A stretch of 64,000 bases of DNA from Gammaproteobacteria bacterium (GTDB lineage Bacteria > Pseudomonadota > Gammaproteobacteria > Enterobacterales > Psychrobiaceae). The position numbers and the translations under genes are program-made. The DNA lies in NCBI GenBank assembly GCA_013214965.1, contig JABSRU010000008.1, positions 62,001 to 126,000 on the forward strand, read 5' to 3'. A model generated the notes under the pieces. The model made no database searches and was not told the origin of the DNA. It saw only the letters and a program-made list of their open reading frames with translations. Positions 1-64,000 of this stretch are shown in pieces (positions within the stretch are counted from its first letter, which is position 1; each line of letters begins with the position of its first letter).

Positions 1-1
1 G

Positions 2-274
2 CTTTCAGCGCGTACAGGCGCTGGCTGTGAGCTCTTAACGCTTGCGCTTACTGAATTGTTATCGGGTCAAATTGTCAATCATCAGCTTTTATTGCCGATT
101 GACGTTCAAGGACGACTGCAAGGCTTGTTGTATAAGTTTGAATGCGTTGAGTCCCAATCATTTGATGATGAAGGCAATATGCGTCTAACGATTAGATTGC
201 CAATCATTGATTGGCAACGACTACTGAAAAAAACCGCGGGTGAATTAAACCAATTTGTCATTGAGCGGTCTTAA
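2..274 (+). CDS. hflX: GTPase HflX, C-terminal end (5' truncated by window)
   Basis: The reading frame is open from base 2 and ends at 274. It starts with LSARTGAGCELL, the G5-like SA(R/K)TG motif of Obg/HflX GTPases, followed by the short C-terminal domain typical of HflX. HflX is a ribosome-binding GTPase that splits stalled or heat-damaged ribosomes. The gene lies 30 bp before hflK, which matches the widespread hflX-hflK-hflC order. Only about 90 residues are present, so the G1 to G4 motifs cannot be checked. An internal TTG at 56 is not a real start. Confidence 0.88.
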   Translation, partial: LSARTGAGCELLTLALTELLSGQIVNHQLLLPIDVQGRLQGLLYKFECVESQSFDDEGNMRLTIRLPIIDWQRLLKKTAGELNQFVIERS

Positions 275-304
275 TAAATTATTTTAAATTAAACTGGAGT
301 TATT

Positions 305-1450
305 ATGGCCTGGAATGAGCCTGGAAATAAGGGCAAAGATCCTTGGGGTGGCAATAAAGGTGGCAAAGATCAAGGACCACCTGATCTTGATGAAGTTATC
401 AATAATCTAACCAAAAAAGTCACCAGCATTTTTGGTGGCAAGAGCGGCGGAAATTCGAGCGGCGGTAGCAGCTTGTCTGGTCCTGGTTTAGCATTAGTGG
501 GCTTAATTGCTGTTGCCGTGTGGGTAGTCAGTGGCTTCTATACTATTAAAGAAGCGGAGCGTGGTTTTGTGTTACGTTTTGGTCAGTCTTACGAAACGGT
601 TGACCCTGGTTTACATTGGAAAGCGACATTTATTGATAATGTGATCCCCGTTGATATTCGTACTATTCGTTCATTTTCATCCGCTGGTTTTATGTTAACT
701 AAAGATGAGAACGTGGTACGCGTTGAAATGGATGTCCAATATCGCGTAGTCGATCCTGAGCAATTCCTGTTTAGCGTGGTTAGCCCATCTAATTCATTAA
801 GCCAAGCGATGGATAGCGCATTGCGTTATGTCGTTGGGCATACCACTATGGATGATTTGTTAACCACTGGTCGTGAAGTTGTACGTCAGCAAACAGCGGT
901 TGAATTAGGCAAGATCATTGAACCTTATAACTTAGGTCTTGAGATTGTCGATGTTAACTTTTTACCCGCTCGTCCGCCGGAAGAAGTCAAAGGTTCATTT
1001 GATGACGCCATTGCCGCACAGGAAGATGAAGAACGTTATATCCGTGAAGCCGAAGCTTATGCCTTAAGTATTGAGCCTCGCGCTCGTGGTCAAGTACGTC
1101 GTCTTGAGCAAGAAGCTAAGGCCTATAAAGCCCAAGCTATCTTAAAAGCCAGTGGTGAAATTGCGCGCTTTGATAAATTGTTACCGCAATATCAAGCCGC
1201 TAAAGAAGTGACACGTCAGCGTATTTATCTTGAAACTATTGAACATGTTTATAGTAACACCAGTAAAGTGATGGTGGATGTTGATGGGGGTAATAACATG
1301 ATGTATTTACCGCTTGATCAAATTATTAAGCAATCAAATAGCCAAAATTCCGCACCTCGCGCGACATCGACACTGATGCCACGTAATACCGTAATGCCTG
1401 AGAGTTTAAGAAACTTTTCACGCGACGCGACTCGCCAAGGGAGAAATTAA
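305..1450 (+). CDS. hflK: FtsH protease modulator HflK
   Basis: A 381-residue membrane protein of the SPFH/stomatin family. HflK forms a large complex with HflC around the inner-membrane protease FtsH and modulates its activity. The N-terminus is Gly-rich and cytoplasmic (starting MAWNEPGNKGKDPWGG), followed by one membrane segment near residues 64-80, then the SPFH domain (GFVLRFGQ, DPGLHWKAT) and a helical Ala/Glu-rich region. The ATG follows GGAGTTATT, a good ribosome binding site. It is separated from hflC by 3 bp, so the two are surely cotranscribed. Confidence 0.96.
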   Translation: MAWNEPGNKGKDPWGGNKGGKDQGPPDLDEVINNLTKKVTSIFGGKSGGNSSGGSSLSGPGLALVGLIAVAVWVVSGFYTIKEAERGFVLRFGQSYETVDPGLHWKATFIDNVIPVDIRTIRSFSSAGFMLTKDENVVRVEMDVQYRVVDPEQFLFSVVSPSNSLSQAMDSALRYVVGHTTMDDLLTTGREVVRQQTAVELGKIIEPYNLGLEIVDVNFLPARPPEEVKGSFDDAIAAQEDEERYIREAEAYALSIEPRARGQVRRLEQEAKAYKAQAILKASGEIARFDKLLPQYQAAKEVTRQRIYLETIEHVYSNTSKVMVDVDGGNNMMYLPLDQIIKQSNSQNSAPRATSTLMPRNTVMPESLRNFSRDATRQGRN

Positions 1451-1453
1451 TCA

Positions 1454-2335
1454 ATGAAACGTTTAGGATTGATTGTAGTTGGAGCCCTAGCACTGGCCGC
1501 TTACTTATCACTGTTTGTGATTTATGAAGGCCAACGTGGGATTAAAGTTCGTTTTGCCGCCGTGTTAAAAGACGACGCCGGAAAAACTGAAATCTTCGAA
1601 CCTGGTTTGCATTTTAAAGTGCCATTTATTGATAAAGTTAAGGTGCTGGATGCTCGTATTCAAACCCTTGATGGTGAGCCTGATCGTTTTGTTACTTCTG
1701 AAAAGAAAGACTTAATTGTTGACTCATACGTTAAATGGAAAATTGAACATTTCGATGTTTATTACCTAGCAACCGGTGGCGGTAATAAATTTAGCGCCGA
1801 AAACCTGTTAAAGCAAAAAGTCAGTGACGGTTTGCGTAATGCCTTTGGTACTCGAACCATTGCTCAAATAGTCTCTGGTGAACGTAGTGAATTAATGGAT
1901 CAAGCCTTAAGAGAAGCTTCTATTAAAGCCAAAGACATTGGGATTGTGTTAGTTGATATGCGCGTTAAGCAGATTGAATTGCCGCAAGCGGTTCGTAGCA
2001 GTATTTATCAACGAATGCGTGCTGAACGATTAGCGGTGGCTAAAGAGCATCGTTCGAAAGGTAAAGAGAAGTCTGAAATTATTCGTGCCGACATTGATGC
2101 TAAAGTCGCGATTATGCTAGCTAATGCTGATTCTAAAGCGCGGATCACCCGTGGTGATGGCGATGCTCAAGCTGCAAAAATCTATGCTGATAGTTATAAC
2201 CAAGATCCAGAGTTCTTTAGTTTCTTAAGATCGATGGATGCTTACAAAAAATCATTTAGTTCGAAAAGTGATATTATGGTGGTTAAGCCTGATAATGAAT
2301 TCTTTAAATATCTGAAGAATCCAAACGCAAAATAG
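1454..2335 (+). CDS. hflC: FtsH protease modulator HflC
   Basis: A 293-residue SPFH-family partner of HflK. It has an N-terminal membrane anchor at about residues 4-22, then the conserved YEGQRGIKVRF and EPGLHFKVPFIDKV segments and a long C-terminal helical region. Length agrees with the family. It is the last gene of the hflX-hflK-hflC unit, because a strong terminator follows within 20 bp. The small DUF2065 gene often found between hflC and purA is not present here. Confidence 0.96.
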   Translation: MKRLGLIVVGALALAAYLSLFVIYEGQRGIKVRFAAVLKDDAGKTEIFEPGLHFKVPFIDKVKVLDARIQTLDGEPDRFVTSEKKDLIVDSYVKWKIEHFDVYYLATGGGNKFSAENLLKQKVSDGLRNAFGTRTIAQIVSGERSELMDQALREASIKAKDIGIVLVDMRVKQIELPQAVRSSIYQRMRAERLAVAKEHRSKGKEKSEIIRADIDAKVAIMLANADSKARITRGDGDAQAAKIYADSYNQDPEFFSFLRSMDAYKKSFSSKSDIMVVKPDNEFFKYLKNPNAK

Positions 2336-2353
2336 TATTACTGTTATTTTCGT

Positions 2354-2384
2354 GAAAAAAAAGCTCGGTTTTCCGAGCTTTTTT
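2354..2384 (+). terminator. Rho-independent terminator after hflC
   Basis: An 8 bp perfect stem AAGCTCGG/CCGAGCTT with a TTTT loop, preceded by an A-run and followed by a T-run. It ends the hflX-hflKC operon. Confidence 0.9.
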
Positions 2385-2510
2385 GTGCCTGATAGTCTAC
2401 TGAGAATTAAGGAACTTTTGCATTTATTTGCTCTTAGACTAAAGAAAGAGTAATTAATCTCCTATTTAGGGGTAGATCTCCTAACCAAATCTGATAAAAT
2501 CCCGCTTTAA

Positions 2511-3827
<1,317 letters not shown>

Positions 3828-3847
3828 GTGATAATTTAATTCGACTC

Positions 3848-3876
3848 AAAAAGCGGCTGATTAGCCGCTTTTTTTA
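3848..3876 (+). terminator. Rho-independent terminator after purA
   Basis: Stem AAGCGGCT/AGCCGCTT with a 4-base loop followed by seven T residues, 20 bp after the purA stop. Confidence 0.9.
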
Positions 3877-3883
3877 TGGAACA

Positions 3884-4138
3884 ATGATGGCTAAACCCAA
3901 TAAAAAAGGACCGACTAAAACGGTAGAAGTGTTTTGCGCTAAGTGCAAAAAAAAATTATTTAAGTACCGTAAAGGTGGCAAAGGTTCCTTGGTTAAATGC
4001 TTCAAAGAGCGGATTGTCGAAGACTTTACGGTGACTGCCTGTCAATGCCCTGGTTGCGAGCAAATCTTTGCTAGAGAGCAGCTGATCCGCGGCACACCCG
4101 CCTATAAGATGATTGGTGGCAAAGTGACGATGAAATAA
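3884..4138 (+). CDS. Small zinc-ribbon protein, function unknown
   Basis: An 84-residue basic protein with a Cys pattern that suggests one structural zinc site: FCAKC near residue 18 and CQCPGC near residue 54, with one more Cys between. The tail GTPAYKMIGGKV looks like that of small conserved proteins in marine gammaproteobacteria, but I do not know a function. Two adjacent ATGs (3884, 3887) could both serve as start. It begins just after the purA terminator, so it probably has its own promoter or relies on read-through. Confidence 0.7.
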   Translation: MMAKPNKKGPTKTVEVFCAKCKKKLFKYRKGGKGSLVKCFKERIVEDFTVTACQCPGCEQIFAREQLIRGTPAYKMIGGKVTMK

Positions 4139-4158
4139 CGATTAACCTAAGTTGAGGT

Positions 4159-4575
4159 TTAATAATCGACTTTTTTACGTAAACTCTTCTGACTCCCCTG
4201 TTGATTTTTTTTATTTAACCTTTTCATTTTAGAGCCAAAGGTTGGCTTAGTCGCAATACGGCGCTTATCCACTTTGTTCACTTGCTTGAGTAAATCGACA
4301 AATTGTTTAAAGGCGACTTCACGATTGGTATCTTGGCTCCGGCTTGATTGTGATTTAATAATCACTTTGCCAGACTTACTAATACGATGGTCACTCAAGG
4401 TTAATAACTTTTCTTTTAAGCGGGCGGGTAATGCCTGTGATGCTCTAATATCAAAAAACAAATGAACCGCGGTTGATGTTTTATTGACATGTTGACCGCC
4501 TGCGCCCTGTGCTCGTATGAACTGAATTTCGACTTCAGACAAAGGGATAGAGATGGAATTAGAGATTTTTAACAA
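4159..4575 (-). CDS. arfB: Peptidyl-tRNA hydrolase ArfB (alternative ribosome rescue)
   Basis: A 138-residue class I release-factor-like protein that frees ribosomes stalled on mRNAs lacking a stop codon. The catalytic GGQ is at QGAGGQHVNKTSTAVHL. The C-terminal tail is very rich in Lys and Arg, as needed to enter the empty mRNA channel. The start is a TTG at 4575, well placed after AAGGA with an 8-base spacer. From it the N-terminus aligns with E. coli YaeJ without a gap, and no in-frame ATG would keep the first strand. It is convergent with the zinc-ribbon gene. Confidence 0.93.
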   Translation of the reverse strand: MLKISNSISIPLSEVEIQFIRAQGAGGQHVNKTSTAVHLFFDIRASQALPARLKEKLLTLSDHRISKSGKVIIKSQSSRSQDTNREVAFKQFVDLLKQVNKVDKRRIATKPTFGSKMKRLNKKNQQGSQKSLRKKVDY

Positions 4576-4697
4576 GTGAAAATCCTTATTTTTATATATT
4601 CGCTCAGTCGATAGTCGTGAAAAGCGGTTAAAAAACGTGCCAAACCTTAAATGTTTTACTAGGCTTAAAATGTAAACTAATTATTAAGGAGAATATT

Positions 4698-4994
4698 ATG
4701 TTGGTATCTAGAGATGATAACCGTTTTTTCGCCAGAATGGATGTAGAATGTGTCGTACGGTTTAAAGTAAATGGTGATCAAAATTTATTTCATGGTCATT
4801 TAGAAAATTTAAGTGCCGAGGGCCTATCCTTCAATACTGATCAGGAATTAAATCAAGATACCAAGCTTTTTATTGAAGTAAATCCTGGCAATGGTTCAAT
4901 TCCTCCACTGATGGCTAACGCTAAGGTGCTACGCTGTAACACATCTGAACAGGGTAAGTTTCAAGTCTGCTGTGAAATGAATATTTGTGCCTAA
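4698..4994 (+). CDS. PilZ-domain protein
   Basis: A 98-residue single-domain protein. It carries both halves of the cyclic-di-GMP binding signature: RxxxR in NRFFARMD (residues about 8-13) and (D/N)xSxxG in ENLSAEG (about residues 37-42). Single-domain PilZ proteins act as c-di-GMP receptors that regulate motility, pili or exopolysaccharide. The ATG has a strong AAGGAG site. Two GGDEF-EAL proteins elsewhere in the window could supply or remove its ligand, but no direct link is shown. Confidence 0.85.
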   Translation: MLVSRDDNRFFARMDVECVVRFKVNGDQNLFHGHLENLSAEGLSFNTDQELNQDTKLFIEVNPGNGSIPPLMANAKVLRCNTSEQGKFQVCCEMNICA

Positions 4995-5111
4995 TCAAAG
5001 ATGACGGCTGAAGTTGATACAAGACTCAGCCGTTGCTACTTAAGTCCATTTTTTAAGCGACTCACTTCTGTTACTATCAATGAAGATTATATTTTTATTG
5101 AGAATTTGACC

Positions 5112-6035
5112 ATGAGCACCGCGATCATTTCCCATCATGAATGCCGTAAGCATAAAATGCTTGAGCATCACCCTGAAGATCCAAGTCGCATTGATGCAAT
5201 TTCAGATCGACTAATTGCCAGTGGGTTGGAATACAGCTTAGATCATTTTGATGCTAACAACATCACCCGTGAAGATCTATTGCGGGTTCATGACGCAGAA
5301 TATCTCGATTATTTAGTTAAAATTCAACCGATTGAAGGGCTTATTAATGTCGATTCTGACACTCAAATGTGTCCGCAGACATTAAAAGCGGCAACTCGCG
5401 CCGCAGGTGCGGCGGTTCAAGCCGTCGATTTAGTCTTTAAAAGCGACCATAAAGCGGTTTTTTGCAATGTTAGGCCGCCAGGCCATCATGCTGAGCGAGG
5501 GCAGGCCGGTGGTTTTTGTTTTTATAATAATGTGGCGATAGCTGCTGGCTATGCGTTGGACAAATTAGGCTTAGAACGCGTAGCAGTGATCGATTTTGAT
5601 GTTCATCATGGTAATGGTACTGAAGATATTTTTAAAGATGATGAGCGGGTGATGTTTTGCTCGACATTTCAACACCCATTTTTTCCATACTCAGGCACTG
5701 AGCGTCCGAATAAGCAACATATTAAGATCCCACTTGCTGCGGGGGCTGGTAGTGATGAGTTTCGCGCAGTGGTACTTAACGACTGGTTACCGGCGCTGAA
5801 AGAGTTCAAGCCGCAATTGTTATTCATTTCGGCGGGTTTTGATGCTCACCGTGATGATGATATGGGCGAGATGAATCTTGAAGATGCTGATTATGCATGG
5901 GTTACCGAACAGTTAGTCGATTTGTCTCATCAATTGGACTGTGAGGGTATTGTTTCAGTCTTGGAAGGCGGTTATGTACCTGATGCGTTAGGACGCAGTG
6001 TGGTTGCTCATGTTAGAGCGTTAGCGGGGCTGTAG
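5112..6035 (+). CDS. Histone-deacetylase-family (class II HDAC-like) deacetylase
   Basis: A 307-residue protein of the arginase/HDAC fold. Clear motifs: RPPGHHAE (the catalytic His pair), DFDVHHGNGTEDIF (zinc ligands Asp and His) and SAGFDAHRDDDMG (third zinc ligand). The frame is open from 5001, but the preceding 37 codons show no family similarity, so I take the ATG at 5112 (MSTAIISHHECRKHKM), where HDAC homology begins. Bacterial relatives deacetylate small acetylated amines or acetyl-lysines. The substrate is unknown; a lysine acetyltransferase gene lies 330 bp downstream. Confidence 0.9.
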   Translation: MSTAIISHHECRKHKMLEHHPEDPSRIDAISDRLIASGLEYSLDHFDANNITREDLLRVHDAEYLDYLVKIQPIEGLINVDSDTQMCPQTLKAATRAAGAAVQAVDLVFKSDHKAVFCNVRPPGHHAERGQAGGFCFYNNVAIAAGYALDKLGLERVAVIDFDVHHGNGTEDIFKDDERVMFCSTFQHPFFPYSGTERPNKQHIKIPLAAGAGSDEFRAVVLNDWLPALKEFKPQLLFISAGFDAHRDDDMGEMNLEDADYAWVTEQLVDLSHQLDCEGIVSVLEGGYVPDALGRSVVAHVRALAGL

Positions 6036-6060
6036 TGATAATTTTTAGTTTGAAAGCCGT

Positions 6061-6252
6061 TTATGCTACTTCATAGTAGCAAGCGGTGGTTGCTAGTTGT
6101 TGACTGAGGATTTGTTTAGATAGCGTAATACAACCGCCACATTGATTACCAATGGCAAATTTCTCTTTAAGTAGCTTAATCGTTTCACTGCCGTTATCGA
6201 CCGCTTGGCGGATATCTTTCTCAGTGATAGCATTGCAGACACAAACAAACAT
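6061..6252 (-). CDS. bfd: Bacterioferritin-associated ferredoxin
   Basis: A 63-residue [2Fe-2S] protein that reduces the iron core of bacterioferritin to release iron. The four ligands are C4 and C6 (VCVC) and C38 and C41 (QCGGC), the Bfd spacing. I start at the ATG at 6252 (MFVCVCNAITE), as in other Bfd proteins, rather than at the in-frame ATG at 6267. No bacterioferritin gene is adjacent. Iron control is suggested by Fur-like sequences over and upstream of the start. Confidence 0.92.
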   Translation of the reverse strand: MFVCVCNAITEKDIRQAVDNGSETIKLLKEKFAIGNQCGGCITLSKQILSQQLATTACYYEVA

Positions 6253-6306
6253 GGTAATCGTTCTCATTTTATACTTGCTGATTAGTATAAATGATATTGA
6301 TTGTTA
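6252..6306 (-). promoter_or_regulatory. Possible Fur boxes upstream of bfd
   Basis: Two 15-base stretches resemble the 7-1-7 Fur consensus TGATAATnATTATCA. On the minus strand TGAGAACGATTACCA (6266 to 6252) matches 11 of 14 positions. On the plus strand TGATATTGATTGTTA (6292-6306) also matches 11 of 14. The first overlaps the start codon region. bfd is Fur-repressed in many proteobacteria, which fits, but AT-rich DNA gives such matches by chance. Confidence 0.35.
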
Positions 6307-6366
6307 TTTGTAGTGCGTTTTGTTGATTTAGTGCAAATATCTGGATGTTTTTTACACTAAACTTAC

Positions 6367-9066
6367 TTATTCTTGTTGTAAGTCTAGTTTCATTTCTACC
6401 CAGCCTTCTTCGATATCAAACTTCACTTTAAATCCAAGTTTTCGAGACAGACTCACCATGCCGGCGTTTTGCGGTAAGGTGATGCCCATCATGATTTGGG
6501 TCCCACGACTACGGCAATAATTGATCATTTTAACCATCAACTTTTTACCCAGTCCTTGCCCTTGCAGATCGCTACGGATCACCACGGCAAATTCTGTTTC
6601 ATGATTTTCAGGATCGGTAATAGCGCGCACGACACCTAAGGTATGAAATTGTCCCTCTGGATCTTTATAGGAAGCAATGAAGGCCATTTCACGGTCAAAA
6701 TCTATTTGAGTCATTTTAGCCATAGCTTCATGACTTAACTGGCCAACTTCACCGAAGAAGCGCTTATAGCGGTCTTCTTTGCTTAAACTATTGTTAAACT
6801 CAAAATGGGTTTGTTCATCTTCCGCGATAATAGGTCGCAGTAGGACCTCTCGACCATCCTTAAGGGTAAAAAACTCTTCATGTTGCTTAGGGTAGGGGCG
6901 AATAGCCAACCTTGATGTACCATCGCCCTCACTGACTGTTAGCGTAATGTTGACATCGAGCAAGGTGATATCTGAGCCTGCGACTAACATTGGATTAATA
7001 TCGAGCGATGTAATTTCAGGGCAATCGACAATTAAATAGGATAGCTGAGTTAACACGGTCGACAATGCGTTAATATCAAGAGGTTGTAATGCTTTTCGGT
7101 CTTTAATTTTGCCACTTTTTAATGCATTAATCAGCATATATCGAGCAAGGGCGGTATTGAGTGGTGGCAAGGCAACAGCGGCGTCTTGGTTTAAATCCCA
7201 CTCCGATCCTCCTTCACCAATATAAAGTACCGGACCAAACACCGGATCATTATGCATCGCAAAACGTAGCTCTTGCGCACCGGCGGTTTGAGCCATCTTT
7301 TGGATGGTTAATCCGGTGATATTAATCTTTTGATCTAAAGAAGATACGCGTTCCAGCATGTCGATTGCTGCCTGCTCCACATCATCGCCACTGTTTAAAT
7401 TGAGCACTACACCGCCAACATCGGACTTGTAGGCTAAATCAGGGGCTTCAATCTTTAATGCCACAGGAAAGCCCATATGTAGCGCAATATATTTGGCTTG
7501 TTGTGGTGTTTTAGCACTTAATGTTGCAATGGTGGTTAATCCGTATGCTGATAAAATCGGTTGAGCTTGACCAATATCTAAATGACTAAGCCCATTGGCT
7601 AAATGCTGTTGTGCTAAATCTCTGACTAGTTTTGCATCCGATTGGACATGACGTGAAATAGATTTAGGGGTTTGTTGTAACATCTTTTGGTTTCGACGAT
7701 ATTCAACCATATGCATAAAGGCACCAATGGCTCCGTCTGGGGTACGGTAGGTTGGAATCCCGTGTTTTCTAAACTGACTCCGGGCTTGGTGTGCCGCTTG
7801 TTCACCGGTCCAGTTGGTTAAAATGTTTAAGCGACGTGACTTTGGTTGAGTGTTAATAACATCTAGTATCGCATTGCCAAACTCAATTCCAGTGGCAACA
7901 GCGCTCGGTGAATGAATAATGAGTAAGGTGTCTATTTGCTTTGAGGTCATCAATATTTCAACGGCTTTAGCAAAGCAAGCCGGACTGGCATCACCGGCGA
8001 TATCGACGGGGTTCGCACTGGACCAATAATCCGGTAACAAACTATCAAGTTGAGCAATGATCTCGGGCTCTAATTGAGCCAATTTACCACCTCGTGATAT
8101 TAACGCATCCACTGCCATGATCCCTGGTGCGCCGCCGTTAGTAATCACAGCAAGACGCTCCCCCTTTAAAGGCTTGGCGTGAGCAAGGGTTTCGAACGCA
8201 GCAAATAACTCATGTAAGTCACTCACTCTTAACATACCGGCGCGGCGGAAGGCAGCATCATAGACTAAGTCAGAGCCATAAACATGACCACCGGTGTGAT
8301 GAGTGACAGACACTGCACCTTCTTTTGTGCTACCCGATTTAATCACTAATATTGGCTTTGAACGTGCAGCAGAACGAGCGGCAGACATAAAGTGACGGTG
8401 GTCTTTAATACTATCAATATAGAGAAGAATTGATTGGGTTTTATTGTCGCGGCCAAGATAATCGAGTAATTCATTGAAATTGATATCGAGGGTTTCACCA
8501 ACCGAAATAAAATGCGAAAACCCTATCCCCTTATGATTGGCCCAATCGAGGATTGTGGTCGCAATAGAAGATGATTGAGAAATAAAGGCAACTTTCCCTG
8601 GCAGGGCTTGTTGATGAGCAAAACTGGCATTAAGACCAATATGAGGTAGTTGCATCCCAAGGCTGCTGCCACCCAATAGCCTAATATTGTATTTTTTTGC
8701 CAGCGCTAACAGCGATTGTTCACCGCTCAATTGTTCAGTGACGGGCAAACGATTGAGGCCAGCCGCAAGAATGATTGCGTGCTTACAACCGATTTCACCA
8801 AGTTGTTGTAATATATCAGGCACAGAACTCGCTTGTAGCGCAATAATCGCTAAATCAGGCACTATGGGTAATTGAGCAACACTTTTGTAAGCTAACACGC
8901 CACAGACTGCGGAATACTTAGGGTGTACCGGCATGATTGGGCCAGAAAAATCACCTTGCAATAAATTTTTCATCACCAGATTTCCGGCACGAGTGCTTTT
9001 GTTGGATGCGCCAATAACAGCGACTGATTTTGGGTTAAGTAGTTGGCTGATCGAGTGATGGCTCAT
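6367..9066 (-). CDS. patZ: Protein lysine acetyltransferase PatZ (ADP-forming acyl-CoA synthetase-like plus GNAT)
   Basis: An 899-residue fusion. Residues 1 to about 700 resemble ADP-forming acetyl-CoA synthetases: CoA-binding Rossmann part with VAVIGASNKSTRAG, the flavodoxin-like middle with KPILVIKSG, and an ATP-grasp part with LKIEAPDLAYKSDVGG. The last 170 residues form a GNAT domain (DLQGQGLGKKLM is the acetyl-CoA loop). It aligns from end to end with E. coli PatZ/YfiQ. It acetylates and thereby inactivates enzymes such as acetyl-CoA synthetase. It is divergent from the MOSC gene. Confidence 0.93.
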   Translation of the reverse strand: MSHHSISQLLNPKSVAVIGASNKSTRAGNLVMKNLLQGDFSGPIMPVHPKYSAVCGVLAYKSVAQLPIVPDLAIIALQASSVPDILQQLGEIGCKHAIILAAGLNRLPVTEQLSGEQSLLALAKKYNIRLLGGSSLGMQLPHIGLNASFAHQQALPGKVAFISQSSSIATTILDWANHKGIGFSHFISVGETLDINFNELLDYLGRDNKTQSILLYIDSIKDHRHFMSAARSAARSKPILVIKSGSTKEGAVSVTHHTGGHVYGSDLVYDAAFRRAGMLRVSDLHELFAAFETLAHAKPLKGERLAVITNGGAPGIMAVDALISRGGKLAQLEPEIIAQLDSLLPDYWSSANPVDIAGDASPACFAKAVEILMTSKQIDTLLIIHSPSAVATGIEFGNAILDVINTQPKSRRLNILTNWTGEQAAHQARSQFRKHGIPTYRTPDGAIGAFMHMVEYRRNQKMLQQTPKSISRHVQSDAKLVRDLAQQHLANGLSHLDIGQAQPILSAYGLTTIATLSAKTPQQAKYIALHMGFPVALKIEAPDLAYKSDVGGVVLNLNSGDDVEQAAIDMLERVSSLDQKINITGLTIQKMAQTAGAQELRFAMHNDPVFGPVLYIGEGGSEWDLNQDAAVALPPLNTALARYMLINALKSGKIKDRKALQPLDINALSTVLTQLSYLIVDCPEITSLDINPMLVAGSDITLLDVNITLTVSEGDGTSRLAIRPYPKQHEEFFTLKDGREVLLRPIIAEDEQTHFEFNNSLSKEDRYKRFFGEVGQLSHEAMAKMTQIDFDREMAFIASYKDPEGQFHTLGVVRAITDPENHETEFAVVIRSDLQGQGLGKKLMVKMINYCRSRGTQIMMGITLPQNAGMVSLSRKLGFKVKFDIEEGWVEMKLDLQQE

Positions 9067-9211
9067 TTTTATATCCTAATCAGTGGTGAACTCGGTATAA
9101 TAAAACAGCATAACTTAAAGTGCTGGTAACTAAAAATATTTTGTATAAAAGTAACCACAAACTTGATCTGGCGCTAGCGCGTTGAGCTTAGAAGAGTAGC
9201 AGGAGTATTTA

Positions 9212-10030
9212 ATGATAACACTGAGTCAAATTAACATCTTCCCGATTAAATCGATGGCTGGTATCAGCGTTGAGCAGGCAACCGTGACAGAAGCTGGCTT
9301 GGTTGGTGATCGTCGTTTAATGCTGATTAATGATAAAGGTAAATTTGTGACGGCTCGTCAACATCCGAGGTTGCTGAAGCTGCAATGTGAGATGATCGAT
9401 GGCGGTCTTAAGGTTAGCGTTGAGCAACATGGTTCACAGGTTATTCTATTTAATCAATTTGCTCATGGCGAACCGGTTAGTATTTGGCGCGATTTAGTCG
9501 AGTCTCGGATTGCGCCTGATGAGGTCAATCAATGGTTCTCACATTATTTAAATTTAGAGGTCAAACTGTGCTTGTTAGCCACTGAAGAGGCACGCTATCG
9601 AGACAAAATAGACACTCATGTTAGTTTTGCCGATGGTTACCCCTTTTTACTGATTGGGGAGCAATCTTTACAGGAATTAAACCAAAGAGCGACAGAGCCA
9701 ACGACCATGACACAATTTAGGACTAATTTTGTGATATCCGGTAGCAATCCGTTTGCTGAGGATACTTGGTTGCGCATTAAAATTGGCGAGGTAGAATTTG
9801 AGCTAAGTAAGCCGTGCGAGCGATGTGTCATGACCACTGTCGATCCCGATAGTTTTACGATCAAAGCCACTCGAGAACCGCTAAAAACATTAGCTACTTT
9901 TCGAGCTAATCAGCAAGGCCGTTTAATGTTTGGTGAAAATTTGATTGCCAAAAATTATGGAGTGATCAGCAAAGGTGATGAAGTGATTATTTTATCAACT
10001 AAATTACCAATAAAATATGGTACAAAGTAG
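9212..10030 (+). CDS. MOSC-domain protein, YcbX-like without the ferredoxin domain
   Basis: A 272-residue protein. The N-terminal MOSC beta-barrel (INIFPIKSMAG, GDRRLMLIN, TARQHPRLL) is followed by the MOSC core with FRTNFVISG and the conserved Cys region KPCERCVMT, where molybdenum-pterin-dependent detoxifying enzymes bind the cofactor. E. coli YcbX is about 100 residues longer because it carries a C-terminal 2Fe-2S ferredoxin; that domain is absent here. A role in reducing N-hydroxylated compounds is inferred from the family. The ATG follows CAGGAG. Confidence 0.85.
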   Translation: MITLSQINIFPIKSMAGISVEQATVTEAGLVGDRRLMLINDKGKFVTARQHPRLLKLQCEMIDGGLKVSVEQHGSQVILFNQFAHGEPVSIWRDLVESRIAPDEVNQWFSHYLNLEVKLCLLATEEARYRDKIDTHVSFADGYPFLLIGEQSLQELNQRATEPTTMTQFRTNFVISGSNPFAEDTWLRIKIGEVEFELSKPCERCVMTTVDPDSFTIKATREPLKTLATFRANQQGRLMFGENLIAKNYGVISKGDEVIILSTKLPIKYGTK

Positions 10031-10110
10031 AATTATTAAGACTTAATTAAGATTTTTAACCGTATCATGGTTAAAATATCATTGATTTTATTACATTAAG
10101 GAAAAATACA

Positions 10111-10776
10111 ATGTTCACTCAAAACTCGATCAAAAAACTAACGGCTGCAATATTGGCTGTGTCGACACTAACGTTAACGGCTTGTCAGACTTATGACCCA
10201 TATACTGGAGAGCAAAAGACCAATAAGGCAACTGTTTATGGTATTGGTGCTGCTGTTGTTTGTGCTTTAATTGGTTCAAAAAAGAACAGTAAGCACGCAC
10301 GTAATGCTGGATTGGGTTGTGGTGCCATTGGTGCAGGGATCGGAGCTTACATGGATGCTCAAGAGAATGAATTACGCAAAGAAATGGCTGGTACCGGGGT
10401 TAGGGTTGAGCGTAATGGTGATCAACTACGGTTAATTATGCCTGGTAATGTAACTTTTGATAGCGCGAAATTTGATATTAGTGCTAACTTCTATCAAACA
10501 CTTGATGCAGTCGCTAAAGTATTGGCTAAATTTGAAGATACCCAACTGATGGTTGGTGGGCACGCTGACAGTACCGGCGCAGCAAATTTTAACCAAGTGT
10601 TATCTGCCAACCGTGCATTATCAGTTGCTAATTATTTGCAAGCTCAAGGGATTCAAGCTAATCGATTAATGAGCCGTGGTTATGGTTCGGAATTACCAGT
10701 GGCCACCAATAATACTCCAGCAGGACGCCAGATGAACCGTCGCGTCGAACTAGATATTGTTGCCATTGCTCAATAA
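10111..10776 (+). CDS. OmpA-family lipoprotein, YiaD-like
   Basis: A 221-residue exported lipoprotein. The signal peptide ends in the lipobox LTAC (mature Cys at about residue 25). A Gly/Ala-rich zipper stretch follows at about residues 45-85. The C-terminal OmpA domain (about 105-221) includes the peptidoglycan-binding segments VGGHADSTG and NRRVEL. It resembles E. coli YiaD, a multicopy suppressor of BamD defects. It probably tethers the envelope to peptidoglycan. The ATG has an AAGGA site. Confidence 0.9.
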   Translation: MFTQNSIKKLTAAILAVSTLTLTACQTYDPYTGEQKTNKATVYGIGAAVVCALIGSKKNSKHARNAGLGCGAIGAGIGAYMDAQENELRKEMAGTGVRVERNGDQLRLIMPGNVTFDSAKFDISANFYQTLDAVAKVLAKFEDTQLMVGGHADSTGAANFNQVLSANRALSVANYLQAQGIQANRLMSRGYGSELPVATNNTPAGRQMNRRVELDIVAIAQ

Positions 10777-10808
10777 ATAAACTTCGCATGTCAAAAATGT
10801 GTTGTTTT

Positions 10809-10837
10809 ATTGGCGTTTTCGTCCCGAAAGCGTCAAT
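10809..10837 (+). terminator. Strong hairpin after the OmpA-type lipoprotein, possible terminator
   Basis: A 13 bp stem ATTGGCGTTTTCG/CGAAAGCGTCAAT with two G-U pairs and a 3-base loop. It is followed by a broken T-rich stretch rather than a clean T-run, so termination is likely but not certain. It lies between the lipoprotein gene and the large sensor gene. Confidence 0.5.
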
Positions 10838-10974
10838 AGTTTGACTTTTCTTTGTTTTTCAGATATATAGCTAGAAAGGCAATTTAGTTTTGTGTTAATT
10901 TAACTGCTCGGTATTTTGTACCCAGCGTTGAAGCGATAGATTCAATACTGGTTAATTTGTTGTTAGGTGTATTT

Positions 10975-13900
10975 ATGCATGGTTTTTTGAAATTTAATCA
11001 TTTCATTACGCTTGTTTTTGTTAGTGCTTTTTTATTATTTTCCCCTCGCATTTTTGCTGATGTTACCGTCGGTCATACTTTTGCTGTTTCACCTTTAAAG
11101 ATTGAATACATCAGTCAAAAACCTAATGTCTCGTTATTGAACATTACCGCGATTGTACAAGACGATGAAGATTTTTTATGGCTTGGCTCGACCAATGGTT
11201 TAATGAGATTTGATGGTCAATCATTTAAACAATTTAAAACCGATCCTAGTCAAGCTAACAGCTTACCGCATAATTTTATTCGCTCAATTTTTATTGATAG
11301 TAAACAACGATTGTGGATCGGGACTATCAATGGTCTTGCACGGTATAATAAATACCAAGAAACCTTCAGTCGGTTTGATAGTAACGGTCTGGCTGATAAG
11401 AAAATTTGGACCATTTTTGAAGATACACAACATCGAATTTGGGTTAGTACGCAACTAGGAGTTCATATTTATAATGAGCAGACTGGACGTTTTGAGTTAG
11501 TCAGTATTATTCAAAACGACCAAGAGTTCTCACCACCAGAAATTAAACATATTTACCAAGATAGCGCTGGGACTATTTGGTTAGGATCATATTATGGTCC
11601 AAGTTATTTGATCCAAGAAAAATATATTACTAGTGCTAAACCAATAAACTCAAATCTTAGTAATATCGATATTCCTCAAGAAGGTATTCATCAGGTTATT
11701 GATGTTAACGAAGATACACAGCTTATCGTTACAGCTAAAAATATTTACCAACGCATAGATGGGAAAATAATTAGCCTATTGGCGTTAGAAAAGAGCAATA
11801 AGACCCGTTTCAATCATGTAGAAATAGATCCTGACGGTAATTTTTGGGTGGCTAGTAGTAGTGGCGTTAAGCTTTACCACTTAGTTAATCGACAGTTTAA
11901 ACTAATCCAAAGTGTAGTTGTCGACCAAGAGGTCTATCATGTCTTCCGTGATGATAATGATACGATGTGGTTGGCTGGTCACACACGTGGTTTAGGACGT
12001 TACCAAAGAAATAAAGATTATTTTAAGTTATTATCGACTCAAGATAATGTGCTAACTGATCGCACGGTATGGTCAATTAAGGAAGATTCAACCCAGCATG
12101 TTTGGACCGCAGGAAACGATGCGAAATTAACACGCATGTTATTAAAGGATTCATCCTTTACTCATTTTAATACTGGGATAGTTGGTCTTAAATCTTTGGG
12201 GTTCGATCATCGTGGTTATTTATATGTAGCATCTGATTTTGGGGTATTTCGTTTTGACCCACGAGCGACAGATTTTATTGGCTCAAAAATTACCGTCTCG
12301 ACTAAAGAGACTGCCTATGCTGCGGTTGTGAATGATTCATTGTTTATTGGTGTTTGGGATGAGGGCTTATTTGAAATTTCACTCAAAGCAAATGATAACT
12401 ACCTTGAGCGTGCGGTACTTTATAACAATAACCCCATTCCTTATATTTCGACCTTAAACTCTGATCCTGAACATTTGTATATCGGCACTATCTCAGGCTT
12501 GCTCAAATTAGATCTGACCAATAGGACATTGGATTTAATTCAAGCATTAAATGATCAACGGGTTAGTTTTATTAGTCTCACGGCTAACAATATTTTTGTT
12601 AGTACAGCGTCCGCCGGCGTTTATCAATTCGATCGAAAATTAGAGAATATAGAACGGTATATTAAGAGTGACTTGTTTAATAATAGTGCGGTTTATAGTG
12701 TGCTATCAGATCATCATGGCAATATCTGGTTATCGACCGATAATGGGATTTTATGTATTGAACCACTGGGCGTTGTTCACTTTTTTGATCGCTCAAATGG
12801 GCTTCAAGGGAGTGACTTTAATGATAACAGTGCGCTACTCTCCTCCGATGGTACATTATTATTTGGTGGCGTGAGTGGGCTAAATTATTTAAAAATTACT
12901 GACAAAAAGAAACAACATACTAATTTTAAATTAAAATTTACTCACTTTAATTTATTTAATAGCCCAGTGGTGATCGGACCTGACAGCAACGGTTTTAATC
13001 GATTACCACAATCAATTATTTTTAGCGACAAAGTGAGCTTAAATTATAATGATTACCCGTTTGAATTATCCTTTAAATTAATTAATCATCCTCAAAGTGA
13101 CCAAGTTCATTACCGTTATCGTATTCCTGGAGTTGATAAAGGTTGGTTACCGGCACAAGCAAGATCCTCTGCAATCTATACCTACTTATCCTTTGGTAAC
13201 TACCAGCTTGAAGTCGAAGCTTTCATTATGGGAAATAAGGAAAGTGTCGCAACAGTTAAGATCGATATTGAAATTCTACCACCAATATGGATGTCACCTT
13301 GGGCATTAATCTGTTATTTCATGGTGTTATTTATCATTACTACGGTCGTTATACGAGTGGTTATTCAACGTAGAGCATCTGCTATTGCCTTGGAAGAAAG
13401 TGCAGAACGCCTGAAGTTATCTTTGTGGGGTAGCGGGGATAAAATGTGGGATTGGAATATCACCGATAATATGATGTATCGAACTCAGCAATGGCAAACC
13501 TTTGACTACGAAGGCTTTACCGATCGTAGTTTGAATAAGATTCATCCAGATGATCGTGAACGAACCAAAGCATTACTAGAGAGCCATCTTAATGGCGATT
13601 CACAATACTTTGAGGCCAATTATCGAATTCGACGTAAGGATGATAACTCGCAATGGGTCTGGATTTTAGATCGAGCGAAGGTTGTTGAGCATGCTGTTGA
13701 TGGTAAGCCGAGCCGAATGACCGGTACCATCCGTGATATTACTAAATTAAAAGACACTGAACTCAAGTTATCGCTGCAAGCGGAAGCCATTGAAAACATC
13801 TCAGACGGTATTTATATTCTTGATTTGGACTTTAATATCGTTGAGGCTAATAAAGCCTTCGAAATAATAACAGGTTACCAACGATTGGCCGTGCTCGGTA

Positions 13901-15420
13901 ATAGTAAAATTTTTGATAGCTATCAGCCTAAAATGGCGGATTTAATTCGTGCAAAATTAAATAAAGGTCAAATCTGGTCAGGAGAGCTTAAAGCAGTACG
14001 CCCTAATAAAGACTATTATTATATGCAACTTAGCATTAATATTATTTTTGACTCAGTTGGTAAGGCAAGCCATTATGTGGCGGCTTTTTCAGATATCACT
14101 AATCGTAAGGCAACAGAGACTGAGTTACGTAATTTATCTAATGTCGATACCTTAACTCAATTGCCCAATCGCTCCTATTTTCAATATGCCCATCGCAATC
14201 TGATTCGCCGTAATCACCCTCATGCATTATTGACCTTAGATATTGATAATTTTAAAAAAATCAATGATTCAATGGGGCATGATGAAGGGGATAAGCTATT
14301 GTGTTTAATTGCCCAACGGATCGATATCCAAATTCAATGCCAGCATTTACTGTGTCGTCTAGGCAGTGATGAGTTTGCTATCCTTTTAGAAGATATCGAT
14401 CAAATCAGCACTATTACCCAAGTGATTTATGAAATAGAAGTCGCGATGCAAGAGCCATTCATTTTAAATAATGAAATGCTAGTCATGAGTTGCAGTGTTG
14501 GTGTCGCTCAATTCCCTACCGATGGTAAAAGCACTGAAAACATGCTCCAAAGTGCTGATACAGCGATGTACCATGCTAAGTCAGACTCCGGCTTTAGTTA
14601 TAAGTTTTATAGTGCCTCAATGAATGAATCGGCGATTCGGCGATTAAAAATTGAAGGGCTAATTCGTCAAGCCCTAAAGAATGATTGGTTTGAAGTGTAC
14701 TACCAACCTAAATATAACACGCTCTCTGGTCAAATTATGGGGATGGAAGCTTTAGTACGGCTGATCCATCCTGAGTTGGGAATGATTAGTCCCAATGAGT
14801 TTATTCCGGTGGCTGAAGACACTGGACTAGTGATAGAGATTGGAGAAATTGTTTTACGCAAGGCTTGCTTTGCAACGCAACAATGGCGTAAATCCGGGTT
14901 ATTTAATGGTCGAGTGGCGGTTAATTTGGCCGCTAAGCAATTTGCCCAAGTGGATCTAGTACAGCGGATCACCCGTATTTTGGAATACACTCAACTACCG
15001 GTGGCTAACCTTGAATTAGAAATTACTGAAAGCACGGTCATTGAAAATCCAGAATTGGCGATCATGACGATGCAATCCTTAACTGATATCGGTATTAGTC
15101 TTGCGCTTGACGATTTCGGGACTGGCTATTCGTCATTGAGTTATTTAAAGCGTTTCCCAATCCATACCTTAAAGATTGATAAAGCTTTTATTGATGATTT
15201 AACCATTGAACATGGTGAGCGGCATATGGTTGCTTCAATTATCTCGATTGCTCATAACATGGGGCTATCGGTGGTTGCTGAAGGGGTTGAAAAAGAAGAG
15301 CAGTTGCATATTTTGAAGCAATTATCCTGTGAAACGATTCAAGGTTATATATTTAGTCGTCCTTTATCGGAAAAATGTTTTTTAACTTTATTAGAGCAGC
15401 AGCTGATTAAAACGTTATAA
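10975..15420 (+). CDS. Giant hybrid c-di-GMP sensor: signal peptide, Reg_prop propeller, Y_Y_Y, TM, PAS, PAS, GGDEF, EAL
   Basis: A 1481-residue membrane protein. After a signal peptide (about residues 1-25) come repeated 40-60 residue blades ending in FLWLGS, RLWIGT, TIWLGS and NIWLST-type motifs, which form a periplasmic two-component-regulator propeller. A Y_Y_Y domain follows (about 690-770) and one membrane helix near 775-800. Inside lie two PAS domains, a GGDEF domain whose active loop reads GSDEF (G1130) and an EAL domain with EAL at 1258-1260 and DDFGTG from 1379. The EAL side looks catalytically intact; the cyclase side has a Ser variant. I start at ATG 10975 (TTAGG upstream) instead of TTG 10957. 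The ligand is unknown. Confidence 0.9.
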   Translation: MHGFLKFNHFITLVFVSAFLLFSPRIFADVTVGHTFAVSPLKIEYISQKPNVSLLNITAIVQDDEDFLWLGSTNGLMRFDGQSFKQFKTDPSQANSLPHNFIRSIFIDSKQRLWIGTINGLARYNKYQETFSRFDSNGLADKKIWTIFEDTQHRIWVSTQLGVHIYNEQTGRFELVSIIQNDQEFSPPEIKHIYQDSAGTIWLGSYYGPSYLIQEKYITSAKPINSNLSNIDIPQEGIHQVIDVNEDTQLIVTAKNIYQRIDGKIISLLALEKSNKTRFNHVEIDPDGNFWVASSSGVKLYHLVNRQFKLIQSVVVDQEVYHVFRDDNDTMWLAGHTRGLGRYQRNKDYFKLLSTQDNVLTDRTVWSIKEDSTQHVWTAGNDAKLTRMLLKDSSFTHFNTGIVGLKSLGFDHRGYLYVASDFGVFRFDPRATDFIGSKITVSTKETAYAAVVNDSLFIGVWDEGLFEISLKANDNYLERAVLYNNNPIPYISTLNSDPEHLYIGTISGLLKLDLTNRTLDLIQALNDQRVSFISLTANNIFVSTASAGVYQFDRKLENIERYIKSDLFNNSAVYSVLSDHHGNIWLSTDNGILCIEPLGVVHFFDRSNGLQGSDFNDNSALLSSDGTLLFGGVSGLNYLKITDKKKQHTNFKLKFTHFNLFNSPVVIGPDSNGFNRLPQSIIFSDKVSLNYNDYPFELSFKLINHPQSDQVHYRYRIPGVDKGWLPAQARSSAIYTYLSFGNYQLEVEAFIMGNKESVATVKIDIEILPPIWMSPWALICYFMVLFIITTVVIRVVIQRRASAIALEESAERLKLSLWGSGDKMWDWNITDNMMYRTQQWQTFDYEGFTDRSLNKIHPDDRERTKALLESHLNGDSQYFEANYRIRRKDDNSQWVWILDRAKVVEHAVDGKPSRMTGTIRDITKLKDTELKLSLQAEAIENISDGIYILDLDFNIVEANKAFEIITGYQRLAVLGNSKIFDSYQPKMADLIRAKLNKGQIWSGELKAVRPNKDYYYMQLSINIIFDSVGKASHYVAAFSDITNRKATETELRNLSNVDTLTQLPNRSYFQYAHRNLIRRNHPHALLTLDIDNFKKINDSMGHDEGDKLLCLIAQRIDIQIQCQHLLCRLGSDEFAILLEDIDQISTITQVIYEIEVAMQEPFILNNEMLVMSCSVGVAQFPTDGKSTENMLQSADTAMYHAKSDSGFSYKFYSASMNESAIRRLKIEGLIRQALKNDWFEVYYQPKYNTLSGQIMGMEALVRLIHPELGMISPNEFIPVAEDTGLVIEIGEIVLRKACFATQQWRKSGLFNGRVAVNLAAKQFAQVDLVQRITRILEYTQLPVANLELEITESTVIENPELAIMTMQSLTDIGISLALDDFGTGYSSLSYLKRFPIHTLKIDKAFIDDLTIEHGERHMVASIISIAHNMGLSVVAEGVEKEEQLHILKQLSCETIQGYIFSRPLSEKCFLTLLEQQLIKTL

Positions 15421-15442
15421 TAGTTGGCATGCTATTCGCATT

Positions 15443-15489
15443 AAATACTTCGAACAACAAAAAAATGACATTAATGATTCGGAGTATTT
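15443..15489 (+). promoter_or_regulatory. Hairpin sequestering the ribosome binding site of the next gene
   Basis: The arm AAATACTTCGAA (15443-15454) can pair with TTCGGAGTATTT (15478-15489) over 12 positions with one G-U pair. The second arm contains the GGAG ribosome binding site and touches the ATG at 15490. The loop is 23 bases. This would block translation when folded, as in an RNA thermometer or other leader control. Confidence 0.5.
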
Positions 15490-15711
15490 ATGAAAAGAAC
15501 TATTTTAGCTACAGTTTTAGGTTTCTCTTTTGTTGCTGCATCAGCGTCTGCAGCAGTAAGCGTTGAAGAAGTATCAACGTGGCGAAAGACTAAAGTTGAT
15601 AACGTAATCGTGACAACTGATGCCACAAAAAACCAGGAATGGCAAATTGTTAAAGTCGCTAAGAAAGATAAAAATCAAGAGACACAAGCTTGGCGTCGTA
15701 TTAGAATCTAA
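15490..15711 (+). CDS. Small exported protein of unknown function
   Basis: A 73-residue protein with a clear signal peptide (MKRTILATVLGFSFVAASASAA, shown here in parts: MKRT, hydrophobic core, ASASA cleavage site). The mature part has about 51 residues, is rich in Lys, Val and Trp, has no Cys, and repeats short W-containing strands (TWRKTKV, EWQIVKV, AWRRIRI). I do not recognise the family. It follows the giant sensor gene by 69 bp but has its own structured leader and terminator. Confidence 0.7.
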   Translation: MKRTILATVLGFSFVAASASAAVSVEEVSTWRKTKVDNVIVTTDATKNQEWQIVKVAKKDKNQETQAWRRIRI

Positions 15712-15734
15712 TCGCACATTATAAAGCATTGATT

Positions 15735-15757
15735 AGAGCCGAAAGGCTCTTTTTTTA
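15735..15757 (+). terminator. Rho-independent terminator after the small exported protein
   Basis: Stem AGAGCC/GGCTCT with a GAAA tetraloop and an 8-base T-run. The T-run overlaps the last codons of the convergent anmK gene. Confidence 0.88.
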
Positions 15758-16858
15758 TCCCTTGTACAAACCACCAAGCACCGCAGCTTTCGATGCTCCA
15801 GTGACCTGAGGCAAGTTACTCGGCTTATTTTGAATATAACAATAGGCCAACCAAGCAAAAGCGATGCCCTCAACCCATTGTGGTGCAAGACCTAATGCAT
15901 CCGTGGTACTGATTTTTATATTAGGTAATCTTTTGGCTAATTTGTTGATTAAATCCAAGTTAAATACGCCACCACCACAGACAAAAATATCAAGCTGGTT
16001 TGACAGCTTTTCTATTTCGCTAGCTACCGATTCAACCGTTAATTGACTTAAGGTTGCTTGAATATCTTGGGCACTTAATTGACCAAAATTGTTTAAATGG
16101 TTCGCTAACCATTGATGATTGAATAACTCTCTTCCTGTGCTCTTGGGCGCTGGTAGGGCGAAGTAAGGGTGATGTAACATTTGGCTTAGTAACTCAACGT
16201 TAACTGTGCCGCTGCGACTCCATTGACCCTGATGGTCGTATTTTTCTTGATGGTGCAAACCAAACCAGTAATCGAGTAATGTATTTCCTGGTCCCGTATC
16301 AAATCCTGATATGTCGCTATTTTTCGCGGGAAGCCAAGTGATATTAGCAATACCACCGATGTTGAGAATAATACGATTTTGTTGTGCACTGTGAAATAAC
16401 TGTTGATGGAATGCCGGCACTAATGGCGCACCTTGGCCGCCTAAGGCAATATCTTTCCGCCTAAAGTCGGCAACCGTGTCAATGGATGTTCGTGCGGCAA
16501 TGACGTTTGGATCGCCTATTTGGATGGTAAACGGGTGCTCGGCATTAGGCATATGGCGGACCGTTTGGCCGTGGGAGCCGATGGCGATGATATCAGAGGC
16601 ATTAACATCTGCCAGGTTTAATAAATTGTGTACCGCCGTCGCAAATAATTCGCCACACTCGCGATCACACTCACCCAATAAATTAATATCACCTTCTGAT
16701 GGATCCGCTAAGCGATGTAATTTTTTGAGTAAACCACTGGGGATTGGTTCATCATGGGTCGCTATCACCTGCGGTTTACTGTGGCTAAAGTCAACTAATA
16801 CAGCGTCAACTCCATCCATGCTAGTGCCCGACATTAATCCGACAAAATATTGACTCAT
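15755..16858 (-). CDS. anmK: Anhydro-N-acetylmuramic acid kinase
   Basis: A 367-residue kinase of the sugar kinase/actin fold. It phosphorylates and opens 1,6-anhydro-MurNAc during cell-wall recycling. The phosphate-binding N-terminus is [16 protein letters not shown]; other conserved stretches are [19 protein letters not shown] and GFDTGPGN. It lies 14 bp after mepM in the same direction, so the two are probably cotranscribed. This pairs a peptidoglycan hydrolase with a recycling enzyme; ampD elsewhere in the window belongs to the same recycling pathway. Confidence 0.96.
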
Positions 16859-16872
16859 GAAAAAACCTATAT

Positions 16873-18234
16873 TTACTGCTGCGCGAGCATAATGCGTTTA
16901 TTGGTTGCCAATTGTTCCATGCGTTGATTAGCCAATTTTAAAAAACCGGATTTATCCTTTTTAGCAATCGATCGTGACTTCGGAAGCTTGACGGTGCGAG
17001 GATTACGATGAACTCCATTCACCAGAAATTCATAATGTAAATGGGCTCCAGTCACTCGTCCCGTTGAACCGACCTTGCCAATACGTTGACCTTGTTTAAC
17101 TCGATTGCCTTTACGTACTAGTTTTTTTGAGAGGTGCAAATACTTAGTGACATAGCGCTCGCCATGTTTAATGAAAATGTAATTACCATTATATTTAGTG
17201 TAACCAGCTGCAATAACAACTCCGGCACCTGAGGCGCGAACAGGGGTGCCAGTTTTCGCCGCATAATCAATACCATTATGTGGTCTTACTCGCTTAGTTA
17301 CAGGGTGTAGACGACGAGGGTTAAAGCTCGAACTGATGTATTTGAAGTTAACTGGAGAGCGCAAGAACGCCTTTCTCATGCTGCGGCCTGTTGCTGAATA
17401 ATACTCACCATTGGCGGCTCTAATCGCTTGATAACTTTGGCCACGGTTAATGAATTCTGCGGCGACAATATTACCAGTTTTTACTGCCATGCCATCGAGA
17501 TATTTCGTTTCATAAATCAAGCTAAACTGATCGCCAGCTCGAATATCTAACCCAAAATCGATATCCCATTCAAAGATATTAGCGAGATTCATGATGGTTG
17601 ATGGGTCTAGCTGATGCTCAATGGCCGCATTCCAGAAATTAGAGGTGATTTCAGCACTGACCATACGTTCACGAATTTGTAGCTCTCGTGTCATTTTTTT
17701 TGCAGAAAATTTACCCGCAAGATTGGTGATTTCTAGGGTGGTGGTGATATTTTCTTGATAGGTTAATTTAATTAATTGGTGCTGTTGATTGGCACCAAAA
17801 TTGATAATTTGCCCTGGCATTATTTTAGTTAAAATTTTAGTTTTATCACCTAGGCTAGTGATTTTATGCAGGGTGTTGGCACTAAAGCCGGCACGATTGA
17901 AGATTAATGCTAAGTTATCACCTGATTTCACTTTAACTTGCTGCCAAGTTAGTTTTTCCTCACTAGAGTCATCCTCGGTCGCTTTTACTGCGGCTACTGG
18001 CGCTTCTTGCGTTGACTTGACTGGTGGATTAAGGAGTGAATTCTTAACCGGTTGTGCTGTGAATTCAATAGGCGCAGCATAGCGCGTCGCTATTTTTAAC
18101 GAATCACTGGGTGTTTGCGAGCGCGATGCCGAAGCGTTCTCACTTGGCAATAAGAGTAAAATTCCCATCACAATCATTAAAGCAAGCAATAGTTGCTTGT
18201 GGCGACGGGGTAGTTTGTAATAAATATCTGTCAT
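16873..18234 (-). CDS. mepM: M23 peptidoglycan DD-endopeptidase, MepM-like
   Basis: A 453-residue protein with an N-terminal membrane anchor (about residues 14-32), an OapA/LysM-like region around [16 protein letters not shown], and a C-terminal LytM/M23 domain. The zinc ligands are visible in HNGIDYAA (H and D) and GAHLHYEF (HxH). It cleaves D-Ala-mDAP cross-links to allow wall growth. The ATG at 18234 ([14 protein letters not shown]) is preferred over a TTG 12 bases upstream. Divergent from tyrS, an arrangement common in gammaproteobacteria. Confidence 0.93.
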
Positions 18235-18498
18235 AACGTTGAGCAAACCTGGTCCAAATAAAAATGATGGGACGAAAAAATCTTGTACTTAACCAATGGT
18301 CGCGGGTATTAGTTCAATTTCATCTATATATCTAGTAAGATTAGCAGCTTTATTTATATCCTTAAACCTAGAAGCGGATATTCTGTAACGAAAAAGTATC
18401 TTTTTTGTCATTTTTTTGCAATTTTGTGACTAGTTTTTAGCACAAAAGTTCAAAATATCGAGTTTTTAGTCAATTGATTATTTTCAGGAGAGCTGTGG

Positions 18499-19695
18499 AT
18501 GCCGCAAATAGCCGATGCATTAGCCGAAATACAACGTGGTGTTGATGAAATTCTTGTCGAAAAAGAATTAATCGAAAAACTAAAATTGAACCGTCCATTA
18601 CGGATAAAACTGGGAGCCGATCCAACCGCACCAGATATCCATTTAGGTCACACAGTGATTCTTAATAAAATGCGTCAATTTCAAGAATTGGGTCATGAAG
18701 TGACTTTTTTGATTGGTGATTTTACTGCGATGGTGGGTGATCCAACCGGTAAAAATGCGACACGTCCGCCACTTACTAAAGAGCAAGTGCTAAAAAACGC
18801 AGAATCTTATACAGAACAAGTATTCAAAATTTTAGATCCCAACAAAACAAAAATTGAATTCAATTCAACGTGGTTGAACGAATTGGGTGCGGCGGGAATG
18901 ATTAAGCTGGCGGCGAATCAAACCGTGGCAAGAATGTTAGAGCGTGACGATTTTAAAAAGCGTTATGGCAATAACCAACCGATTGCCATTCATGAGTTTT
19001 TATACCCTTTATTACAAGGGTATGATTCGGTAGCGATGAAAACGGATGTTGAATTGGGGGGCACCGATCAAAAGTTTAATTTATTAATGGGACGTGAGCT
19101 GCAAAAAGCGAATGGCCAAGCACCACAGTGCGTGATCATGATGCCATTATTGGAAGGATTAGATGGCGTTAAAAAGATGTCTAAATCGGCCAATAATTAT
19201 ATTGGAATCAATGACGAACCAAGCGAGATGTTCGGTAAAATCATGTCAATTTCAGATGTCTTAATGTGGCGTTATTATGAATTACTAAGCTTTAGACCAT
19301 TAAGTGAGATCGAAGGGTTTAAAAACGATATTACAGCCGGTACTAATCCTCGAGATATTAAAATAACCTTAGCTAAAGAGATTATTGCCCGTTTTCATAG
19401 TGAAGCCGATGCTGAGAAAGCGCATCAAGATTTCATTAACCGTTTTCAAAAGGGCGCGATTCCTGACGATATGCCTGAGCATAGCTTAACCAGAGAAGAT
19501 GGTTATCCGATTGCTAACTTACTTAAAGATATTGGCTTGGTCAGCAGTACGTCTGAAGCGATGCGGATGATTAAACAAGGTGCGGTTAAAATAGATAGTG
19601 AAAAATGCAGCGACAACAAGCAAATTATTGCCGTTGGATTCAGTGGCGTAGTACAAGTTGGCAAACGTAAATTTGCCCGAGTTACTATCAACTAA
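18499..19695 (+). CDS. tyrS: Tyrosyl-tRNA synthetase
   Basis: A 398-residue class I synthetase. The HIGH-type motif is HLGH (in [11 protein letters not shown]) and the KMSKS loop is [11 protein letters not shown]-terminal S4 RNA-binding domain covers about residues 335-398. The ATG at 18499 has AGGAG upstream. The 264 bp before it, shared with mepM, is T-rich and holds no gene; I see no T-box or other riboswitch there. Confidence 0.96.
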
Positions 19696-19720
19696 TTAAC
19701 TGATAAGTAGTTTATTATTA

Positions 19721-19749
19721 AAAGCACCGAAGTTTCGGTGCTTTTTTTT
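19721..19749 (+). terminator. Rho-independent terminator after tyrS
   Basis: Stem AAAGCACCGAA/TTCGGTGCTTT with a two-base loop followed by T residues. Confidence 0.9.
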
Positions 19750-19758
19750 GCCAAACTA

Positions 19759-19789
19759 TTGACCTTACAGTAAGGGGAAAGGTTATGCT
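19759..19789 (+). promoter_or_regulatory. CueR/MerR-type copper-responsive promoter of copA-cueR
   Basis: A -35 TTGACC (19759-19764) and a -10 TATGCT (19784-19789) are separated by 19 bases, the long spacer typical of MerR-family promoters. The spacer carries the dyad ACCTTAC...AAAGGT, close to the E. coli copA operator, in which ACCTT and AAGGT halves flank the centre. It lies 22 bp upstream of copA. Confidence 0.85.
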
Positions 19790-19811
19790 GTCTAAGTAAT
19801 CAATTACTGGG

Positions 19812-22175
19812 ATGACAATGATGCAGTTAAAAATAGCGGGTTTACGCTGTAATGGTTGTGCTAATAAAATTGAAAAAAAACTCAATGCATTAGCCGGTAT
19901 TAACGCCAGCGTTAGCTTTGTGCAGGAACGATTAATGTTAACGTTAGATAATGAGCCGCTGTTTATTCCGGCCTATCAGCTTATTCGTGATCATGATTAT
20001 GAGCTTGCCGATATCAGTGTGTCATTTCAAGTGAATGGATGGACTTGCGCTGGCTGTGCTAATAAAACTATTAAGGCGCTCAAACAGTTGATTGGTGTCG
20101 TCGATGCTGTTGCTAACGTCACCGCTCAAACATTAACGATTAGCTATATTGATGGCGCAATAAAACCGATAAAATTTATCGAGACAGTGCAACAATTAGG
20201 CTACGAAATGAATGTGATGGTCGACAATCAACAGGAACTCAGCCAAGCTTTAGCCCTTAAGCATCAACAACAAAATCAATTCGAGTTACGCCAATTAATT
20301 ATTTCCTGCTTGTTCACATTACCGTTGGTATTACCGATGTTGGTGATGTTATTTGGCTTTACATTACAGCTCAACCCTTGGGTTGAGCTGGGGTTAGCGA
20401 GTGTTGTTCAGTTTGTTGTTGGTTATAAATTTTACCGTGGTGCTTGGGTTGCCTTGAAAAATCGCAGCTCTAATATGGATACTTTAGTGGTTTTAGGCAC
20501 CTCGGCTGCTTACCTATATAGTTGCTATTTATTATTTAGTTTGGGCAGCGCAGCGCAAGGCACCTTATATTTTGAAGCTAGTGCTGTGGTTATTACTTTT
20601 ATCTCCATAGGTAAGTGGCTTGAACGTCAGGCTAAATTCAAAACCGGTCAGGTTATCCGAGAATTAATGGCCTTAAGACCGATTGAAGCGAGAGTGTTAC
20701 GGCATCAACAAACGAAAATGTTACCCCTTGAGCAAGTGGTGCTCGGTGATCGAGTTAAAATTCATGCCGGTGAAAAAATCCCAGCCGATGGTGTTATTGT
20801 TGCTGGCGCAAGTGAACTCGACGAATCATTAGTGACCGGAGAGAGTCTACCCATTACAAAATCTGTTGATGATAGCGTGATTGCGGGTTCAGTGAATGGT
20901 CATGGTGTGCTTACTGTTGAAGTCACTGCATTGGGTGCAGATTCAAGTATTAGTCAAATTATTAAATTGGTTGAATCGGCACAAATGACGAAGGCACCGA
21001 TCGAGCGTTTGGTTGATAAAATATCCGGTTATTTTGTGCCAGCAGTCTTGGTTATTGCCTTAGCAACCGGACTAATTTGGTTGTGGCTCGGCGCTGGTTT
21101 TGAAGTCGCATTAATTAACAGTGTTGCGGTGCTAGTAGTTGCCTGTCCTTGTGCATTAGGGTTGGCGACGCCGGCTGCTATTGTGGTCGGTAGTGGTGTT
21201 GGTGCGGAGCATGGCATTATTATTCGTGATCCTAAGGCGTTAGAAGTTGCTGCAAAACTGAGTCTTGTTGCTTTCGATAAAACGGGTACCCTAACGGTTG
21301 GCCAGCCAAGTATTGATCATATTAAAATAATAGCACCCTATGAACCGGCGCTATTATCGTCATTAATGCAGCAAAGCGAACATCCTCTCGCTCAAGCTAT
21401 TGTGCGACATGGGGTTGAGAAGAATCATTCCTCGTTAACCATCGATAATTTCAAAGTGTTAGCGGGGAAAGGAGTGACCGCAACTTATCAGCAACAACAC
21501 TTAGCTGCTGGGAATCTTGAGTTGATGCAATCGTTAAATATTACTGGTATTGAAGCATATCAGCAGCAATCAGATTACAGTGAAATTTATTTTTCCGTCG
21601 ACCATCAACTTTATAGTATTGTATTTTTAGAAGACGCGATTCGAGCCCAAAGTCAGCAGGCGATTAGTTCGTTACAACAAACTAACATTGATGTTGCGAT
21701 GCTCAGTGGTGATCATGGGGCTGCCGCTAACAAAGTGGCATCTAGTTTAGGGATCACCAAAGTGTACTCACGGCTAAAGCCTCAGGATAAACTTCAACAG
21801 TTGCTCGATTGGCAAAATCAAGGTTTAAAGGTCGCCATGGTTGGTGATGGTATAAATGATGCGCCAGCGCTGGCGCAAGCGGACTTAGGAATAGCGATGG
21901 GTTCAGGCACCCAGGTTGCGATCGCGAGTGCTGATATCACCTTAGTTCGGGATAATCCTTTACTCGTTGCCGCCGCCATCGATTTAGCGCAAGTGACATG
22001 GCTAAAAATAAAACAAAATTTATTTTTAGCATTTATTTTTAATGGCCTAGCGATTCCATTGGCAGCAGCTGGTGCATTAAGTCCGCAACTTGCGGGGTTA
22101 GCCATGGCATTAAGTAGTGTCACGGTATTGAGTAATGCGCTATTACTTAAACGCTGGAAAATAAAGGAAGCATAA
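19812..22175 (+). CDS. copA: Copper-exporting P1B-type ATPase CopA
   Basis: A 787-residue Cu(I) efflux pump of the inner membrane. Two N-terminal metal-binding domains carry CxxC (LRCNGCANK near residue 12; TCAGCANK near residue 79). The transmembrane metal site is ACPCALGLATPAA; the phosphorylation site is DKTGTLT; the hinge is GDGINDAPAL. Two starts are possible (19812 and 19818). It is followed after 2 bp by cueR, so pump and sensor are one operon behind a CueR-type promoter. Confidence 0.96.
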   Translation: MTMMQLKIAGLRCNGCANKIEKKLNALAGINASVSFVQERLMLTLDNEPLFIPAYQLIRDHDYELADISVSFQVNGWTCAGCANKTIKALKQLIGVVDAVANVTAQTLTISYIDGAIKPIKFIETVQQLGYEMNVMVDNQQELSQALALKHQQQNQFELRQLIISCLFTLPLVLPMLVMLFGFTLQLNPWVELGLASVVQFVVGYKFYRGAWVALKNRSSNMDTLVVLGTSAAYLYSCYLLFSLGSAAQGTLYFEASAVVITFISIGKWLERQAKFKTGQVIRELMALRPIEARVLRHQQTKMLPLEQVVLGDRVKIHAGEKIPADGVIVAGASELDESLVTGESLPITKSVDDSVIAGSVNGHGVLTVEVTALGADSSISQIIKLVESAQMTKAPIERLVDKISGYFVPAVLVIALATGLIWLWLGAGFEVALINSVAVLVVACPCALGLATPAAIVVGSGVGAEHGIIIRDPKALEVAAKLSLVAFDKTGTLTVGQPSIDHIKIIAPYEPALLSSLMQQSEHPLAQAIVRHGVEKNHSSLTIDNFKVLAGKGVTATYQQQHLAAGNLELMQSLNITGIEAYQQQSDYSEIYFSVDHQLYSIVFLEDAIRAQSQQAISSLQQTNIDVAMLSGDHGAAANKVASSLGITKVYSRLKPQDKLQQLLDWQNQGLKVAMVGDGINDAPALAQADLGIAMGSGTQVAIASADITLVRDNPLLVAAAIDLAQVTWLKIKQNLFLAFIFNGLAIPLAAAGALSPQLAGLAMALSSVTVLSNALLLKRWKIKEA

Positions 22176-22177
22176 AC

Positions 22178-22576
22178 ATGCTAACCATTGGCAAAGTATC
22201 AAATCAAACGGGATTATCAGTTAAGGCAATTCGTTATTATGAAAGCATAGGCTTAATTTCAACGCCGCAACGGGCTGAAAATGGCTACCGTTATTATAAC
22301 AACACTGTTTTAGCTGAGCTCAATTTTGTTAAAGGGGCGCGGGGCGCGGGTTTTTCAATTAACGAAACCAAAGAGCTGTTAGAGCTGTATCGTGATAAAA
22401 ACCGCGCCAGTGTCGAAGTGAAAACAATCACGTTGGAAAAAATTTCCGATTTGCAGCAGCGAATTTCAGCCATGACTAACATGGTCGATACCTTGCAAAT
22501 ACTGGCTCAGCGCTGTCATGGTGATCAAAATTCTCAATGTTCTATTTTAGATGGTTTAGAAAACAATCAATCATAG
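22178..22576 (+). CDS. cueR: Copper-responsive MerR-family regulator CueR
   Basis: A 132-residue MerR-family activator. The winged helix starts LTIGKVSNQTGLSVKAIRYYE. The metal loop CHGDQNSQC has two Cys separated by seven residues, as in E. coli CueR, which binds a single Cu(I), Ag(I) or Au(I). Downstream of copA in the same transcript, it would activate its own expression through the copA promoter. Confidence 0.93.
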   Translation: MLTIGKVSNQTGLSVKAIRYYESIGLISTPQRAENGYRYYNNTVLAELNFVKGARGAGFSINETKELLELYRDKNRASVEVKTITLEKISDLQQRISAMTNMVDTLQILAQRCHGDQNSQCSILDGLENNQS

Positions 22577-22577
22577 G

Positions 22578-22605
22578 CTTGAAAAATCAAAATTCAGTCT
22601 TATCT
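22578..22605 (+). promoter_or_regulatory. Possible sigma32 promoter of the hsp20 gene
   Basis: CTTGAA (22578-22583), 14 bases, then TCTTATCT, compared with the heat-shock consensus CTTGAA-N13-15-CCCCATNT. The -35 is perfect; the -10 keeps only some positions. The location fits, but this is a weak call. Confidence 0.4.
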
Positions 22606-22699
22606 ATATAGTATGGATGCCTAATTAGGGTCCATAAAACGGCGCAGTTTAACTGGCCACATCACTTAACGCCATGAGGCAACAAATCTCACGGCAAAC

Positions 22700-22721
22700 A
22701 TATTGCTTCTTAGGAGAATAT
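22700..22721 (+). ncRNA. ROSE-like RNA thermometer hairpin in the hsp20 leader
   Basis: ATATTGCTTCTT is followed by AGGAGAATAT. The TTGCT stretch lies opposite the AGGAG ribosome binding site in a short hairpin closed by ATATT/AATAT. ROSE elements of ibpA-type genes have exactly a U(U/C)GCU run facing the Shine-Dalgarno sequence, with a G-G mismatch. The ATG is 4 bases beyond the hairpin. Confidence 0.65.
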
Positions 22722-22724
22722 ATT

Positions 22725-23174
22725 ATGCGTACCATCGATTTTTCACCCCTTTACCGTAGTGCTATTGGCTTTGATCGTTTAGCTCACTTGATCGAGCATG
22801 CTAATCAAACCAGTAATAATAGCAATCAAGGTTACCCCCCTTACAACATTGAGCAGTTATCAGAAGATCACTATCGAATTACGCTAGCGCTAGCAGGTTT
22901 TGAACGCAGCGAAATAGATATAACCAGCCATCAAAATACCTTGCTGGTTAAAGGCACTAAAGAGTCAAAAGATAAAGCAGCCATTAATTACCTTTACCAA
23001 GGCATTGCTGAGCGTGGTTTTGAGCGAAAATATCAATTGGCTGATTATGTGACCGTTCAATCGGCGGATTTAGTCAATGGCTTGTTGCATATCGACTTAA
23101 AACGAGAAGTGCCAGAAGCCCTGAAACCGCGAACGATAGATATTGGTAGTGAAGATAAGAAATTAATTAATTAA
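22725..23174 (+). CDS. Small heat-shock protein, Hsp20 family (IbpA-like)
   Basis: A 149-residue alpha-crystallin-type holdase. The N-terminus MRTIDFSPLYRSAIGFDRL is the IbpA/IbpB form. The crystallin domain covers about residues 38-125 (LSEDHYRITLALAGF, LLVKGTKE, GIAERGFERKYQL). It binds unfolding proteins in aggregates for later refolding by DnaK and ClpB. I use the ATG at 22725 with its strong AGGAG site; the frame is open 17 codons further up, but that part lies in the leader. Likely regulated by heat through the thermometer. Confidence 0.92.
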   Translation: MRTIDFSPLYRSAIGFDRLAHLIEHANQTSNNSNQGYPPYNIEQLSEDHYRITLALAGFERSEIDITSHQNTLLVKGTKESKDKAAINYLYQGIAERGFERKYQLADYVTVQSADLVNGLLHIDLKREVPEALKPRTIDIGSEDKKLIN

Positions 23175-23201
23175 TTAATCTTATACAAACTCTCTTTGTT
23201 T

Positions 23202-23235
23202 AAAAAGGAAGCACTTAGGTGCTTCCTTTTTTTGT
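23202..23235 (+). terminator. Rho-independent terminator after the hsp20 gene
   Basis: Stem AAAAAGGAAGCAC/GTGCTTCCTTTTT with a short TTAG loop and a continuing T-run. Confidence 0.92.
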
Positions 23236-23368
23236 ACGTTTTTTAATTGAATTTAAAGTGGTTATTTTGACTATTTATTAGTATTTATTTTTATTTTTTT
23301 CTGTTATTAATAGGTTTTAAATACTAAAAATGCCTGTATCTTGTTGTATTTAATCTCTTAGTTAAAGT

Positions 23369-23384
23369 TGGCACGTAGGTTGTA
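23369..23384 (+). promoter_or_regulatory. Sigma54-type promoter of the psp operon
   Basis: TGGCACG-TAGG-TTGTA matches the -24/-12 consensus TGGCACG-N4-TTGCA at all but one position. The GG and GT elements are separated by 10 bases as required. It lies about 57 bases before the first gene of the operon. psp genes are sigma54-dependent in enterobacteria, which supports the call. No pspF gene is present in the window. Confidence 0.7.
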
Positions 23385-23440
23385 TTAGTAATGTCATATA
23401 CGCAGTTAATGTGTTCAAACTAAACAACTAGGAGTCAATG

Positions 23441-23764
23441 ATGACTAAGATTAAAAGTTTCACTAAAGGCTTATTATTGGTAACAACCCTCACGGTCGCA
23501 AGCTTTACAGCCAGTGCCAATACTAACAGCTATACCAACGACAGCTTTAGCAGTGTCGCGCAAACCACAAATTATAATTTGGTTGATGTTATTCAACATA
23601 CACTAGCAAGCCAAATTAGCGCACTGTCGGATGAACTAAGCCAAGAAATTTCGTTGGCAGTGAACCAATCATTACTAGATTTTGGTTTCGCTAATTCAGA
23701 CTCTACCATCACCGCTAAAGTAGAAATCACCGACATTAATTCAAGTCATCAAGAGGAGCAGTAA
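23441..23764 (+). CDS. Exported protein of unknown function, first gene of the psp operon
   Basis: A 107-residue protein with a signal peptide ending near TASFTASANT-type residues 20-28. The mature part is polar, contains an amphipathic helix-rich segment (about residues 45-85) and lacks Cys. I do not recognise it. It sits 2 bp before pspA and right after a sigma54-type promoter, so a role in the envelope stress response is likely by context only. The second of two adjacent ATGs is better spaced from AGGAG. Confidence 0.7.
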   Translation: MTKIKSFTKGLLLVTTLTVASFTASANTNSYTNDSFSSVAQTTNYNLVDVIQHTLASQISALSDELSQEISLAVNQSLLDFGFANSDSTITAKVEITDINSSHQEEQ

Positions 23765-23766
23765 TC

Positions 23767-24429
23767 ATGGGTATATTCAGTCGATTTAGCGATATCATCA
23801 ACGCCAACATTAATGCAATGCTAGACAAAGCGGAAGATCCAAAAAAATTAATTAGATTGTTAATTCAAGAAATGGAAGAAACCTTGGTTGAATTACGCAG
23901 TGGTGCCGCTAAGCATATTGCGCAGCGTAAGCAACTTGAAGCTCAGTTACAGCGCGCCAATAGTCAGTTGATTGATTGGGCCGTAAAAGCACAATTAGCC
24001 GTTAATAAAGGACGTGATGATTTAGCGCGTAGCGCGTTAATTCAAAAACAACAAGCCGCAGAGCGTGTCGCTACATTAGAACAAGATTTAGATCGTTATA
24101 ATGTCGCTTTGAGCTCTGCAACGGAAGACGCAACGAGATTAGAGCAAAAAATGCAAGAAGCTCGAACTAGGCAGCAGGCGTTAATGGCGCGACATACTCA
24201 AGCTAAAACTCGGATTAAAGTCAAAGAGCAGCTTGCAAGTCATAAAATAGATGATGCAATACTACGATTCGAAAGCTTTGAGAAAAAAGTGGTGGCGCTA
24301 GAGTCCGAAGTGGAAAGCTATGAGTTAGGACAAAGCGAGCAAAGTGTTGCTGCACAATTTAAACAAATGGAGCAAGACGACGCTATTGAGCAGCAGCTCA
24401 ACGAACTTAAACAACGGGTCGCGTCGTAA
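23767..24429 (+). CDS. pspA: Phage shock protein A
   Basis: A 220-residue PspA/IM30 protein, almost entirely coiled coil, starting with the amphipathic helix MGIFSRFSDIINANINAMLDK, here given in parts (MGIFSRF, NANINAMLDKAEDPKK). It is a peripheral inner-membrane protein of the ESCRT-III superfamily that binds damaged membrane and limits proton leakage. Its stop codon TAATG overlaps the start of the next small frame, suggesting coupled translation. Confidence 0.94.
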   Translation: MGIFSRFSDIINANINAMLDKAEDPKKLIRLLIQEMEETLVELRSGAAKHIAQRKQLEAQLQRANSQLIDWAVKAQLAVNKGRDDLARSALIQKQQAAERVATLEQDLDRYNVALSSATEDATRLEQKMQEARTRQQALMARHTQAKTRIKVKEQLASHKIDDAILRFESFEKKVVALESEVESYELGQSEQSVAAQFKQMEQDDAIEQQLNELKQRVAS

Positions 24430-24521
24430 TGTTTATTGGTAGTACGACATTATTCATTTTTCTGTTGCCCGTGTTAATCATGGCAACAGGAACAGGACTT
24501 GTCATGATAATTATTGATTAG
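24429..24521 (+). CDS. Tiny single-span membrane protein downstream of pspA
   Basis: A 30-codon frame starting in the TAATG overlap with pspA. The product MFIGSTTLFIFLLPVL plus a hydrophobic tail is one membrane helix. It holds the place of pspB but lacks the PspB cytoplasmic coiled coil. It could be a genuine micro-protein, a decayed pspB, or an accidental frame. It is followed by a good AGGAG site for the pspC start. Confidence 0.5.
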   Translation: MFIGSTTLFIFLLPVLIMATGTGLVMIIID

Positions 24522-24529
24522 GAGAAATA

Positions 24530-24997
24530 ATGAGTATTTGGCATCGAGTAACATTAGATAAAGATAATGGAAAGTGTTTTTGGGATGTATACCCGTGACC
24601 AATGGAAATGCATGATTTCAGCGGGAGTTTAAAGGCTCAAGAGCAAGGCATTTATTGAAGATAATGGTCGTTCCCTTGTCAAAATAAATAACGCGGCAAT
24701 TGAGCCTTTAAAACCCGCCCAAAGGGAATGGCTCAGGTAAGTAATCGCTGCGTTACATCAGTTTGAAAGGCAATAAGCCTTCCTAAAATGATGTGCCTTG
24801 CGCTGACTCACCTGAGTCATTCTGAAACAAGCATTTTCAATGGCCACGGGTATGGTGGCATTGCTAACGCATTTGGATATAGCAGATTTACCGTGCGGGT
24901 AGTTGCATTACTCGGTATCTTTATCATGCCAGTGATTACTTTGTCGGCTTACGTAACTGCCTTAGTATTACTGCCCACGAGAACACTGAAGCATTAA
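24530..24997 (+). pseudogene. pspC: pspC-like gene interrupted by a 259 bp insertion
   Basis: The start (AGGAGAAATA before ATG 24530) encodes MSIWHRVTLDKDNGK... and runs into a stop at 24596 inside inserted DNA. Reading resumes after 24850 with GGIANAFGYSRFTVRV and a hydrophobic segment ending ALVLLPTRTLKH, a PspC domain. Removing 24592-24850 and one TA gives an intact 68-codon frame ...DVYGGIANAFGY... The C-terminal part alone lacks a good start. PspC is the membrane partner that signals to PspA and PspF, so signalling may be impaired here. Confidence 0.85.
24592..24850. mobile_element. 259 bp MITE with TA target duplication, inserted in pspC
   Basis: The ends are inverted repeats: CCCGTGACCAATGGAAATGC on the left matches the complement of the right end (CCCGTGGCCATTGAAAATGC) at 17 of 20 positions. 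TA flanks both sides (24590-24591 and 24851-24852). Inner inverted pairs are also present: 24622-24640 with 24700-24717, and 24726-24738 with 24810-24822. No transposase frame fits inside. TA duplication points to an IS630/Tc1-mariner-type transposase acting in trans. Confidence 0.85.
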
Positions 24998-25000
24998 TCA

Positions 25001-25026
25001 AAAGGGTAGCGTTAGCTACCCTTTTT
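25001..25026 (+). terminator. Rho-independent terminator ending the psp operon
   Basis: Stem AAAGGGTAGC/GCTACCCTTT with GTTA loop and T-run, 3 bp after the pspC remnant. Confidence 0.9.
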
Positions 25027-25044
25027 GCATTTACATAATTCAGG

Positions 25045-26394
25045 TTACATATACTGCTGAAACAACTTATCAAGCTTAGTGCGGTGGAGACGCTTAAGCC
25101 ATAGTTTAACAGTTTTAGGATAATCGCTTTCACTGTCTATTTGTTGCCAATGGCTAATAATTCTAGTGTGAGTAATAATTTCTTGATGTTCTTGATCAAA
25201 CATTTCAGCGAGCTGAGATAATTTGTCTTCAATCAATAACCCATTTTCGATATCTAAACGCCAGGCTCTAGGGTTTAAGTTATTGCCCGTCAGTAAATGG
25301 TAGCGGCTATCAATCCGAACTCCTTTTAAATGAAACGAATTCCCTTGGTGTTGCCATAATCGAATGGTTAGCTGGCCATTGTTGATAAATTTTTGATACT
25401 TTTTAACAAATTGTCTTAAACCACCTTCATAAAGATAGGGAATTAATCCAATTTTTCTAAAGGGCTGATCTTCGGGAATGAAAAAGTCACTGGCTCGTTT
25501 ATCGCCAATGACAATCTCTACGTGTTTATTGTTACGCAATAACTTGGTGACCGCTTTTCTTAATGAACCCGGTAAATTAAAGTAAGGCGTATAAAGTACC
25601 AACTTGTGTTCAGTGGTCAGAATTTGTTGTTCTATGACGGTGTTTAATTGATTGCCGCGTTTTCCCAGTCCAATTAAAGGTGTGATCAATAGATCACCCT
25701 CTTTATTATCAATCTCATAGTGAGTGCGGGAAAGCTGTTTGCGCTGTTTAGTGACTTCTCTTTTGAAGCCTTTAGATAGCTCGACCTTATGTTGATTAAA
25801 TAAATAAACACAGGGGCTGGTGATTAAACGGTTGAGCAAAAAATCAGAAAAACTATCGGCCAATGCCGCTGATTTAATCACGCTGTAACGATCATAACGA
25901 TACTTTTCTTGATAGTGCAGATAAATATTATTGATGCTGGCACCAGTGTATAGCATTACATCATCAAAAATCATCCCTTTCAGATGTAACACCCCAAACA
26001 CTTCGCGATGTTTAACGGCAACGCCGTAAAACTGAATAAAGTTAGGATACTCTCGATCTATTTGCTGATAATAACCAGCATTACCATCGGAATCATCTTG
26101 TCCATAAAGACCACGGCGAGCACGGTGGAAATCGACAAACACTTTGATATCGAGTTCAGGGTGGCGTTGTTTCGCTTTGATTAAGTGGTCAACAACGACG
26201 CGACCCACTTCATCATCTTCAAGGTATAAGACCGTAAGATATATTCTGGTCGTGGCATTATCGATAAGCTGTAATAATTGATTGAGGTAATCTTTAGCAC
26301 TCAATAATATATTGATATCTTCTTTATCAATGGCTGTTTTAGGCAGTTTGTCGAGCAAATTGTTGCGACGGTATAAATTGACCATAGCACTCAT
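25045..26394 (-). CDS. pssA: CDP-diacylglycerol--serine O-phosphatidyltransferase
   Basis: A 449-residue member of the phospholipase D superfamily that makes phosphatidylserine, the precursor of phosphatidylethanolamine. The two HxK motifs are HLKGMIFDD (about residue 138) and HLKGVRIDS (about residue 357), and the second domain has GNNLNPRAWRLDIEN as in E. coli PssA (451 residues). The start at 26394 has no clear ribosome binding site; an in-frame ATG lies 9 bases downstream. Confidence 0.95.
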   Translation of the reverse strand: MSAMVNLYRRNNLLDKLPKTAIDKEDINILLSAKDYLNQLLQLIDNATTRIYLTVLYLEDDEVGRVVVDHLIKAKQRHPELDIKVFVDFHRARRGLYGQDDSDGNAGYYQQIDREYPNFIQFYGVAVKHREVFGVLHLKGMIFDDVMLYTGASINNIYLHYQEKYRYDRYSVIKSAALADSFSDFLLNRLITSPCVYLFNQHKVELSKGFKREVTKQRKQLSRTHYEIDNKEGDLLITPLIGLGKRGNQLNTVIEQQILTTEHKLVLYTPYFNLPGSLRKAVTKLLRNNKHVEIVIGDKRASDFFIPEDQPFRKIGLIPYLYEGGLRQFVKKYQKFINNGQLTIRLWQHQGNSFHLKGVRIDSRYHLLTGNNLNPRAWRLDIENGLLIEDKLSQLAEMFDQEHQEIITHTRIISHWQQIDSESDYPKTVKLWLKRLHRTKLDKLFQQYM

Positions 26395-26521
26395 ATAGTA
26401 GTTATTAGTGGCTTTACTTTAGCGTGTAATCAGTTTTTTTTAAAGCTGAGTTAACTATTTATTTGTTTAAAGGTTTTATTTGAGTGAAAATAAATAATAA
26501 AATTAATCACAAGGGTAAAAA

Positions 26522-27160
26522 ATGATATCAATGGGCGTCGCTGGACTGGTTTTTCTGTCTGCTGGTTTGAGTATTTATGGTGATAAACCGAATAACAGAA
26601 CCTTGCACTACATCTTCAAACCCTTAACAATTCTGGTGCTTATAGTGAGTTTATTTACCATGGCTGGGCCTAATACTGAATTTAAAAACTGGGTGTTGTT
26701 AGGGCTTATTTTATCCTTGCTTGGAGATATCTTCTTGATGTTACCAAAAGATCGGTTTATTGCTGGCTTAGTCAGTTTTTTACTGGCGCACTTTTCATAT
26801 GTGGCTGCTTTTTCATTGTCGTTTAACGGTGAAATTACCGGGTGGTGGTTGCTATCGCTGATCGTAATTGGTGCTGGGTATTATTCATTATTGGCGCGGG
26901 ATCTTGGCAAACTAAAAATACCAGTATTGGTTTATACCACGGCTATTTTGGCGATGGTGTGGTTAGCGGGTGAGTTATATTGGGCAACCGGCAGCTTATT
27001 CTCATTGTGGTTAATGATTGGCGCCCTGATATTCGCAGTATCAGACGCCTCGCTAGCATGGAATAAATTTAAACAACCTTATCGAGGCGCTCAACTAGTC
27101 ATCCTGTCGACTTATTTTTTAGCGCAATGGTTAATTTTTCAGGCGGCGATGATTAGCTAA
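26522..27160 (+). CDS. YhhN-family membrane protein (lysoplasmalogenase-like)
   Basis: A 212-residue protein with about seven or eight membrane helices. The segment LILSLLGDIFLMLP and the AHFSYVAAFSL segment hold the conserved acidic and His residues of the YhhN/TMEM86 family, whose animal members hydrolyse lysoplasmalogen. The bacterial substrate is uncertain. It ends 4 bp inside the convergent yeaD gene. Confidence 0.8.
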   Translation: MISMGVAGLVFLSAGLSIYGDKPNNRTLHYIFKPLTILVLIVSLFTMAGPNTEFKNWVLLGLILSLLGDIFLMLPKDRFIAGLVSFLLAHFSYVAAFSLSFNGEITGWWLLSLIVIGAGYYSLLARDLGKLKIPVLVYTTAILAMVWLAGELYWATGSLFSLWLMIGALIFAVSDASLAWNKFKQPYRGAQLVILSTYFLAQWLIFQAAMIS

Positions 27161-28059
27161 ATTGATGTTTGGCTAATTTTTAATATTGCTGTGGTGGTAG
27201 TTTGAGGTTGAATAACCCAGCTATCATCAAAAGCCGCACCACGCTCAACACACACAAACTGGTCAAAGTTTTCACCACCAATGTCTGGCATTTTCTGAGC
27301 AAGCTGCTGACCTGGATTCCAAGTGATGGTGGTATTACAATGCTGCCCTTCAATGGTAATTAATTGCTCATTATTAATGGTTTGCACTTTCGTACCATTA
27401 ATAAAGTAACGATCGATCTCTTGATCAAAAATTAAGTCGCCGGTTTGGAAAAATTGTTGACCCGGTCGCGTGGCATCTCGGTAGCTTAAACCATCGAGCC
27501 CTTGCACTTGAGTGTTGGTAATGGAATCAACATTAAAATAACTGTGTAAAGCCCAGCCACAATCAATCGACTGTTGTTGATAATGATTGCTCATCGAGAA
27601 TTTTATGACTAAGGTTTCACCTAACTCGAAGCTCACTGACATGGTAAATTGCTCATAACCTAATGCTATCGATTGCTCATTTGGTAACAGCGTTAATTCA
27701 ATGACGATATGGCCATTCGCTAATTTTTCACAGCGACTAAGTTGCCAGTCACTGGTGCGAGCGAAACCATGATTGGGGAAGTTGGGTTGGCTATGTTTAC
27801 CAAACCAAGGGGCACAAATAGGAATACCGCCGCGTATAGCTTTGCCACGCTTAAATTCAGCCAAAGGACTAAGCCATAACAAAGCCCGTTTGCTATGGGG
27901 CTTAAACGCTAAAATTTGCCCGCCATACAACGAAATGGTTGCTTGGCATAGCGGGGAGTCGATTTCGAGTAAGGGCAGTGCTTGAGTGCCATCATATTTG
28001 ATCCTGCTATCTGTTAATGTTATTTCGTTAATATTCTCAAACAAAGCAGAGTCAATCAT
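27157..28059 (-). CDS. yeaD: D-hexose-6-phosphate mutarotase (YeaD-like)
   Basis: A 300-residue aldose-1-epimerase-fold protein that interconverts the anomers of glucose-6-phosphate and similar sugars. Conserved segments include GGIPICAPWFGKH, NHGFAR, and CGWALHSYFNV with a catalytic His. The ATG is preceded by AAGGAAAA. In many relatives it follows gapA; here it does not. Confidence 0.9.
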   Translation of the reverse strand: MIDSALFENINEITLTDSRIKYDGTQALPLLEIDSPLCQATISLYGGQILAFKPHSKRALLWLSPLAEFKRGKAIRGGIPICAPWFGKHSQPNFPNHGFARTSDWQLSRCEKLANGHIVIELTLLPNEQSIALGYEQFTMSVSFELGETLVIKFSMSNHYQQQSIDCGWALHSYFNVDSITNTQVQGLDGLSYRDATRPGQQFFQTGDLIFDQEIDRYFINGTKVQTINNEQLITIEGQHCNTTITWNPGQQLAQKMPDIGGENFDQFVCVERGAAFDDSWVIQPQTTTTAILKISQTSI

Positions 28060-28122
28060 TGATATTTTCCTTAAATAAAATGGTTATAATAGCTTGGTGT
28101 TTATATTATCAGGAATAAATTG

Positions 28123-28515
28123 ATGAGCCAAAAAATTTGGGTCGCTGCAGGCGTTATCGAAAACGCTAATGGTGAAATACTAATTGCTAAGCGCTTAGCG
28201 CATCTTCACCAAGGCGGTAAATGGGAATTTCCCGGTGGCAAAGTCGAAGCGAATGAAACTGCCCTCCAAGCACTCAGCAGAGAACTAATCGAAGAAGTGA
28301 ATATTGAGATTAATGGCGGAATATCGTTGCTCAAACTTGAACATGACTACGGTGACAAAATAGTGATTTTGGACTTTTTTCATGTTACCGACTTTCGTGG
28401 CGAAGCTAAGGGGTTGGAACAGCAAGAAATATGTTGGGTTAAAAAATCCCTGTTAAAAAATTATCAATTTCCTGCCGCTAACCAACCTGTGATCGAAGCC
28501 TTAATTAAAAACTAG
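28123..28515 (+). CDS. mutT: 8-oxo-dGTP diphosphatase MutT
   Basis: A 130-residue Nudix hydrolase that removes oxidised dGTP from the nucleotide pool. The Nudix box [17 protein letters not shown]...EE is intact except that the usual Gly after EE-x is Asn (EEVNI). The acidic catalytic residues are kept, so activity is likely. I start at ATG 28123 rather than TTG 28120. It overlaps the convergent yacG by 4 bp. Confidence 0.9.
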
Positions 28516-28724
28516 TCTTGTTGAAAAAAATCATTGTCCAGTGGCAAATCGAACTCGTCAAAACTGGCTAGTTGTGGGTCTGTTGCCCCAGGGATCGCAT
28601 GGGCTTCACTGGCCCATTCGCCTAAATCGATTAATTTACAGCGCTTACAACAAAAGGGTCTGAACTCGCTGAGTTTAGTCCAAGGCACGTCTTTTTTACA
28701 GGTAGGGCAAGGTACAATAGTCAT
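28512..28724 (-). CDS. yacG: DNA gyrase inhibitor YacG
   Basis: A 70-residue zinc protein with CPTCKK near the start and [16 protein letters not shown], giving the four-Cys zinc site of YacG. It binds GyrB and inhibits gyrase. It is the last gene of the pilB-pilC-pilD-coaE-zapD-yacG run, the same order as in Shewanella and Vibrio. Confidence 0.95.
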
Positions 28725-28733
28725 AGGGATAAT

Positions 28734-29468
28734 CTAACAGCAGGAAATAGCGAACTTTATATCATGGATCTGCTGGCCATTCAATGCACTAAATCTAATG
28801 GCAAAACGATTACGATAACCACTAACATTAGGATAACAACCTTGATGACCACTTAGTTTAACGCGCAGTAATTGATTTTTTTCACAAGTGGCTTGATAAA
28901 AACCAGCAATCGCGACGTATTCTTCATAACTAACGGATTCACGCAACATATGAAGTAATAACTCCACTGCATCAATGGTCATTTTAAAGGGTTGCAGCCA
29001 TCGTTCAATATCCGACGTTCGTTGTTCTTGCGGTAGTTGTTGCCAGCAATACAATAATGGCGTATCAAAATTGCAGCCACCGCCAGGTAATGCCAGTTTA
29101 TTTTTAATTTGGTGAAGAATTTGGTCGCCGCTGATAAGACCTTGGGCTTTGTTCGGCTGTGATTGATGAAAAGAAAAACTTTGAATTTTATCGAGTAAAA
29201 TAGTTAATTGGACGTTATCAATATTATCAGCATCACGCCATTGCGTTAAATGATGTTCTTGTTCTTCGAGATCTTTAATTAACTCTTTCTTTAATTCGCC
29301 ACGATCGACGAGCTCTGCAAGTGAAAACAAGCAATCAAAAAAAGGTTTAAATCCTGCTGTACTATCGAGTTTTCGAAAGCGATCGATTTGCTGCGCTAAA
29401 TACTCAATCCTAAGATAACTACGAATTTTCTCATTAAGAGGGTGTTCATAAATAATAATGTCAGACAT
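28734..29468 (-). CDS. zapD: Cell division protein ZapD
   Basis: A 244-residue protein that cross-links FtsZ filaments at the division ring. The N-terminus IIYEHPLNEKIRSYLRIEYL is characteristic, and the length is that of E. coli ZapD. It is 9 bp from yacG and 42 bp from coaE in the same direction. Confidence 0.95.
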   Translation of the reverse strand: MSDIIIYEHPLNEKIRSYLRIEYLAQQIDRFRKLDSTAGFKPFFDCLFSLAELVDRGELKKELIKDLEEQEHHLTQWRDADNIDNVQLTILLDKIQSFSFHQSQPNKAQGLISGDQILHQIKNKLALPGGGCNFDTPLLYCWQQLPQEQRTSDIERWLQPFKMTIDAVELLLHMLRESVSYEEYVAIAGFYQATCEKNQLLRVKLSGHQGCYPNVSGYRNRFAIRFSALNGQQIHDIKFAISCC

Positions 29469-29510
29469 AACTCATCATTTTTTTGTAAGTTTAAATCTCA
29501 CTGATAAAGC

Positions 29511-30113
29511 CTATGGCTTAATTAGTGCTGTATACTTATCATGCAACTTTTTGACATCGTTAGTCAACCCATTGATCGTACCATTATTTTCGATGATATC
29601 ATCTGATAGCGTTAGTCTTTTGCTGCGACTTGCTTGCGCGGCGATAATTGACTTTACCTGTTGCTCTGAAGTGCTATCTCGTTGCATCGTTCGCTCAACC
29701 TGAGTCTGCTCGACACTATCAACCACTAGTATACGGCTCACCATGTTTTGCATGTTATTTTCGATTAATAACGGTGCGACTAATAAGCAGTAGGGTGAAG
29801 TCGCGAGTTTTAGTTGCTGCGTTATTTCTTGGCGAATCAGAGGATGAAGCAAATCATTGAGCCATTGTTTGTGATCGGAGTTACTAAAAATAAGTTGACG
29901 CAATACGCTGCGGTTTAAAGAACGGTCGCCACAAATAACGCTAGGACCAAAATGCTCAGCTATTTTGGCCAGTGTCGGAGTGCCGCAAGCAACGACCTCG
30001 CGAGCGACAATATCAGCATCGACAATATCGACACCATAGTCAGCGAATATATTAGCGACTGTTGTTTTTCCGCTGGCGATACCGCCGGTTAATCCAATAA
30101 CTAATTGACTCAT
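29511..30113 (-). CDS. coaE: Dephospho-CoA kinase
   Basis: A 200-residue P-loop kinase for the last step of coenzyme A synthesis. The Walker A motif is GLTGGIASGKTT; DYGVDIVDADIVAREVV binds the substrate. It starts 3 bp after the pilD stop. Confidence 0.96.
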   Translation of the reverse strand: MSQLVIGLTGGIASGKTTVANIFADYGVDIVDADIVAREVVACGTPTLAKIAEHFGPSVICGDRSLNRSVLRQLIFSNSDHKQWLNDLLHPLIRQEITQQLKLATSPYCLLVAPLLIENNMQNMVSRILVVDSVEQTQVERTMQRDSTSEQQVKSIIAAQASRSKRLTLSDDIIENNGTINGLTNDVKKLHDKYTALIKP

Positions 30114-30116
30114 TGC

Positions 30117-30989
30117 TTAACTTAAATAGCTCAGGTAAGCGGTGTTAATTTGCTCGCCCCACATTAGAGTTACCCAACCAGCCACGGCTAAATAAGGGCC
30201 AAAAGGAATTGGGATATTCTTGTCTTTACCTTTGAGGGTCAAAATAGTGATGCCTATTACGGCTCCAGCTACCGACGATAGTAAAATAGTCATCGCTAAA
30301 TATTGCCAGCCAAACCAAGCACCAAATAAGGCGAATAACTTAAAATCACCATAGCCCATGCCTTCTTTTCCGGTGATCAGTTTAAAGGCCCAGTAAATTG
30401 ACCATAAACTTAAATAGCCAATAGTTGCGCCAATCACCGAACTGTTTAAGTCGGTAAATGTACCATTAATATTTAATAGCATGCCGAGCCATAGCAAAGG
30501 CAACACAATGCTGTCGGGCAGTAACATTTTATCAATATCGATAAAGGTTAATGCCACTAACGCCCAAGTGAAAATAAGTCCAGCTAAACAAGCCCAAGTG
30601 ACTCCAAATTTAAACGCGACAGCAAAGGACAACAAGCCTGTAAGCAATTCAACGAGTGGGTAGCGAGCCGAGATCGATAAGCTACATTTACTGCATTTAC
30701 CTCTAAGCCACAAGTAGCTAACAATCGGAATATTCTCTAACGCGGTTATTTCATGTTGGCATTGGGGACAACATGAGCGCGGCAGCATTAAATTGTAAGC
30801 CGCACTGTCTATCTGCTGACCCTCAATCTCAAAATATTCGCAGGCTTCGCTTTTAAATTCTTGTTCCATCATAATGGGTAAACGATGGATTACCACATTT
30901 AAAAAACTACCAATTAACAGACCCAGCACCGTGACACAACCATAAAAATAGACCGGATTGTGATTAAAAAGACTAACGACTTCATTCAT
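30117..30989 (-). CDS. pilD: Type IV prepilin peptidase and N-methyltransferase PilD
   Basis: A 290-residue inner-membrane aspartic protease that cuts prepilin leaders and methylates the new N-terminus. Two CxxC pairs of the cytoplasmic loop are present (CPQC, CSKC). The catalytic Asp residues lie in TFIDIDKMLLPD and GMGYGDFKLFA. It serves pilA here and likely also the pilin-like gene near 57.5 kb and any type II secretion pseudopilins. Confidence 0.96.
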   Translation of the reverse strand: MNEVVSLFNHNPVYFYGCVTVLGLLIGSFLNVVIHRLPIMMEQEFKSEACEYFEIEGQQIDSAAYNLMLPRSCCPQCQHEITALENIPIVSYLWLRGKCSKCSLSISARYPLVELLTGLLSFAVAFKFGVTWACLAGLIFTWALVALTFIDIDKMLLPDSIVLPLLWLGMLLNINGTFTDLNSSVIGATIGYLSLWSIYWAFKLITGKEGMGYGDFKLFALFGAWFGWQYLAMTILLSSVAGAVIGITILTLKGKDKNIPIPFGPYLAVAGWVTLMWGEQINTAYLSYLS

Positions 30990-31002
30990 TCTTATCTGTT
31001 AC

Positions 31003-32241
31003 CTAAATAATCTTACCAATCTCAAATATCGGTAAATACATCCCAATAATTAAACCACCAACCAGCGTACCAATCACCACCATTAACATAGGTTCAATTA
31101 ACGTTGTTAAGCCATCTACTGCATCATCGACTTCCATTTCATAAATTGATGCGACTTTGTTTAACATATCATCAATAGAGCCAGATTCTTCGCCAATCAT
31201 AATCATCTGTAATAACAGCTCAGGAAAAACATTGGTGGTACGCATGGCAAGATTAAGCATTAATCCGCTTTCTACTTCTTCTTTTGCGTCTAATATGGCA
31301 TCGCGATATAAAGCGTTACCCGAAGCGCCTGCAGCAGAATTTAACCCTTCAAGTAATGGTACACCGGCATTAAACGTGGTGGCTAAGGTTCGACTAAAAC
31401 GAGCCACCGACGATTTATGTAGAATAGGGCCGATTACGGGTATTTTCAATAAAAACAAATCTGTTTTGTCTCGCACTTTCAAAGAGTTAAAGTGGGCACG
31501 TTTAAACAGCCAAATTGCTGCGATTAATCCACCAACAATGATCCACCAATATTCTTGAACTGCGCGGGATATGCCGAGGATGAACTGGGTAAATGCTGGT
31601 AATTCAGCGCCAAAGCTAGCGAATATCTCTTCAAATTGTGGCACGACAAACAATAACAGTAGCAAGGTCACGCCAAAGGCGACAGCAACAACCGCTGCAG
31701 GATAAAACATCGCTTTTTTAATTTTTGATTTTAATGCTTCGGTTTTTTCGAGGTACATCGCAATACGATCGTAAACATTATCCAGCGAGCCCGACTGTTC
31801 ACCGGCCGCCACTAAATCGACATAGAGTGAGTCAAAATATTTACGGTGCGGACGCAACGCATCGGCCACCGGCACACCGGCTTGAATTTCGGCGTTTATT
31901 TCCGTTAATAGCTCTCGCATTGCTGGTTTTTCATGGCCGTCGGCGACAATCTTAAAGCTTTGTACTAACGGCACACCAGCGATTAGCATGGTCGCAATTT
32001 GCCGGGTGACCACAGCAATGTCGACAGCTAATACTTTATTTCCTGAGCCTAAGGTCATTAAGGGTTCAGATTTTTTCACCACTTTAGTGGTAGTAACCCC
32101 TTGTTTTCGCAGCAGTGCTTTGACTTCAAGGTTACTGGTTCCCTTTATTTCACCGCTCGACTTTTTGCCTTTACGGTTAATCCCTGCCCAACGATATGTA
32201 TTGATCTTGGGTTGTTTTTTCTTTTTTGTCGGCGTTGCCAT
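31003..32241 (-). CDS. pilC: Type IV pilus inner-membrane platform protein PilC
   Basis: A 412-residue GspF/PilC-family protein with two repeated cytoplasmic domains and three membrane helices (about 170-195, 220-245, 380-405). Conserved stretches are AVVTRQIATMLIAGVPL and GEESGSIDDMLNKVA. It couples the assembly ATPase PilB to the pilus base. Confidence 0.96.
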   Translation of the reverse strand: MATPTKKKKQPKINTYRWAGINRKGKKSSGEIKGTSNLEVKALLRKQGVTTTKVVKKSEPLMTLGSGNKVLAVDIAVVTRQIATMLIAGVPLVQSFKIVADGHEKPAMRELLTEINAEIQAGVPVADALRPHRKYFDSLYVDLVAAGEQSGSLDNVYDRIAMYLEKTEALKSKIKKAMFYPAAVVAVAFGVTLLLLLFVVPQFEEIFASFGAELPAFTQFILGISRAVQEYWWIIVGGLIAAIWLFKRAHFNSLKVRDKTDLFLLKIPVIGPILHKSSVARFSRTLATTFNAGVPLLEGLNSAAGASGNALYRDAILDAKEEVESGLMLNLAMRTTNVFPELLLQMIMIGEESGSIDDMLNKVASIYEMEVDDAVDGLTTLIEPMLMVVIGTLVGGLIIGMYLPIFEIGKII

Positions 32242-32267
32242 TGTAATATCCTATTTACAGTCGGTGA

Positions 32268-33974
32268 CTAAAGACTAGTGACTCGACTCACTTCCGTTAA
32301 GCTGGTAACACCTTGTCCTGCTTTCACTAATCCTGAACGTCTTAAGTTAGCAACACCATCTTGCTGTGCTGCGTCGGCAATGGCGATTGAATTGCCACCA
32401 TCCATAATTATGCGACCTATTTTGTCGGTCATCGGCATTGTTTCATAAATACCGACTCGTCCTTTGTAACCATTAGCGCATTTATCGCAACCAATCGGTT
32501 TAAATAAGGTTAGTCCATTGTTAATCATTTCGATAGTGTAACCAAGCTCTAATAATTGTTCGGTTGGTACATTGTCTGCTTCTTTACAGTGTTCACACAA
32601 TCGTCGTGCTAGTCGTTGGGCAATGATTAATGATACTGAACTGGCAATATTATAGCCCTGCACACCCATATTAACTAAACGGGTAATCGTTTCGGCTGCA
32701 GAGTTAGTGTGTAAGGTTGACAGCACCAAGTGACCGGTTTGAGCCGCTTTAATCGCGATTTCTGCAGTTTCTAAATCTCGTATTTCACCCACCATCACAA
32801 CATCGGGATCTTGACGTAAAAAAGCCCGTAGCGCTTTAGAAAAATCGAGACCCGCTTTAGTATTGATGTGTACTTGATTAACCCCAGTTAAGTTAATTTC
32901 CACCGGATCTTCAGCGGTTGAAATATTACGCTCAGTGGTATTTAAAATATTTAAGCCAGTATATAAGGATACCGTTTTACCCGAACCAGTAGGTCCGGTG
33001 ACTAAAATCATCCCTTGTGGTTGATTTAGGTGATGCAGATATAATGCTTTCTGTTCTGGCTCATAACCTAAGGAGTCAATCCCCATCATCGCGATTGATG
33101 AGTCTAAAATACGTAGCACCATTTTTTCACCAAACAACGTTGGCAGGGAGCTAACACGGAAATCGATTGATTTTTTATCGGAAATTTTTAGTTTAATCCG
33201 GCCATCTTGTGGTACTCGCTTTTCTGCGATATCCATCTTTGACATTACCTTAATTCGAGCAGCTAATCGCGCGGCTAAATAGGCTGGAGGGCTTCCCATC
33301 TCATGCAAAATCCCATCAATTCTAAACCGAACTCGATAGGTATTTTCGTAGGGCTCAAAGTGTAAATCGGACGCGCCTTTGCGAATCGCATCCGTTAATA
33401 ACTTGTTAATATAGGTGACAATCGGGCGATCGGCTTTATCGGGATCGTCACTGCCTTCGACCGTCGTATTATCGTCCACCTCAATCCCAGCCAGCTCGTC
33501 TTCATCAAAACTGTCTAAGGAAAGGGCATTGCTGTCATTTTCAAAAACTTTATTAATGGTGTCTTGTAATTGCTGTTCGCAAACTAAAATGGCTTCGGTG
33601 CGCATGCCAGCATTAAATTGAAACTCTTCGATGGCGGCAATGTTAGTGGGGTCACCAATCGCAATATAGAGTCTATTACCTCGAATGTATAACGGCAGTG
33701 CCGAGTGTTTTAAGGCGCGCTTTTCATTTAATAATTCAGTGGGCAATAAGTTATGATCAAAACAACTTAAATCAAACAATGGCATGCCAAACTCACGGCT
33801 ACACAATCGAGCAAATCCCATCGAATTAATGACGTTATTCTCAATTAAGTGGCTTAAAAAGGGTCGTTTTTCGGATTCCGCTGCCGTGGCTGCCGTTTGC
33901 GCAGCCGCTTCAGTCATCAGTTCATGACGAACGATTAAACTTAACAATCCATGATAGGTAGAAGCTCTGGCCAT
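32268..33974 (-). CDS. pilB: Type IV pilus assembly ATPase PilB
   Basis: A 568-residue hexameric motor. The N-terminal MshEN/GSPII_E region precedes the ATPase domain with Walker A VTGPTGSGKT, Asp box around EDPVEINL, Walker B DPDVVMVGEIRD and the zinc-binding CEHC/CDKC pairs. Divergent from pilA with a 248 bp gap that contains a tandem repeat. Confidence 0.96.
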   Translation of the reverse strand: MARASTYHGLLSLIVRHELMTEAAAQTAATAAESEKRPFLSHLIENNVINSMGFARLCSREFGMPLFDLSCFDHNLLPTELLNEKRALKHSALPLYIRGNRLYIAIGDPTNIAAIEEFQFNAGMRTEAILVCEQQLQDTINKVFENDSNALSLDSFDEDELAGIEVDDNTTVEGSDDPDKADRPIVTYINKLLTDAIRKGASDLHFEPYENTYRVRFRIDGILHEMGSPPAYLAARLAARIKVMSKMDIAEKRVPQDGRIKLKISDKKSIDFRVSSLPTLFGEKMVLRILDSSIAMMGIDSLGYEPEQKALYLHHLNQPQGMILVTGPTGSGKTVSLYTGLNILNTTERNISTAEDPVEINLTGVNQVHINTKAGLDFSKALRAFLRQDPDVVMVGEIRDLETAEIAIKAAQTGHLVLSTLHTNSAAETITRLVNMGVQGYNIASSVSLIIAQRLARRLCEHCKEADNVPTEQLLELGYTIEMINNGLTLFKPIGCDKCANGYKGRVGIYETMPMTDKIGRIIMDGGNSIAIADAAQQDGVANLRRSGLVKAGQGVTSLTEVSRVTSL

Positions 33975-34084
33975 TGAATTCCTTGAATGCGCAATGAGTT
34001 AGAAGTAAGTATTACAACCCTAGCGCTTATATTAACCTAAAATAATAGACACTTATATCATTTAAGTGCGAGTTATTAAATTAT

Positions 34085-34170
34085 ATTATTTAGTAATAAC
34101 TTACAATCTTTGGATTTTATTTCTAACATTATTTAGTAATAGCTTACAATCTTTGGGTTTTATTTCTGAT
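34085..34170. repeat. 43 bp imperfect tandem duplication in the pilA upstream region
   Basis: Two copies (34085-34127 and 34128-34170) begin ATTATTTAGTAATA and differ at about four positions; ATTATTAGG after 34170 may start a third copy. Each contains CTTACAATCTTTGG. It lies 50 to 140 bp before pilA and may hold regulator sites. Confidence 0.75.
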
Positions 34171-34222
34171 ATTATTAGGTTAGTATTTGCTTTTGAGTTT
34201 AAATGTCTAATAGGGAATAATG

Positions 34223-34621
34223 ATGAAAAAAGCACAACGAGGTTTTACCTTAATTGAATTAATGATCGTGGTAGCGATTATCGGTATTTTAGCTGCTGTT
34301 GCATTACCGCAATATCAAAAGTATACGCAAAAAGCTAGATTTGCTGATGTTAACGTGACTATGGATGGTATTAGAGCTGCGATGGCTGTTTGTTTAAATT
34401 TAGAGAGCGATATTGAGCAATGTAGTTCATATGAGCAACTAGGCATTGATGAACCCGGAATAACTGTTAATATCGAGTCTATAGAAATAGAAGCTGGATT
34501 GATTACTGTTACTGGCACAACGGCTGCTGGTGGATATACAAACGTAATAGAAGCTACTGATGCTGCTGCATTTACTCAAACTGGCACTTGTCTTGACGAG
34601 GCAGTCCGTTATTGTCACTAG
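34223..34621 (+). CDS. pilA: Type IV major pilin PilA
   Basis: A 132-residue prepilin. The leader is cut at KAQRG before [20 protein letters not shown], and Glu5 of the mature protein is present. The globular part has two Cys pairs (C-x9-C near residue 55 and C-x8-C at the end), the second forming the C-terminal D-loop. It sits at the usual place beside pilB. An adjacent ATG at 34220 is possible. Confidence 0.93.
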
Positions 34622-34637
34622 AATATAGTATTTTCTG

Positions 34638-34670
34638 AACCGCCTAAAAATTATTTAAGCGGTTTTTTTA
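34638..34670 (+). terminator. Rho-independent terminator after pilA
   Basis: Stem AACCGC/GCGGTT extended by TAAA/TTTA around an AT-rich loop, followed by seven T residues. Confidence 0.82.
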
Positions 34671-34691
34671 TGTCTGAAATTTGTTAGTCCG

Positions 34692-35561
<870 letters not shown>

Positions 35562-35580
35562 TTATCCGTTGAATCATTCA

Positions 35581-36060
35581 CTAATAAGTCGTTAATGTCA
35601 GAGTATTATTTCGTTGGTGTAATTCTAACTGTTTTAGCGCATTCATGCCTAGTAAAATTGTGTTGTCGGTCATGCCCGGATTTAAATTAGCACTGAGATT
35701 GAGTAATTCTATTTCGCCAATTTTTAAGCTGTCTATTTGCGTAGCGGTGACATTGACCATGCCGTTAGCGGTTTTTACCGGGAATGATTCACCAGCGCTT
35801 AAGCCTAATTTTTTACCAAGGTGAGCCGGAATGGATACTTCGGTCGCCCCAGTATCTAATAAAAGCAGCACCGCGACATTATTTATGGTGGCACCGACAT
35901 AGTAATGCCCTTGAGCTGTTGGGCTTAAGACTAATGAGATGCGACCGTCCGTTAAATGATTGGACTTCATATTGAGGTTTGGATTAAGTTTTAGTGCTAT
36001 TTTTTCCTGAAAATAGTAAGCAAAAGCAACCAGGATTAAGCACCAAAAAATCACCCACAT
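35581..36060 (-). CDS. Membrane-anchored retropepsin-like aspartic protease
   Basis: A 159-residue protein with one N-terminal membrane helix (about residues 2-20) and a clan AA aspartic protease domain. The active site is LLDTGATEVSIP and the flap region is VKTANGMV; ILLGMNAL near the end is the second hydrophobic-Gly motif. Such proteins act as dimers. Substrate unknown. The ATG at 36060 follows AGGGAAAATA and is preferred to a GTG at 36081. Divergent from ampD. Confidence 0.85.
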   Translation of the reverse strand: MWVIFWCLILVAFAYYFQEKIALKLNPNLNMKSNHLTDGRISLVLSPTAQGHYYVGATINNVAVLLLLDTGATEVSIPAHLGKKLGLSAGESFPVKTANGMVNVTATQIDSLKIGEIELLNLSANLNPGMTDNTILLGMNALKQLELHQRNNTLTLTTY

Positions 36061-36145
36061 TATTTTCCCTATTCTATCCACTTACAATCCCTATCATATC
36101 GACTTACAATCCTAATGAGAATTTAACTATAGCATTATAGGCCGT

Positions 36146-36700
36146 ATGAAATATATCCACCAAAACCAAATTAGTTGGCTCGACAGTGTTAAAAAGTGCC
36201 GCTCTAGCCATTATGATCAGCGGCCTAGCGATATTGATATCTCATTATTGGTGATCCACAACATTAGCTTGCCACCGGGGCAATTTGGTGGTGATTATAT
36301 TGATGACTTATTTTTAGGTCAGTTAGATCCAGCGGCCGATCCTTATTTTGAGCAGCTAAAAGGTTTAAGAGTATCAGCCCACTGTATGATTAATCGGCAA
36401 GGGCAGGTGACACAATATGTTTCGCTGTTAGATCGGGCTTGGCATGCGGGACGCTCATTATTTGAAGGCCATGATGATTGTAATAATTTTTCCATTGGCA
36501 TTGAGTTAGAGGGTACCGATGAACTTGCTTACACTGATGCACAATATCTAGCTTTATCAGCGCTAACTAACACGCTGCAGCAGCAGTTTTCGAGCATTAC
36601 CAAGGAGCGTATTGTTGGTCATTGTGACATAGCGCCTGGTCGCAAGACCGATCCCGGTCGAGCTTTTGATTGGTCTCGCTATTTTGCCATGTTAGGATAA
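36146..36700 (+). CDS. ampD: 1,6-anhydro-N-acetylmuramyl-L-alanine amidase AmpD
   Basis: A 184-residue cytoplasmic zinc amidase for peptidoglycan recycling. Zinc ligands: His in VIHNISLPPG, His in AHCMINR-type and WHAG regions, and the C-terminal GHCDIAPGRKTDPG (His and Asp). It feeds anhydro-MurNAc to AnmK, also in this window, and indirectly sets AmpR signalling. Confidence 0.95.
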   Translation: MKYIHQNQISWLDSVKKCRSSHYDQRPSDIDISLLVIHNISLPPGQFGGDYIDDLFLGQLDPAADPYFEQLKGLRVSAHCMINRQGQVTQYVSLLDRAWHAGRSLFEGHDDCNNFSIGIELEGTDELAYTDAQYLALSALTNTLQQQFSSITKERIVGHCDIAPGRKTDPGRAFDWSRYFAMLG

Positions 36701-36729
36701 TTGATTATGAGGATAAAAATGAGTTAGGC

Positions 36730-37587
36730 ATGGCACTGTTTTCTATATTAATTGTTTTATTACTGGAGCGAACGCTTGAGCTGGGACAACGTTGGCAGTT
36801 TGAATATTGGTTTAATAAATTTAGTCAAAAACTAGCCAGTGTCTTCGAACCTACTGCGCTGTTATTTCCAGTGTTGGTTTTGACTCTTCCGGCTTTACTA
36901 ACCTATGGTTTAGTCACCCTCGCCAGTGGCCTGTTATTTGGTGCAGTATCGTTATTATTGTGGGTGCTTATTCCCTTGCTTTGTGTCGGGTGCTTACATT
37001 ACCGTCGGCTTTATAAAAAGTATTTATTGAGTGTTTGTCATCAAGACATCCAGGGCAGTTATCATGTGGCGGCAGACTTAGCTGAGCTAGATATGTTAGC
37101 CGTTGAAGATCAAGCGATGTTAGGCGCTAAAGTGGGTCGATTGCTGGCTTGGATTAATTATCGATTTTATTGTGCCATTGTCTTGATGATGGTGATTGGC
37201 GGGCCTGTTGCAGTGGTTTTTTACGCCAGTGTTAGGCAAATAGAATTATTAGCTAAACGTCAGGCGTTACCGCAAGTAGCGCTGATTGAAAAATTACTGT
37301 TTACACTCGATTGGATCCCGGCGCGGATTGTCGCATTAGGTTATGTGCTAGTCGGTAATTTTTCCCATGCAATTCCGGTTTGGAGTCGTTCAATCTTTCA
37401 ACCTAAGTTATCGGCCTACGATTTAGTGACTAGTGTCGCGATGGCGGCAGAGCAAGTATCGCATTCATCATCAGAACCGGGTGTTTGTATGCAGAGTACT
37501 TGTCGATTGGTGCATTTAGCCAAACGAAACCTGATGTTATTACTTGCAGCTATCTCGTTATCGACTATTTTTAGTGTATTTATGTAA
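36730..37587 (+). CDS. ampE: AmpE-like integral membrane protein
   Basis: A 285-residue protein with about four membrane helices (N-terminal IVLLLERTLELG, segments near 45-95, 140-170 and the C-terminal end). AmpE is a putative sensor tied to beta-lactamase induction; the role is still unclear. The ATG at 36730 (MALFSILIVL) starts 29 bp after ampD. The frame is open 20 codons further up, but that part overlaps ampD and lacks homology. Confidence 0.87.
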   Translation: MALFSILIVLLLERTLELGQRWQFEYWFNKFSQKLASVFEPTALLFPVLVLTLPALLTYGLVTLASGLLFGAVSLLLWVLIPLLCVGCLHYRRLYKKYLLSVCHQDIQGSYHVAADLAELDMLAVEDQAMLGAKVGRLLAWINYRFYCAIVLMMVIGGPVAVVFYASVRQIELLAKRQALPQVALIEKLLFTLDWIPARIVALGYVLVGNFSHAIPVWSRSIFQPKLSAYDLVTSVAMAAEQVSHSSSEPGVCMQSTCRLVHLAKRNLMLLLAAISLSTIFSVFM

Positions 37588-37835
37588 CACAAATAATTCA
37601 AACAACTGTTTAATGGTCTTACCACTGTTTTAGATATCAATAATGTCGAGTATAAATTAGACATTTATTTTTTTAAGCGTAGCTTATTTCAAGTTATGCT
37701 CGTACCAAAGCCTGTATATCCATCGCTTCTGGTTTAAATGTTGATGTGCTTCAAGTCATCAATATTAAGGCAAGATGAATTTGGCGCATTTGTAGACAAA
37801 AACGTTTTTTTTTGTTAAATTTGCGACTACTGGTT

Positions 37836-37852
37836 AATTGGTATTACCAATT
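37836..37852 (+). promoter_or_regulatory. PdhR operator upstream of pdhR
   Basis: AATTGGTATTACCAATT is a near-perfect palindrome that matches the E. coli PdhR box AATTGGTnnnACCAATT. It is 16 bp before the pdhR start, in the position for autoregulation of the pdhR-aceEF operon, relieved by pyruvate. Confidence 0.9.
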
Positions 37853-37868
37853 ATAAGAAGAGGGAATA

Positions 37869-38636
37869 ATGACCTACCATAAAATCAGGCAGCCAAAACT
37901 ATCCGATGCGATTGTGACGGCACTTGAGACCATGATCCTTGAGGGTAGTTTGCGTCCCGGTGAGAAGTTACCGTCGGAACGGGATTTAGCCAAGCAGTTT
38001 GAGGTGTCGCGTCCTTCAGTAAGAGAAGCGATTCAGGCGTTAGAAAGCAAAGGATTATTATATCGTCGTCAAGGCGGTGGCACCTATGTTCAAGAACAGC
38101 TCTGGAAAAGCCTTAGCGATCCAGTACTGGAACTTATCGCCAACGATCCAGAAAGTCAGTATGACTTACTAGAATTTCGTCATGCGACAGAAGGAATGTT
38201 AGCGTTTTACGCGGCAATTCGTGGTACCGCTACTGACTTTGCCGCGATTAGACAGTGCCAAACAGCGATTAATGATGCGCAGAAAGCTCAAGATATTGAA
38301 CTGGAAGCCGACGCGATTGTTGAGTTGTATAAAGTCGTTGCCGAAGCGTCACATAATGTCGCGATGCTGCATCTGGTATTAAGTATGAGCCAGCTGCTGC
38401 GAGATAACATTGCACAAAACTTAGAGTTACTGTATCGCCATGACAATGCGGTTGAAATGAGTAACAAACATCGTAGTGCGTTAATTGAAGCGATTGTTTC
38501 ACGAGAATCAGAGCAAGCAAGAAATGCATCTAATGCTCACTTGGCCTATATCGAAGATATTTTATTGTCGGTACGTCAAGAAGATTCTCGGGTCCAACGT
38601 TCATTACGCCGAATCCAAAACAATGACCCTGCCTAA
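37869..38636 (+). CDS. pdhR: Pyruvate dehydrogenase complex repressor PdhR
   Basis: A 255-residue GntR-family regulator of the FadR subgroup. Winged helix at residues about 10-72 (EKLPSERDLAKQFEVSRPSVREA), followed by an all-helical FCD domain that binds pyruvate. It precedes aceE by 58 bp and has a PdhR box before it. Confidence 0.95.
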   Translation: MTYHKIRQPKLSDAIVTALETMILEGSLRPGEKLPSERDLAKQFEVSRPSVREAIQALESKGLLYRRQGGGTYVQEQLWKSLSDPVLELIANDPESQYDLLEFRHATEGMLAFYAAIRGTATDFAAIRQCQTAINDAQKAQDIELEADAIVELYKVVAEASHNVAMLHLVLSMSQLLRDNIAQNLELLYRHDNAVEMSNKHRSALIEAIVSRESEQARNASNAHLAYIEDILLSVRQEDSRVQRSLRRIQNNDPA

Positions 38637-38694
38637 GTGCGGGGTTGTTGTTTACGCATAAATAGTAATATAAATACATAAGAAGGATAACAAA

Positions 38695-41367
38695 ATGTCT
38701 GACATCAATATTATGGATGTAGACCCTCAGGAAACTGAGGAGTGGATTGACGCGCTCGAAGCGGTACTTCAAGAAGAAGGCCCAGAGCGCGCTCACTATT
38801 TACTTGAAAAGTTAATTGATAAAGCGCGTCGTAACGGAACTCACCTTCCTTACACCGCAACGACAGCCTATTTAAATACTATTCCTACTGGCCAAGAACC
38901 ACACATGCCAGGCGATCCACAAATTGAACGTAACATTCGTTCAATGATCCGTTGGAACGCACAAGCAATGGTATTACGTGCCTCTAAGAAAAATTTAGAG
39001 TTGGGTGGTCACTTGGCTAGTTTCGCTTCTTCTGCGACGTTATATGATGTTGGTTTTAACCACTTCTTTAAAGCACCAAATGATAAAGACGGCGGCGATT
39101 TAGTCTATTTCCAAGGTCATATTTCTCCTGGTATTTATGCACGTTCTTTCCTTGAAGGACGTTTTACTGAAGAACAAATGGATAATTTCCGTCAAGAAGT
39201 TGATGGTAATGGTCTTTCTTCATACCCACACCCGAAGTTAATGCCTGAATACTGGCAGTTCCCGACGGTATCTATGGGTCTTGGTCCAATTCAAGCGATT
39301 TATCAAGCACGCTTCCTTAAGTACTTAACAGACCGTGGCATTAAAGATTGTTCAGGTCAGACTGTTTATTGCTTTATGGGCGATGGCGAGTGTGATGAGC
39401 CAGAATCATTGGGTGCTATCGGTCTTGCTGCACGTGAAGGGTTAGATAACCTGTGTTTCATCATTAACTGTAATTTACAGCGTCTTGATGGTCCAGTTCG
39501 TGGTAACGGAAAAATCATTCAAGAACTTGAAGGTGAGTTCCGCGGCGCCGGCTGGGAAGTTATCAAAGTTATCTGGGGTCGTTACTGGGACTCACTACTT
39601 GCACGTGATACTACCGGCAAGTTGCTACAGTTAATGGAAGAAACCGTAGATGGTGAATACCAAAACTGTAAGCAAAAAGGTGGTGCTTATACTCGTGAAC
39701 ACTTCTTTAACAAGTACCCAGAAACAGCAGAAATGGTTGCTAACATGAGTGATGACGATATTTGGCGTTTAAACCGTGGTGGCCATGATCCAGTTAAAGT
39801 TCACGCGGCTTACGCACAAGCGAAAGCAACCAAAGGCCGTCCGACTGTTATTCTTGCTAAAACCGTTAAAGGTTACGGCATGGGCGAGTCAGCTGAAGGC
39901 AAAAACATTGCCCACGGCGTGAAGAAGATGGACATTGAAGTGCTTAAGCAATTCCGTGACCGTTTCAACATTCCTGTATCTGACGAAGACTTACCTGACC
40001 TTCCTTATTACCGTCCAAGTGCAGACAGTGCTGAAATGAAGTACATGAAAGCACGTCGTGACGAGTTAGGCGGTGTATTACCACAGCGTAAGCCTAAGTT
40101 CTCTGAAAACTTAAACATCCCAAGCCTTAGCATTTTTGACAATGTATTAAAAGGTTCTGGGGATCGTGAAATTTCAACCACGATGGTGATGGTTCGTATC
40201 ATGACTGCGTTGGTTAAAGATCGTGAAATCGGCAAGCGTATCGTACCAATCGTGCCAGATGAAGCACGTACCTTCGGAATGGAAGGGATGTTCCGTCAAA
40301 TTGGCATTTACGCTCACGAAGGTCAAAAATACATTCCTCAAGATCGTGATCAAGTGGCTTACTACCGCGAAGATCAAGGCGGTCAGGTATTACAGGAAGG
40401 TATTAACGAACTTGGCGCGATGGGTTCTTGGGTATCGGCGGCAACGTCTTACTCAGTGAATGATTGTCCGATGATCCCGTTCTATATCTATTACTCTATG
40501 TTTGGTTTCCAACGTATTGGTGATATGGCGTGGGCTGCTGGCGATATGCAAGCACGTGGTTTCATGGTTGGCGCAACCTCTGGTCGTACTACGCTTAACG
40601 GCGAAGGTTTACAACATCAAGATGGTCACAGTCACATTCAAGCGGGTACTATCCCTAACTGTGTATCTTATGATCCTACCTACGGTTATGAACTAGCAGT
40701 TATCGTACAAAACGGCATTGAGCGGATGTACGGTGAAGCACAAGAAAACATCTACTACTACTTAACAACGTTAAATGAAAACTACAAACAACCAGCAATG
40801 CCTGAAGGTGTTTCTGAAGGTATCATTAAAGGTATCTATCCGTTCGCTACGATTAAGAGCAACGGTTCTAACACGGTTAAGTTATTGGGTTGTGGTACGA
40901 TCTTTGAACAAGTACGCAAAGCAGCAACGATTCTTGCAGAAGACTTCGGTGTAACTGCTGAGCTATATAGCGTGACTTCATTCAACGAGCTAGGCCGTGA
41001 TGGTCAAGACGTTGAGCGTTACAATATGCTTAACCCTACCAAAGAAGCGCGTGTTCCTTACATTACTGAAGTATTAGGTAATGACGAAGATAACATCGTT
41101 ATCGCGTCTACGGATCACATGAAAGCGTTCGCAGAGCAAGTTCGTGCTTACGTTCCTGGTAGCTATAAAGTATTGGGTACTGATGGTTTCGGTCGCAGTG
41201 ATAGCCGTGCTAACTTACGCTCACACTTTGAAGTTGATGCTGCTCACGTAGTTATTGCTTCATTATCTGAGTTAGTTAAACGTGGCAACCTTGAGCAATC
41301 TGTACTTATTGACGCGATGACGCGCTTTGGTATCGATGGCGATAAAATCAACCCGCTTTACGCATAA
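38695..41367 (+). CDS. aceE: Pyruvate dehydrogenase E1 component, homodimeric type
   Basis: An 890-residue thiamine-diphosphate enzyme that decarboxylates pyruvate and acetylates the lipoyl group of E2. TPP motif [11 protein letters not shown]...NN region near residue 230; SHIQAG and DQVAYYRE segments belong to the catalytic core. Strong AAGGA before the ATG. Followed after 11 bp by aceF. Confidence 0.97.
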
Positions 41368-41378
41368 GGATAAACAAA

Positions 41379-43355
41379 ATGTCTGAATTAAAAGATATCT
41401 TAGTCCCTGATGTTGGTGGCGAAGAAGTAGAAATTATTGAGATTTGTGTTGCTGTTGGCGATTCAATCGAAGAAGAAATGGCACTAATTACTGTTGAGTC
41501 TGATAAAGCTTCAATGGATATCCCAGCACCATTTTCTGGCACCCTTAGTGAACTAAGCGTTAGTGTTGGCGATAAAATTTCTGAAGGTATGCGCCTTGGT
41601 GCCATGACTGTTACAGGTGCCTCGGCACCAGCACCAGTTGCTGCTGCGCCTGTAGCTCCTGTTTTAGCCGCAGCGCCTGCTCCAGTTGCAGCGCCTAGTG
41701 CATCAGCAATCCAAGAAGTGCACGTACCAGACATCGGTGAAGACGGTCAGGTTGAAATCATTGAAGTACTTGTTGCCGTTGGCGATGTAGTGGCTGAAGA
41801 AGATGGTTTAATCACCCTTGAAACTGACAAAGCAACCATGGATGTACCTGCACCTTTCGCGGGTACCGTGGTTGAAGTAAAAGTTGTGGTTGGCGATAAA
41901 GTGGGTGAAGGCTCATTAATCGTGATGATCGAAACGACTGCTGGTGGCACAGCTGAGGTTGCGGCTCCTGTTGCTACCTCAGCCGCCGCTCCTGCTCCAG
42001 TTGCTGCTGCGCCTGTTGTCGCACCTGTTGTTTCATCGGCTCCGGCATTAACGCCTTCACTACAAGATGTCGCTGTTCCTGATATCGGTGAAGACGGTGA
42101 AGTTGACGTCATCGAAGTATTGGTTAAAGTTGGCGATACGGTTGCAGAAGAAGATGGTTTAATTACCCTTGAAACTGACAAAGCAACAATGGATGTTCCG
42201 GCACCATTTGCTGGTGTGATTAAAGAACTGCGCATTGCCGCTGGTGACAAAGTTGCTAACGGTACTGTGATTGCAGTGATTGAAACCGCTGGTAGTACTG
42301 TGGTAGAAGCACCTGTTGTTGCTGCGCCGGCGCCTGTTGCAGCTCCTGTTGCCGCTGCACCTGTAGTGAAAGCACCGCCAGTGCCTGCTCATCCTTCACA
42401 AGCTGTGCAAGGTGGTAAGCGTACTAAAGCTCACGCATCACCATCGGTACGTCGTATCGCTCGTGAATTTGGTGTTGATTTAAGTCTTGTTACTGGTACT
42501 GGCCGTAAAGGTCGTGTGTTACGTGAAGATGTGCAATCTTTCGTTAAATACGAGCTGTCTCGTCCAAAAGCCTCTGTTGCTGCTGCGACGTCAGGAAGTA
42601 ATGAAGGTGGCTTGAGTGTTGTTTCGGTTAAGCCAGTTGATTTCTCTAAATTCGGTGAAATCGAAGAGAAGAAATTATCACGCATTCAGAAAATATCTGG
42701 ACCGTTCTTACATCGTAACTGGGTAACCATTCCTCACGTTACACACTTCGATGAAGCTGATATCACCAGCCTCGAAGTGTTCCGTAAAGAACAAAACGCG
42801 CTGGCTGAAAAGCAAAAGCTTGGCCTGAAGATTTCGCCATTGGTGTTTATCCTTAAAGCTGTTGCTAAAGCATTAGCCGTTCACCCAACGTTTAACTCTT
42901 CATTGAGTGCGGACGGTGAGTCACTAATTCTGAAGAAATACATCCATATCGGTATTGCGGTTGATACACCGAACGGTCTAGTTGTTCCGGTAGTACGTGA
43001 TGTTGATAAGAAAGGCATTCATGAGTTATCTCGTGAACTGGGTGAAATTTCGAAGAAAGCCCGTGACGGCAAGCTAAAAGCGAAAGACATGCAAGGTGGT
43101 TGTTTTACTATTTCAAGCCTTGGTGGTATTGGCGGTACGGCATTTACGCCAATCGTTAACGCACCTGAAGTGGCTATTTTGGGTGTTTCTAAATCAGAAA
43201 TGAAGCCTAAGTGGAATGGTAAAGAGTTCGAACCTAAGTTAATGGTTCCACTCTCAACATCTTATGATCATCGAGTAATTGATGGTGCCGAAGCTGCACG
43301 CTTTAGTGCTACCTTGGCTGGTGTGTTATCGGATATACGCCGCTTAGTATTGTAA
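41379..43355 (+). CDS. aceF: Dihydrolipoamide acetyltransferase (PDH E2), three lipoyl domains
   Basis: A 658-residue core protein. Three lipoyl domains at about residues 2-75, 112-185 and 229-302, each with a DKA lysine ([16 protein letters not shown] twice), are joined by Ala/Pro/Val linkers. The E1/E3-binding domain ([16 protein letters not shown]) is near 350-385 and the catalytic domain near 425-658 with DHRVIDG. Lipoyl domains 2 and 3 are also very similar in DNA, so domain number may vary by recombination. Confidence 0.97.
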
Positions 43356-43360
43356 TGACT

Positions 43361-43388
43361 AAAAGCCACTTTCGAGTGGCTTTTTTTT
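43361..43388 (+). terminator. Strong terminator between aceF and lpdA
   Basis: Perfect 10 bp stem AAAAGCCACT/AGTGGCTTTT with a TTCG tetraloop and eight T residues. It separates lpdA from aceEF transcription. Confidence 0.93.
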
Positions 43389-43517
43389 AAATTCATTGTT
43401 AAGTGTGAATTCGCTATACATATTTTGAATAGCTGGCTAAAATTGCACTAACAAAAAATAAGACACATATCGCAGCCATAGTAAACAATGGCTTTGCGAA
43501 CACACATCGAGGTGAAA

Positions 43518-44945
43518 ATGAGCAACGAAATTAAAACTCAAGTGGTAGTACTAGGCGCTGGCCCTGGTGGATACTCTGCGGCTTTCCGTGCGGCTGACTT
43601 AGGTCTAGACGTGATACTTGTTGAAAAATACTCAACCTTAGGCGGTGTTTGTCTAAATGTTGGTTGTATCCCTTCAAAAGCTTTATTGCACATCGCTAAA
43701 GTTATCGAAGAAGCGAAGCATGTTGACGCACACGGCGTAAGCTTTGGCGAGCCAACGATTGATCTAGACAAGATCCGTGGTTACAAAGATGGTGTTGTTA
43801 ACCAACTTACCGGCGGTCTAGGCGGTATGGCTAAGATGCGTAAAGTGAAAACTGTTACTGGTACCGCTAAATTCACTAGCACCACAACGATGGTTGTTGA
43901 AGGCGACGAAACAACGACGATTAACTTCGAACATGCAATTATCGCAGCGGGTTCACGCCCAATCGAACTGCCATTTATTCCGCACAGTGATCCACGTATT
44001 TGGAACTCAACTGACGCGCTTAAATTAGAAAACGTGCCTAAAAAGCTACTTATCATGGGCGGTGGTATCATCGGTCTTGAAATGGGTACGGTTTATGAGT
44101 CACTAGGTTCTGAAGTTGACGTAGTTGAAATGTTTGATCAACTGATTCCTGCGGCAGACGCTGACATGGTTCGTATCTACACTAAAGCCTGTAAGAAACG
44201 TTTTAACTTAATGCTATCAACGAAAGTGACAGCAGTAGAAGCGAAAGAAGACGGTATTTATGTGACGGTTGAAGGCAAGAAAGCGCCAACGGATCCAATC
44301 CGTTATGACGCGGTACTTGTTGCCATTGGTCGTGCGCCAAACGGTTTACAAATCGGTGCTGAAGGTGCTGGTATTGCGGTAGACGAACGTGGTTTCATTA
44401 ACGTTGATAAGCAAATGCGTACTAACGTGCCTAACATCTTCGCCATTGGTGATGTTGTTGGTCAACCGATGTTAGCACACAAAGCGGTTCATGAGTCACA
44501 CGTTGCTGCTGAAGTGATTGCTGGTAAGAACCATTACTTCGATCCTAAAGTGATTCCTTCAATCGCTTACACTTTCCCTGAAGTAGCATGGGTTGGTCTA
44601 ACTGAGAAAGAAGCGAAAGAGCAAGGAATTAACTACGAAGTTGCTAAGTTCCCATGGGCAGCAAGTGGCCGTGCTATCGCATCTGATGTATCAGACGGTA
44701 TGACTAAGCTAATCTTCGACAAAGACACAGACCGCGTTATTGGTGGTGCTTTAGTGGGTGAAAATGCGGGTGAATTATTGGGCGAAATCGGTCTAGCCAT
44801 TGAAATGGGTTGTGATGCTGAAGATATCGGTCTAACAATTCACGCTCACCCAACCTTGCACGAGTCAATCGGCATGGCGGCAGAGATGTACGAAGGTACT
44901 ATCACCGATCTTCCTAACCCAAAAGCGGTTAAGAAAAAGAAGTAA
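43518..44945 (+). CDS. lpdA: Dihydrolipoamide dehydrogenase (E3)
   Basis: A 475-residue flavoprotein that reoxidises the lipoyl groups of pyruvate and 2-oxoglutarate dehydrogenases. FAD site VVVLGAGPGGYSAAF, redox disulfide GGVCLNVGCIPSK, NAD site IMGGGIIGLEMG, and the C-terminal AHPTLHES His-Glu pair. I choose ATG 43518 with AGGTGAAA upstream over ATG 43488. A terminator before it implies its own promoter in the 129 bp gap. Confidence 0.97.
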   Translation: MSNEIKTQVVVLGAGPGGYSAAFRAADLGLDVILVEKYSTLGGVCLNVGCIPSKALLHIAKVIEEAKHVDAHGVSFGEPTIDLDKIRGYKDGVVNQLTGGLGGMAKMRKVKTVTGTAKFTSTTTMVVEGDETTTINFEHAIIAAGSRPIELPFIPHSDPRIWNSTDALKLENVPKKLLIMGGGIIGLEMGTVYESLGSEVDVVEMFDQLIPAADADMVRIYTKACKKRFNLMLSTKVTAVEAKEDGIYVTVEGKKAPTDPIRYDAVLVAIGRAPNGLQIGAEGAGIAVDERGFINVDKQMRTNVPNIFAIGDVVGQPMLAHKAVHESHVAAEVIAGKNHYFDPKVIPSIAYTFPEVAWVGLTEKEAKEQGINYEVAKFPWAASGRAIASDVSDGMTKLIFDKDTDRVIGGALVGENAGELLGEIGLAIEMGCDAEDIGLTIHAHPTLHESIGMAAEMYEGTITDLPNPKAVKKKK

Positions 44946-44968
44946 TCTTAATTTAATTTGAGATAAAT

Positions 44969-44997
44969 AAAGGGCTGTCAATTGACAGCCCTTTTTA
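44969..44997 (+). terminator. Rho-independent terminator after lpdA
   Basis: Palindromic stem AAAGGGCTGTCA/TGACAGCCCTTT with a minimal loop and T-run. Confidence 0.92.
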
Positions 44998-45026
44998 TTA
45001 TTACTTTAAAAATGATGGCGATTTAG

Positions 45027-45656
45027 ATGATAAAAATCATACTTATAGTTATCGGCTGTTGGTTTGTTGTCAGTTGTGCAACGCATCAACGACATTCGTC
45101 GAACCAAGTACTGTCTCAACCTGTTGAGCAATTGTTGGTGCAACTCTATGACTATCCCAACAGTGACTTTAAACAGGTTACTGCGCGTTTTACTACGCCA
45201 AAATCTAAAGAGTTGGTGTTTCGGGTATTATCGAGTTTAGAGCACACTAGCCAATGGTTGGAAGAAGTTGCCAGCATTGAAACACTGGTAATGGTGAGTC
45301 ACAGCGAGTTTGTGTTGCGTACTGTGCTTAATAGCCCGTGGCCATTTAAGCAGCGAGAGCTTATTAGTTGCGTGACCACCAATTTTGAGCCTCAAGTAAC
45401 AACTATCAATATAGAATCTTGTAGTGATCGCTTGGCATTAAATGAGCAATTTGTGCGAATTACTGATTTAAAATCTCGTTGGGTTATTACCGCGACCTCA
45501 AAATCATCGGTGGTGGTTAATTACCAAACTTGGCTCGATCCCGCAGGGGCCGTACCCGCTTTTTTCTTTAATTTACAACTAGAAAAAACTACCGTTAAAT
45601 CATTAAGTCGATTACAAAAAGTGATCCAACAAGCGTCGTTAGATCAATATTACTAA
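45027..45656 (+). CDS. START-domain lipoprotein, function unknown
   Basis: A 209-residue exported protein with lipobox VVSC (Cys at about residue 17). The remainder resembles bacterial START/SRPBCC proteins: WPFKQRELI near residue 108 and a LDPAGAVPAFFFNLQ segment near residue 172 that corresponds to the C-terminal helix entry. These bind lipids or hydrophobic ligands. It is convergent with the arsenic gene cluster and not part of it. Confidence 0.75.
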   Translation: MIKIILIVIGCWFVVSCATHQRHSSNQVLSQPVEQLLVQLYDYPNSDFKQVTARFTTPKSKELVFRVLSSLEHTSQWLEEVASIETLVMVSHSEFVLRTVLNSPWPFKQRELISCVTTNFEPQVTTINIESCSDRLALNEQFVRITDLKSRWVITATSKSSVVVNYQTWLDPAGAVPAFFFNLQLEKTTVKSLSRLQKVIQQASLDQYY

Positions 45657-45673
45657 TACCAATTGCTATGACC

Positions 45674-46522
45674 TCAACGCGATAACAGCTCAAATAATGC
45701 TTTGTTTTGCTCTGACATTGCATTAACGGGGGTTAATACCGCACTTTGTAAAGCGTGATTACACTGGCTGTTGCATTGTGCTGGCGTTCCTTTTAGATAG
45801 GCCGCTAGCACTTTTTTCGCTTGGTTTAAGCTGTCGCCGTAACGGCTGATCACTTGTTCAACACTAACATTTTGGGCGGGATCATCTTGCCAGCAGTCAT
45901 AATCGGTGGCAATGGCGATGGTGCAGTAACAAATCTGCGCTTCACGGGCTAAGAATACTTCGGGCACATTGGTCATGCCGACTAAATCACAACCGGCGGC
46001 TGATTTTAAAAATAAACTTTCCGCTTTGGTGCCTAGTCGTGGGCCGTCAACACAGGCATAGGTTTTATGGCGATGAATGTTAATATTATCCGTGGCAGCG
46101 GCATCTGAAATAGCGTCGGCGAGCGCCTGACAAGTTGGCTGTGCCGTTGAAACGTGAGCTGCAATACCTTGACCAAAAAAGGTCTTTTCACGATGAGCTT
46201 TAATAAAATCGAAATATTGATCTGCAATGGCTAAATCGCCGGGTTTAATCTCTTGTTGTAAGCTGCCAACCGCTGACAAGCCAATGATTTGGTTGACGCC
46301 CAAACTCTTTAGCGCCCAAATGTTGGCGCGATAGTTCACTTCGTGGGGCAGTAGTGAGTGATGCTCACCATGACGGGCTAAAAACAGAATCTCTTGTTGT
46401 TGGTAGTGGCCGCGGATAATATCGGCCGAAGGCGAGCCAAAAGGCGTATTAATCTGATGTGTTTCAGTGATGGTTAAGCCATCGATACTGTAAATTCCGG
46501 TACCACCAATAATTGCTAACAT
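45674..46522 (-). CDS. mtnP: 5'-methylthioadenosine phosphorylase-like enzyme of the arsenic cluster
   Basis: A 282-residue nucleoside phosphorylase of the PNP/MTAP family. N-terminal IIGGTGIYSIDG and FLARHGEHHSLLPHEVNYRAN are typical. The purine site reads GMTNVPEVFLAREAQICY and ATDYDCW; the DYD pair is what gives MTAP its preference for 6-aminopurines, so the substrate probably carries adenine. It is the last gene of the arsM operon, 8 bp after arsC. Gammaproteobacteria usually hydrolyse MTA with MtnN, so a dedicated role on an arsenical adenosine is plausible. The alternative is ordinary MTA salvage. Confidence 0.88.
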   Translation of the reverse strand: MLAIIGGTGIYSIDGLTITETHQINTPFGSPSADIIRGHYQQQEILFLARHGEHHSLLPHEVNYRANIWALKSLGVNQIIGLSAVGSLQQEIKPGDLAIADQYFDFIKAHREKTFFGQGIAAHVSTAQPTCQALADAISDAAATDNINIHRHKTYACVDGPRLGTKAESLFLKSAAGCDLVGMTNVPEVFLAREAQICYCTIAIATDYDCWQDDPAQNVSVEQVISRYGDSLNQAKKVLAAYLKGTPAQCNSQCNHALQSAVLTPVNAMSEQNKALFELLSR

Positions 46523-46530
46523 ATTTACTC

Positions 46531-46956
46531 CTAAGTATTAAGTTGGGTGGGTAATGTTTCGATCCAATCTTTTATGTCATCACGCACTTGGCGGTAATAG
46601 GATAAAGACTCGTGTTCACTATTTGCTTGCTGGGCGAGTTTAGGTGGATCATCAAAGGGATGAACGAACACTTGAGTGGTATCGCTAAAGGTTGGGCAAT
46701 TGGCGGCAGCATGTTCACACACAGCAATGACATGATCAAATTGTGTGAGGTCAAATTGGTCTAAGGTTTCGGATTGATAATGACTAATATCAATATTAAT
46801 TTCTGCCATGACCTTAACCGCCAATTGATTTAAACCATGGGATTCAATGCCAGCAGAATAACTGATGTAATGTTGATTCAGTAGTGTGTTTGCTAGGCCA
46901 TGAGCCATTTGGCTACGACAAGAATTACCGGTACATAAAAATAGAATAGTTTTCAT
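46531..46956 (-). CDS. arsC: Arsenate reductase, thioredoxin-coupled LMW-PTP type
   Basis: A 141-residue low-molecular-weight phosphatase-fold protein. The P-loop CTGNSCRS has C8-x5-R14, and the redox Cys pair is C80 and C87 in VCEHAAANCP, the same spacing as in S. aureus ArsC. These three Cys distinguish arsenate reductases from plain tyrosine phosphatases. It would convert arsenate to arsenite for ArsM. I start at ATG 46956 (GGAAAACA upstream) instead of 46968. Confidence 0.92.
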   Translation of the reverse strand: MKTILFLCTGNSCRSQMAHGLANTLLNQHYISYSAGIESHGLNQLAVKVMAEINIDISHYQSETLDQFDLTQFDHVIAVCEHAAANCPTFSDTTQVFVHPFDDPPKLAQQANSEHESLSYYRQVRDDIKDWIETLPTQLNT

Positions 46957-46964
46957 TGTTTTCC

Positions 46965-47882
46965 TCACATTTCACTGCAACTGGCACCGAATGCAAAACA
47001 ACTGTAGCAGCGGTGGTGTTTTAAATTGATGGTTTTAGTCATGCTTTTTACTAAGGATGTTGCTAAAAAATAATCGTCGTCGTCATCAACTAAGGTGCAA
47101 GCATAAACCTGCATTTGGTTATTTTTTTTGATGATCATTTTCGAACTGGCGCACATATAATTTTTGCGTTGCTTCTCATTTTGATAAGTGGTCATACAAT
47201 GGGTGGTGATATGTGGGATGTCAGGCAATGATCCTGGTGGTAAAAAATCAGTAAAAGCGACGATATGTAAATTGCTCGGTAGGCCGTTTAGCGTCAGCAG
47301 TGCTTGGTATTGGTTTTCAACCTCGTCGCTGTTTTCATTGGACTTGATATGCCGTGCCAATGATAGGTGGAAACCATTATTGTGCAATAACCGCATGCCA
47401 ACTAATGCTTTGGCAAAGTTACCTTGGCCGCGACCTTGGTCATGGCTTAATTCATCAGCGGAATCAATGCTGATCCGAAATGAAATAGGGTGTTGTTTTT
47501 TAGCTTGCAGCCGTTGTAAGGCAGCGAAGCGTTTTAGCAGCGGCTCGGTGCCATTGGTTAGCACTAAACAAGGTTTGAATTGTGATGCGTAAGCTAAAAT
47601 ATCGATAATGTCTTTGGCTAAGAATGGTTCACCCCCAGTAAATGAAAACTGCTCAACCCCTAAGGTGAGCGCTTCGTCAATAAAAGGTTTTATTTCTGCG
47701 AGTTTTGGTGTTTGTAGGCGTTTGTCGGCGGGGCTGGATCCTTCCAAGCAAAAGCCACAGGCTAAATTACATTTAGTGCCAGTATGAAACCATAACTCGG
47801 TTAGGGCATGGGGTTGAATATAACCGCGAACATCACCATCGGGGGTGTATGCCCAGTCATTAGGTGATGAATGCTCGATCAT
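46965..47882 (-). CDS. Radical SAM enzyme with Cys-rich C-terminus, organoarsenical cluster
   Basis: A 305-residue radical SAM protein. The [4Fe-4S] motif CNLACGFC is C38-x3-C42-x2-C45, and the GGEP motif is in SFTGGEPFLA. The C-terminal third has further Cys (HCMTTY, MCASS, YACTLV) and a tail RCYSCFAFGASCSE with C292, C295 and C302, suggesting an auxiliary iron-sulfur cluster. It lies between arsM and arsC, overlapping arsM in an ATGA. By position it should do the job of ArsS (adenosyl transfer to dimethylarsenic) or ArsL, but it does not look like the ArsS family I know. Reaction not established. Confidence 0.85.
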   Translation of the reverse strand: MIEHSSPNDWAYTPDGDVRGYIQPHALTELWFHTGTKCNLACGFCLEGSSPADKRLQTPKLAEIKPFIDEALTLGVEQFSFTGGEPFLAKDIIDILAYASQFKPCLVLTNGTEPLLKRFAALQRLQAKKQHPISFRISIDSADELSHDQGRGQGNFAKALVGMRLLHNNGFHLSLARHIKSNENSDEVENQYQALLTLNGLPSNLHIVAFTDFLPPGSLPDIPHITTHCMTTYQNEKQRKNYMCASSKMIIKKNNQMQVYACTLVDDDDDYFLATSLVKSMTKTINLKHHRCYSCFAFGASCSEM

Positions 47883-48925
47883 TGACAACATCCTTTGGTG
47901 ATTGTAGCGGTTGAAAAATCTAACGATGAATGGGTGTTTTTTGATGAAAATATCCCGTGATGGGTTGAAAAATTACCATTGAAGACAAAATGTGACTTAA
48001 AGCGGGATTGTTGCAGGGTATGCCAAGTATTGCCGCTAACTTTAGTGACTTGACCACTGATAAAACGGCTGTCTTGATCGAGGTCGAATTTCAGTTGATG
48101 CTCAGGGATAGAGCCTTGGTAAGTGACGCTCAAGCCATAATCTTGAGGAACGGTTTCGAGCTTACTTGCTTTAAACAACCGATAGGTTGCTGAGACAAAT
48201 TTTATTTGACCGAGGCGCTGTGCAACATCCTCATTGTTGATGGCGATAGCACGACTCGTGACTAAGCGTGGTTCAATAAAACCAATGGTTTTAGCGAGTT
48301 GTTCAAAGTCATTCCAGTAGAGGGCTCCGCTTAGGCATTCACCGTATAATAAAGGATCATCACGCAAATGAGTGGGCACTCGCCTGTCGGCATAAACATC
48401 GGAAAAATAGAGTTCACCGCCGGGCTTTAAAATACGGAAAATCTCTCGTAATACCGCATTTTTATCCGGACTTAAATTAATGACACAGTTTGAAACGACA
48501 ACATCGATGCTGTTATCGGCAATGTTAAGTTGATCTAGTTGTTCGATATAGCCCGTTAAAAATTGGGTGTTAGCCTGTTGGTAGCCAAATTTGTCACGGT
48601 GATATTCAATGTATTGAGTCGCGACAGCCAGTTGTTGCTCGGTCATGTCGACACCAATAACGCTGCCGTGTTCGCCAACCATTTGTGCGATGGCATAGCA
48701 GTCGCGTCCCGCGCCGCATCCGAGATCTAGCACATGACAGTTATGCAATAATTCGGGAGTGACTAAACCGCAGCCATAATAGCGTGCCATGACATCAGCA
48801 TGAATGTTGGCTAATATCGCTTTAAGCGTGGGGGATAAGTTGTCATCGGTACAGCAAGCGTTAGTTTGTAGATCCTCAGAACTGGTTAATACCTTGCCAT
48901 AATAATCTTTCACAATGTCATGCAT
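47879..48925 (-). CDS. arsM: Arsenite S-adenosylmethionine methyltransferase
   Basis: A 348-residue ArsM. Four conserved Cys for arsenite binding and disulfide cascade are at C24 (NACCTDD), C52 (YYGCG), C147 (SNCVINLSPDK) and C197 (GECLSGALYW); C24-C52 and C147-C197 spacings equal those of the characterised algal enzyme (28 and 50). The SAM site is VLDLGCGAGRD. After the methyltransferase domain a 110-residue C-terminal extension ends in CCQ, a form found in arsenosugar-type clusters. It makes mono- and dimethylated As(III) species. Confidence 0.95.
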   Translation of the reverse strand: MHDIVKDYYGKVLTSSEDLQTNACCTDDNLSPTLKAILANIHADVMARYYGCGLVTPELLHNCHVLDLGCGAGRDCYAIAQMVGEHGSVIGVDMTEQQLAVATQYIEYHRDKFGYQQANTQFLTGYIEQLDQLNIADNSIDVVVSNCVINLSPDKNAVLREIFRILKPGGELYFSDVYADRRVPTHLRDDPLLYGECLSGALYWNDFEQLAKTIGFIEPRLVTSRAIAINNEDVAQRLGQIKFVSATYRLFKASKLETVPQDYGLSVTYQGSIPEHQLKFDLDQDSRFISGQVTKVSGNTWHTLQQSRFKSHFVFNGNFSTHHGIFSSKNTHSSLDFSTATITKGCCQ

Positions 48926-48932
48926 AGCAAAC

Positions 48933-49616
48933 TTACTCCGTTAATAGGTTGAATTGGTAGATAATATTTAGTAATGCCTGACGCGCTGGCCGTCGATCGG
49001 TTGGTAAATCGACCACCAGCTTGATGAGATCTTCAAGATGGTCAATGTCATAACTTGGTAATATGTAGTCAATGTTTCGCTGTTGAGCTTGGCACAATTG
49101 CGAGATAGCTTCAGACAATTTCTCACTACTCCAGGGCAGTGAATCTAGCAGTGGCCACGGCACGTTATTGGCTAAAATAGTCACGCCACCATCGTCGGCA
49201 TGACTAAATACCATGTCGTGATGGTTTAACGAGGCGATGGTGGCTTGGTAATGCTCGAGCGTTAACATGGGCGCATCGGTGCCAATAAATACCAATTGTT
49301 GATGTCCCATGTGTCGCAGTTTGTTATCGACAAAATTAAGTCGCTGACCTAAATTACCTGAGAGCCCGATTGGCAGTTGTGCAATGATGTCGGCATTGGC
49401 CATTAACGACTGTGCCCAAATAAGATCTCGATGTTCACTACAGGCAATAAAGACTGAACCCGGCCACTGATAGGCATCCTCAATGGCACAAGCTAATAAC
49501 GCCTCGGCGATCAACAAAGCATGCTCCGCGCCAATCTCTTGAGCGAGTCGTTGCTTGCCTTGACCTAAGGTCGGCCTTTTACAAAAAATCACTAAGCTTG
49601 CTGATGTTAAACTCAT
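48933..49616 (-). CDS. DUF2064 (TIGR04282-type) GT-A transferase
   Basis: A 227-residue nucleotidyl/glycosyltransferase-fold protein. N-terminal LVIFCKRPTLGQGKQRLA, central FIGTDAPMLT (Asp metal motif) and DDGGV are the family signatures. Members next to arsM are commonly named arsenosugar biosynthesis glycosyltransferases. The ATG at 49616 overlaps the previous stop as TAATG, so translation is coupled. Substrate unknown; it could attach the arsenoribosyl group or activate a sugar. Confidence 0.82.
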   Translation of the reverse strand: MSLTSASLVIFCKRPTLGQGKQRLAQEIGAEHALLIAEALLACAIEDAYQWPGSVFIACSEHRDLIWAQSLMANADIIAQLPIGLSGNLGQRLNFVDNKLRHMGHQQLVFIGTDAPMLTLEHYQATIASLNHHDMVFSHADDGGVTILANNVPWPLLDSLPWSSEKLSEAISQLCQAQQRNIDYILPSYDIDHLEDLIKLVVDLPTDRRPARQALLNIIYQFNLLTE

Positions 49617-50461
49617 TATGGCTCCGTACGTTGTTGGTTTAATTGCCACTGATAGCTAAATTTAGGTTGAGCTTGGTAATTTTTGAGCTGTTGTTGCAGC
49701 GATGGCCTAGCATAGTGATTGATATGTTTAAGTAGCTCGGCTTGATCAGCCCCAAAGTCATCAGAAAACCAATGGTAAATACTCGACAAAATCAAGGTTT
49801 GATGGCTAAACCTTACGCCTTTGGTTTGATTAATAAAGCGCGTGGCCGCGTGATCTAATTGTTGTTCGATATGGCTTGAACTAAAGGCTTTTAATCCAAG
49901 ATCTGGGCAGCTAGTGCTGGCGCAATTAATCACATAATGGATCCGGGGATCTTGCCAGATTGCTCTTAAAATCTTATGTTCAATCTGGTTTAAGCTCAGT
50001 TGTTGGCCACTAATAATCAGTTGTGGAATGTTCCATGGCCCAGTAAAACCATCACCAATGTCTTTAATGGATGCGATCGGATAATGGTTTAAAATGAGGT
50101 TAACGGTTAGTGCATTGTATAAATTAATCCAATAGGCTAATTGTTCATTTTTATTATAATTTTGCGGATCAATGCTTTGCAATTGGTTGAGATAATCGGA
50201 TAATTTCTGTTGGTCTCGGGGCGAAACGTCTCGGTAATTGAACGTGCGCCCTTGCTCAAGATCCACCAGATAGGTAGTTAAGATATCTTGCCATAATTGA
50301 TGATTTATTTGTTGATGACTATGCTCATTACTGATTTGCCAAAAGGCAATAGGACTGGGACTAACAGCCTGATAAAGGGTATAACTTTTTTGGGCTAACA
50401 ACAGGCCTATCACCAATAGTAGTAATATGAGAAACTTTGCTGTGAGCGATAAATTTAGCAT
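49616..50461 (-). CDS. DUF547 protein with N-terminal membrane anchor
   Basis: A 281-residue protein with one membrane helix (about residues 7-24) and a DUF547 domain: YWINLYNALTV, VINCASTSCPDL with conserved His/Cys, and SSIYHWFSDDFG. DUF547 is a cysteine-peptidase-like fold of unknown reaction that often travels with arsM and DUF2064 genes. It probably acts outside the inner membrane. Confidence 0.85.
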   Translation of the reverse strand: MLNLSLTAKFLILLLLVIGLLLAQKSYTLYQAVSPSPIAFWQISNEHSHQQINHQLWQDILTTYLVDLEQGRTFNYRDVSPRDQQKLSDYLNQLQSIDPQNYNKNEQLAYWINLYNALTVNLILNHYPIASIKDIGDGFTGPWNIPQLIISGQQLSLNQIEHKILRAIWQDPRIHYVINCASTSCPDLGLKAFSSSHIEQQLDHAATRFINQTKGVRFSHQTLILSSIYHWFSDDFGADQAELLKHINHYARPSLQQQLKNYQAQPKFSYQWQLNQQRTEP

Positions 50462-51189
50462 GAGCTACGCTGGCTTATTTTTTCTTGGCTAAAACGTAGC
50501 TTAGCAATCATCGATAAAATACCAATGCCAGCCTTGACCGAGCCCACTAGGGTGCCACTGATTTTCGATTGGCCAATGCGGATCTTCGAATCAACCGCAT
50601 ACTCATTGATCTGCATTTGACCGATAATGGCTTTAATCTGCATTTCAACGGTCCAGCCAAAGGTTAGATCACGCATGTTTAATTTTTGTAATGATGAATA
50701 ACGGATTGCTCGAAACGGACCTAAATCGCTTACTTGATACTGCCAAAATAGTTTAATTAAACGCGCTGCAAGCCAGTTGCCAAAACGTTGTGGTGTGGTA
50801 AGAGCGCCGGGTTCAATAATCCCTAGGGTTCGACTGCCAATGGCCAAATCATCACCGTTAACGACTCCGGTTAGCAATGGTATCGCCTGTTCAGCCCAGC
50901 AAGAATCATCACCGTCAACAAAGAGCACAATATCGCAAGGGGGTAAATGAGCGATGGCGGTTAAACACGCAATGCCATAACCTGGGGTTGTTTGTCTAAC
51001 GACTTGTGCACCCGCGTCGATAGCGACCTTGGCGGTATAATCGGTTGAGCCATTGTCACAGACCATCACGCAGTCGATAACCTGTTGTTGCTCGGCTTGC
51101 AATAGCAATAAACTCTCCACCACAATACCGATGGCATGTTGTTCGTTTAGCGCAGGGATCACAACTGCAATTTTTTGACCTTTATACAT
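50455..51189 (-). CDS. GT2 glycosyltransferase, dolichyl/polyprenyl-phosphate-sugar synthase-like
   Basis: A 244-residue soluble GT-A enzyme: VVIPALNEQHAIG at the N-terminus, DNGSTDYTAK, and the metal motif VDGDDS; later DLGPFRAIRY and TVEMQIKA fit the DPM1-like subgroup. Such enzymes move a sugar from a nucleotide to a polyprenyl phosphate, giving the donor for GT-C enzymes like the one two genes upstream. Overlaps both neighbours by 7-8 bp. Confidence 0.85.
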   Translation of the reverse strand: MYKGQKIAVVIPALNEQHAIGIVVESLLLLQAEQQQVIDCVMVCDNGSTDYTAKVAIDAGAQVVRQTTPGYGIACLTAIAHLPPCDIVLFVDGDDSCWAEQAIPLLTGVVNGDDLAIGSRTLGIIEPGALTTPQRFGNWLAARLIKLFWQYQVSDLGPFRAIRYSSLQKLNMRDLTFGWTVEMQIKAIIGQMQINEYAVDSKIRIGQSKISGTLVGSVKAGIGILSMIAKLRFSQEKISQRSSC

Positions 51190-53533
51190 TTTTTATCTCA
51201 ACTGTTGGTTTAGCTTGGCGTTGGGCAATTTGGACTGGACTTGCGGCCAGTCGATCTATCTTGATGATGGCAGCTGTGGTGCGATCAATTTCAGCAAAGG
51301 TTAAAGTGCCCGTCGGGCACACTTGAACACAAGCCGAACAGCGTACACATTGCGGATCTGTCATTGGCTGGCCTTTGTTGGCAAACGCCATCACATCAAT
51401 ACCTTGATGGCAGACGCTCGAACATTGATTACAACTAATGCATTTAGATTTTTCACTGATGATTGCAAATCGACTAAAGCGACTATAAATGTGCATTAGT
51501 GCCGCTAGCGGGCAGGCAAAACGACACCAAGTGCGACCGGAATACTTAAAATATAATCCGAAGCCTAATACCCCGGCTAAAAATATATCCACTAGCCACT
51601 TGTAGCTCACCGGATTGACTAATTGATAATCTTTGTTTTCCCCTTTGAGTAATAAGCTAAACATGTGATTCATCCAACTCTCGGGATAAACCCAACCGAG
51701 AATACGGATCACTAATAAGACGCAGGCAATCAATAAAATGAGCTGTCCTAACATATTGAGCTTATTCCATTTTGGACCATGGGGCATTTTATGCCGCTGT
51801 TGATCGCCCATGGTTTCGGCCATCGCACCACAGGAACAAATCCAGCTGCAATAAGCGCCTTTGCCCCATTTAAAGACAATTAATGGAATAATCACTAGGG
51901 TTTGAGTGGCTGCAATGATTAACCAAGGCCACTGTGGCTGATCGGTAAATACCGTGTAAACGCCGAGTGGCCAGGCAAAAATAAAGCTGTAGGCATGCCA
52001 GTAAGCACGAGGATGTCCCCAGTCAGGCCAATGATGGGCGGCTAATTCTTGGGCTGAGATATAACTGGGAAATAAGCCATCGGCAATGCTTTTGCCAATA
52101 CCACTATCAAATGCGCCATTGTAACCAAGCAAGGGTAAAATTATTTCCGGTAATAAAAATAATGGGAATAATTGAATCAAGAATAATACCGTGGTTTGTA
52201 CGGTGACATAGGGTGTGTTACGGCGTTTAATCCGTTGCCAACCAAAGACGCCAATTAAAAGGGTATAAAGTACCGTGTAATAGAAGGAACGACTTTTTAG
52301 GGAGACAGCAATGGTACCGACTAAAGTACTGCGATCATTGACTTGTATTTGCCACCATTCTCCCAGACCACCGATTAATGCTGGCATTTGGTCAGGGTAA
52401 GAAAAACTGCCCCACAAACTATTTAAAAAACCATAGCTTTTCCAGTCATACATTGCCGCTAGCGCGATAATAAACAGCGCTAAATAAAGCCAACCCAGTG
52501 GACTACTTTCACCGCTAATGGTTATGTTTGATTTTCTAAAGAAATTTAACGGCGCTTCTCGGCCGGTCGCCAGCAATATATGGTCGTTGGCGAGAGTTTC
52601 TTGTGCGCCATCTTGTTTGGTTAATATGGCAGTGGTGGTGGTAATTTGGGTTAGGTTCGTTGCCATTTTTAATTGGATTTTGTCTTGATCTACCAAGGTG
52701 TTGATCCGATCAATGTTTTCCGGTTTAGCGCGGGAGAATTCAGGTTGACGATAAGAGAGTGTCACCTTGGCATGACTTTGTGCGGTCGCAATCGCCGCTT
52801 CTAAGGCGCTATCACCGCCACCGACGATCAGTAAGTCACGATCGCGATAAATGGTCGGGTCAATTAAGCGATTGCTGACTTTATCGAGATTTTCACCCAC
52901 AATATTTAATTTTCGGTAATTGCCAGAACGACCAATCGCCACAATAACGCGATGGGCTTTTAATGTTTTTCCGCCTTGTAGGATCACGTCAATCGTCGTA
53001 CCGTGCTGTTTTAGATGACTGACTTTAACTAATTCAAGCTCAATTTTTTGATCGCTAATGGTTGCTTTAAGCTCGGCTAATAAATTTTCTTTATGACTGA
53101 CCTTATCTGAAAACTGTAACAGCCCTGCGGGTTTCATGGCAGTAGGGTAGGTGAAGATAGGTTTTTTATTGGGGAAATTAACCAGAGTTGAAAATGGTTG
53201 ATTCGCTTCTAATAACTTAAAATTTAACGATTGCTGCTTGGCTTCGATAGCTGCGGCATAACCACTAACCCCGCCACCAATAATGATAAGATCTGCGATA
53301 TCATCGGTGATAGTTCGACTTGAAAAATTAGCTTCGTTGACAATAGACTGTACTGCTTTGACACCGGTGTCAGCGGCAAATTTGAGTAACGGGACACCGG
53401 TTAAATCACCCACCACATAAACACCTTTGACATTGGTGGTGCCGTTAGCATTAATCAGTGGTTGTTTCTCAATTTCACTACTGGGCCAGCGACCATGTAA
53501 CCAATCGCTATAATTTGATATTAGGTTAATCAT
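51182..53533 (-). CDS. Membrane flavo-iron-sulfur oxidoreductase (NAD(P)-binding plus NapH/NosR-like)
   Basis: A 783-residue fusion. The first 60 residues end in VYVVGDLTGVPLLKFAADTG, a pattern normally found at the end of thioredoxin-reductase-like flavoproteins. Then come an FAD site IIGGGVSGYAAAIEA and an NAD(P) site LIVGGGDSALEAA (about residues 80-350). The second half has about six membrane helices and Cys motifs CSWICSCG and WCRFACPL as in NapH/NosR, then two ferredoxin clusters (CISCNQCSSVCHQG, CVRCSACVQVCPTG). It may pass electrons from NAD(P)H across the membrane. Acceptor unknown. I use ATG 53533, overlapping the preceding gene by 8 bp. Confidence 0.82.
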   Translation of the reverse strand: MINLISNYSDWLHGRWPSSEIEKQPLINANGTTNVKGVYVVGDLTGVPLLKFAADTGVKAVQSIVNEANFSSRTITDDIADLIIIGGGVSGYAAAIEAKQQSLNFKLLEANQPFSTLVNFPNKKPIFTYPTAMKPAGLLQFSDKVSHKENLLAELKATISDQKIELELVKVSHLKQHGTTIDVILQGGKTLKAHRVIVAIGRSGNYRKLNIVGENLDKVSNRLIDPTIYRDRDLLIVGGGDSALEAAIATAQSHAKVTLSYRQPEFSRAKPENIDRINTLVDQDKIQLKMATNLTQITTTTAILTKQDGAQETLANDHILLATGREAPLNFFRKSNITISGESSPLGWLYLALFIIALAAMYDWKSYGFLNSLWGSFSYPDQMPALIGGLGEWWQIQVNDRSTLVGTIAVSLKSRSFYYTVLYTLLIGVFGWQRIKRRNTPYVTVQTTVLFLIQLFPLFLLPEIILPLLGYNGAFDSGIGKSIADGLFPSYISAQELAAHHWPDWGHPRAYWHAYSFIFAWPLGVYTVFTDQPQWPWLIIAATQTLVIIPLIVFKWGKGAYCSWICSCGAMAETMGDQQRHKMPHGPKWNKLNMLGQLILLIACVLLVIRILGWVYPESWMNHMFSLLLKGENKDYQLVNPVSYKWLVDIFLAGVLGFGLYFKYSGRTWCRFACPLAALMHIYSRFSRFAIISEKSKCISCNQCSSVCHQGIDVMAFANKGQPMTDPQCVRCSACVQVCPTGTLTFAEIDRTTAAIIKIDRLAASPVQIAQRQAKPTVEIKNV

Positions 53534-54887
53534 AAGCAGTCTCCCGGTGGGATAAGAATCGTGCGAAAGCACAAAGGTATAGCAGCCCCAATAACACGAC
53601 GGGCCACATGGCTGGCTGCCAAACCTGACAACATAGAAATTGATCGAGCACTTGGTAAGTGAATGGCATCAGGATTAACCAAGCGAGTAAATAGCCATTA
53701 GGTTGCAGCGCAACTAAGGGAACAAGTGGCATTAAATACCAAGGAAAAACCACGGGACTAAGGATTAAAGGTAAAGCCAATGACAAGGATAAACACATTA
53801 AGATCCGTGGGTTTTGGCTGGTGGTTGTTTTTCTTTGGCTAAAGCAGGTATAAGCAATACCCGTTGCCATTAGAGCGCCAAAGATCACAACGCCGATTAA
53901 AGTATGATCAAATGCTAGATAATCGAGCAAGCTAAATAGCGGCGATCCAAAGCGCCATTTATCAAAAAACACACCAATACTGCCGATGGGGTGATAACCT
54001 AATGCGATAGTGATGCCATAGCCACTGATGATGATACCCAAACAACAGCCGACTAATTTCACGGCTGATTTAAGTGGTGATAGCGCAAAAAATAACGGCA
54101 ACAACAACATCAATGGCAGCACTTTTAACAGCATACCGACCCCAATAATCGCACCACAACTCGCTGTTTTACGACATTGCCAGGCATAAACGGCGCAAAT
54201 CACCGCTAAGGTTGATAATGCATCGAGATGCAGCCCGCCACCGGTTTCTAAAATAAGCAAAGGAGAAAGGGCTACTAAGGGGAGATGTTGTAGGCTATTG
54301 TTTTTTTTCAATACTAGAGCACTGACCCAAACCGTGAAGAGGCCAGCGACGAGTAAGATAATTTTCCAAATCCATTGCGCATGTTCAATTCCGCCGGCGG
54401 CGGCCAATGAAAATATTGCCAATGCCAATGGCGGATAAAGAGTGACGTAAGCGGCATGCTCATTGGGCGGTTGCCATTGTGCGCGTAGCGTGGCTAATGC
54501 GTGATCATCATGACTGAGACGATAAGGATCAAAGCCTTCATAAGCAATACGGCCGTCAAACAAATAGCGGTCGACATCATTGGAAGTATAAGGTTCGAGG
54601 TTGAGCAATAATATTCTGGCTAATATTGCCACTAAAAACAAACAACGATAACCTCTGAACTGCTGAGATTTTGGCGATAAAAACCAAGCACCTAACATGA
54701 AAAATGCCATTAACGTATATTGAACAATGGTATAAAAACCAAGTTGGTTCGAGGTGGTTAATGGTGTGGCAAGACTGGATAGATAATAACTGCTAGCCGT
54801 TAATAACAACACACCGAGCAAACAGCCATAATATAACGATGACTTAATTCGCGGTTGCTCGATCAATTGGCTTAGCAATAATTTCAT
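53526..54887 (-). CDS. GT-C (GT87-like) polyprenyl-phosphate-dependent glycosyltransferase
   Basis: A 453-residue membrane protein with about ten to twelve helices. The first large loop contains SNDVDRYLFDGRIAYEGFDPYRL, here cited in parts (NDVDRYLFDG, GFDPYRL), the acidic catalytic loop of mannosyl/glucosyl-transferring GT-C enzymes. It uses lipid-linked sugars on the outer face of the membrane. Context suggests the DPM-like GT2 of the same operon supplies the donor. Confidence 0.8.
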   Translation of the reverse strand: MKLLLSQLIEQPRIKSSLYYGCLLGVLLLTASSYYLSSLATPLTTSNQLGFYTIVQYTLMAFFMLGAWFLSPKSQQFRGYRCLFLVAILARILLLNLEPYTSNDVDRYLFDGRIAYEGFDPYRLSHDDHALATLRAQWQPPNEHAAYVTLYPPLALAIFSLAAAGGIEHAQWIWKIILLVAGLFTVWVSALVLKKNNSLQHLPLVALSPLLILETGGGLHLDALSTLAVICAVYAWQCRKTASCGAIIGVGMLLKVLPLMLLLPLFFALSPLKSAVKLVGCCLGIIISGYGITIALGYHPIGSIGVFFDKWRFGSPLFSLLDYLAFDHTLIGVVIFGALMATGIAYTCFSQRKTTTSQNPRILMCLSLSLALPLILSPVVFPWYLMPLVPLVALQPNGYLLAWLILMPFTYQVLDQFLCCQVWQPAMWPVVLLGLLYLCAFARFLSHRETAYD

Positions 54888-54896
54888 AACGGCTAC

Positions 54897-56381
54897 TTAT
54901 TTCGACAACTGATAGTAGCTGCGTAAGCTACTAATGGCAGTGGTCATAAACCCTAAGGTCAGCACTAAAATAAAGGGCAACATAAACCAATGTTGATTAT
55001 CGATAGCCCATAGCAGCACGATTAAATAAATAACCGCGATGAAAAATTCAAAGATCGCGCCCTTAGGGGGAATGGCTTGATAAGCCGGAAGTGAAATATT
55101 GGTTAAGCTACTCTTTGGCTTTAGTTGCTGTAAATCACCGGTTTTTGGGGTGCGAATAAAGTCACTTTTCTTGCCTAATAAGGCGTCTAATCCGGCACGT
55201 GAGTTGTTAATTGCTAGCTGAATTCCCAGTAGCATTAAGCTGGGTAATTTGAAAAAAGCACTGCGTTTTGAACGCCCGAGTACCACTTGACCAAAATATA
55301 GGTACATTAGGTGGCCACCCGATGACATCACCAGCAATGGAATATCTAACCACCAAATATTAATAAAATCATGCTGATTACGCAGGTATAAACTGGGTAC
55401 TAAAAAGAATAAGGTATCAATTAACATCACCAAATAAGCGAGATTGTTTGATAAGTGAAAGGTCGATTCTATCTTTTTACTTAATGGAATTTTTGCTTTC
55501 CACACCGAGGGCAGCATCTTTTTCATCACTTGAACCCCGCCTTTAGCCCAACGGTATTGTTGGCTTTTAAAAGCATTCATGTCGGCGGGTAATTCACCAG
55601 GGCAGGTAACGTTGTTAAGGTAAACCATTTTCCAACCAGCGAGTTGAGCGCGATAACTAAGATCGAGATCTTCAGTTAGGGTATCAGCGCTCCAATGACC
55701 AGCATCAATGATCGCCGTCGTGCGCCAAATTCCTGCGGTGCCATTAAAATTAAAGAACATATCGCTCGCACAGCGAACTTGTTGTTCAAGGGCAAAGTGG
55801 GCATCTAACATAATGGCTTGGGTTTTGGTTAACAAACTACGGTCGCGGTTTAAATGTTCCCAACGCAATTGCACCATCGCAACATCGGGTTGGCTGAAAT
55901 GGTGAATACTGTCGAGTAAGGTGCCGGGAGCAGGAATAAAATCTGCGTCAAAAATAGCAATAAATTCACCGCTGGCACTCGCCATCGCATCTTTGAGTGC
56001 ACCGGCCTTAAACCCTTGGCGTTTTAGACGTTGTACATGCTCAATATTGTGCCCTTGTTGCTGATAATGGCTGACTCGTTCGGCGATTAGCGCGCTGGTG
56101 TCATCGTCAGAGTCGTCGACAATTTGTATTTGTAAACGATCGGCGGGGTATTGAAGCAAGACAATGGCATCAACAACTCTTTTTGCTACCAAACGTTCAT
56201 TGTACAACGGGATTTGTACCGTGATTCTTGGGAGCTCAGTAAAGTTGATTGGGGACTTTACATGATGTTTTCGATATTTAAACCACCGAATAATCATTGA
56301 GACACGATGCAAGCCAAATAGGCACAAGATGGCGAGCAGCACAAAATGAACAATAAGCATTAACGAGCTGATAAAAGACAT
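54897..56381 (-). CDS. Processive GT2 membrane glycosyltransferase (cellulose/mannan synthase-like)
   Basis: A 494-residue protein with helices near 5-25 and in the C-terminal third. GT2 motifs: VQIPLYNE, VDDSDDDT, FDADF, TEDLDL and QQYRWAKGG (the QxxRW of processive synthases). Closest in style to glucomannan/CslA-type synthases. The ATG at 56381 is 4 bp after the upstream stop; the frame runs 30 codons further up into that gene and is not used. Confidence 0.87.
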   Translation of the reverse strand: MSFISSLMLIVHFVLLAILCLFGLHRVSMIIRWFKYRKHHVKSPINFTELPRITVQIPLYNERLVAKRVVDAIVLLQYPADRLQIQIVDDSDDDTSALIAERVSHYQQQGHNIEHVQRLKRQGFKAGALKDAMASASGEFIAIFDADFIPAPGTLLDSIHHFSQPDVAMVQLRWEHLNRDRSLLTKTQAIMLDAHFALEQQVRCASDMFFNFNGTAGIWRTTAIIDAGHWSADTLTEDLDLSYRAQLAGWKMVYLNNVTCPGELPADMNAFKSQQYRWAKGGVQVMKKMLPSVWKAKIPLSKKIESTFHLSNNLAYLVMLIDTLFFLVPSLYLRNQHDFINIWWLDIPLLVMSSGGHLMYLYFGQVVLGRSKRSAFFKLPSLMLLGIQLAINNSRAGLDALLGKKSDFIRTPKTGDLQQLKPKSSLTNISLPAYQAIPPKGAIFEFFIAVIYLIVLLWAIDNQHWFMLPFILVLTLGFMTTAISSLRSYYQLSK

Positions 56382-56385
56382 TAGA

Positions 56386-57210
56386 TTAATAGACCTTTGT
56401 GATGCCAAGTTGAATCGAATTACCTTGAAGGGTGTTGTCACCATAAATTTCACGGGTAAAAGTGAGTTCAATGCCGTAGCCCTTGAGTGCTCCTTGTTGG
56501 TTGAAATTCCAGCCGGTGGTTAGTTCTAATTTTCCAGAATCAGACGCTAACGGATTGGATAAATTTTGGCTTATTTGAGAGCCGGGGTCAGAGTTGTTGG
56601 CACTTAAAATCCCATCGAGTTTGGTTCTAAAATAGAGGTTTTTATTAACACTAAAACCGTATTCAAATAAATAACGATACTCATCTGATGGTGCGCCCGA
56701 ACGTAAACGATACCCTAATTCGATACCGACATAACCATATTGATTTAAACTTTTACCGAATAAAACTTTCGCTTCATAGTCTTCTTGATGATTACCAAGG
56801 CCATCTTCTTTGTCATACAAAAAAGGTGTTTTGATCAGTAATGAGGTCGATAACACAAAAGGTTCAGCCTGCCATTGATAACGCAGCCCTAACTCGGTAT
56901 CACTAAACCCACTGGCGTGACTTTTTCCAATAATGGCATCGTCTTGGTCATAGGACTGATGCAGCAATGAGCCATATAATGCAAAACTACGACCTAAGCC
57001 ATATTCAGCGTAAAGCGAGGTATTTGTACTGTCGAATTCTTTAAAGGAAGGGTTGTTACCAAGATAGGTTGTTGAGTGATAAGTTGCATAACCTAGCTTG
57101 GTATAGCCAGTCCCTTTGGCGCCAACCCAAGCACCTGCCGATGCTTGAAATGAACATGTGATAGCCGACAATGTTAATAATGCCGATGTTAATCCGTGAT
57201 GATTCTTCAT
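56386..57210 (-). CDS. Outer-membrane beta-barrel protein, function unknown
   Basis: A 274-residue protein with a signal peptide cut near QASAGAW. The rest consists of alternating amphipathic strands rich in Tyr, Gly and Ser (YTKLGYATYH, LGLRYQWQ, GIELGYRLR) and ends in an aromatic residue pattern, QLGITKVY, as in barrel proteins. It is the first gene of the arsM operon and may be a porin or exporter for its product. I cannot assign a family. Confidence 0.72.
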   Translation of the reverse strand: MKNHHGLTSALLTLSAITCSFQASAGAWVGAKGTGYTKLGYATYHSTTYLGNNPSFKEFDSTNTSLYAEYGLGRSFALYGSLLHQSYDQDDAIIGKSHASGFSDTELGLRYQWQAEPFVLSTSLLIKTPFLYDKEDGLGNHQEDYEAKVLFGKSLNQYGYVGIELGYRLRSGAPSDEYRYLFEYGFSVNKNLYFRTKLDGILSANNSDPGSQISQNLSNPLASDSGKLELTTGWNFNQQGALKGYGIELTFTREIYGDNTLQGNSIQLGITKVY

Positions 57211-57325
57211 TTCGATATCCTCTATTGGCCGTGATCATTAATTAATCAAGTTGGTGTTATTGGCAAATTAAAGGATAAAAAATAGCAATACAAGGGAATT
57301 GAATGGCGAAGGGCTAAACGTTATT

Positions 57326-57358
57326 TTTGCGTCATAATTTCGTGATAGTTCTGTGATA
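57326..57358. repeat. Three 11 bp direct repeats upstream of the arsM operon
   Basis: On the minus strand: TATCACAGAAC, TATCACGAAAT and TATGACGCAAA, at 57358-57348, 57347-57337 and 57336-57326. Exact 11 bp spacing places them on one DNA face, as in PhoB boxes (11 bp repeats of the GTCATA type). The regulator is unknown. They are 116 bp or more before the barrel-protein start and about as far from the divergent pilin gene. Confidence 0.45.
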
Positions 57359-57478
57359 ATTGAACTGAAATTGGCTAAATTCACTCGAAATAACAAAATT
57401 AATCATCACTAATAATAGTTGACGTTTTGATGATATTTGTTCATGTTTGAGTGTCACAATAATGGAATGATTGATTGA

Positions 57479-58018
57479 ATGAAAGAAATCGAATTCGCTT
57501 CGATGCGCAATAAAGGTTTCACATTAATAGAATTGGTTATTGTGATGGTCGTGATTGGGATTTTGGCGGTAACCGCCGCTCCCAAGTTTATTAATTTTAA
57601 AACAGAAGCTCACATTGCTGTGCTTAATGGGATTAAGGTCAGTATTAATAGTATGGTGACTTTGTCACATATGAAAGCACGTATTAATAATCAAATCGGC
57701 AGTAGTGGTCAGGTGAAAATAGAGGGTACTTACTATGATTTACGCTATGGTTATCCAACATTTATTGGACGTGGTGTAGCCGATGGTACACTTGATAATG
57801 GCTATGGGATCCTGCAATTAATTGATATTTCAGATGGCAGCATTAGTTATGAAACACCTAATGCTTGGTATGGAATTTTTAAATTAACCGGGGCGTCAAA
57901 TCCCGAACAATGTGTCTTAACCTATTTTACTGCCGAATTACATCGCGGTCCAATTGTTGGTCCTTTTGATAAAAATGGCACCCCCGTCGGCGTGGCCAAT
58001 TCAACATCAGGTTGCTAA
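57479..58018 (+). CDS. Type IV pilin-like protein, MshA-like
   Basis: A 179-residue prepilin. The leader ends RNKG before FTLIELVIVMVVIGILAVTAAPKF, the motif of MSHA-type pilins. C-terminal Cys (EQCVL and final GC) may form a disulfide loop. An inner ATG at 57503 would give a short 5-residue leader and is equally possible; neither has a good ribosome binding site. No other pilus genes are adjacent, so it depends on pilD and an assembly system elsewhere. Its last codons overlap the convergent GGDEF-EAL gene by 12 bp. Confidence 0.8.
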   Translation: MKEIEFASMRNKGFTLIELVIVMVVIGILAVTAAPKFINFKTEAHIAVLNGIKVSINSMVTLSHMKARINNQIGSSGQVKIEGTYYDLRYGYPTFIGRGVADGTLDNGYGILQLIDISDGSISYETPNAWYGIFKLTGASNPEQCVLTYFTAELHRGPIVGPFDKNGTPVGVANSTSGC

Positions 58019-60400
58019 TAGTAAGTCCCAATGGGTAATTAAGTGTAATGTTTGTGACGCGCTTAGAGGCTTAGAGTAGTAAAATCCTTGGCCATAAAAG
58101 TAGTTTAGCGCTTGGAAAATTTTGATATGCTCTTCATCCTCAATCCCTTCAACGATAGTTTCAAAACCGAAGGTCGCAGCTAACTTGGCTATGCAATCTA
58201 AGACACCTAGTGCGCGAGCCCGATTTCCCGTGATGTCTAATTCGCAGACAAAAGAACGGTCAATCTTGAGTTTATCGATCGGAATTTTTTGCAGATAGGC
58301 AAGGGATGAATAGCCCGTGCCAAAATCATCTAAGGCGATCTTGATCCCGGTTTTTCTGAGTGCTATCAAGGTATCAAAAACATCACTTTCATTTTCCATC
58401 ATCGTCGATTCAGTTAATTCCAATTCGAGGGTTTCCGCACTGAGGTTATTATTTTTTAGGGCGACCTTGATTATCTCTACAATATTGGTATTGCTAAATT
58501 GTAGTGCTGAAACATTCACGGCAACTTTTAAATGCTTGGGCCATGATGAGGCATCTTTACAGGCTTGTTCTATCACAAAGGTTCCTAGTTCACTGATGAA
58601 ACCACTCTCTTCAGCTAAGGGGATAAATTCAACCGGTGAAACTAATCCTCTCGTGGGATGGTTCCACCGAAGTAACGCTTCAAATCCCGTCAGTTCATTG
58701 GTACTGAGAAGGACTTGAGGTTGGTAATAAAGAACAAATTCATGATTGTACAGCCCTTGTTTCATCGCTGATAGGAGTGCTAATTTCTGCTGATTTTTTT
58801 CATTCATTGCTGATTTGAAAAAACGAAATGTTCCTTTACCTGCTTCTTTCGCACCATACAGCGCCATGTCGCATGATTTCATTAATTCATCAGCTGTTTT
58901 AGCATCTGTTGGTGCTAATGCGATACCGATACTGGAGAAAACCTCGATTCGATGCTCATTGATTTCCCAAGGTTGTTGTAGTGTTTTTAAAATCGTGTTT
59001 ACGTAATTGTTGGCTTGCTCAAATGTCATTTCTCCTTGATAAATTAAGGCAAACTCATCACCACCTAGTCGAGCAAGCAATTCATTGTCTTTAATTAGAT
59101 TACTTAATCTCGCACCGACCTCTTTTAATAACAAATCGCCAATCATGTGCCCCAATGAATCGTTGACAAGTTTGAAGTTATCTAAGTCTAAGAGCAGCAT
59201 AGTACAAGGGGTAATATTTTGAGGATCAGCAAAAACATTGGCGAGATAGGCGTTAAATTGGTGACGATTAGCGAGATTCGTTAAAGCATCGAAGTTGGCA
59301 AGGTGATGCATTTTTTGTTCTCTTAATTTTGCGTCGGTGACATCAGAACCGACTCCTCTCCAACCGGTTAATTGCTCTGTGGTATTGAGCAATGGTTTAG
59401 CCGATAAAGACCACCAACGACTTTCTCCGTGTAATTTAAGTGGGATAATAAGCGCTTTAAATGGAATGCCAGCGCGTAACTTTTTTTCCAATAAATAAAA
59501 AGCATCGTGGCTGTCAGCACTGTCATTTAATGAACGAATAATGGCAGAAAATTTTTCTCCTTTTAATTGAGGCTCTGGTAATCCTAATATTTGGGCCAGA
59601 CGTACTGATACATGTTTTAAATGGCCATGGTTATCGGTTTCCCACAGCCAGTCACTGGCGTGCTCTTCAAAATCATTGAGTAATAAGCCCATGACTTGGT
59701 TCTGTTCTTCAATTTTAGTTTCAGCTTTTAATACTGATAGAAACATTCGGGAGCCAATTAACACGGTGGCTGAAATAGTTATTCCGAAAACACAGACTAA
59801 ACCTACCCAGATAAAATAGTTATCTGCAAAAATCGAGGGAATAGTGAGCATTGCACCAGCAGTAAAAACAAATGTCCAGGCTAGCCCAGCGAAAGGAAAA
59901 AAAGAAAACATCCAACTACCAATCGTGGTGAAGGCAACGATAATCGCGATAAGTATGAGTTTTTCTTGTTCATTCGCTAAACTAAATAAGTAGGTGTCCA
60001 TGCCGATGTGGAGAATAGCGGCGATGACTAGATCAGCAATTAGCAGTTCAGCTGAAAATCCTTTAATGATTTTATTATTAACCCCACGGCGATAATAATT
60101 AAACCATATATTTAAGTTAATAAAGCCGATTACCCAAAGAGCAGAAATCCAAGACAGTAATAATAATTGATCGACTTGTTGCCAAAATAATATGACTAGC
60201 ATCAGGCTTATTGCCATGTTGCCGAGGCAGCTAAAGGGGAGTTGCGGTATAATAGCGTGATATTGTCGAGCTTTATATTCTTTTTTTAATACTTTATCTG
60301 CAGCAGGGTCATTGATGCATTCCATTATTTTGGCCGTTAAAAATTCCCAAAAATGTCGGAAGGCATTGCTGTATCTAAAATTATTATAAGCATTTTTCAT
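58007..60400 (-). CDS. Membrane GGDEF-EAL protein with PAS domain
   Basis: A 797-residue inner-membrane protein. The N-terminal 220 residues hold about six helices (MASE-like sensor), then a PAS domain (about 240-355), a GGDEF domain with an intact GGDEF (from residue 446, in ARLGGDEFALI) and an EAL domain with E574-A-L and DDFGTGYSSLAYL. Both catalytic signatures are complete, so it could make or degrade c-di-GMP. It differs from the sensor at 11 kb, whose cyclase motif is GSDEF. Confidence 0.92.
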   Translation of the reverse strand: MKNAYNNFRYSNAFRHFWEFLTAKIMECINDPAADKVLKKEYKARQYHAIIPQLPFSCLGNMAISLMLVILFWQQVDQLLLLSWISALWVIGFINLNIWFNYYRRGVNNKIIKGFSAELLIADLVIAAILHIGMDTYLFSLANEQEKLILIAIIVAFTTIGSWMFSFFPFAGLAWTFVFTAGAMLTIPSIFADNYFIWVGLVCVFGITISATVLIGSRMFLSVLKAETKIEEQNQVMGLLLNDFEEHASDWLWETDNHGHLKHVSVRLAQILGLPEPQLKGEKFSAIIRSLNDSADSHDAFYLLEKKLRAGIPFKALIIPLKLHGESRWWSLSAKPLLNTTEQLTGWRGVGSDVTDAKLREQKMHHLANFDALTNLANRHQFNAYLANVFADPQNITPCTMLLLDLDNFKLVNDSLGHMIGDLLLKEVGARLSNLIKDNELLARLGGDEFALIYQGEMTFEQANNYVNTILKTLQQPWEINEHRIEVFSSIGIALAPTDAKTADELMKSCDMALYGAKEAGKGTFRFFKSAMNEKNQQKLALLSAMKQGLYNHEFVLYYQPQVLLSTNELTGFEALLRWNHPTRGLVSPVEFIPLAEESGFISELGTFVIEQACKDASSWPKHLKVAVNVSALQFSNTNIVEIIKVALKNNNLSAETLELELTESTMMENESDVFDTLIALRKTGIKIALDDFGTGYSSLAYLQKIPIDKLKIDRSFVCELDITGNRARALGVLDCIAKLAATFGFETIVEGIEDEEHIKIFQALNYFYGQGFYYSKPLSASQTLHLITHWDLLLAT

Positions 60401-60669
60401 GAGTGATATATTCTATATAAATTATGCAGAAAACTCTGATGCATAAAGATGAAAAAAAAATAGTGATGATGGTATGAGATTTAAAGTTAAGCGTAGCATA
60501 TGATTTTATATGTGCTTGTTTGATAAGGTCGTAGTAGTTCTGTTCGCTTGAAAAACATCCAATCAAAGAGATTGAGTTAATGCTACAGGATCGCTAGATG
60601 GGGCAAGTAGTGTCGGGTTATTGGGCGGTTAATGGTTAATGAACCGCCTTTATTTATAATTTTAGTCGA
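60401..60669. other. Intergenic gap between the GGDEF-EAL and FKBP genes
   Basis: 269 bp with no convincing gene. It contains a GGCGGTT/AACCGCC hairpin at 60624-60648, shortly after the FKBP stop on the minus strand, without a clean T-run in that direction; it may still act as a weak terminator. A 60-codon frame here has no coding character. Confidence 0.5.
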
Positions 60670-61008
60670 TTAATCGTCGCGAGTTAACACTTCCAGTAAT
60701 TCAATTTCGAAATTTAAATCGGAGTTAGGGCTAATCATTTTACCGATTTGGCGTTCGCCATAGGCAAGGTGAGCCGGAACAAATAGTTTGCGCTTGCCGC
60801 CCACTTTCATTCCCATGATCCCTTGATCCCAACCTTTGATTACACGGCCAGTGCCAATCACACATTGGAATGGTTTACCGCGATCGTAAGAAGAATCAAA
60901 CTGGGTACCATCGGCTAAAAACCCACGATACTGAGTCATGATGAGTGCGCCTTTAACGGCTTCTTTACCGTCGCCAATTTCGACATCGGTGATGATTAAT
61001 TCTGACAT
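60670..61008 (-). CDS. FKBP-type peptidyl-prolyl isomerase
   Basis: A 112-residue single FKBP domain without a signal peptide, so cytoplasmic. Conserved pieces are GTQFDSSYDRGKPF, GRVIKGWDQGIMGMKVGG, LFVPAHLAYGERQIG and FEIELLEV. The ATG at 61008 follows AGGAATAATATT; the frame opens 13 codons earlier but without homology. It catalyses proline cis-trans isomerisation during folding. Confidence 0.92.
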   Translation of the reverse strand: MSELIITDVEIGDGKEAVKGALIMTQYRGFLADGTQFDSSYDRGKPFQCVIGTGRVIKGWDQGIMGMKVGGKRKLFVPAHLAYGERQIGKMISPNSDLNFEIELLEVLTRDD

Positions 61009-61034
61009 AATATTATTCCTGTTTTCTAAATAAC

Positions 61035-61066
61035 AAAGGCGGCTCACAAAACGTGAACCGCCTTTT
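61035..61066 (-). terminator. Rho-independent terminator after valS
   Basis: On the minus strand AAAGGCGGTTCAC pairs with GTGAGCCGCCTTT with one G-U and a 5-base loop. The T-run in this direction is short (CCTTTG), while the plus direction has TTTTT, so it may work better for plus-strand transcripts. Confidence 0.65.
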
Positions 61067-61087
61067 TAAAGAAGCTTATTCTATGAC

Positions 61088-63850
61088 TTAAAGCGCTTCA
61101 ATCGTTGCTTGTTGCTCTTTTAATTTAGCAACAGTTGCTTCCATTTCAGTCATCTTAGCGCGTTCTTTTTCGATCACATCAGCAGGTGCTTTACTAACGA
61201 AACGTTCGTTAGATAGCTTGCCAGAGGTACGGGCTAAATCTTTTTCGACTTTCACTAATGCTTTTGCAATACGCGTGAGCTCAGCATCTTTGTCGATTAA
61301 ACCAGCCATCGGAATAAGAATTTCCATCGTACCAACAATGGCAGTAGCTGACGCTGGCGCTTGCTCGTCGTCACTCAGTTGAGTGATAGTTTCTAGCTTA
61401 GCTAGGGCTTTAAGGAAGGCTTCGTTGTCGTTGATCCGACGCTTATCTTCATCACTGGTGTTTTTAAGCAAGACATTAAGCGGCTTGCTTGGGCTAATGT
61501 CCATTTCACCACGAATGTTACGAATACCAACGATAAAGTCTTTCATCCATTCTAAATCGTTTAGCGCGTTAGCGTCTTCTAATGCTGGGTTAGCGATAGG
61601 GAATGGTTGCACCATAATCGTGTCGCCATCAATACCAGCTAGTGGACCTACACGTTGCCAAATTTCTTCAGTGATATAAGGCATTAATGGGTGAAGTAAG
61701 CGCAATGTTGTTTCTAATACTTCAATTAATGTCTTACGAGTACCGCGTTTTTGCGCTTCGGTGCCCTTGAATAAAATCGGCTTAGTAAGTTCTAAGTACC
61801 AACCACAGAACTGATTCCAGGTGAATTCATAAATAGCTTGTGCCGCTAAATCGAAGCGGTAAGTGTCTAAATGACCACGGTACACGGTGATTAGCTCTTG
61901 TTGCTTAGCAAGGATCCAACGATCCGCTAGGCTCAGTTCATGATCATCGCCAGTGAGGAAGTCTTGATCTTCCGTATGCATTAAGACATAACGGCTACCA
62001 TTCCATAGTTTGTTACAGAAGTTACGGTAACCTTCAACACGACTTAAATCGAAGCTGATTTCACGGTTAGCAGAAGCCAATGCCGCAAAGGTAAAGCGCA
62101 TCGCATCAGTGCCGTAAGAGTCGATACCATCAGGGAATTGCTCACGGGTCGACTTTTCAATTTTAGCGGCCATTTGTGGCTGCATCATCCCGCCGGTGCG
62201 TTTTTTCACTAAGTCTTCTAGGGTAATACCGTCTAACAGATCAATAGGATCTATAACGTTACCTTTCGACTTTGACATCTTGTTGCCTTGCTCATCGCAA
62301 ATCAAACCGGTGATGTAAATCTCTTTGAACGGGACTTTACCAGTGAACTTCTTGGTCATCATGATCATGCGAGCAACCCAGAAGAAGATGATGTCAAAAC
62401 CAGTCACTAGTACGCCACTTGGCACGAAGGTTTCTAGTTCTGGGGTCTTTTCAGGCCAACCCATGGTGGCGAAAGGCCATAGTGCCGATGAGAACCACGT
62501 ATCAAGCACATCTTCGTCTTGACGTAGTTTGATCTCGTCGCCTAAGCTATGCTTTTGACGTACGTCTGCTTCGTCTTGACCGACGTAAATTTTACCGTCT
62601 TCGTCATACCAAGCTGGAATACGATGGCCCCACCAAAGTTGGCGTGAAATACACCAATCTTGAATGTTTTCCATCCAGTTGTAATAAGTCTTGTCCCAGT
62701 TTGATGGTACAAATTTAATTTCACCGCTGCGAACTGCTTCAATTGCTGGCTCAGCTAGTGGCTTAACTTTTACATACCATTGGTCAGTCAATAATGGCTC
62801 GATCACGCTGTTTGAACGATCGCCGCGTGGCACCATTAATTTGTGTGGTTTGATTTCAACTAATAAACCCAAAGCATCAAGATCGCTAATGATCTTTTTA
62901 CGGGCAACAAAACGATCTAAACCACGGTATGCTTCAGGACATTCGTCATTCATTTCAGCATTTTTAGTTAAAATGGTGATTAATGGCAAGTTGTGACGCT
63001 GACCCATTTCATAATCATTAAAATCGTGCGCTGGAGTGATTTTTACACAACCAGTACCAAAATCAGGTTCAACGTAAGTGTCGGCTATAATTGGAATTAA
63101 ACGACCGGTTAATGGTAATTTAATTTCCTTGCCGATGAATGCTGCATAACGCTCATCATCTGGGTGAACCGCTACTGCGCTGTCACCAAGCATGGTTTCA
63201 GGACGGGTAGTTGCGACGACTAACTCACCACTGCCATCAGCAAGTGGGTAACGCATGTGCCACATGTGGCCATCTTCTTCGGTGCTAACTACTTCTAAAT
63301 CTGAAACCGCAGTGTGTAATACCGGATCCCAGTTAACTAAGCGTTTACCACGATAAATTAAACCTTCGTCATGCAATGAAATAAATACTTCTTGCACTGC
63401 TTTTGATAAATCTTCGTCCATGGTGAATGCTTCACGAGACCAATCTGGAGACGTCCCTAGTCGGCGCATTTGGCTGGTAATAGTGCCGCCAGATTTTTCT
63501 TTCCATTCCCAAATTTTCTTAACGAAGTCTTCACGACCTAAATCATGACGAGTTTTACCTTCGGCGTTAAGCATGCGCTCAACGACCATTTGGGTTGCGA
63601 TACCAGCGTGATCGGTGCCTGGCTGCCATAACGTGTTATCGCCATCCATGCGGTGATAACGGGTTAATGCATCCATGATCGTGTGTTGGAATGCGTGCCC
63701 CATGTGCAGAGAACCGGTGACATTAGGTGGTGGCAGTAAAATACAGTAGCTGTCTTTGGTGGTGTCACCACTTGGCTTAAAGTGCCCGCTTTCTTCCCAT
63801 TTCTGGTAAATATCTTGTTCAATCGCTGAAGGATTATATGTTTTTTCCAT
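61088..63850 (-). CDS. valS: Valyl-tRNA synthetase
   Basis: A 920-residue class I synthetase. HIGH motif in [20 protein letters not shown] in [11 protein letters not shown], an editing domain between them ([24 protein letters not shown]) and the C-terminal coiled-coil arm (about residues 855-920). Directly downstream of holC, the usual order in gammaproteobacteria. Confidence 0.97.
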
Positions 63851-63904
63851 GAGTATTATCGTCTGTATTAGGTCGTTAAATGGGATTGATTTATCTCGAT
63901 GTTA

Positions 63905-64000
63905 CTAATCTTTATGCAATGTTGGGGCTAAGTTGAGCTGGCGACAGTGATGAAAACGTTCGCGGGCTAATTGTTTAGCTTGGTCATCGGTTGGGATAAA
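63905..64000 (-). CDS. holC: DNA polymerase III chi subunit, C-terminal end (truncated by window)
   Basis: The last 31 codons of a frame that enters from the right edge and ends in TAG at 63905. The peptide FIPTDDQAKQLARERF aligns with the C-terminus of HolC (E. coli FVPYEDSLKQLARERY). HolC links the clamp loader to SSB. valS begins 54 bp later, as expected for holC-valS. Confidence 0.85.
   Translation of the reverse strand, partial: FIPTDDQAKQLARERFHHCRQLNLAPTLHKD

Follow-up and report, generated by a model that had tools for sequence, protein, structure and literature searches.

A divergent radical SAM enzyme in an arsenic gene cluster that probably takes the place of ArsS

A radical SAM gene in an arsenic gene cluster

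The window, as we call the whole 64,000-nt stretch of DNA analysed here, holds a cluster of genes that all run one way and several of which overlap as called. In order of transcription, they encode a protein of unassigned kind, a large probable glycosyltransferase (recognized by eye), a GT87-like protein, a YpdA/NapH fusion, a family 2 glycosyltransferase (GT2), a DUF547 protein, a TIGR04282 protein, an ArsM-type methyltransferase, the radical SAM protein under study, an ArsC-type reductase and an MTAP-type phosphorylase:

56386–57210, (−) strand: protein with a signal-like start, outer-membrane protein as a guess; kept with the cluster in five related genomes (L060–L064)
54897–56471, (−) strand: large protein, read by eye as a glycosyltransferase; also kept with the cluster in L060–L064
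53526–54887, (−) strand: GT87-like membrane glycosyltransferase, a weak match (PF09594, 19.9 bits; gathering threshold 25)
51182–53572, (−) strand: YpdA-like flavin reductase fused to a NapH-like membrane ferredoxin (TIGR04018, 133.7 bits; TIGR02163, 59.3 bits; both below cut-off)
50455–51189, (−) strand: family 2 glycosyltransferase of the AglJ/polyprenyl-phosphate type (TIGR04182, 102.1 bits, cut-off 325; PF00535 above gathering threshold)
49616–50461, (−) strand: DUF547 protein (PF04784, 98.4 bits), with a counterpart in the ArsS cluster of L116
48933–49649, (−) strand: TIGR04282-type (CofC-like, DUF2064) transferase of arsenosugar clusters (111.7 bits, below the cut-off of 134, full model covered)
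47879–48925, (−) strand: ArsM-type arsenite methyltransferase, 348 aa (NF008823, 186.7 bits, cut-off 263, E = 5.8e-55)
46965–47882, (−) strand: radical SAM protein of an unnamed family, 305 aa, proposed ArsS substitute
46531–46956, (−) strand: ArsC-type arsenate reductase of the thioredoxin family (TIGR02691, 137.7 bits, cut-off 174.3, E = 2.5e-40)
45674–46522, (−) strand: S-methyl-5′-thioadenosine phosphorylase-like protein, MTAP (TIGR01694, 286.1 bits, above the cut-off of 274.85)

The radical SAM reading frame has two in-frame ATG codons, at 47882 and 47891, which give proteins of 305 and 308 aa, respectively. The start at 47882 is probably the right one because it overlaps the ArsM stop codon (ATGA) and is preceded, at 8 bases, by AAAGGA; it agrees with the coordinates in the original prediction, 46965–47882, which left the (−) strand unstated. 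For arsC, the list of open reading frames calls a GTG start at 46968, and the ATG at 46956 looks likelier.

The YpdA/NapH fusion is a possible electron supply. A tblastn search of the 22 other loci of the close branch defined below matched it in L064 only (67% over 785 aa); at several of the others, an FAD oxidoreductase of a different make lies near the radical SAM gene. All 9 genomes of the window's genus have an ordinary MTA/SAH nucleosidase, which in the window's own genome is a fragment at the end of a contig. The cluster MTAP is therefore not needed for routine salvage and is probably dedicated to the cluster. The TIGR04283 family has no match in the window's own genome at 1e-20, and the window carries a gene of TIGR04282 type.

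A distinct, conserved radical SAM family

The radical SAM protein has a canonical TGGEP motif and its only Pfam match over the gathering threshold is PF04055 (60.2 bits against 29.5). The original prediction described a CxxxCxxC motif at C38–C45 and a cysteine-rich tail, RCYSC-x6-C. Both descriptions hold: the motif cysteines are C38, C42 and C45 in the 305-aa form (C41, C45 and C48 in the 308-aa form), and the tail reads RC295YSC298-x6-C305 (308-aa numbering, used from here on). When the window protein is aligned with 19 homologues at 48–73% identity (20 sequences in all), nine cysteines are invariant: the three of the motif plus C232, C247, C265, C295, C298 and C305. The six C-terminal cysteines show no variation among 15 members of a second branch either, nor when 22 sequences are aligned jointly.

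The homologues divide into a close branch A (at least 48% identity) and a far branch B (about 28–36%), whose profiles align over their full length (hhalign, E = 3.4e-68, 298 columns). Branch A occurs in 9 of 9 genomes of the window's genus and in 4 others among the 58 genomes searched, the window's own included. At 1e-20 or better, the window protein matches in 8 of 369 genomes of a class sample and in 39 of 398 of a phylum sample. By identity and coverage, the 39 comprise 8 of branch A, 29 of branch B and 2 of Rv1681 type (G599 and G613), the last two set aside because both match over the core only; the G599 protein also exceeds the Rv1681 cut-off, and the label of G613 rests on its core-only match. 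One branch A member lies in a Pontiellaceae metagenome-assembled genome, adjoining a DUF547 gene, and a scan of genome contigs turned up one relative, L005. A copy on a Marinobacter adhaerens plasmid (L117, 9001–9916) is unannotated and matches in two pieces, like a broken gene. The gene is real, well conserved and a member of a distinct family.

An AlphaFold2 model of the window protein (mean pLDDT 88.4, pTM 0.87) predicts a hairpin at residues 250–263 (strands 250–256 and 259–263), with the invariant C247 and C265 on either side, as well as a terminal helix at 295–301. The predicted hairpin is as expected for a twitch-like auxiliary domain, as which we tentatively read it. The best structural match is BlsE (Z = 21.0, 248 residues, rmsd 3.3, model residues 28–308), followed by the peptide maturases SkfB (Z = 19.4) and SuiB (Z = 18.9). 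These matches, together with a sactipeptide maturase as the second-best NCBIfam match (67.7 of 625 bits), would fit a SPASM/twitch-type maturase of a small peptide that sits near arsenic genes by chance. We consider that explanation extremely improbable: similarity of fold is poor evidence on substrate, the same neighbours are found in several taxonomic families, no peptide-maturation genes were recognized by eye among them, and genomes carrying the family exclude ArsS, as described below. Among the 25 best NCBIfam matches, no model, of a maturase or otherwise, reaches its cut-off; NF033640, for example, gives 41.8 of 170 bits.

Sequence relation to ArsS and Rv1681

In line with the original prediction, the window protein does not look like a classical ArsS: the ArsS model TIGR04167 gives it 41.1 bits against a cut-off of 300, over model positions 3–150 only. 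The far-branch proteins L083 and L080 score 61.2 and 68.1 bits, and the true ArsS of L116 scores 471 bits. The C-terminal domain PF12345 (DUF3641), which gives 199 bits in the ArsS of L107, has no match in the window protein. Membership of ArsS is therefore rejected on model score and domain, whereas the proposal that the protein works like ArsS is retained.

A more distant relation to ArsS is suggested by profile comparisons. All 22 members of alignment A4 match TIGR04167 at 0.001, with a best E of 7.5e-19. The branch A profile aligns with ArsS profiles at a probability of 97 over 262–267 columns with the tail cysteines in register, whereas with MoaA, two paralogues and Rv1681 it aligns over 133–173 columns (133 for MoaA and 173 for Rv1681, in both cases the core only). 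The full-length alignment is suggestive only, because branch B aligns with ArsS over just 177–188 columns of the core and because ArsS aligns with the paralogue L004 over 267 columns as well (probability 78). The ArsS structure model reaches a mean pLDDT of only 71.6.

Rv1681 is the family whose core sequence is closest to the window protein. Its model, NF049973, is the best NCBIfam match and gives 117.1 bits against a cut-off of 380, over positions 72–239 of 326; the Rv1681-type protein of L096 scores 497 bits on the same model. In a tree with long branches, A and B group with ArsS at 84/70 support, which is not significant, and a grouping with Rv1681 is not rejected (p-AU 0.34), so that a clade with either is neither demonstrated nor rejected. 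Equivalence to Rv1681 was rejected on the score below cut-off and on the lack of the tail cysteines in one member, L096.

Conserved neighbours around an exchanged enzyme

The arsenic link of the gene is strong by gene context. We counted neighbours at 23 branch A loci, the window included, which are not independent because 9 are of the window's own genus. Within the retrieved DNA, ArsM is present at 16 of the 23, TIGR04282- or TIGR04283-type genes at 17 and MTAP at 10; at one locus, L065, a contig end cuts the side on which ArsM would lie. In the window's genus, arsC is near the radical SAM gene at 8 of 9 loci. Around branch B genes, ArsM and MTAP are each nearby at 2 of 18 loci. Judged by coordinates, four genomes of family f231 (G528, G532, G772 and G787) have ArsM no more than 2 kb from the B gene; the 18 loci include those of G532 and G772.

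Other neighbours vary. In Roseomonas (L119, 5028–11988), a far-branch gene stands with TIGR04282, DUF547, a phosphonate-type ABC transporter, a metallophosphoesterase and a radical SAM gene whose best match, below cut-off, is TrsS. At the f208 loci L078, L079 and L099, a membrane protein that looks symporter-like from its sequence follows the radical SAM gene, joined in L078 by a protein without a Pfam match; arsM was not found in the retrieved DNA of these three loci.

Like ArsS, the window gene clusters with ArsM, TIGR04282, MTAP and DUF547. We compared the window with one annotated ArsS cluster, on an Acinetobacter plasmid (L116), which runs arsS, TVP38/FAD oxidoreductase, DUF547, TIGR04283, TIGR04282, methyltransferase and phosphate transporter, with mtnP on the other strand. 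Between the two, the ArsM proteins are 57% identical over 338 aa, the MTAP proteins 45% over 275 aa, the DUF547 proteins 32% over 207 aa and the TIGR04282 proteins 30% over 200 aa; between the radical SAM proteins, identity is only 22%, across 154 core residues. In this comparison, therefore, the partners, ArsM above all, have been kept and the radical enzyme has not. On a Cupriavidus plasmid that lacks annotation, too, a methyltransferase and an ArsS-like reading frame lie near each other.

Mutual exclusion with ArsS

Genomes were searched for the A/B family (398 phylum genomes), TIGR04283 (396) and ArsS (396) in samples that overlap nearly wholly. ArsS was found in 116 of 396 genomes at 1e-40 or better (114 over cut-off) and A/B in 37 of about 396, and the number of genomes with both is 0. 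No ArsS genome is among the 39 that match the window protein, and within the TIGR04283 list no taxonomic family has both. Fisher values for this exclusion overstate the case because many of the genomes are related, family f225 alone contributing dozens.

TIGR04283, a partner of ArsS in L116, is present in 34 of the 37 A/B genomes (absent from G000, G014 and G787). The 175 genomes with a TIGR04283 match at 1e-20 include 34 with A/B, 104 with ArsS and 37 with neither; a recount at 1e-32 or better, which leaves out weak matches such as those of G486 and G597, both with ArsS, gives 153 genomes, divided into 34, 102 and 17. In 10 of these last 17, the A/B profile gave matches, all of core length only. 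Nine of the 17 belong to f225, in which ArsS is usual, and most of the nine are fragmentary assemblies. Genomes with a strong TIGR04283 match and neither enzyme include G419, G494, G707 and G786 (f196), G590, G641, G675 and G434, for which a further radical SAM type or a use other than arsenic is possible. By coordinates, TIGR04283 adjoins the B gene in G528, G532 and G704 and mostly lies apart from it, and it is not next to the A gene in f196 or f208. This weak adjacency, together with the four f196 genomes that have TIGR04283 and neither ArsS nor A/B, limits the value of TIGR04283 as a marker, and the link consists in large part of co-occurrence in genomes that are related.

The distribution of arsM bears on what the enzyme acts on. 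By similarity to the window's ArsM, a homologue was found in 17 of 36 A/B genomes tested (all 17 of the window's order, not a random draw) and in 8 of 23 ArsS genomes; none was found by this search in the 17 genomes with neither enzyme or in the two Rv1681-type carriers tested, L096's genome being among those searched. The model NF008823 picks the same 25 of these 78 genomes, and NF038099 detected no ArsM in the other 53. About half of the tested carriers thus have no detectable arsM, so that either methylated arsenic reaches them from outside or some family members act on another substrate.

The latter would be so if the enzyme were a 5′-deoxyadenosyl transferase for an acceptor other than dimethylarsinous acid, be it another metalloid or a sulfur, phosphorus or carbon centre, with the arsenic genes as one specialization. 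Besides the carriers in which arsM was not detected, the phosphonate-type ABC transporter adjoining the gene in Roseomonas would suit this explanation, as would L096, where an Rv1681-type gene accompanies a nucleoside phosphorylase, TIGR04282 and glycosyltransferases in a genome in which arsM was not found. We regard it as possible but unlikely for the window's enzyme, given the gene's position next to arsM at 16 of 23 A loci and near arsC at 8 of 9 loci of the genus. Moreover, the same question stands for ArsS: arsM goes undetected in its genomes no less often (15 of 23), yet ArsS acts on arsenic, according to the accessible text of PMC12159101.

Proposed function

Taken together, the evidence suggests that the window protein is probably a divergent radical SAM enzyme that takes ArsS's place and transfers 5′-deoxyadenosyl to dimethylarsinous acid. 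It points to the same reaction as that of ArsS, performed by a different protein, rather than to new As–C chemistry, and the A/B enzyme is most likely an alternative arsenosugar synthase. Several lines of evidence lead to this reading. First, the operon swap, the lack of co-occurrence with ArsS and the conserved neighbourhood are all as expected of a substitute. Second, the gene is found in all nine genomes of a genus that has an ordinary nucleosidase. Third, the A and ArsS profiles align over their full length, and HpnH and HpnG offer a precedent. We count against it the carriers without detectable arsM, the rarity of arsM beside branch B genes, the weak adjacency of TIGR04283, the missing internal cysteines and TGGAP motif of ArsS, a core nearer to Rv1681, the unsettled tree, the core-only alignment of branch B with ArsS and the equally long alignment of ArsS with L004. 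The original prediction had proposed a distinct As–C bond-forming family; the distinct family and the arsenic context stand, and the comparisons made here favour the known ArsS reaction over a new way of forming the bond.

In the pathway that we envisage, ArsC and ArsM would convert arsenate to dimethylarsinous acid. A [4Fe-4S] cluster with bound SAM would generate a 5′-deoxyadenosyl radical, whose addition to As(III) would give 5′-deoxy-5′-dimethylarsinoyl-adenosine; the tail cysteines may hold an auxiliary Fe–S cluster that helps to settle the electron of the adduct. The cluster MTAP is proposed to strip adenine from the radical SAM product, exchanging it for phosphate by phosphorolysis. The CofC-like TIGR04282 protein would then activate the arsenic-bearing ribose and the glycosyltransferases would attach it. 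This order, adenosylation followed by removal of adenine, would parallel that of HpnH and HpnG in hopanoid synthesis.

The MTAP gene admits another account, in which the enzyme cleaves SAM the other way, as ArsL would, and transfers 3-amino-3-carboxypropyl to arsenic while the adjacent MTAP recycles methylthioadenosine, its normal substrate. That radical SAM enzymes can make such a transfer to arsenic is known from ArsL (PMC12159101 and PMC8552651, in the parts available). Yet the genome already has an MTA nucleosidase, and the window protein has no sequence relation to ArsL: against the ArsL of the annotated arsinothricin locus L128, BLAST gives E = 0.92 and hhalign a probability of 0.7%, in line with the view of the original prediction that ArsL is a separate type. 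No arsQ-, arsL- or arsN1-type gene was recognized among the window's neighbours from the list of open reading frames and family matches, and TIGR04282, TIGR04283 and DUF547 accompany ArsS in L116, not ArsL in L128. Identity with ArsL is rejected on sequence and gene content, and we hold an ArsL-like transfer to be very unlikely.

A broader and rather doubtful idea is that a single wider type of pathway, in which arsenic is one acceptor among several, has three radical SAM front ends: ArsS, A/B and Rv1681. Each front end would adenosylate some acceptor and a phosphorylase would remove adenine; TIGR04282 would activate the resulting 5-deoxy-5-substituted ribose-1-phosphate, and GT2- or GT87-type enzymes would transfer the product to a lipid or glycan. 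Under this scheme, a ribose-derived glycoconjugate would be the product of the mycobacterial Rv1681 gene. Around the Rv1681-type gene at L096 (2321–10582) there are genes of the Rv1679 and Rv1680 types, neither reaching its cut-off, as well as a nucleoside phosphorylase, TIGR04282 (156.6 bits, above cut-off), a GT2 resembling AglJ, what may be a membrane mannosyltransferase, and another radical SAM gene.

If, as we propose, the A/B enzyme does the job of ArsS, and if ArsS is the sole handle for searches, the capacity to make arsenosugars would be overlooked in a good part of the phylum, since 34 of the 175 genomes that match TIGR04283 carry A/B and not ArsS. Two very different enzymes would then form the same unusual As–C bond, and the residues that matter could therefore be worked out by comparison. 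In the papers that our literature searches covered, we came across no second radical SAM family reported from arsenosugar clusters. The available portions of PMC8801600 and PMC13077682 mention TIGR04282 or arsenosugar glycosyltransferase genes and make no mention of radical SAM, and that of PMC12608789 has nothing on ArsS.

Comparison with known systems

The closest functional parallel is ArsS, for which the accessible text of PMC12159101 describes the adenosylation of arsenic. The window protein resembles it in length, radical SAM core, cysteine-rich tail and partners (ArsM, TIGR04282, DUF547 and MTAP). The expectation in the original prediction that ArsS would have a different C terminus was not borne out: ArsS also ends cysteine-rich, with C-x14-C followed by CYGC (CxxC)-x7-C where the window protein has C-x17-C followed by CxxC-x6-C, and the profiles align over their full length, if weakly. 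The two differ in that the A/B family has one extra tail cysteine (C232), reads TGGEP where ArsS reads TGGAP, and has neither of the two internal invariant cysteines of ArsS. As for TIGR04283 as a cluster partner, it is found with several relatives of the window protein, although the window's own genome has no match at 1e-20.

Rv1681 is nearer in its core, but its C-terminal half does not align with the window family, and the member in L096 is without the tail cysteine pattern. ArsL is alike in being a radical SAM enzyme linked to an ArsM. The reference protein of L128 (424 aa) scores 653 bits on NF040542 and has otherwise minor matches, several of them to B12-binding radical SAM families; the ArsL of B. 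gladioli (428 aa) carries its CX3CX2C motif at residues 194–201, as given in the available part of PMC8552651.

Finally, the HpnH/HpnG pair offers a proposed analogy in reaction logic, radical SAM adenosyl transfer followed by removal of adenine by a phosphorylase: HpnH attaches 5′-deoxyadenosyl, after which adenine is taken off by HpnG, a putative phosphorylase (PMC12583986, accessible part). The substrate is different, the HpnH model gives the window protein 32.3 of 225 bits, and the window's phosphorylase matches MTAP models rather than HpnG.
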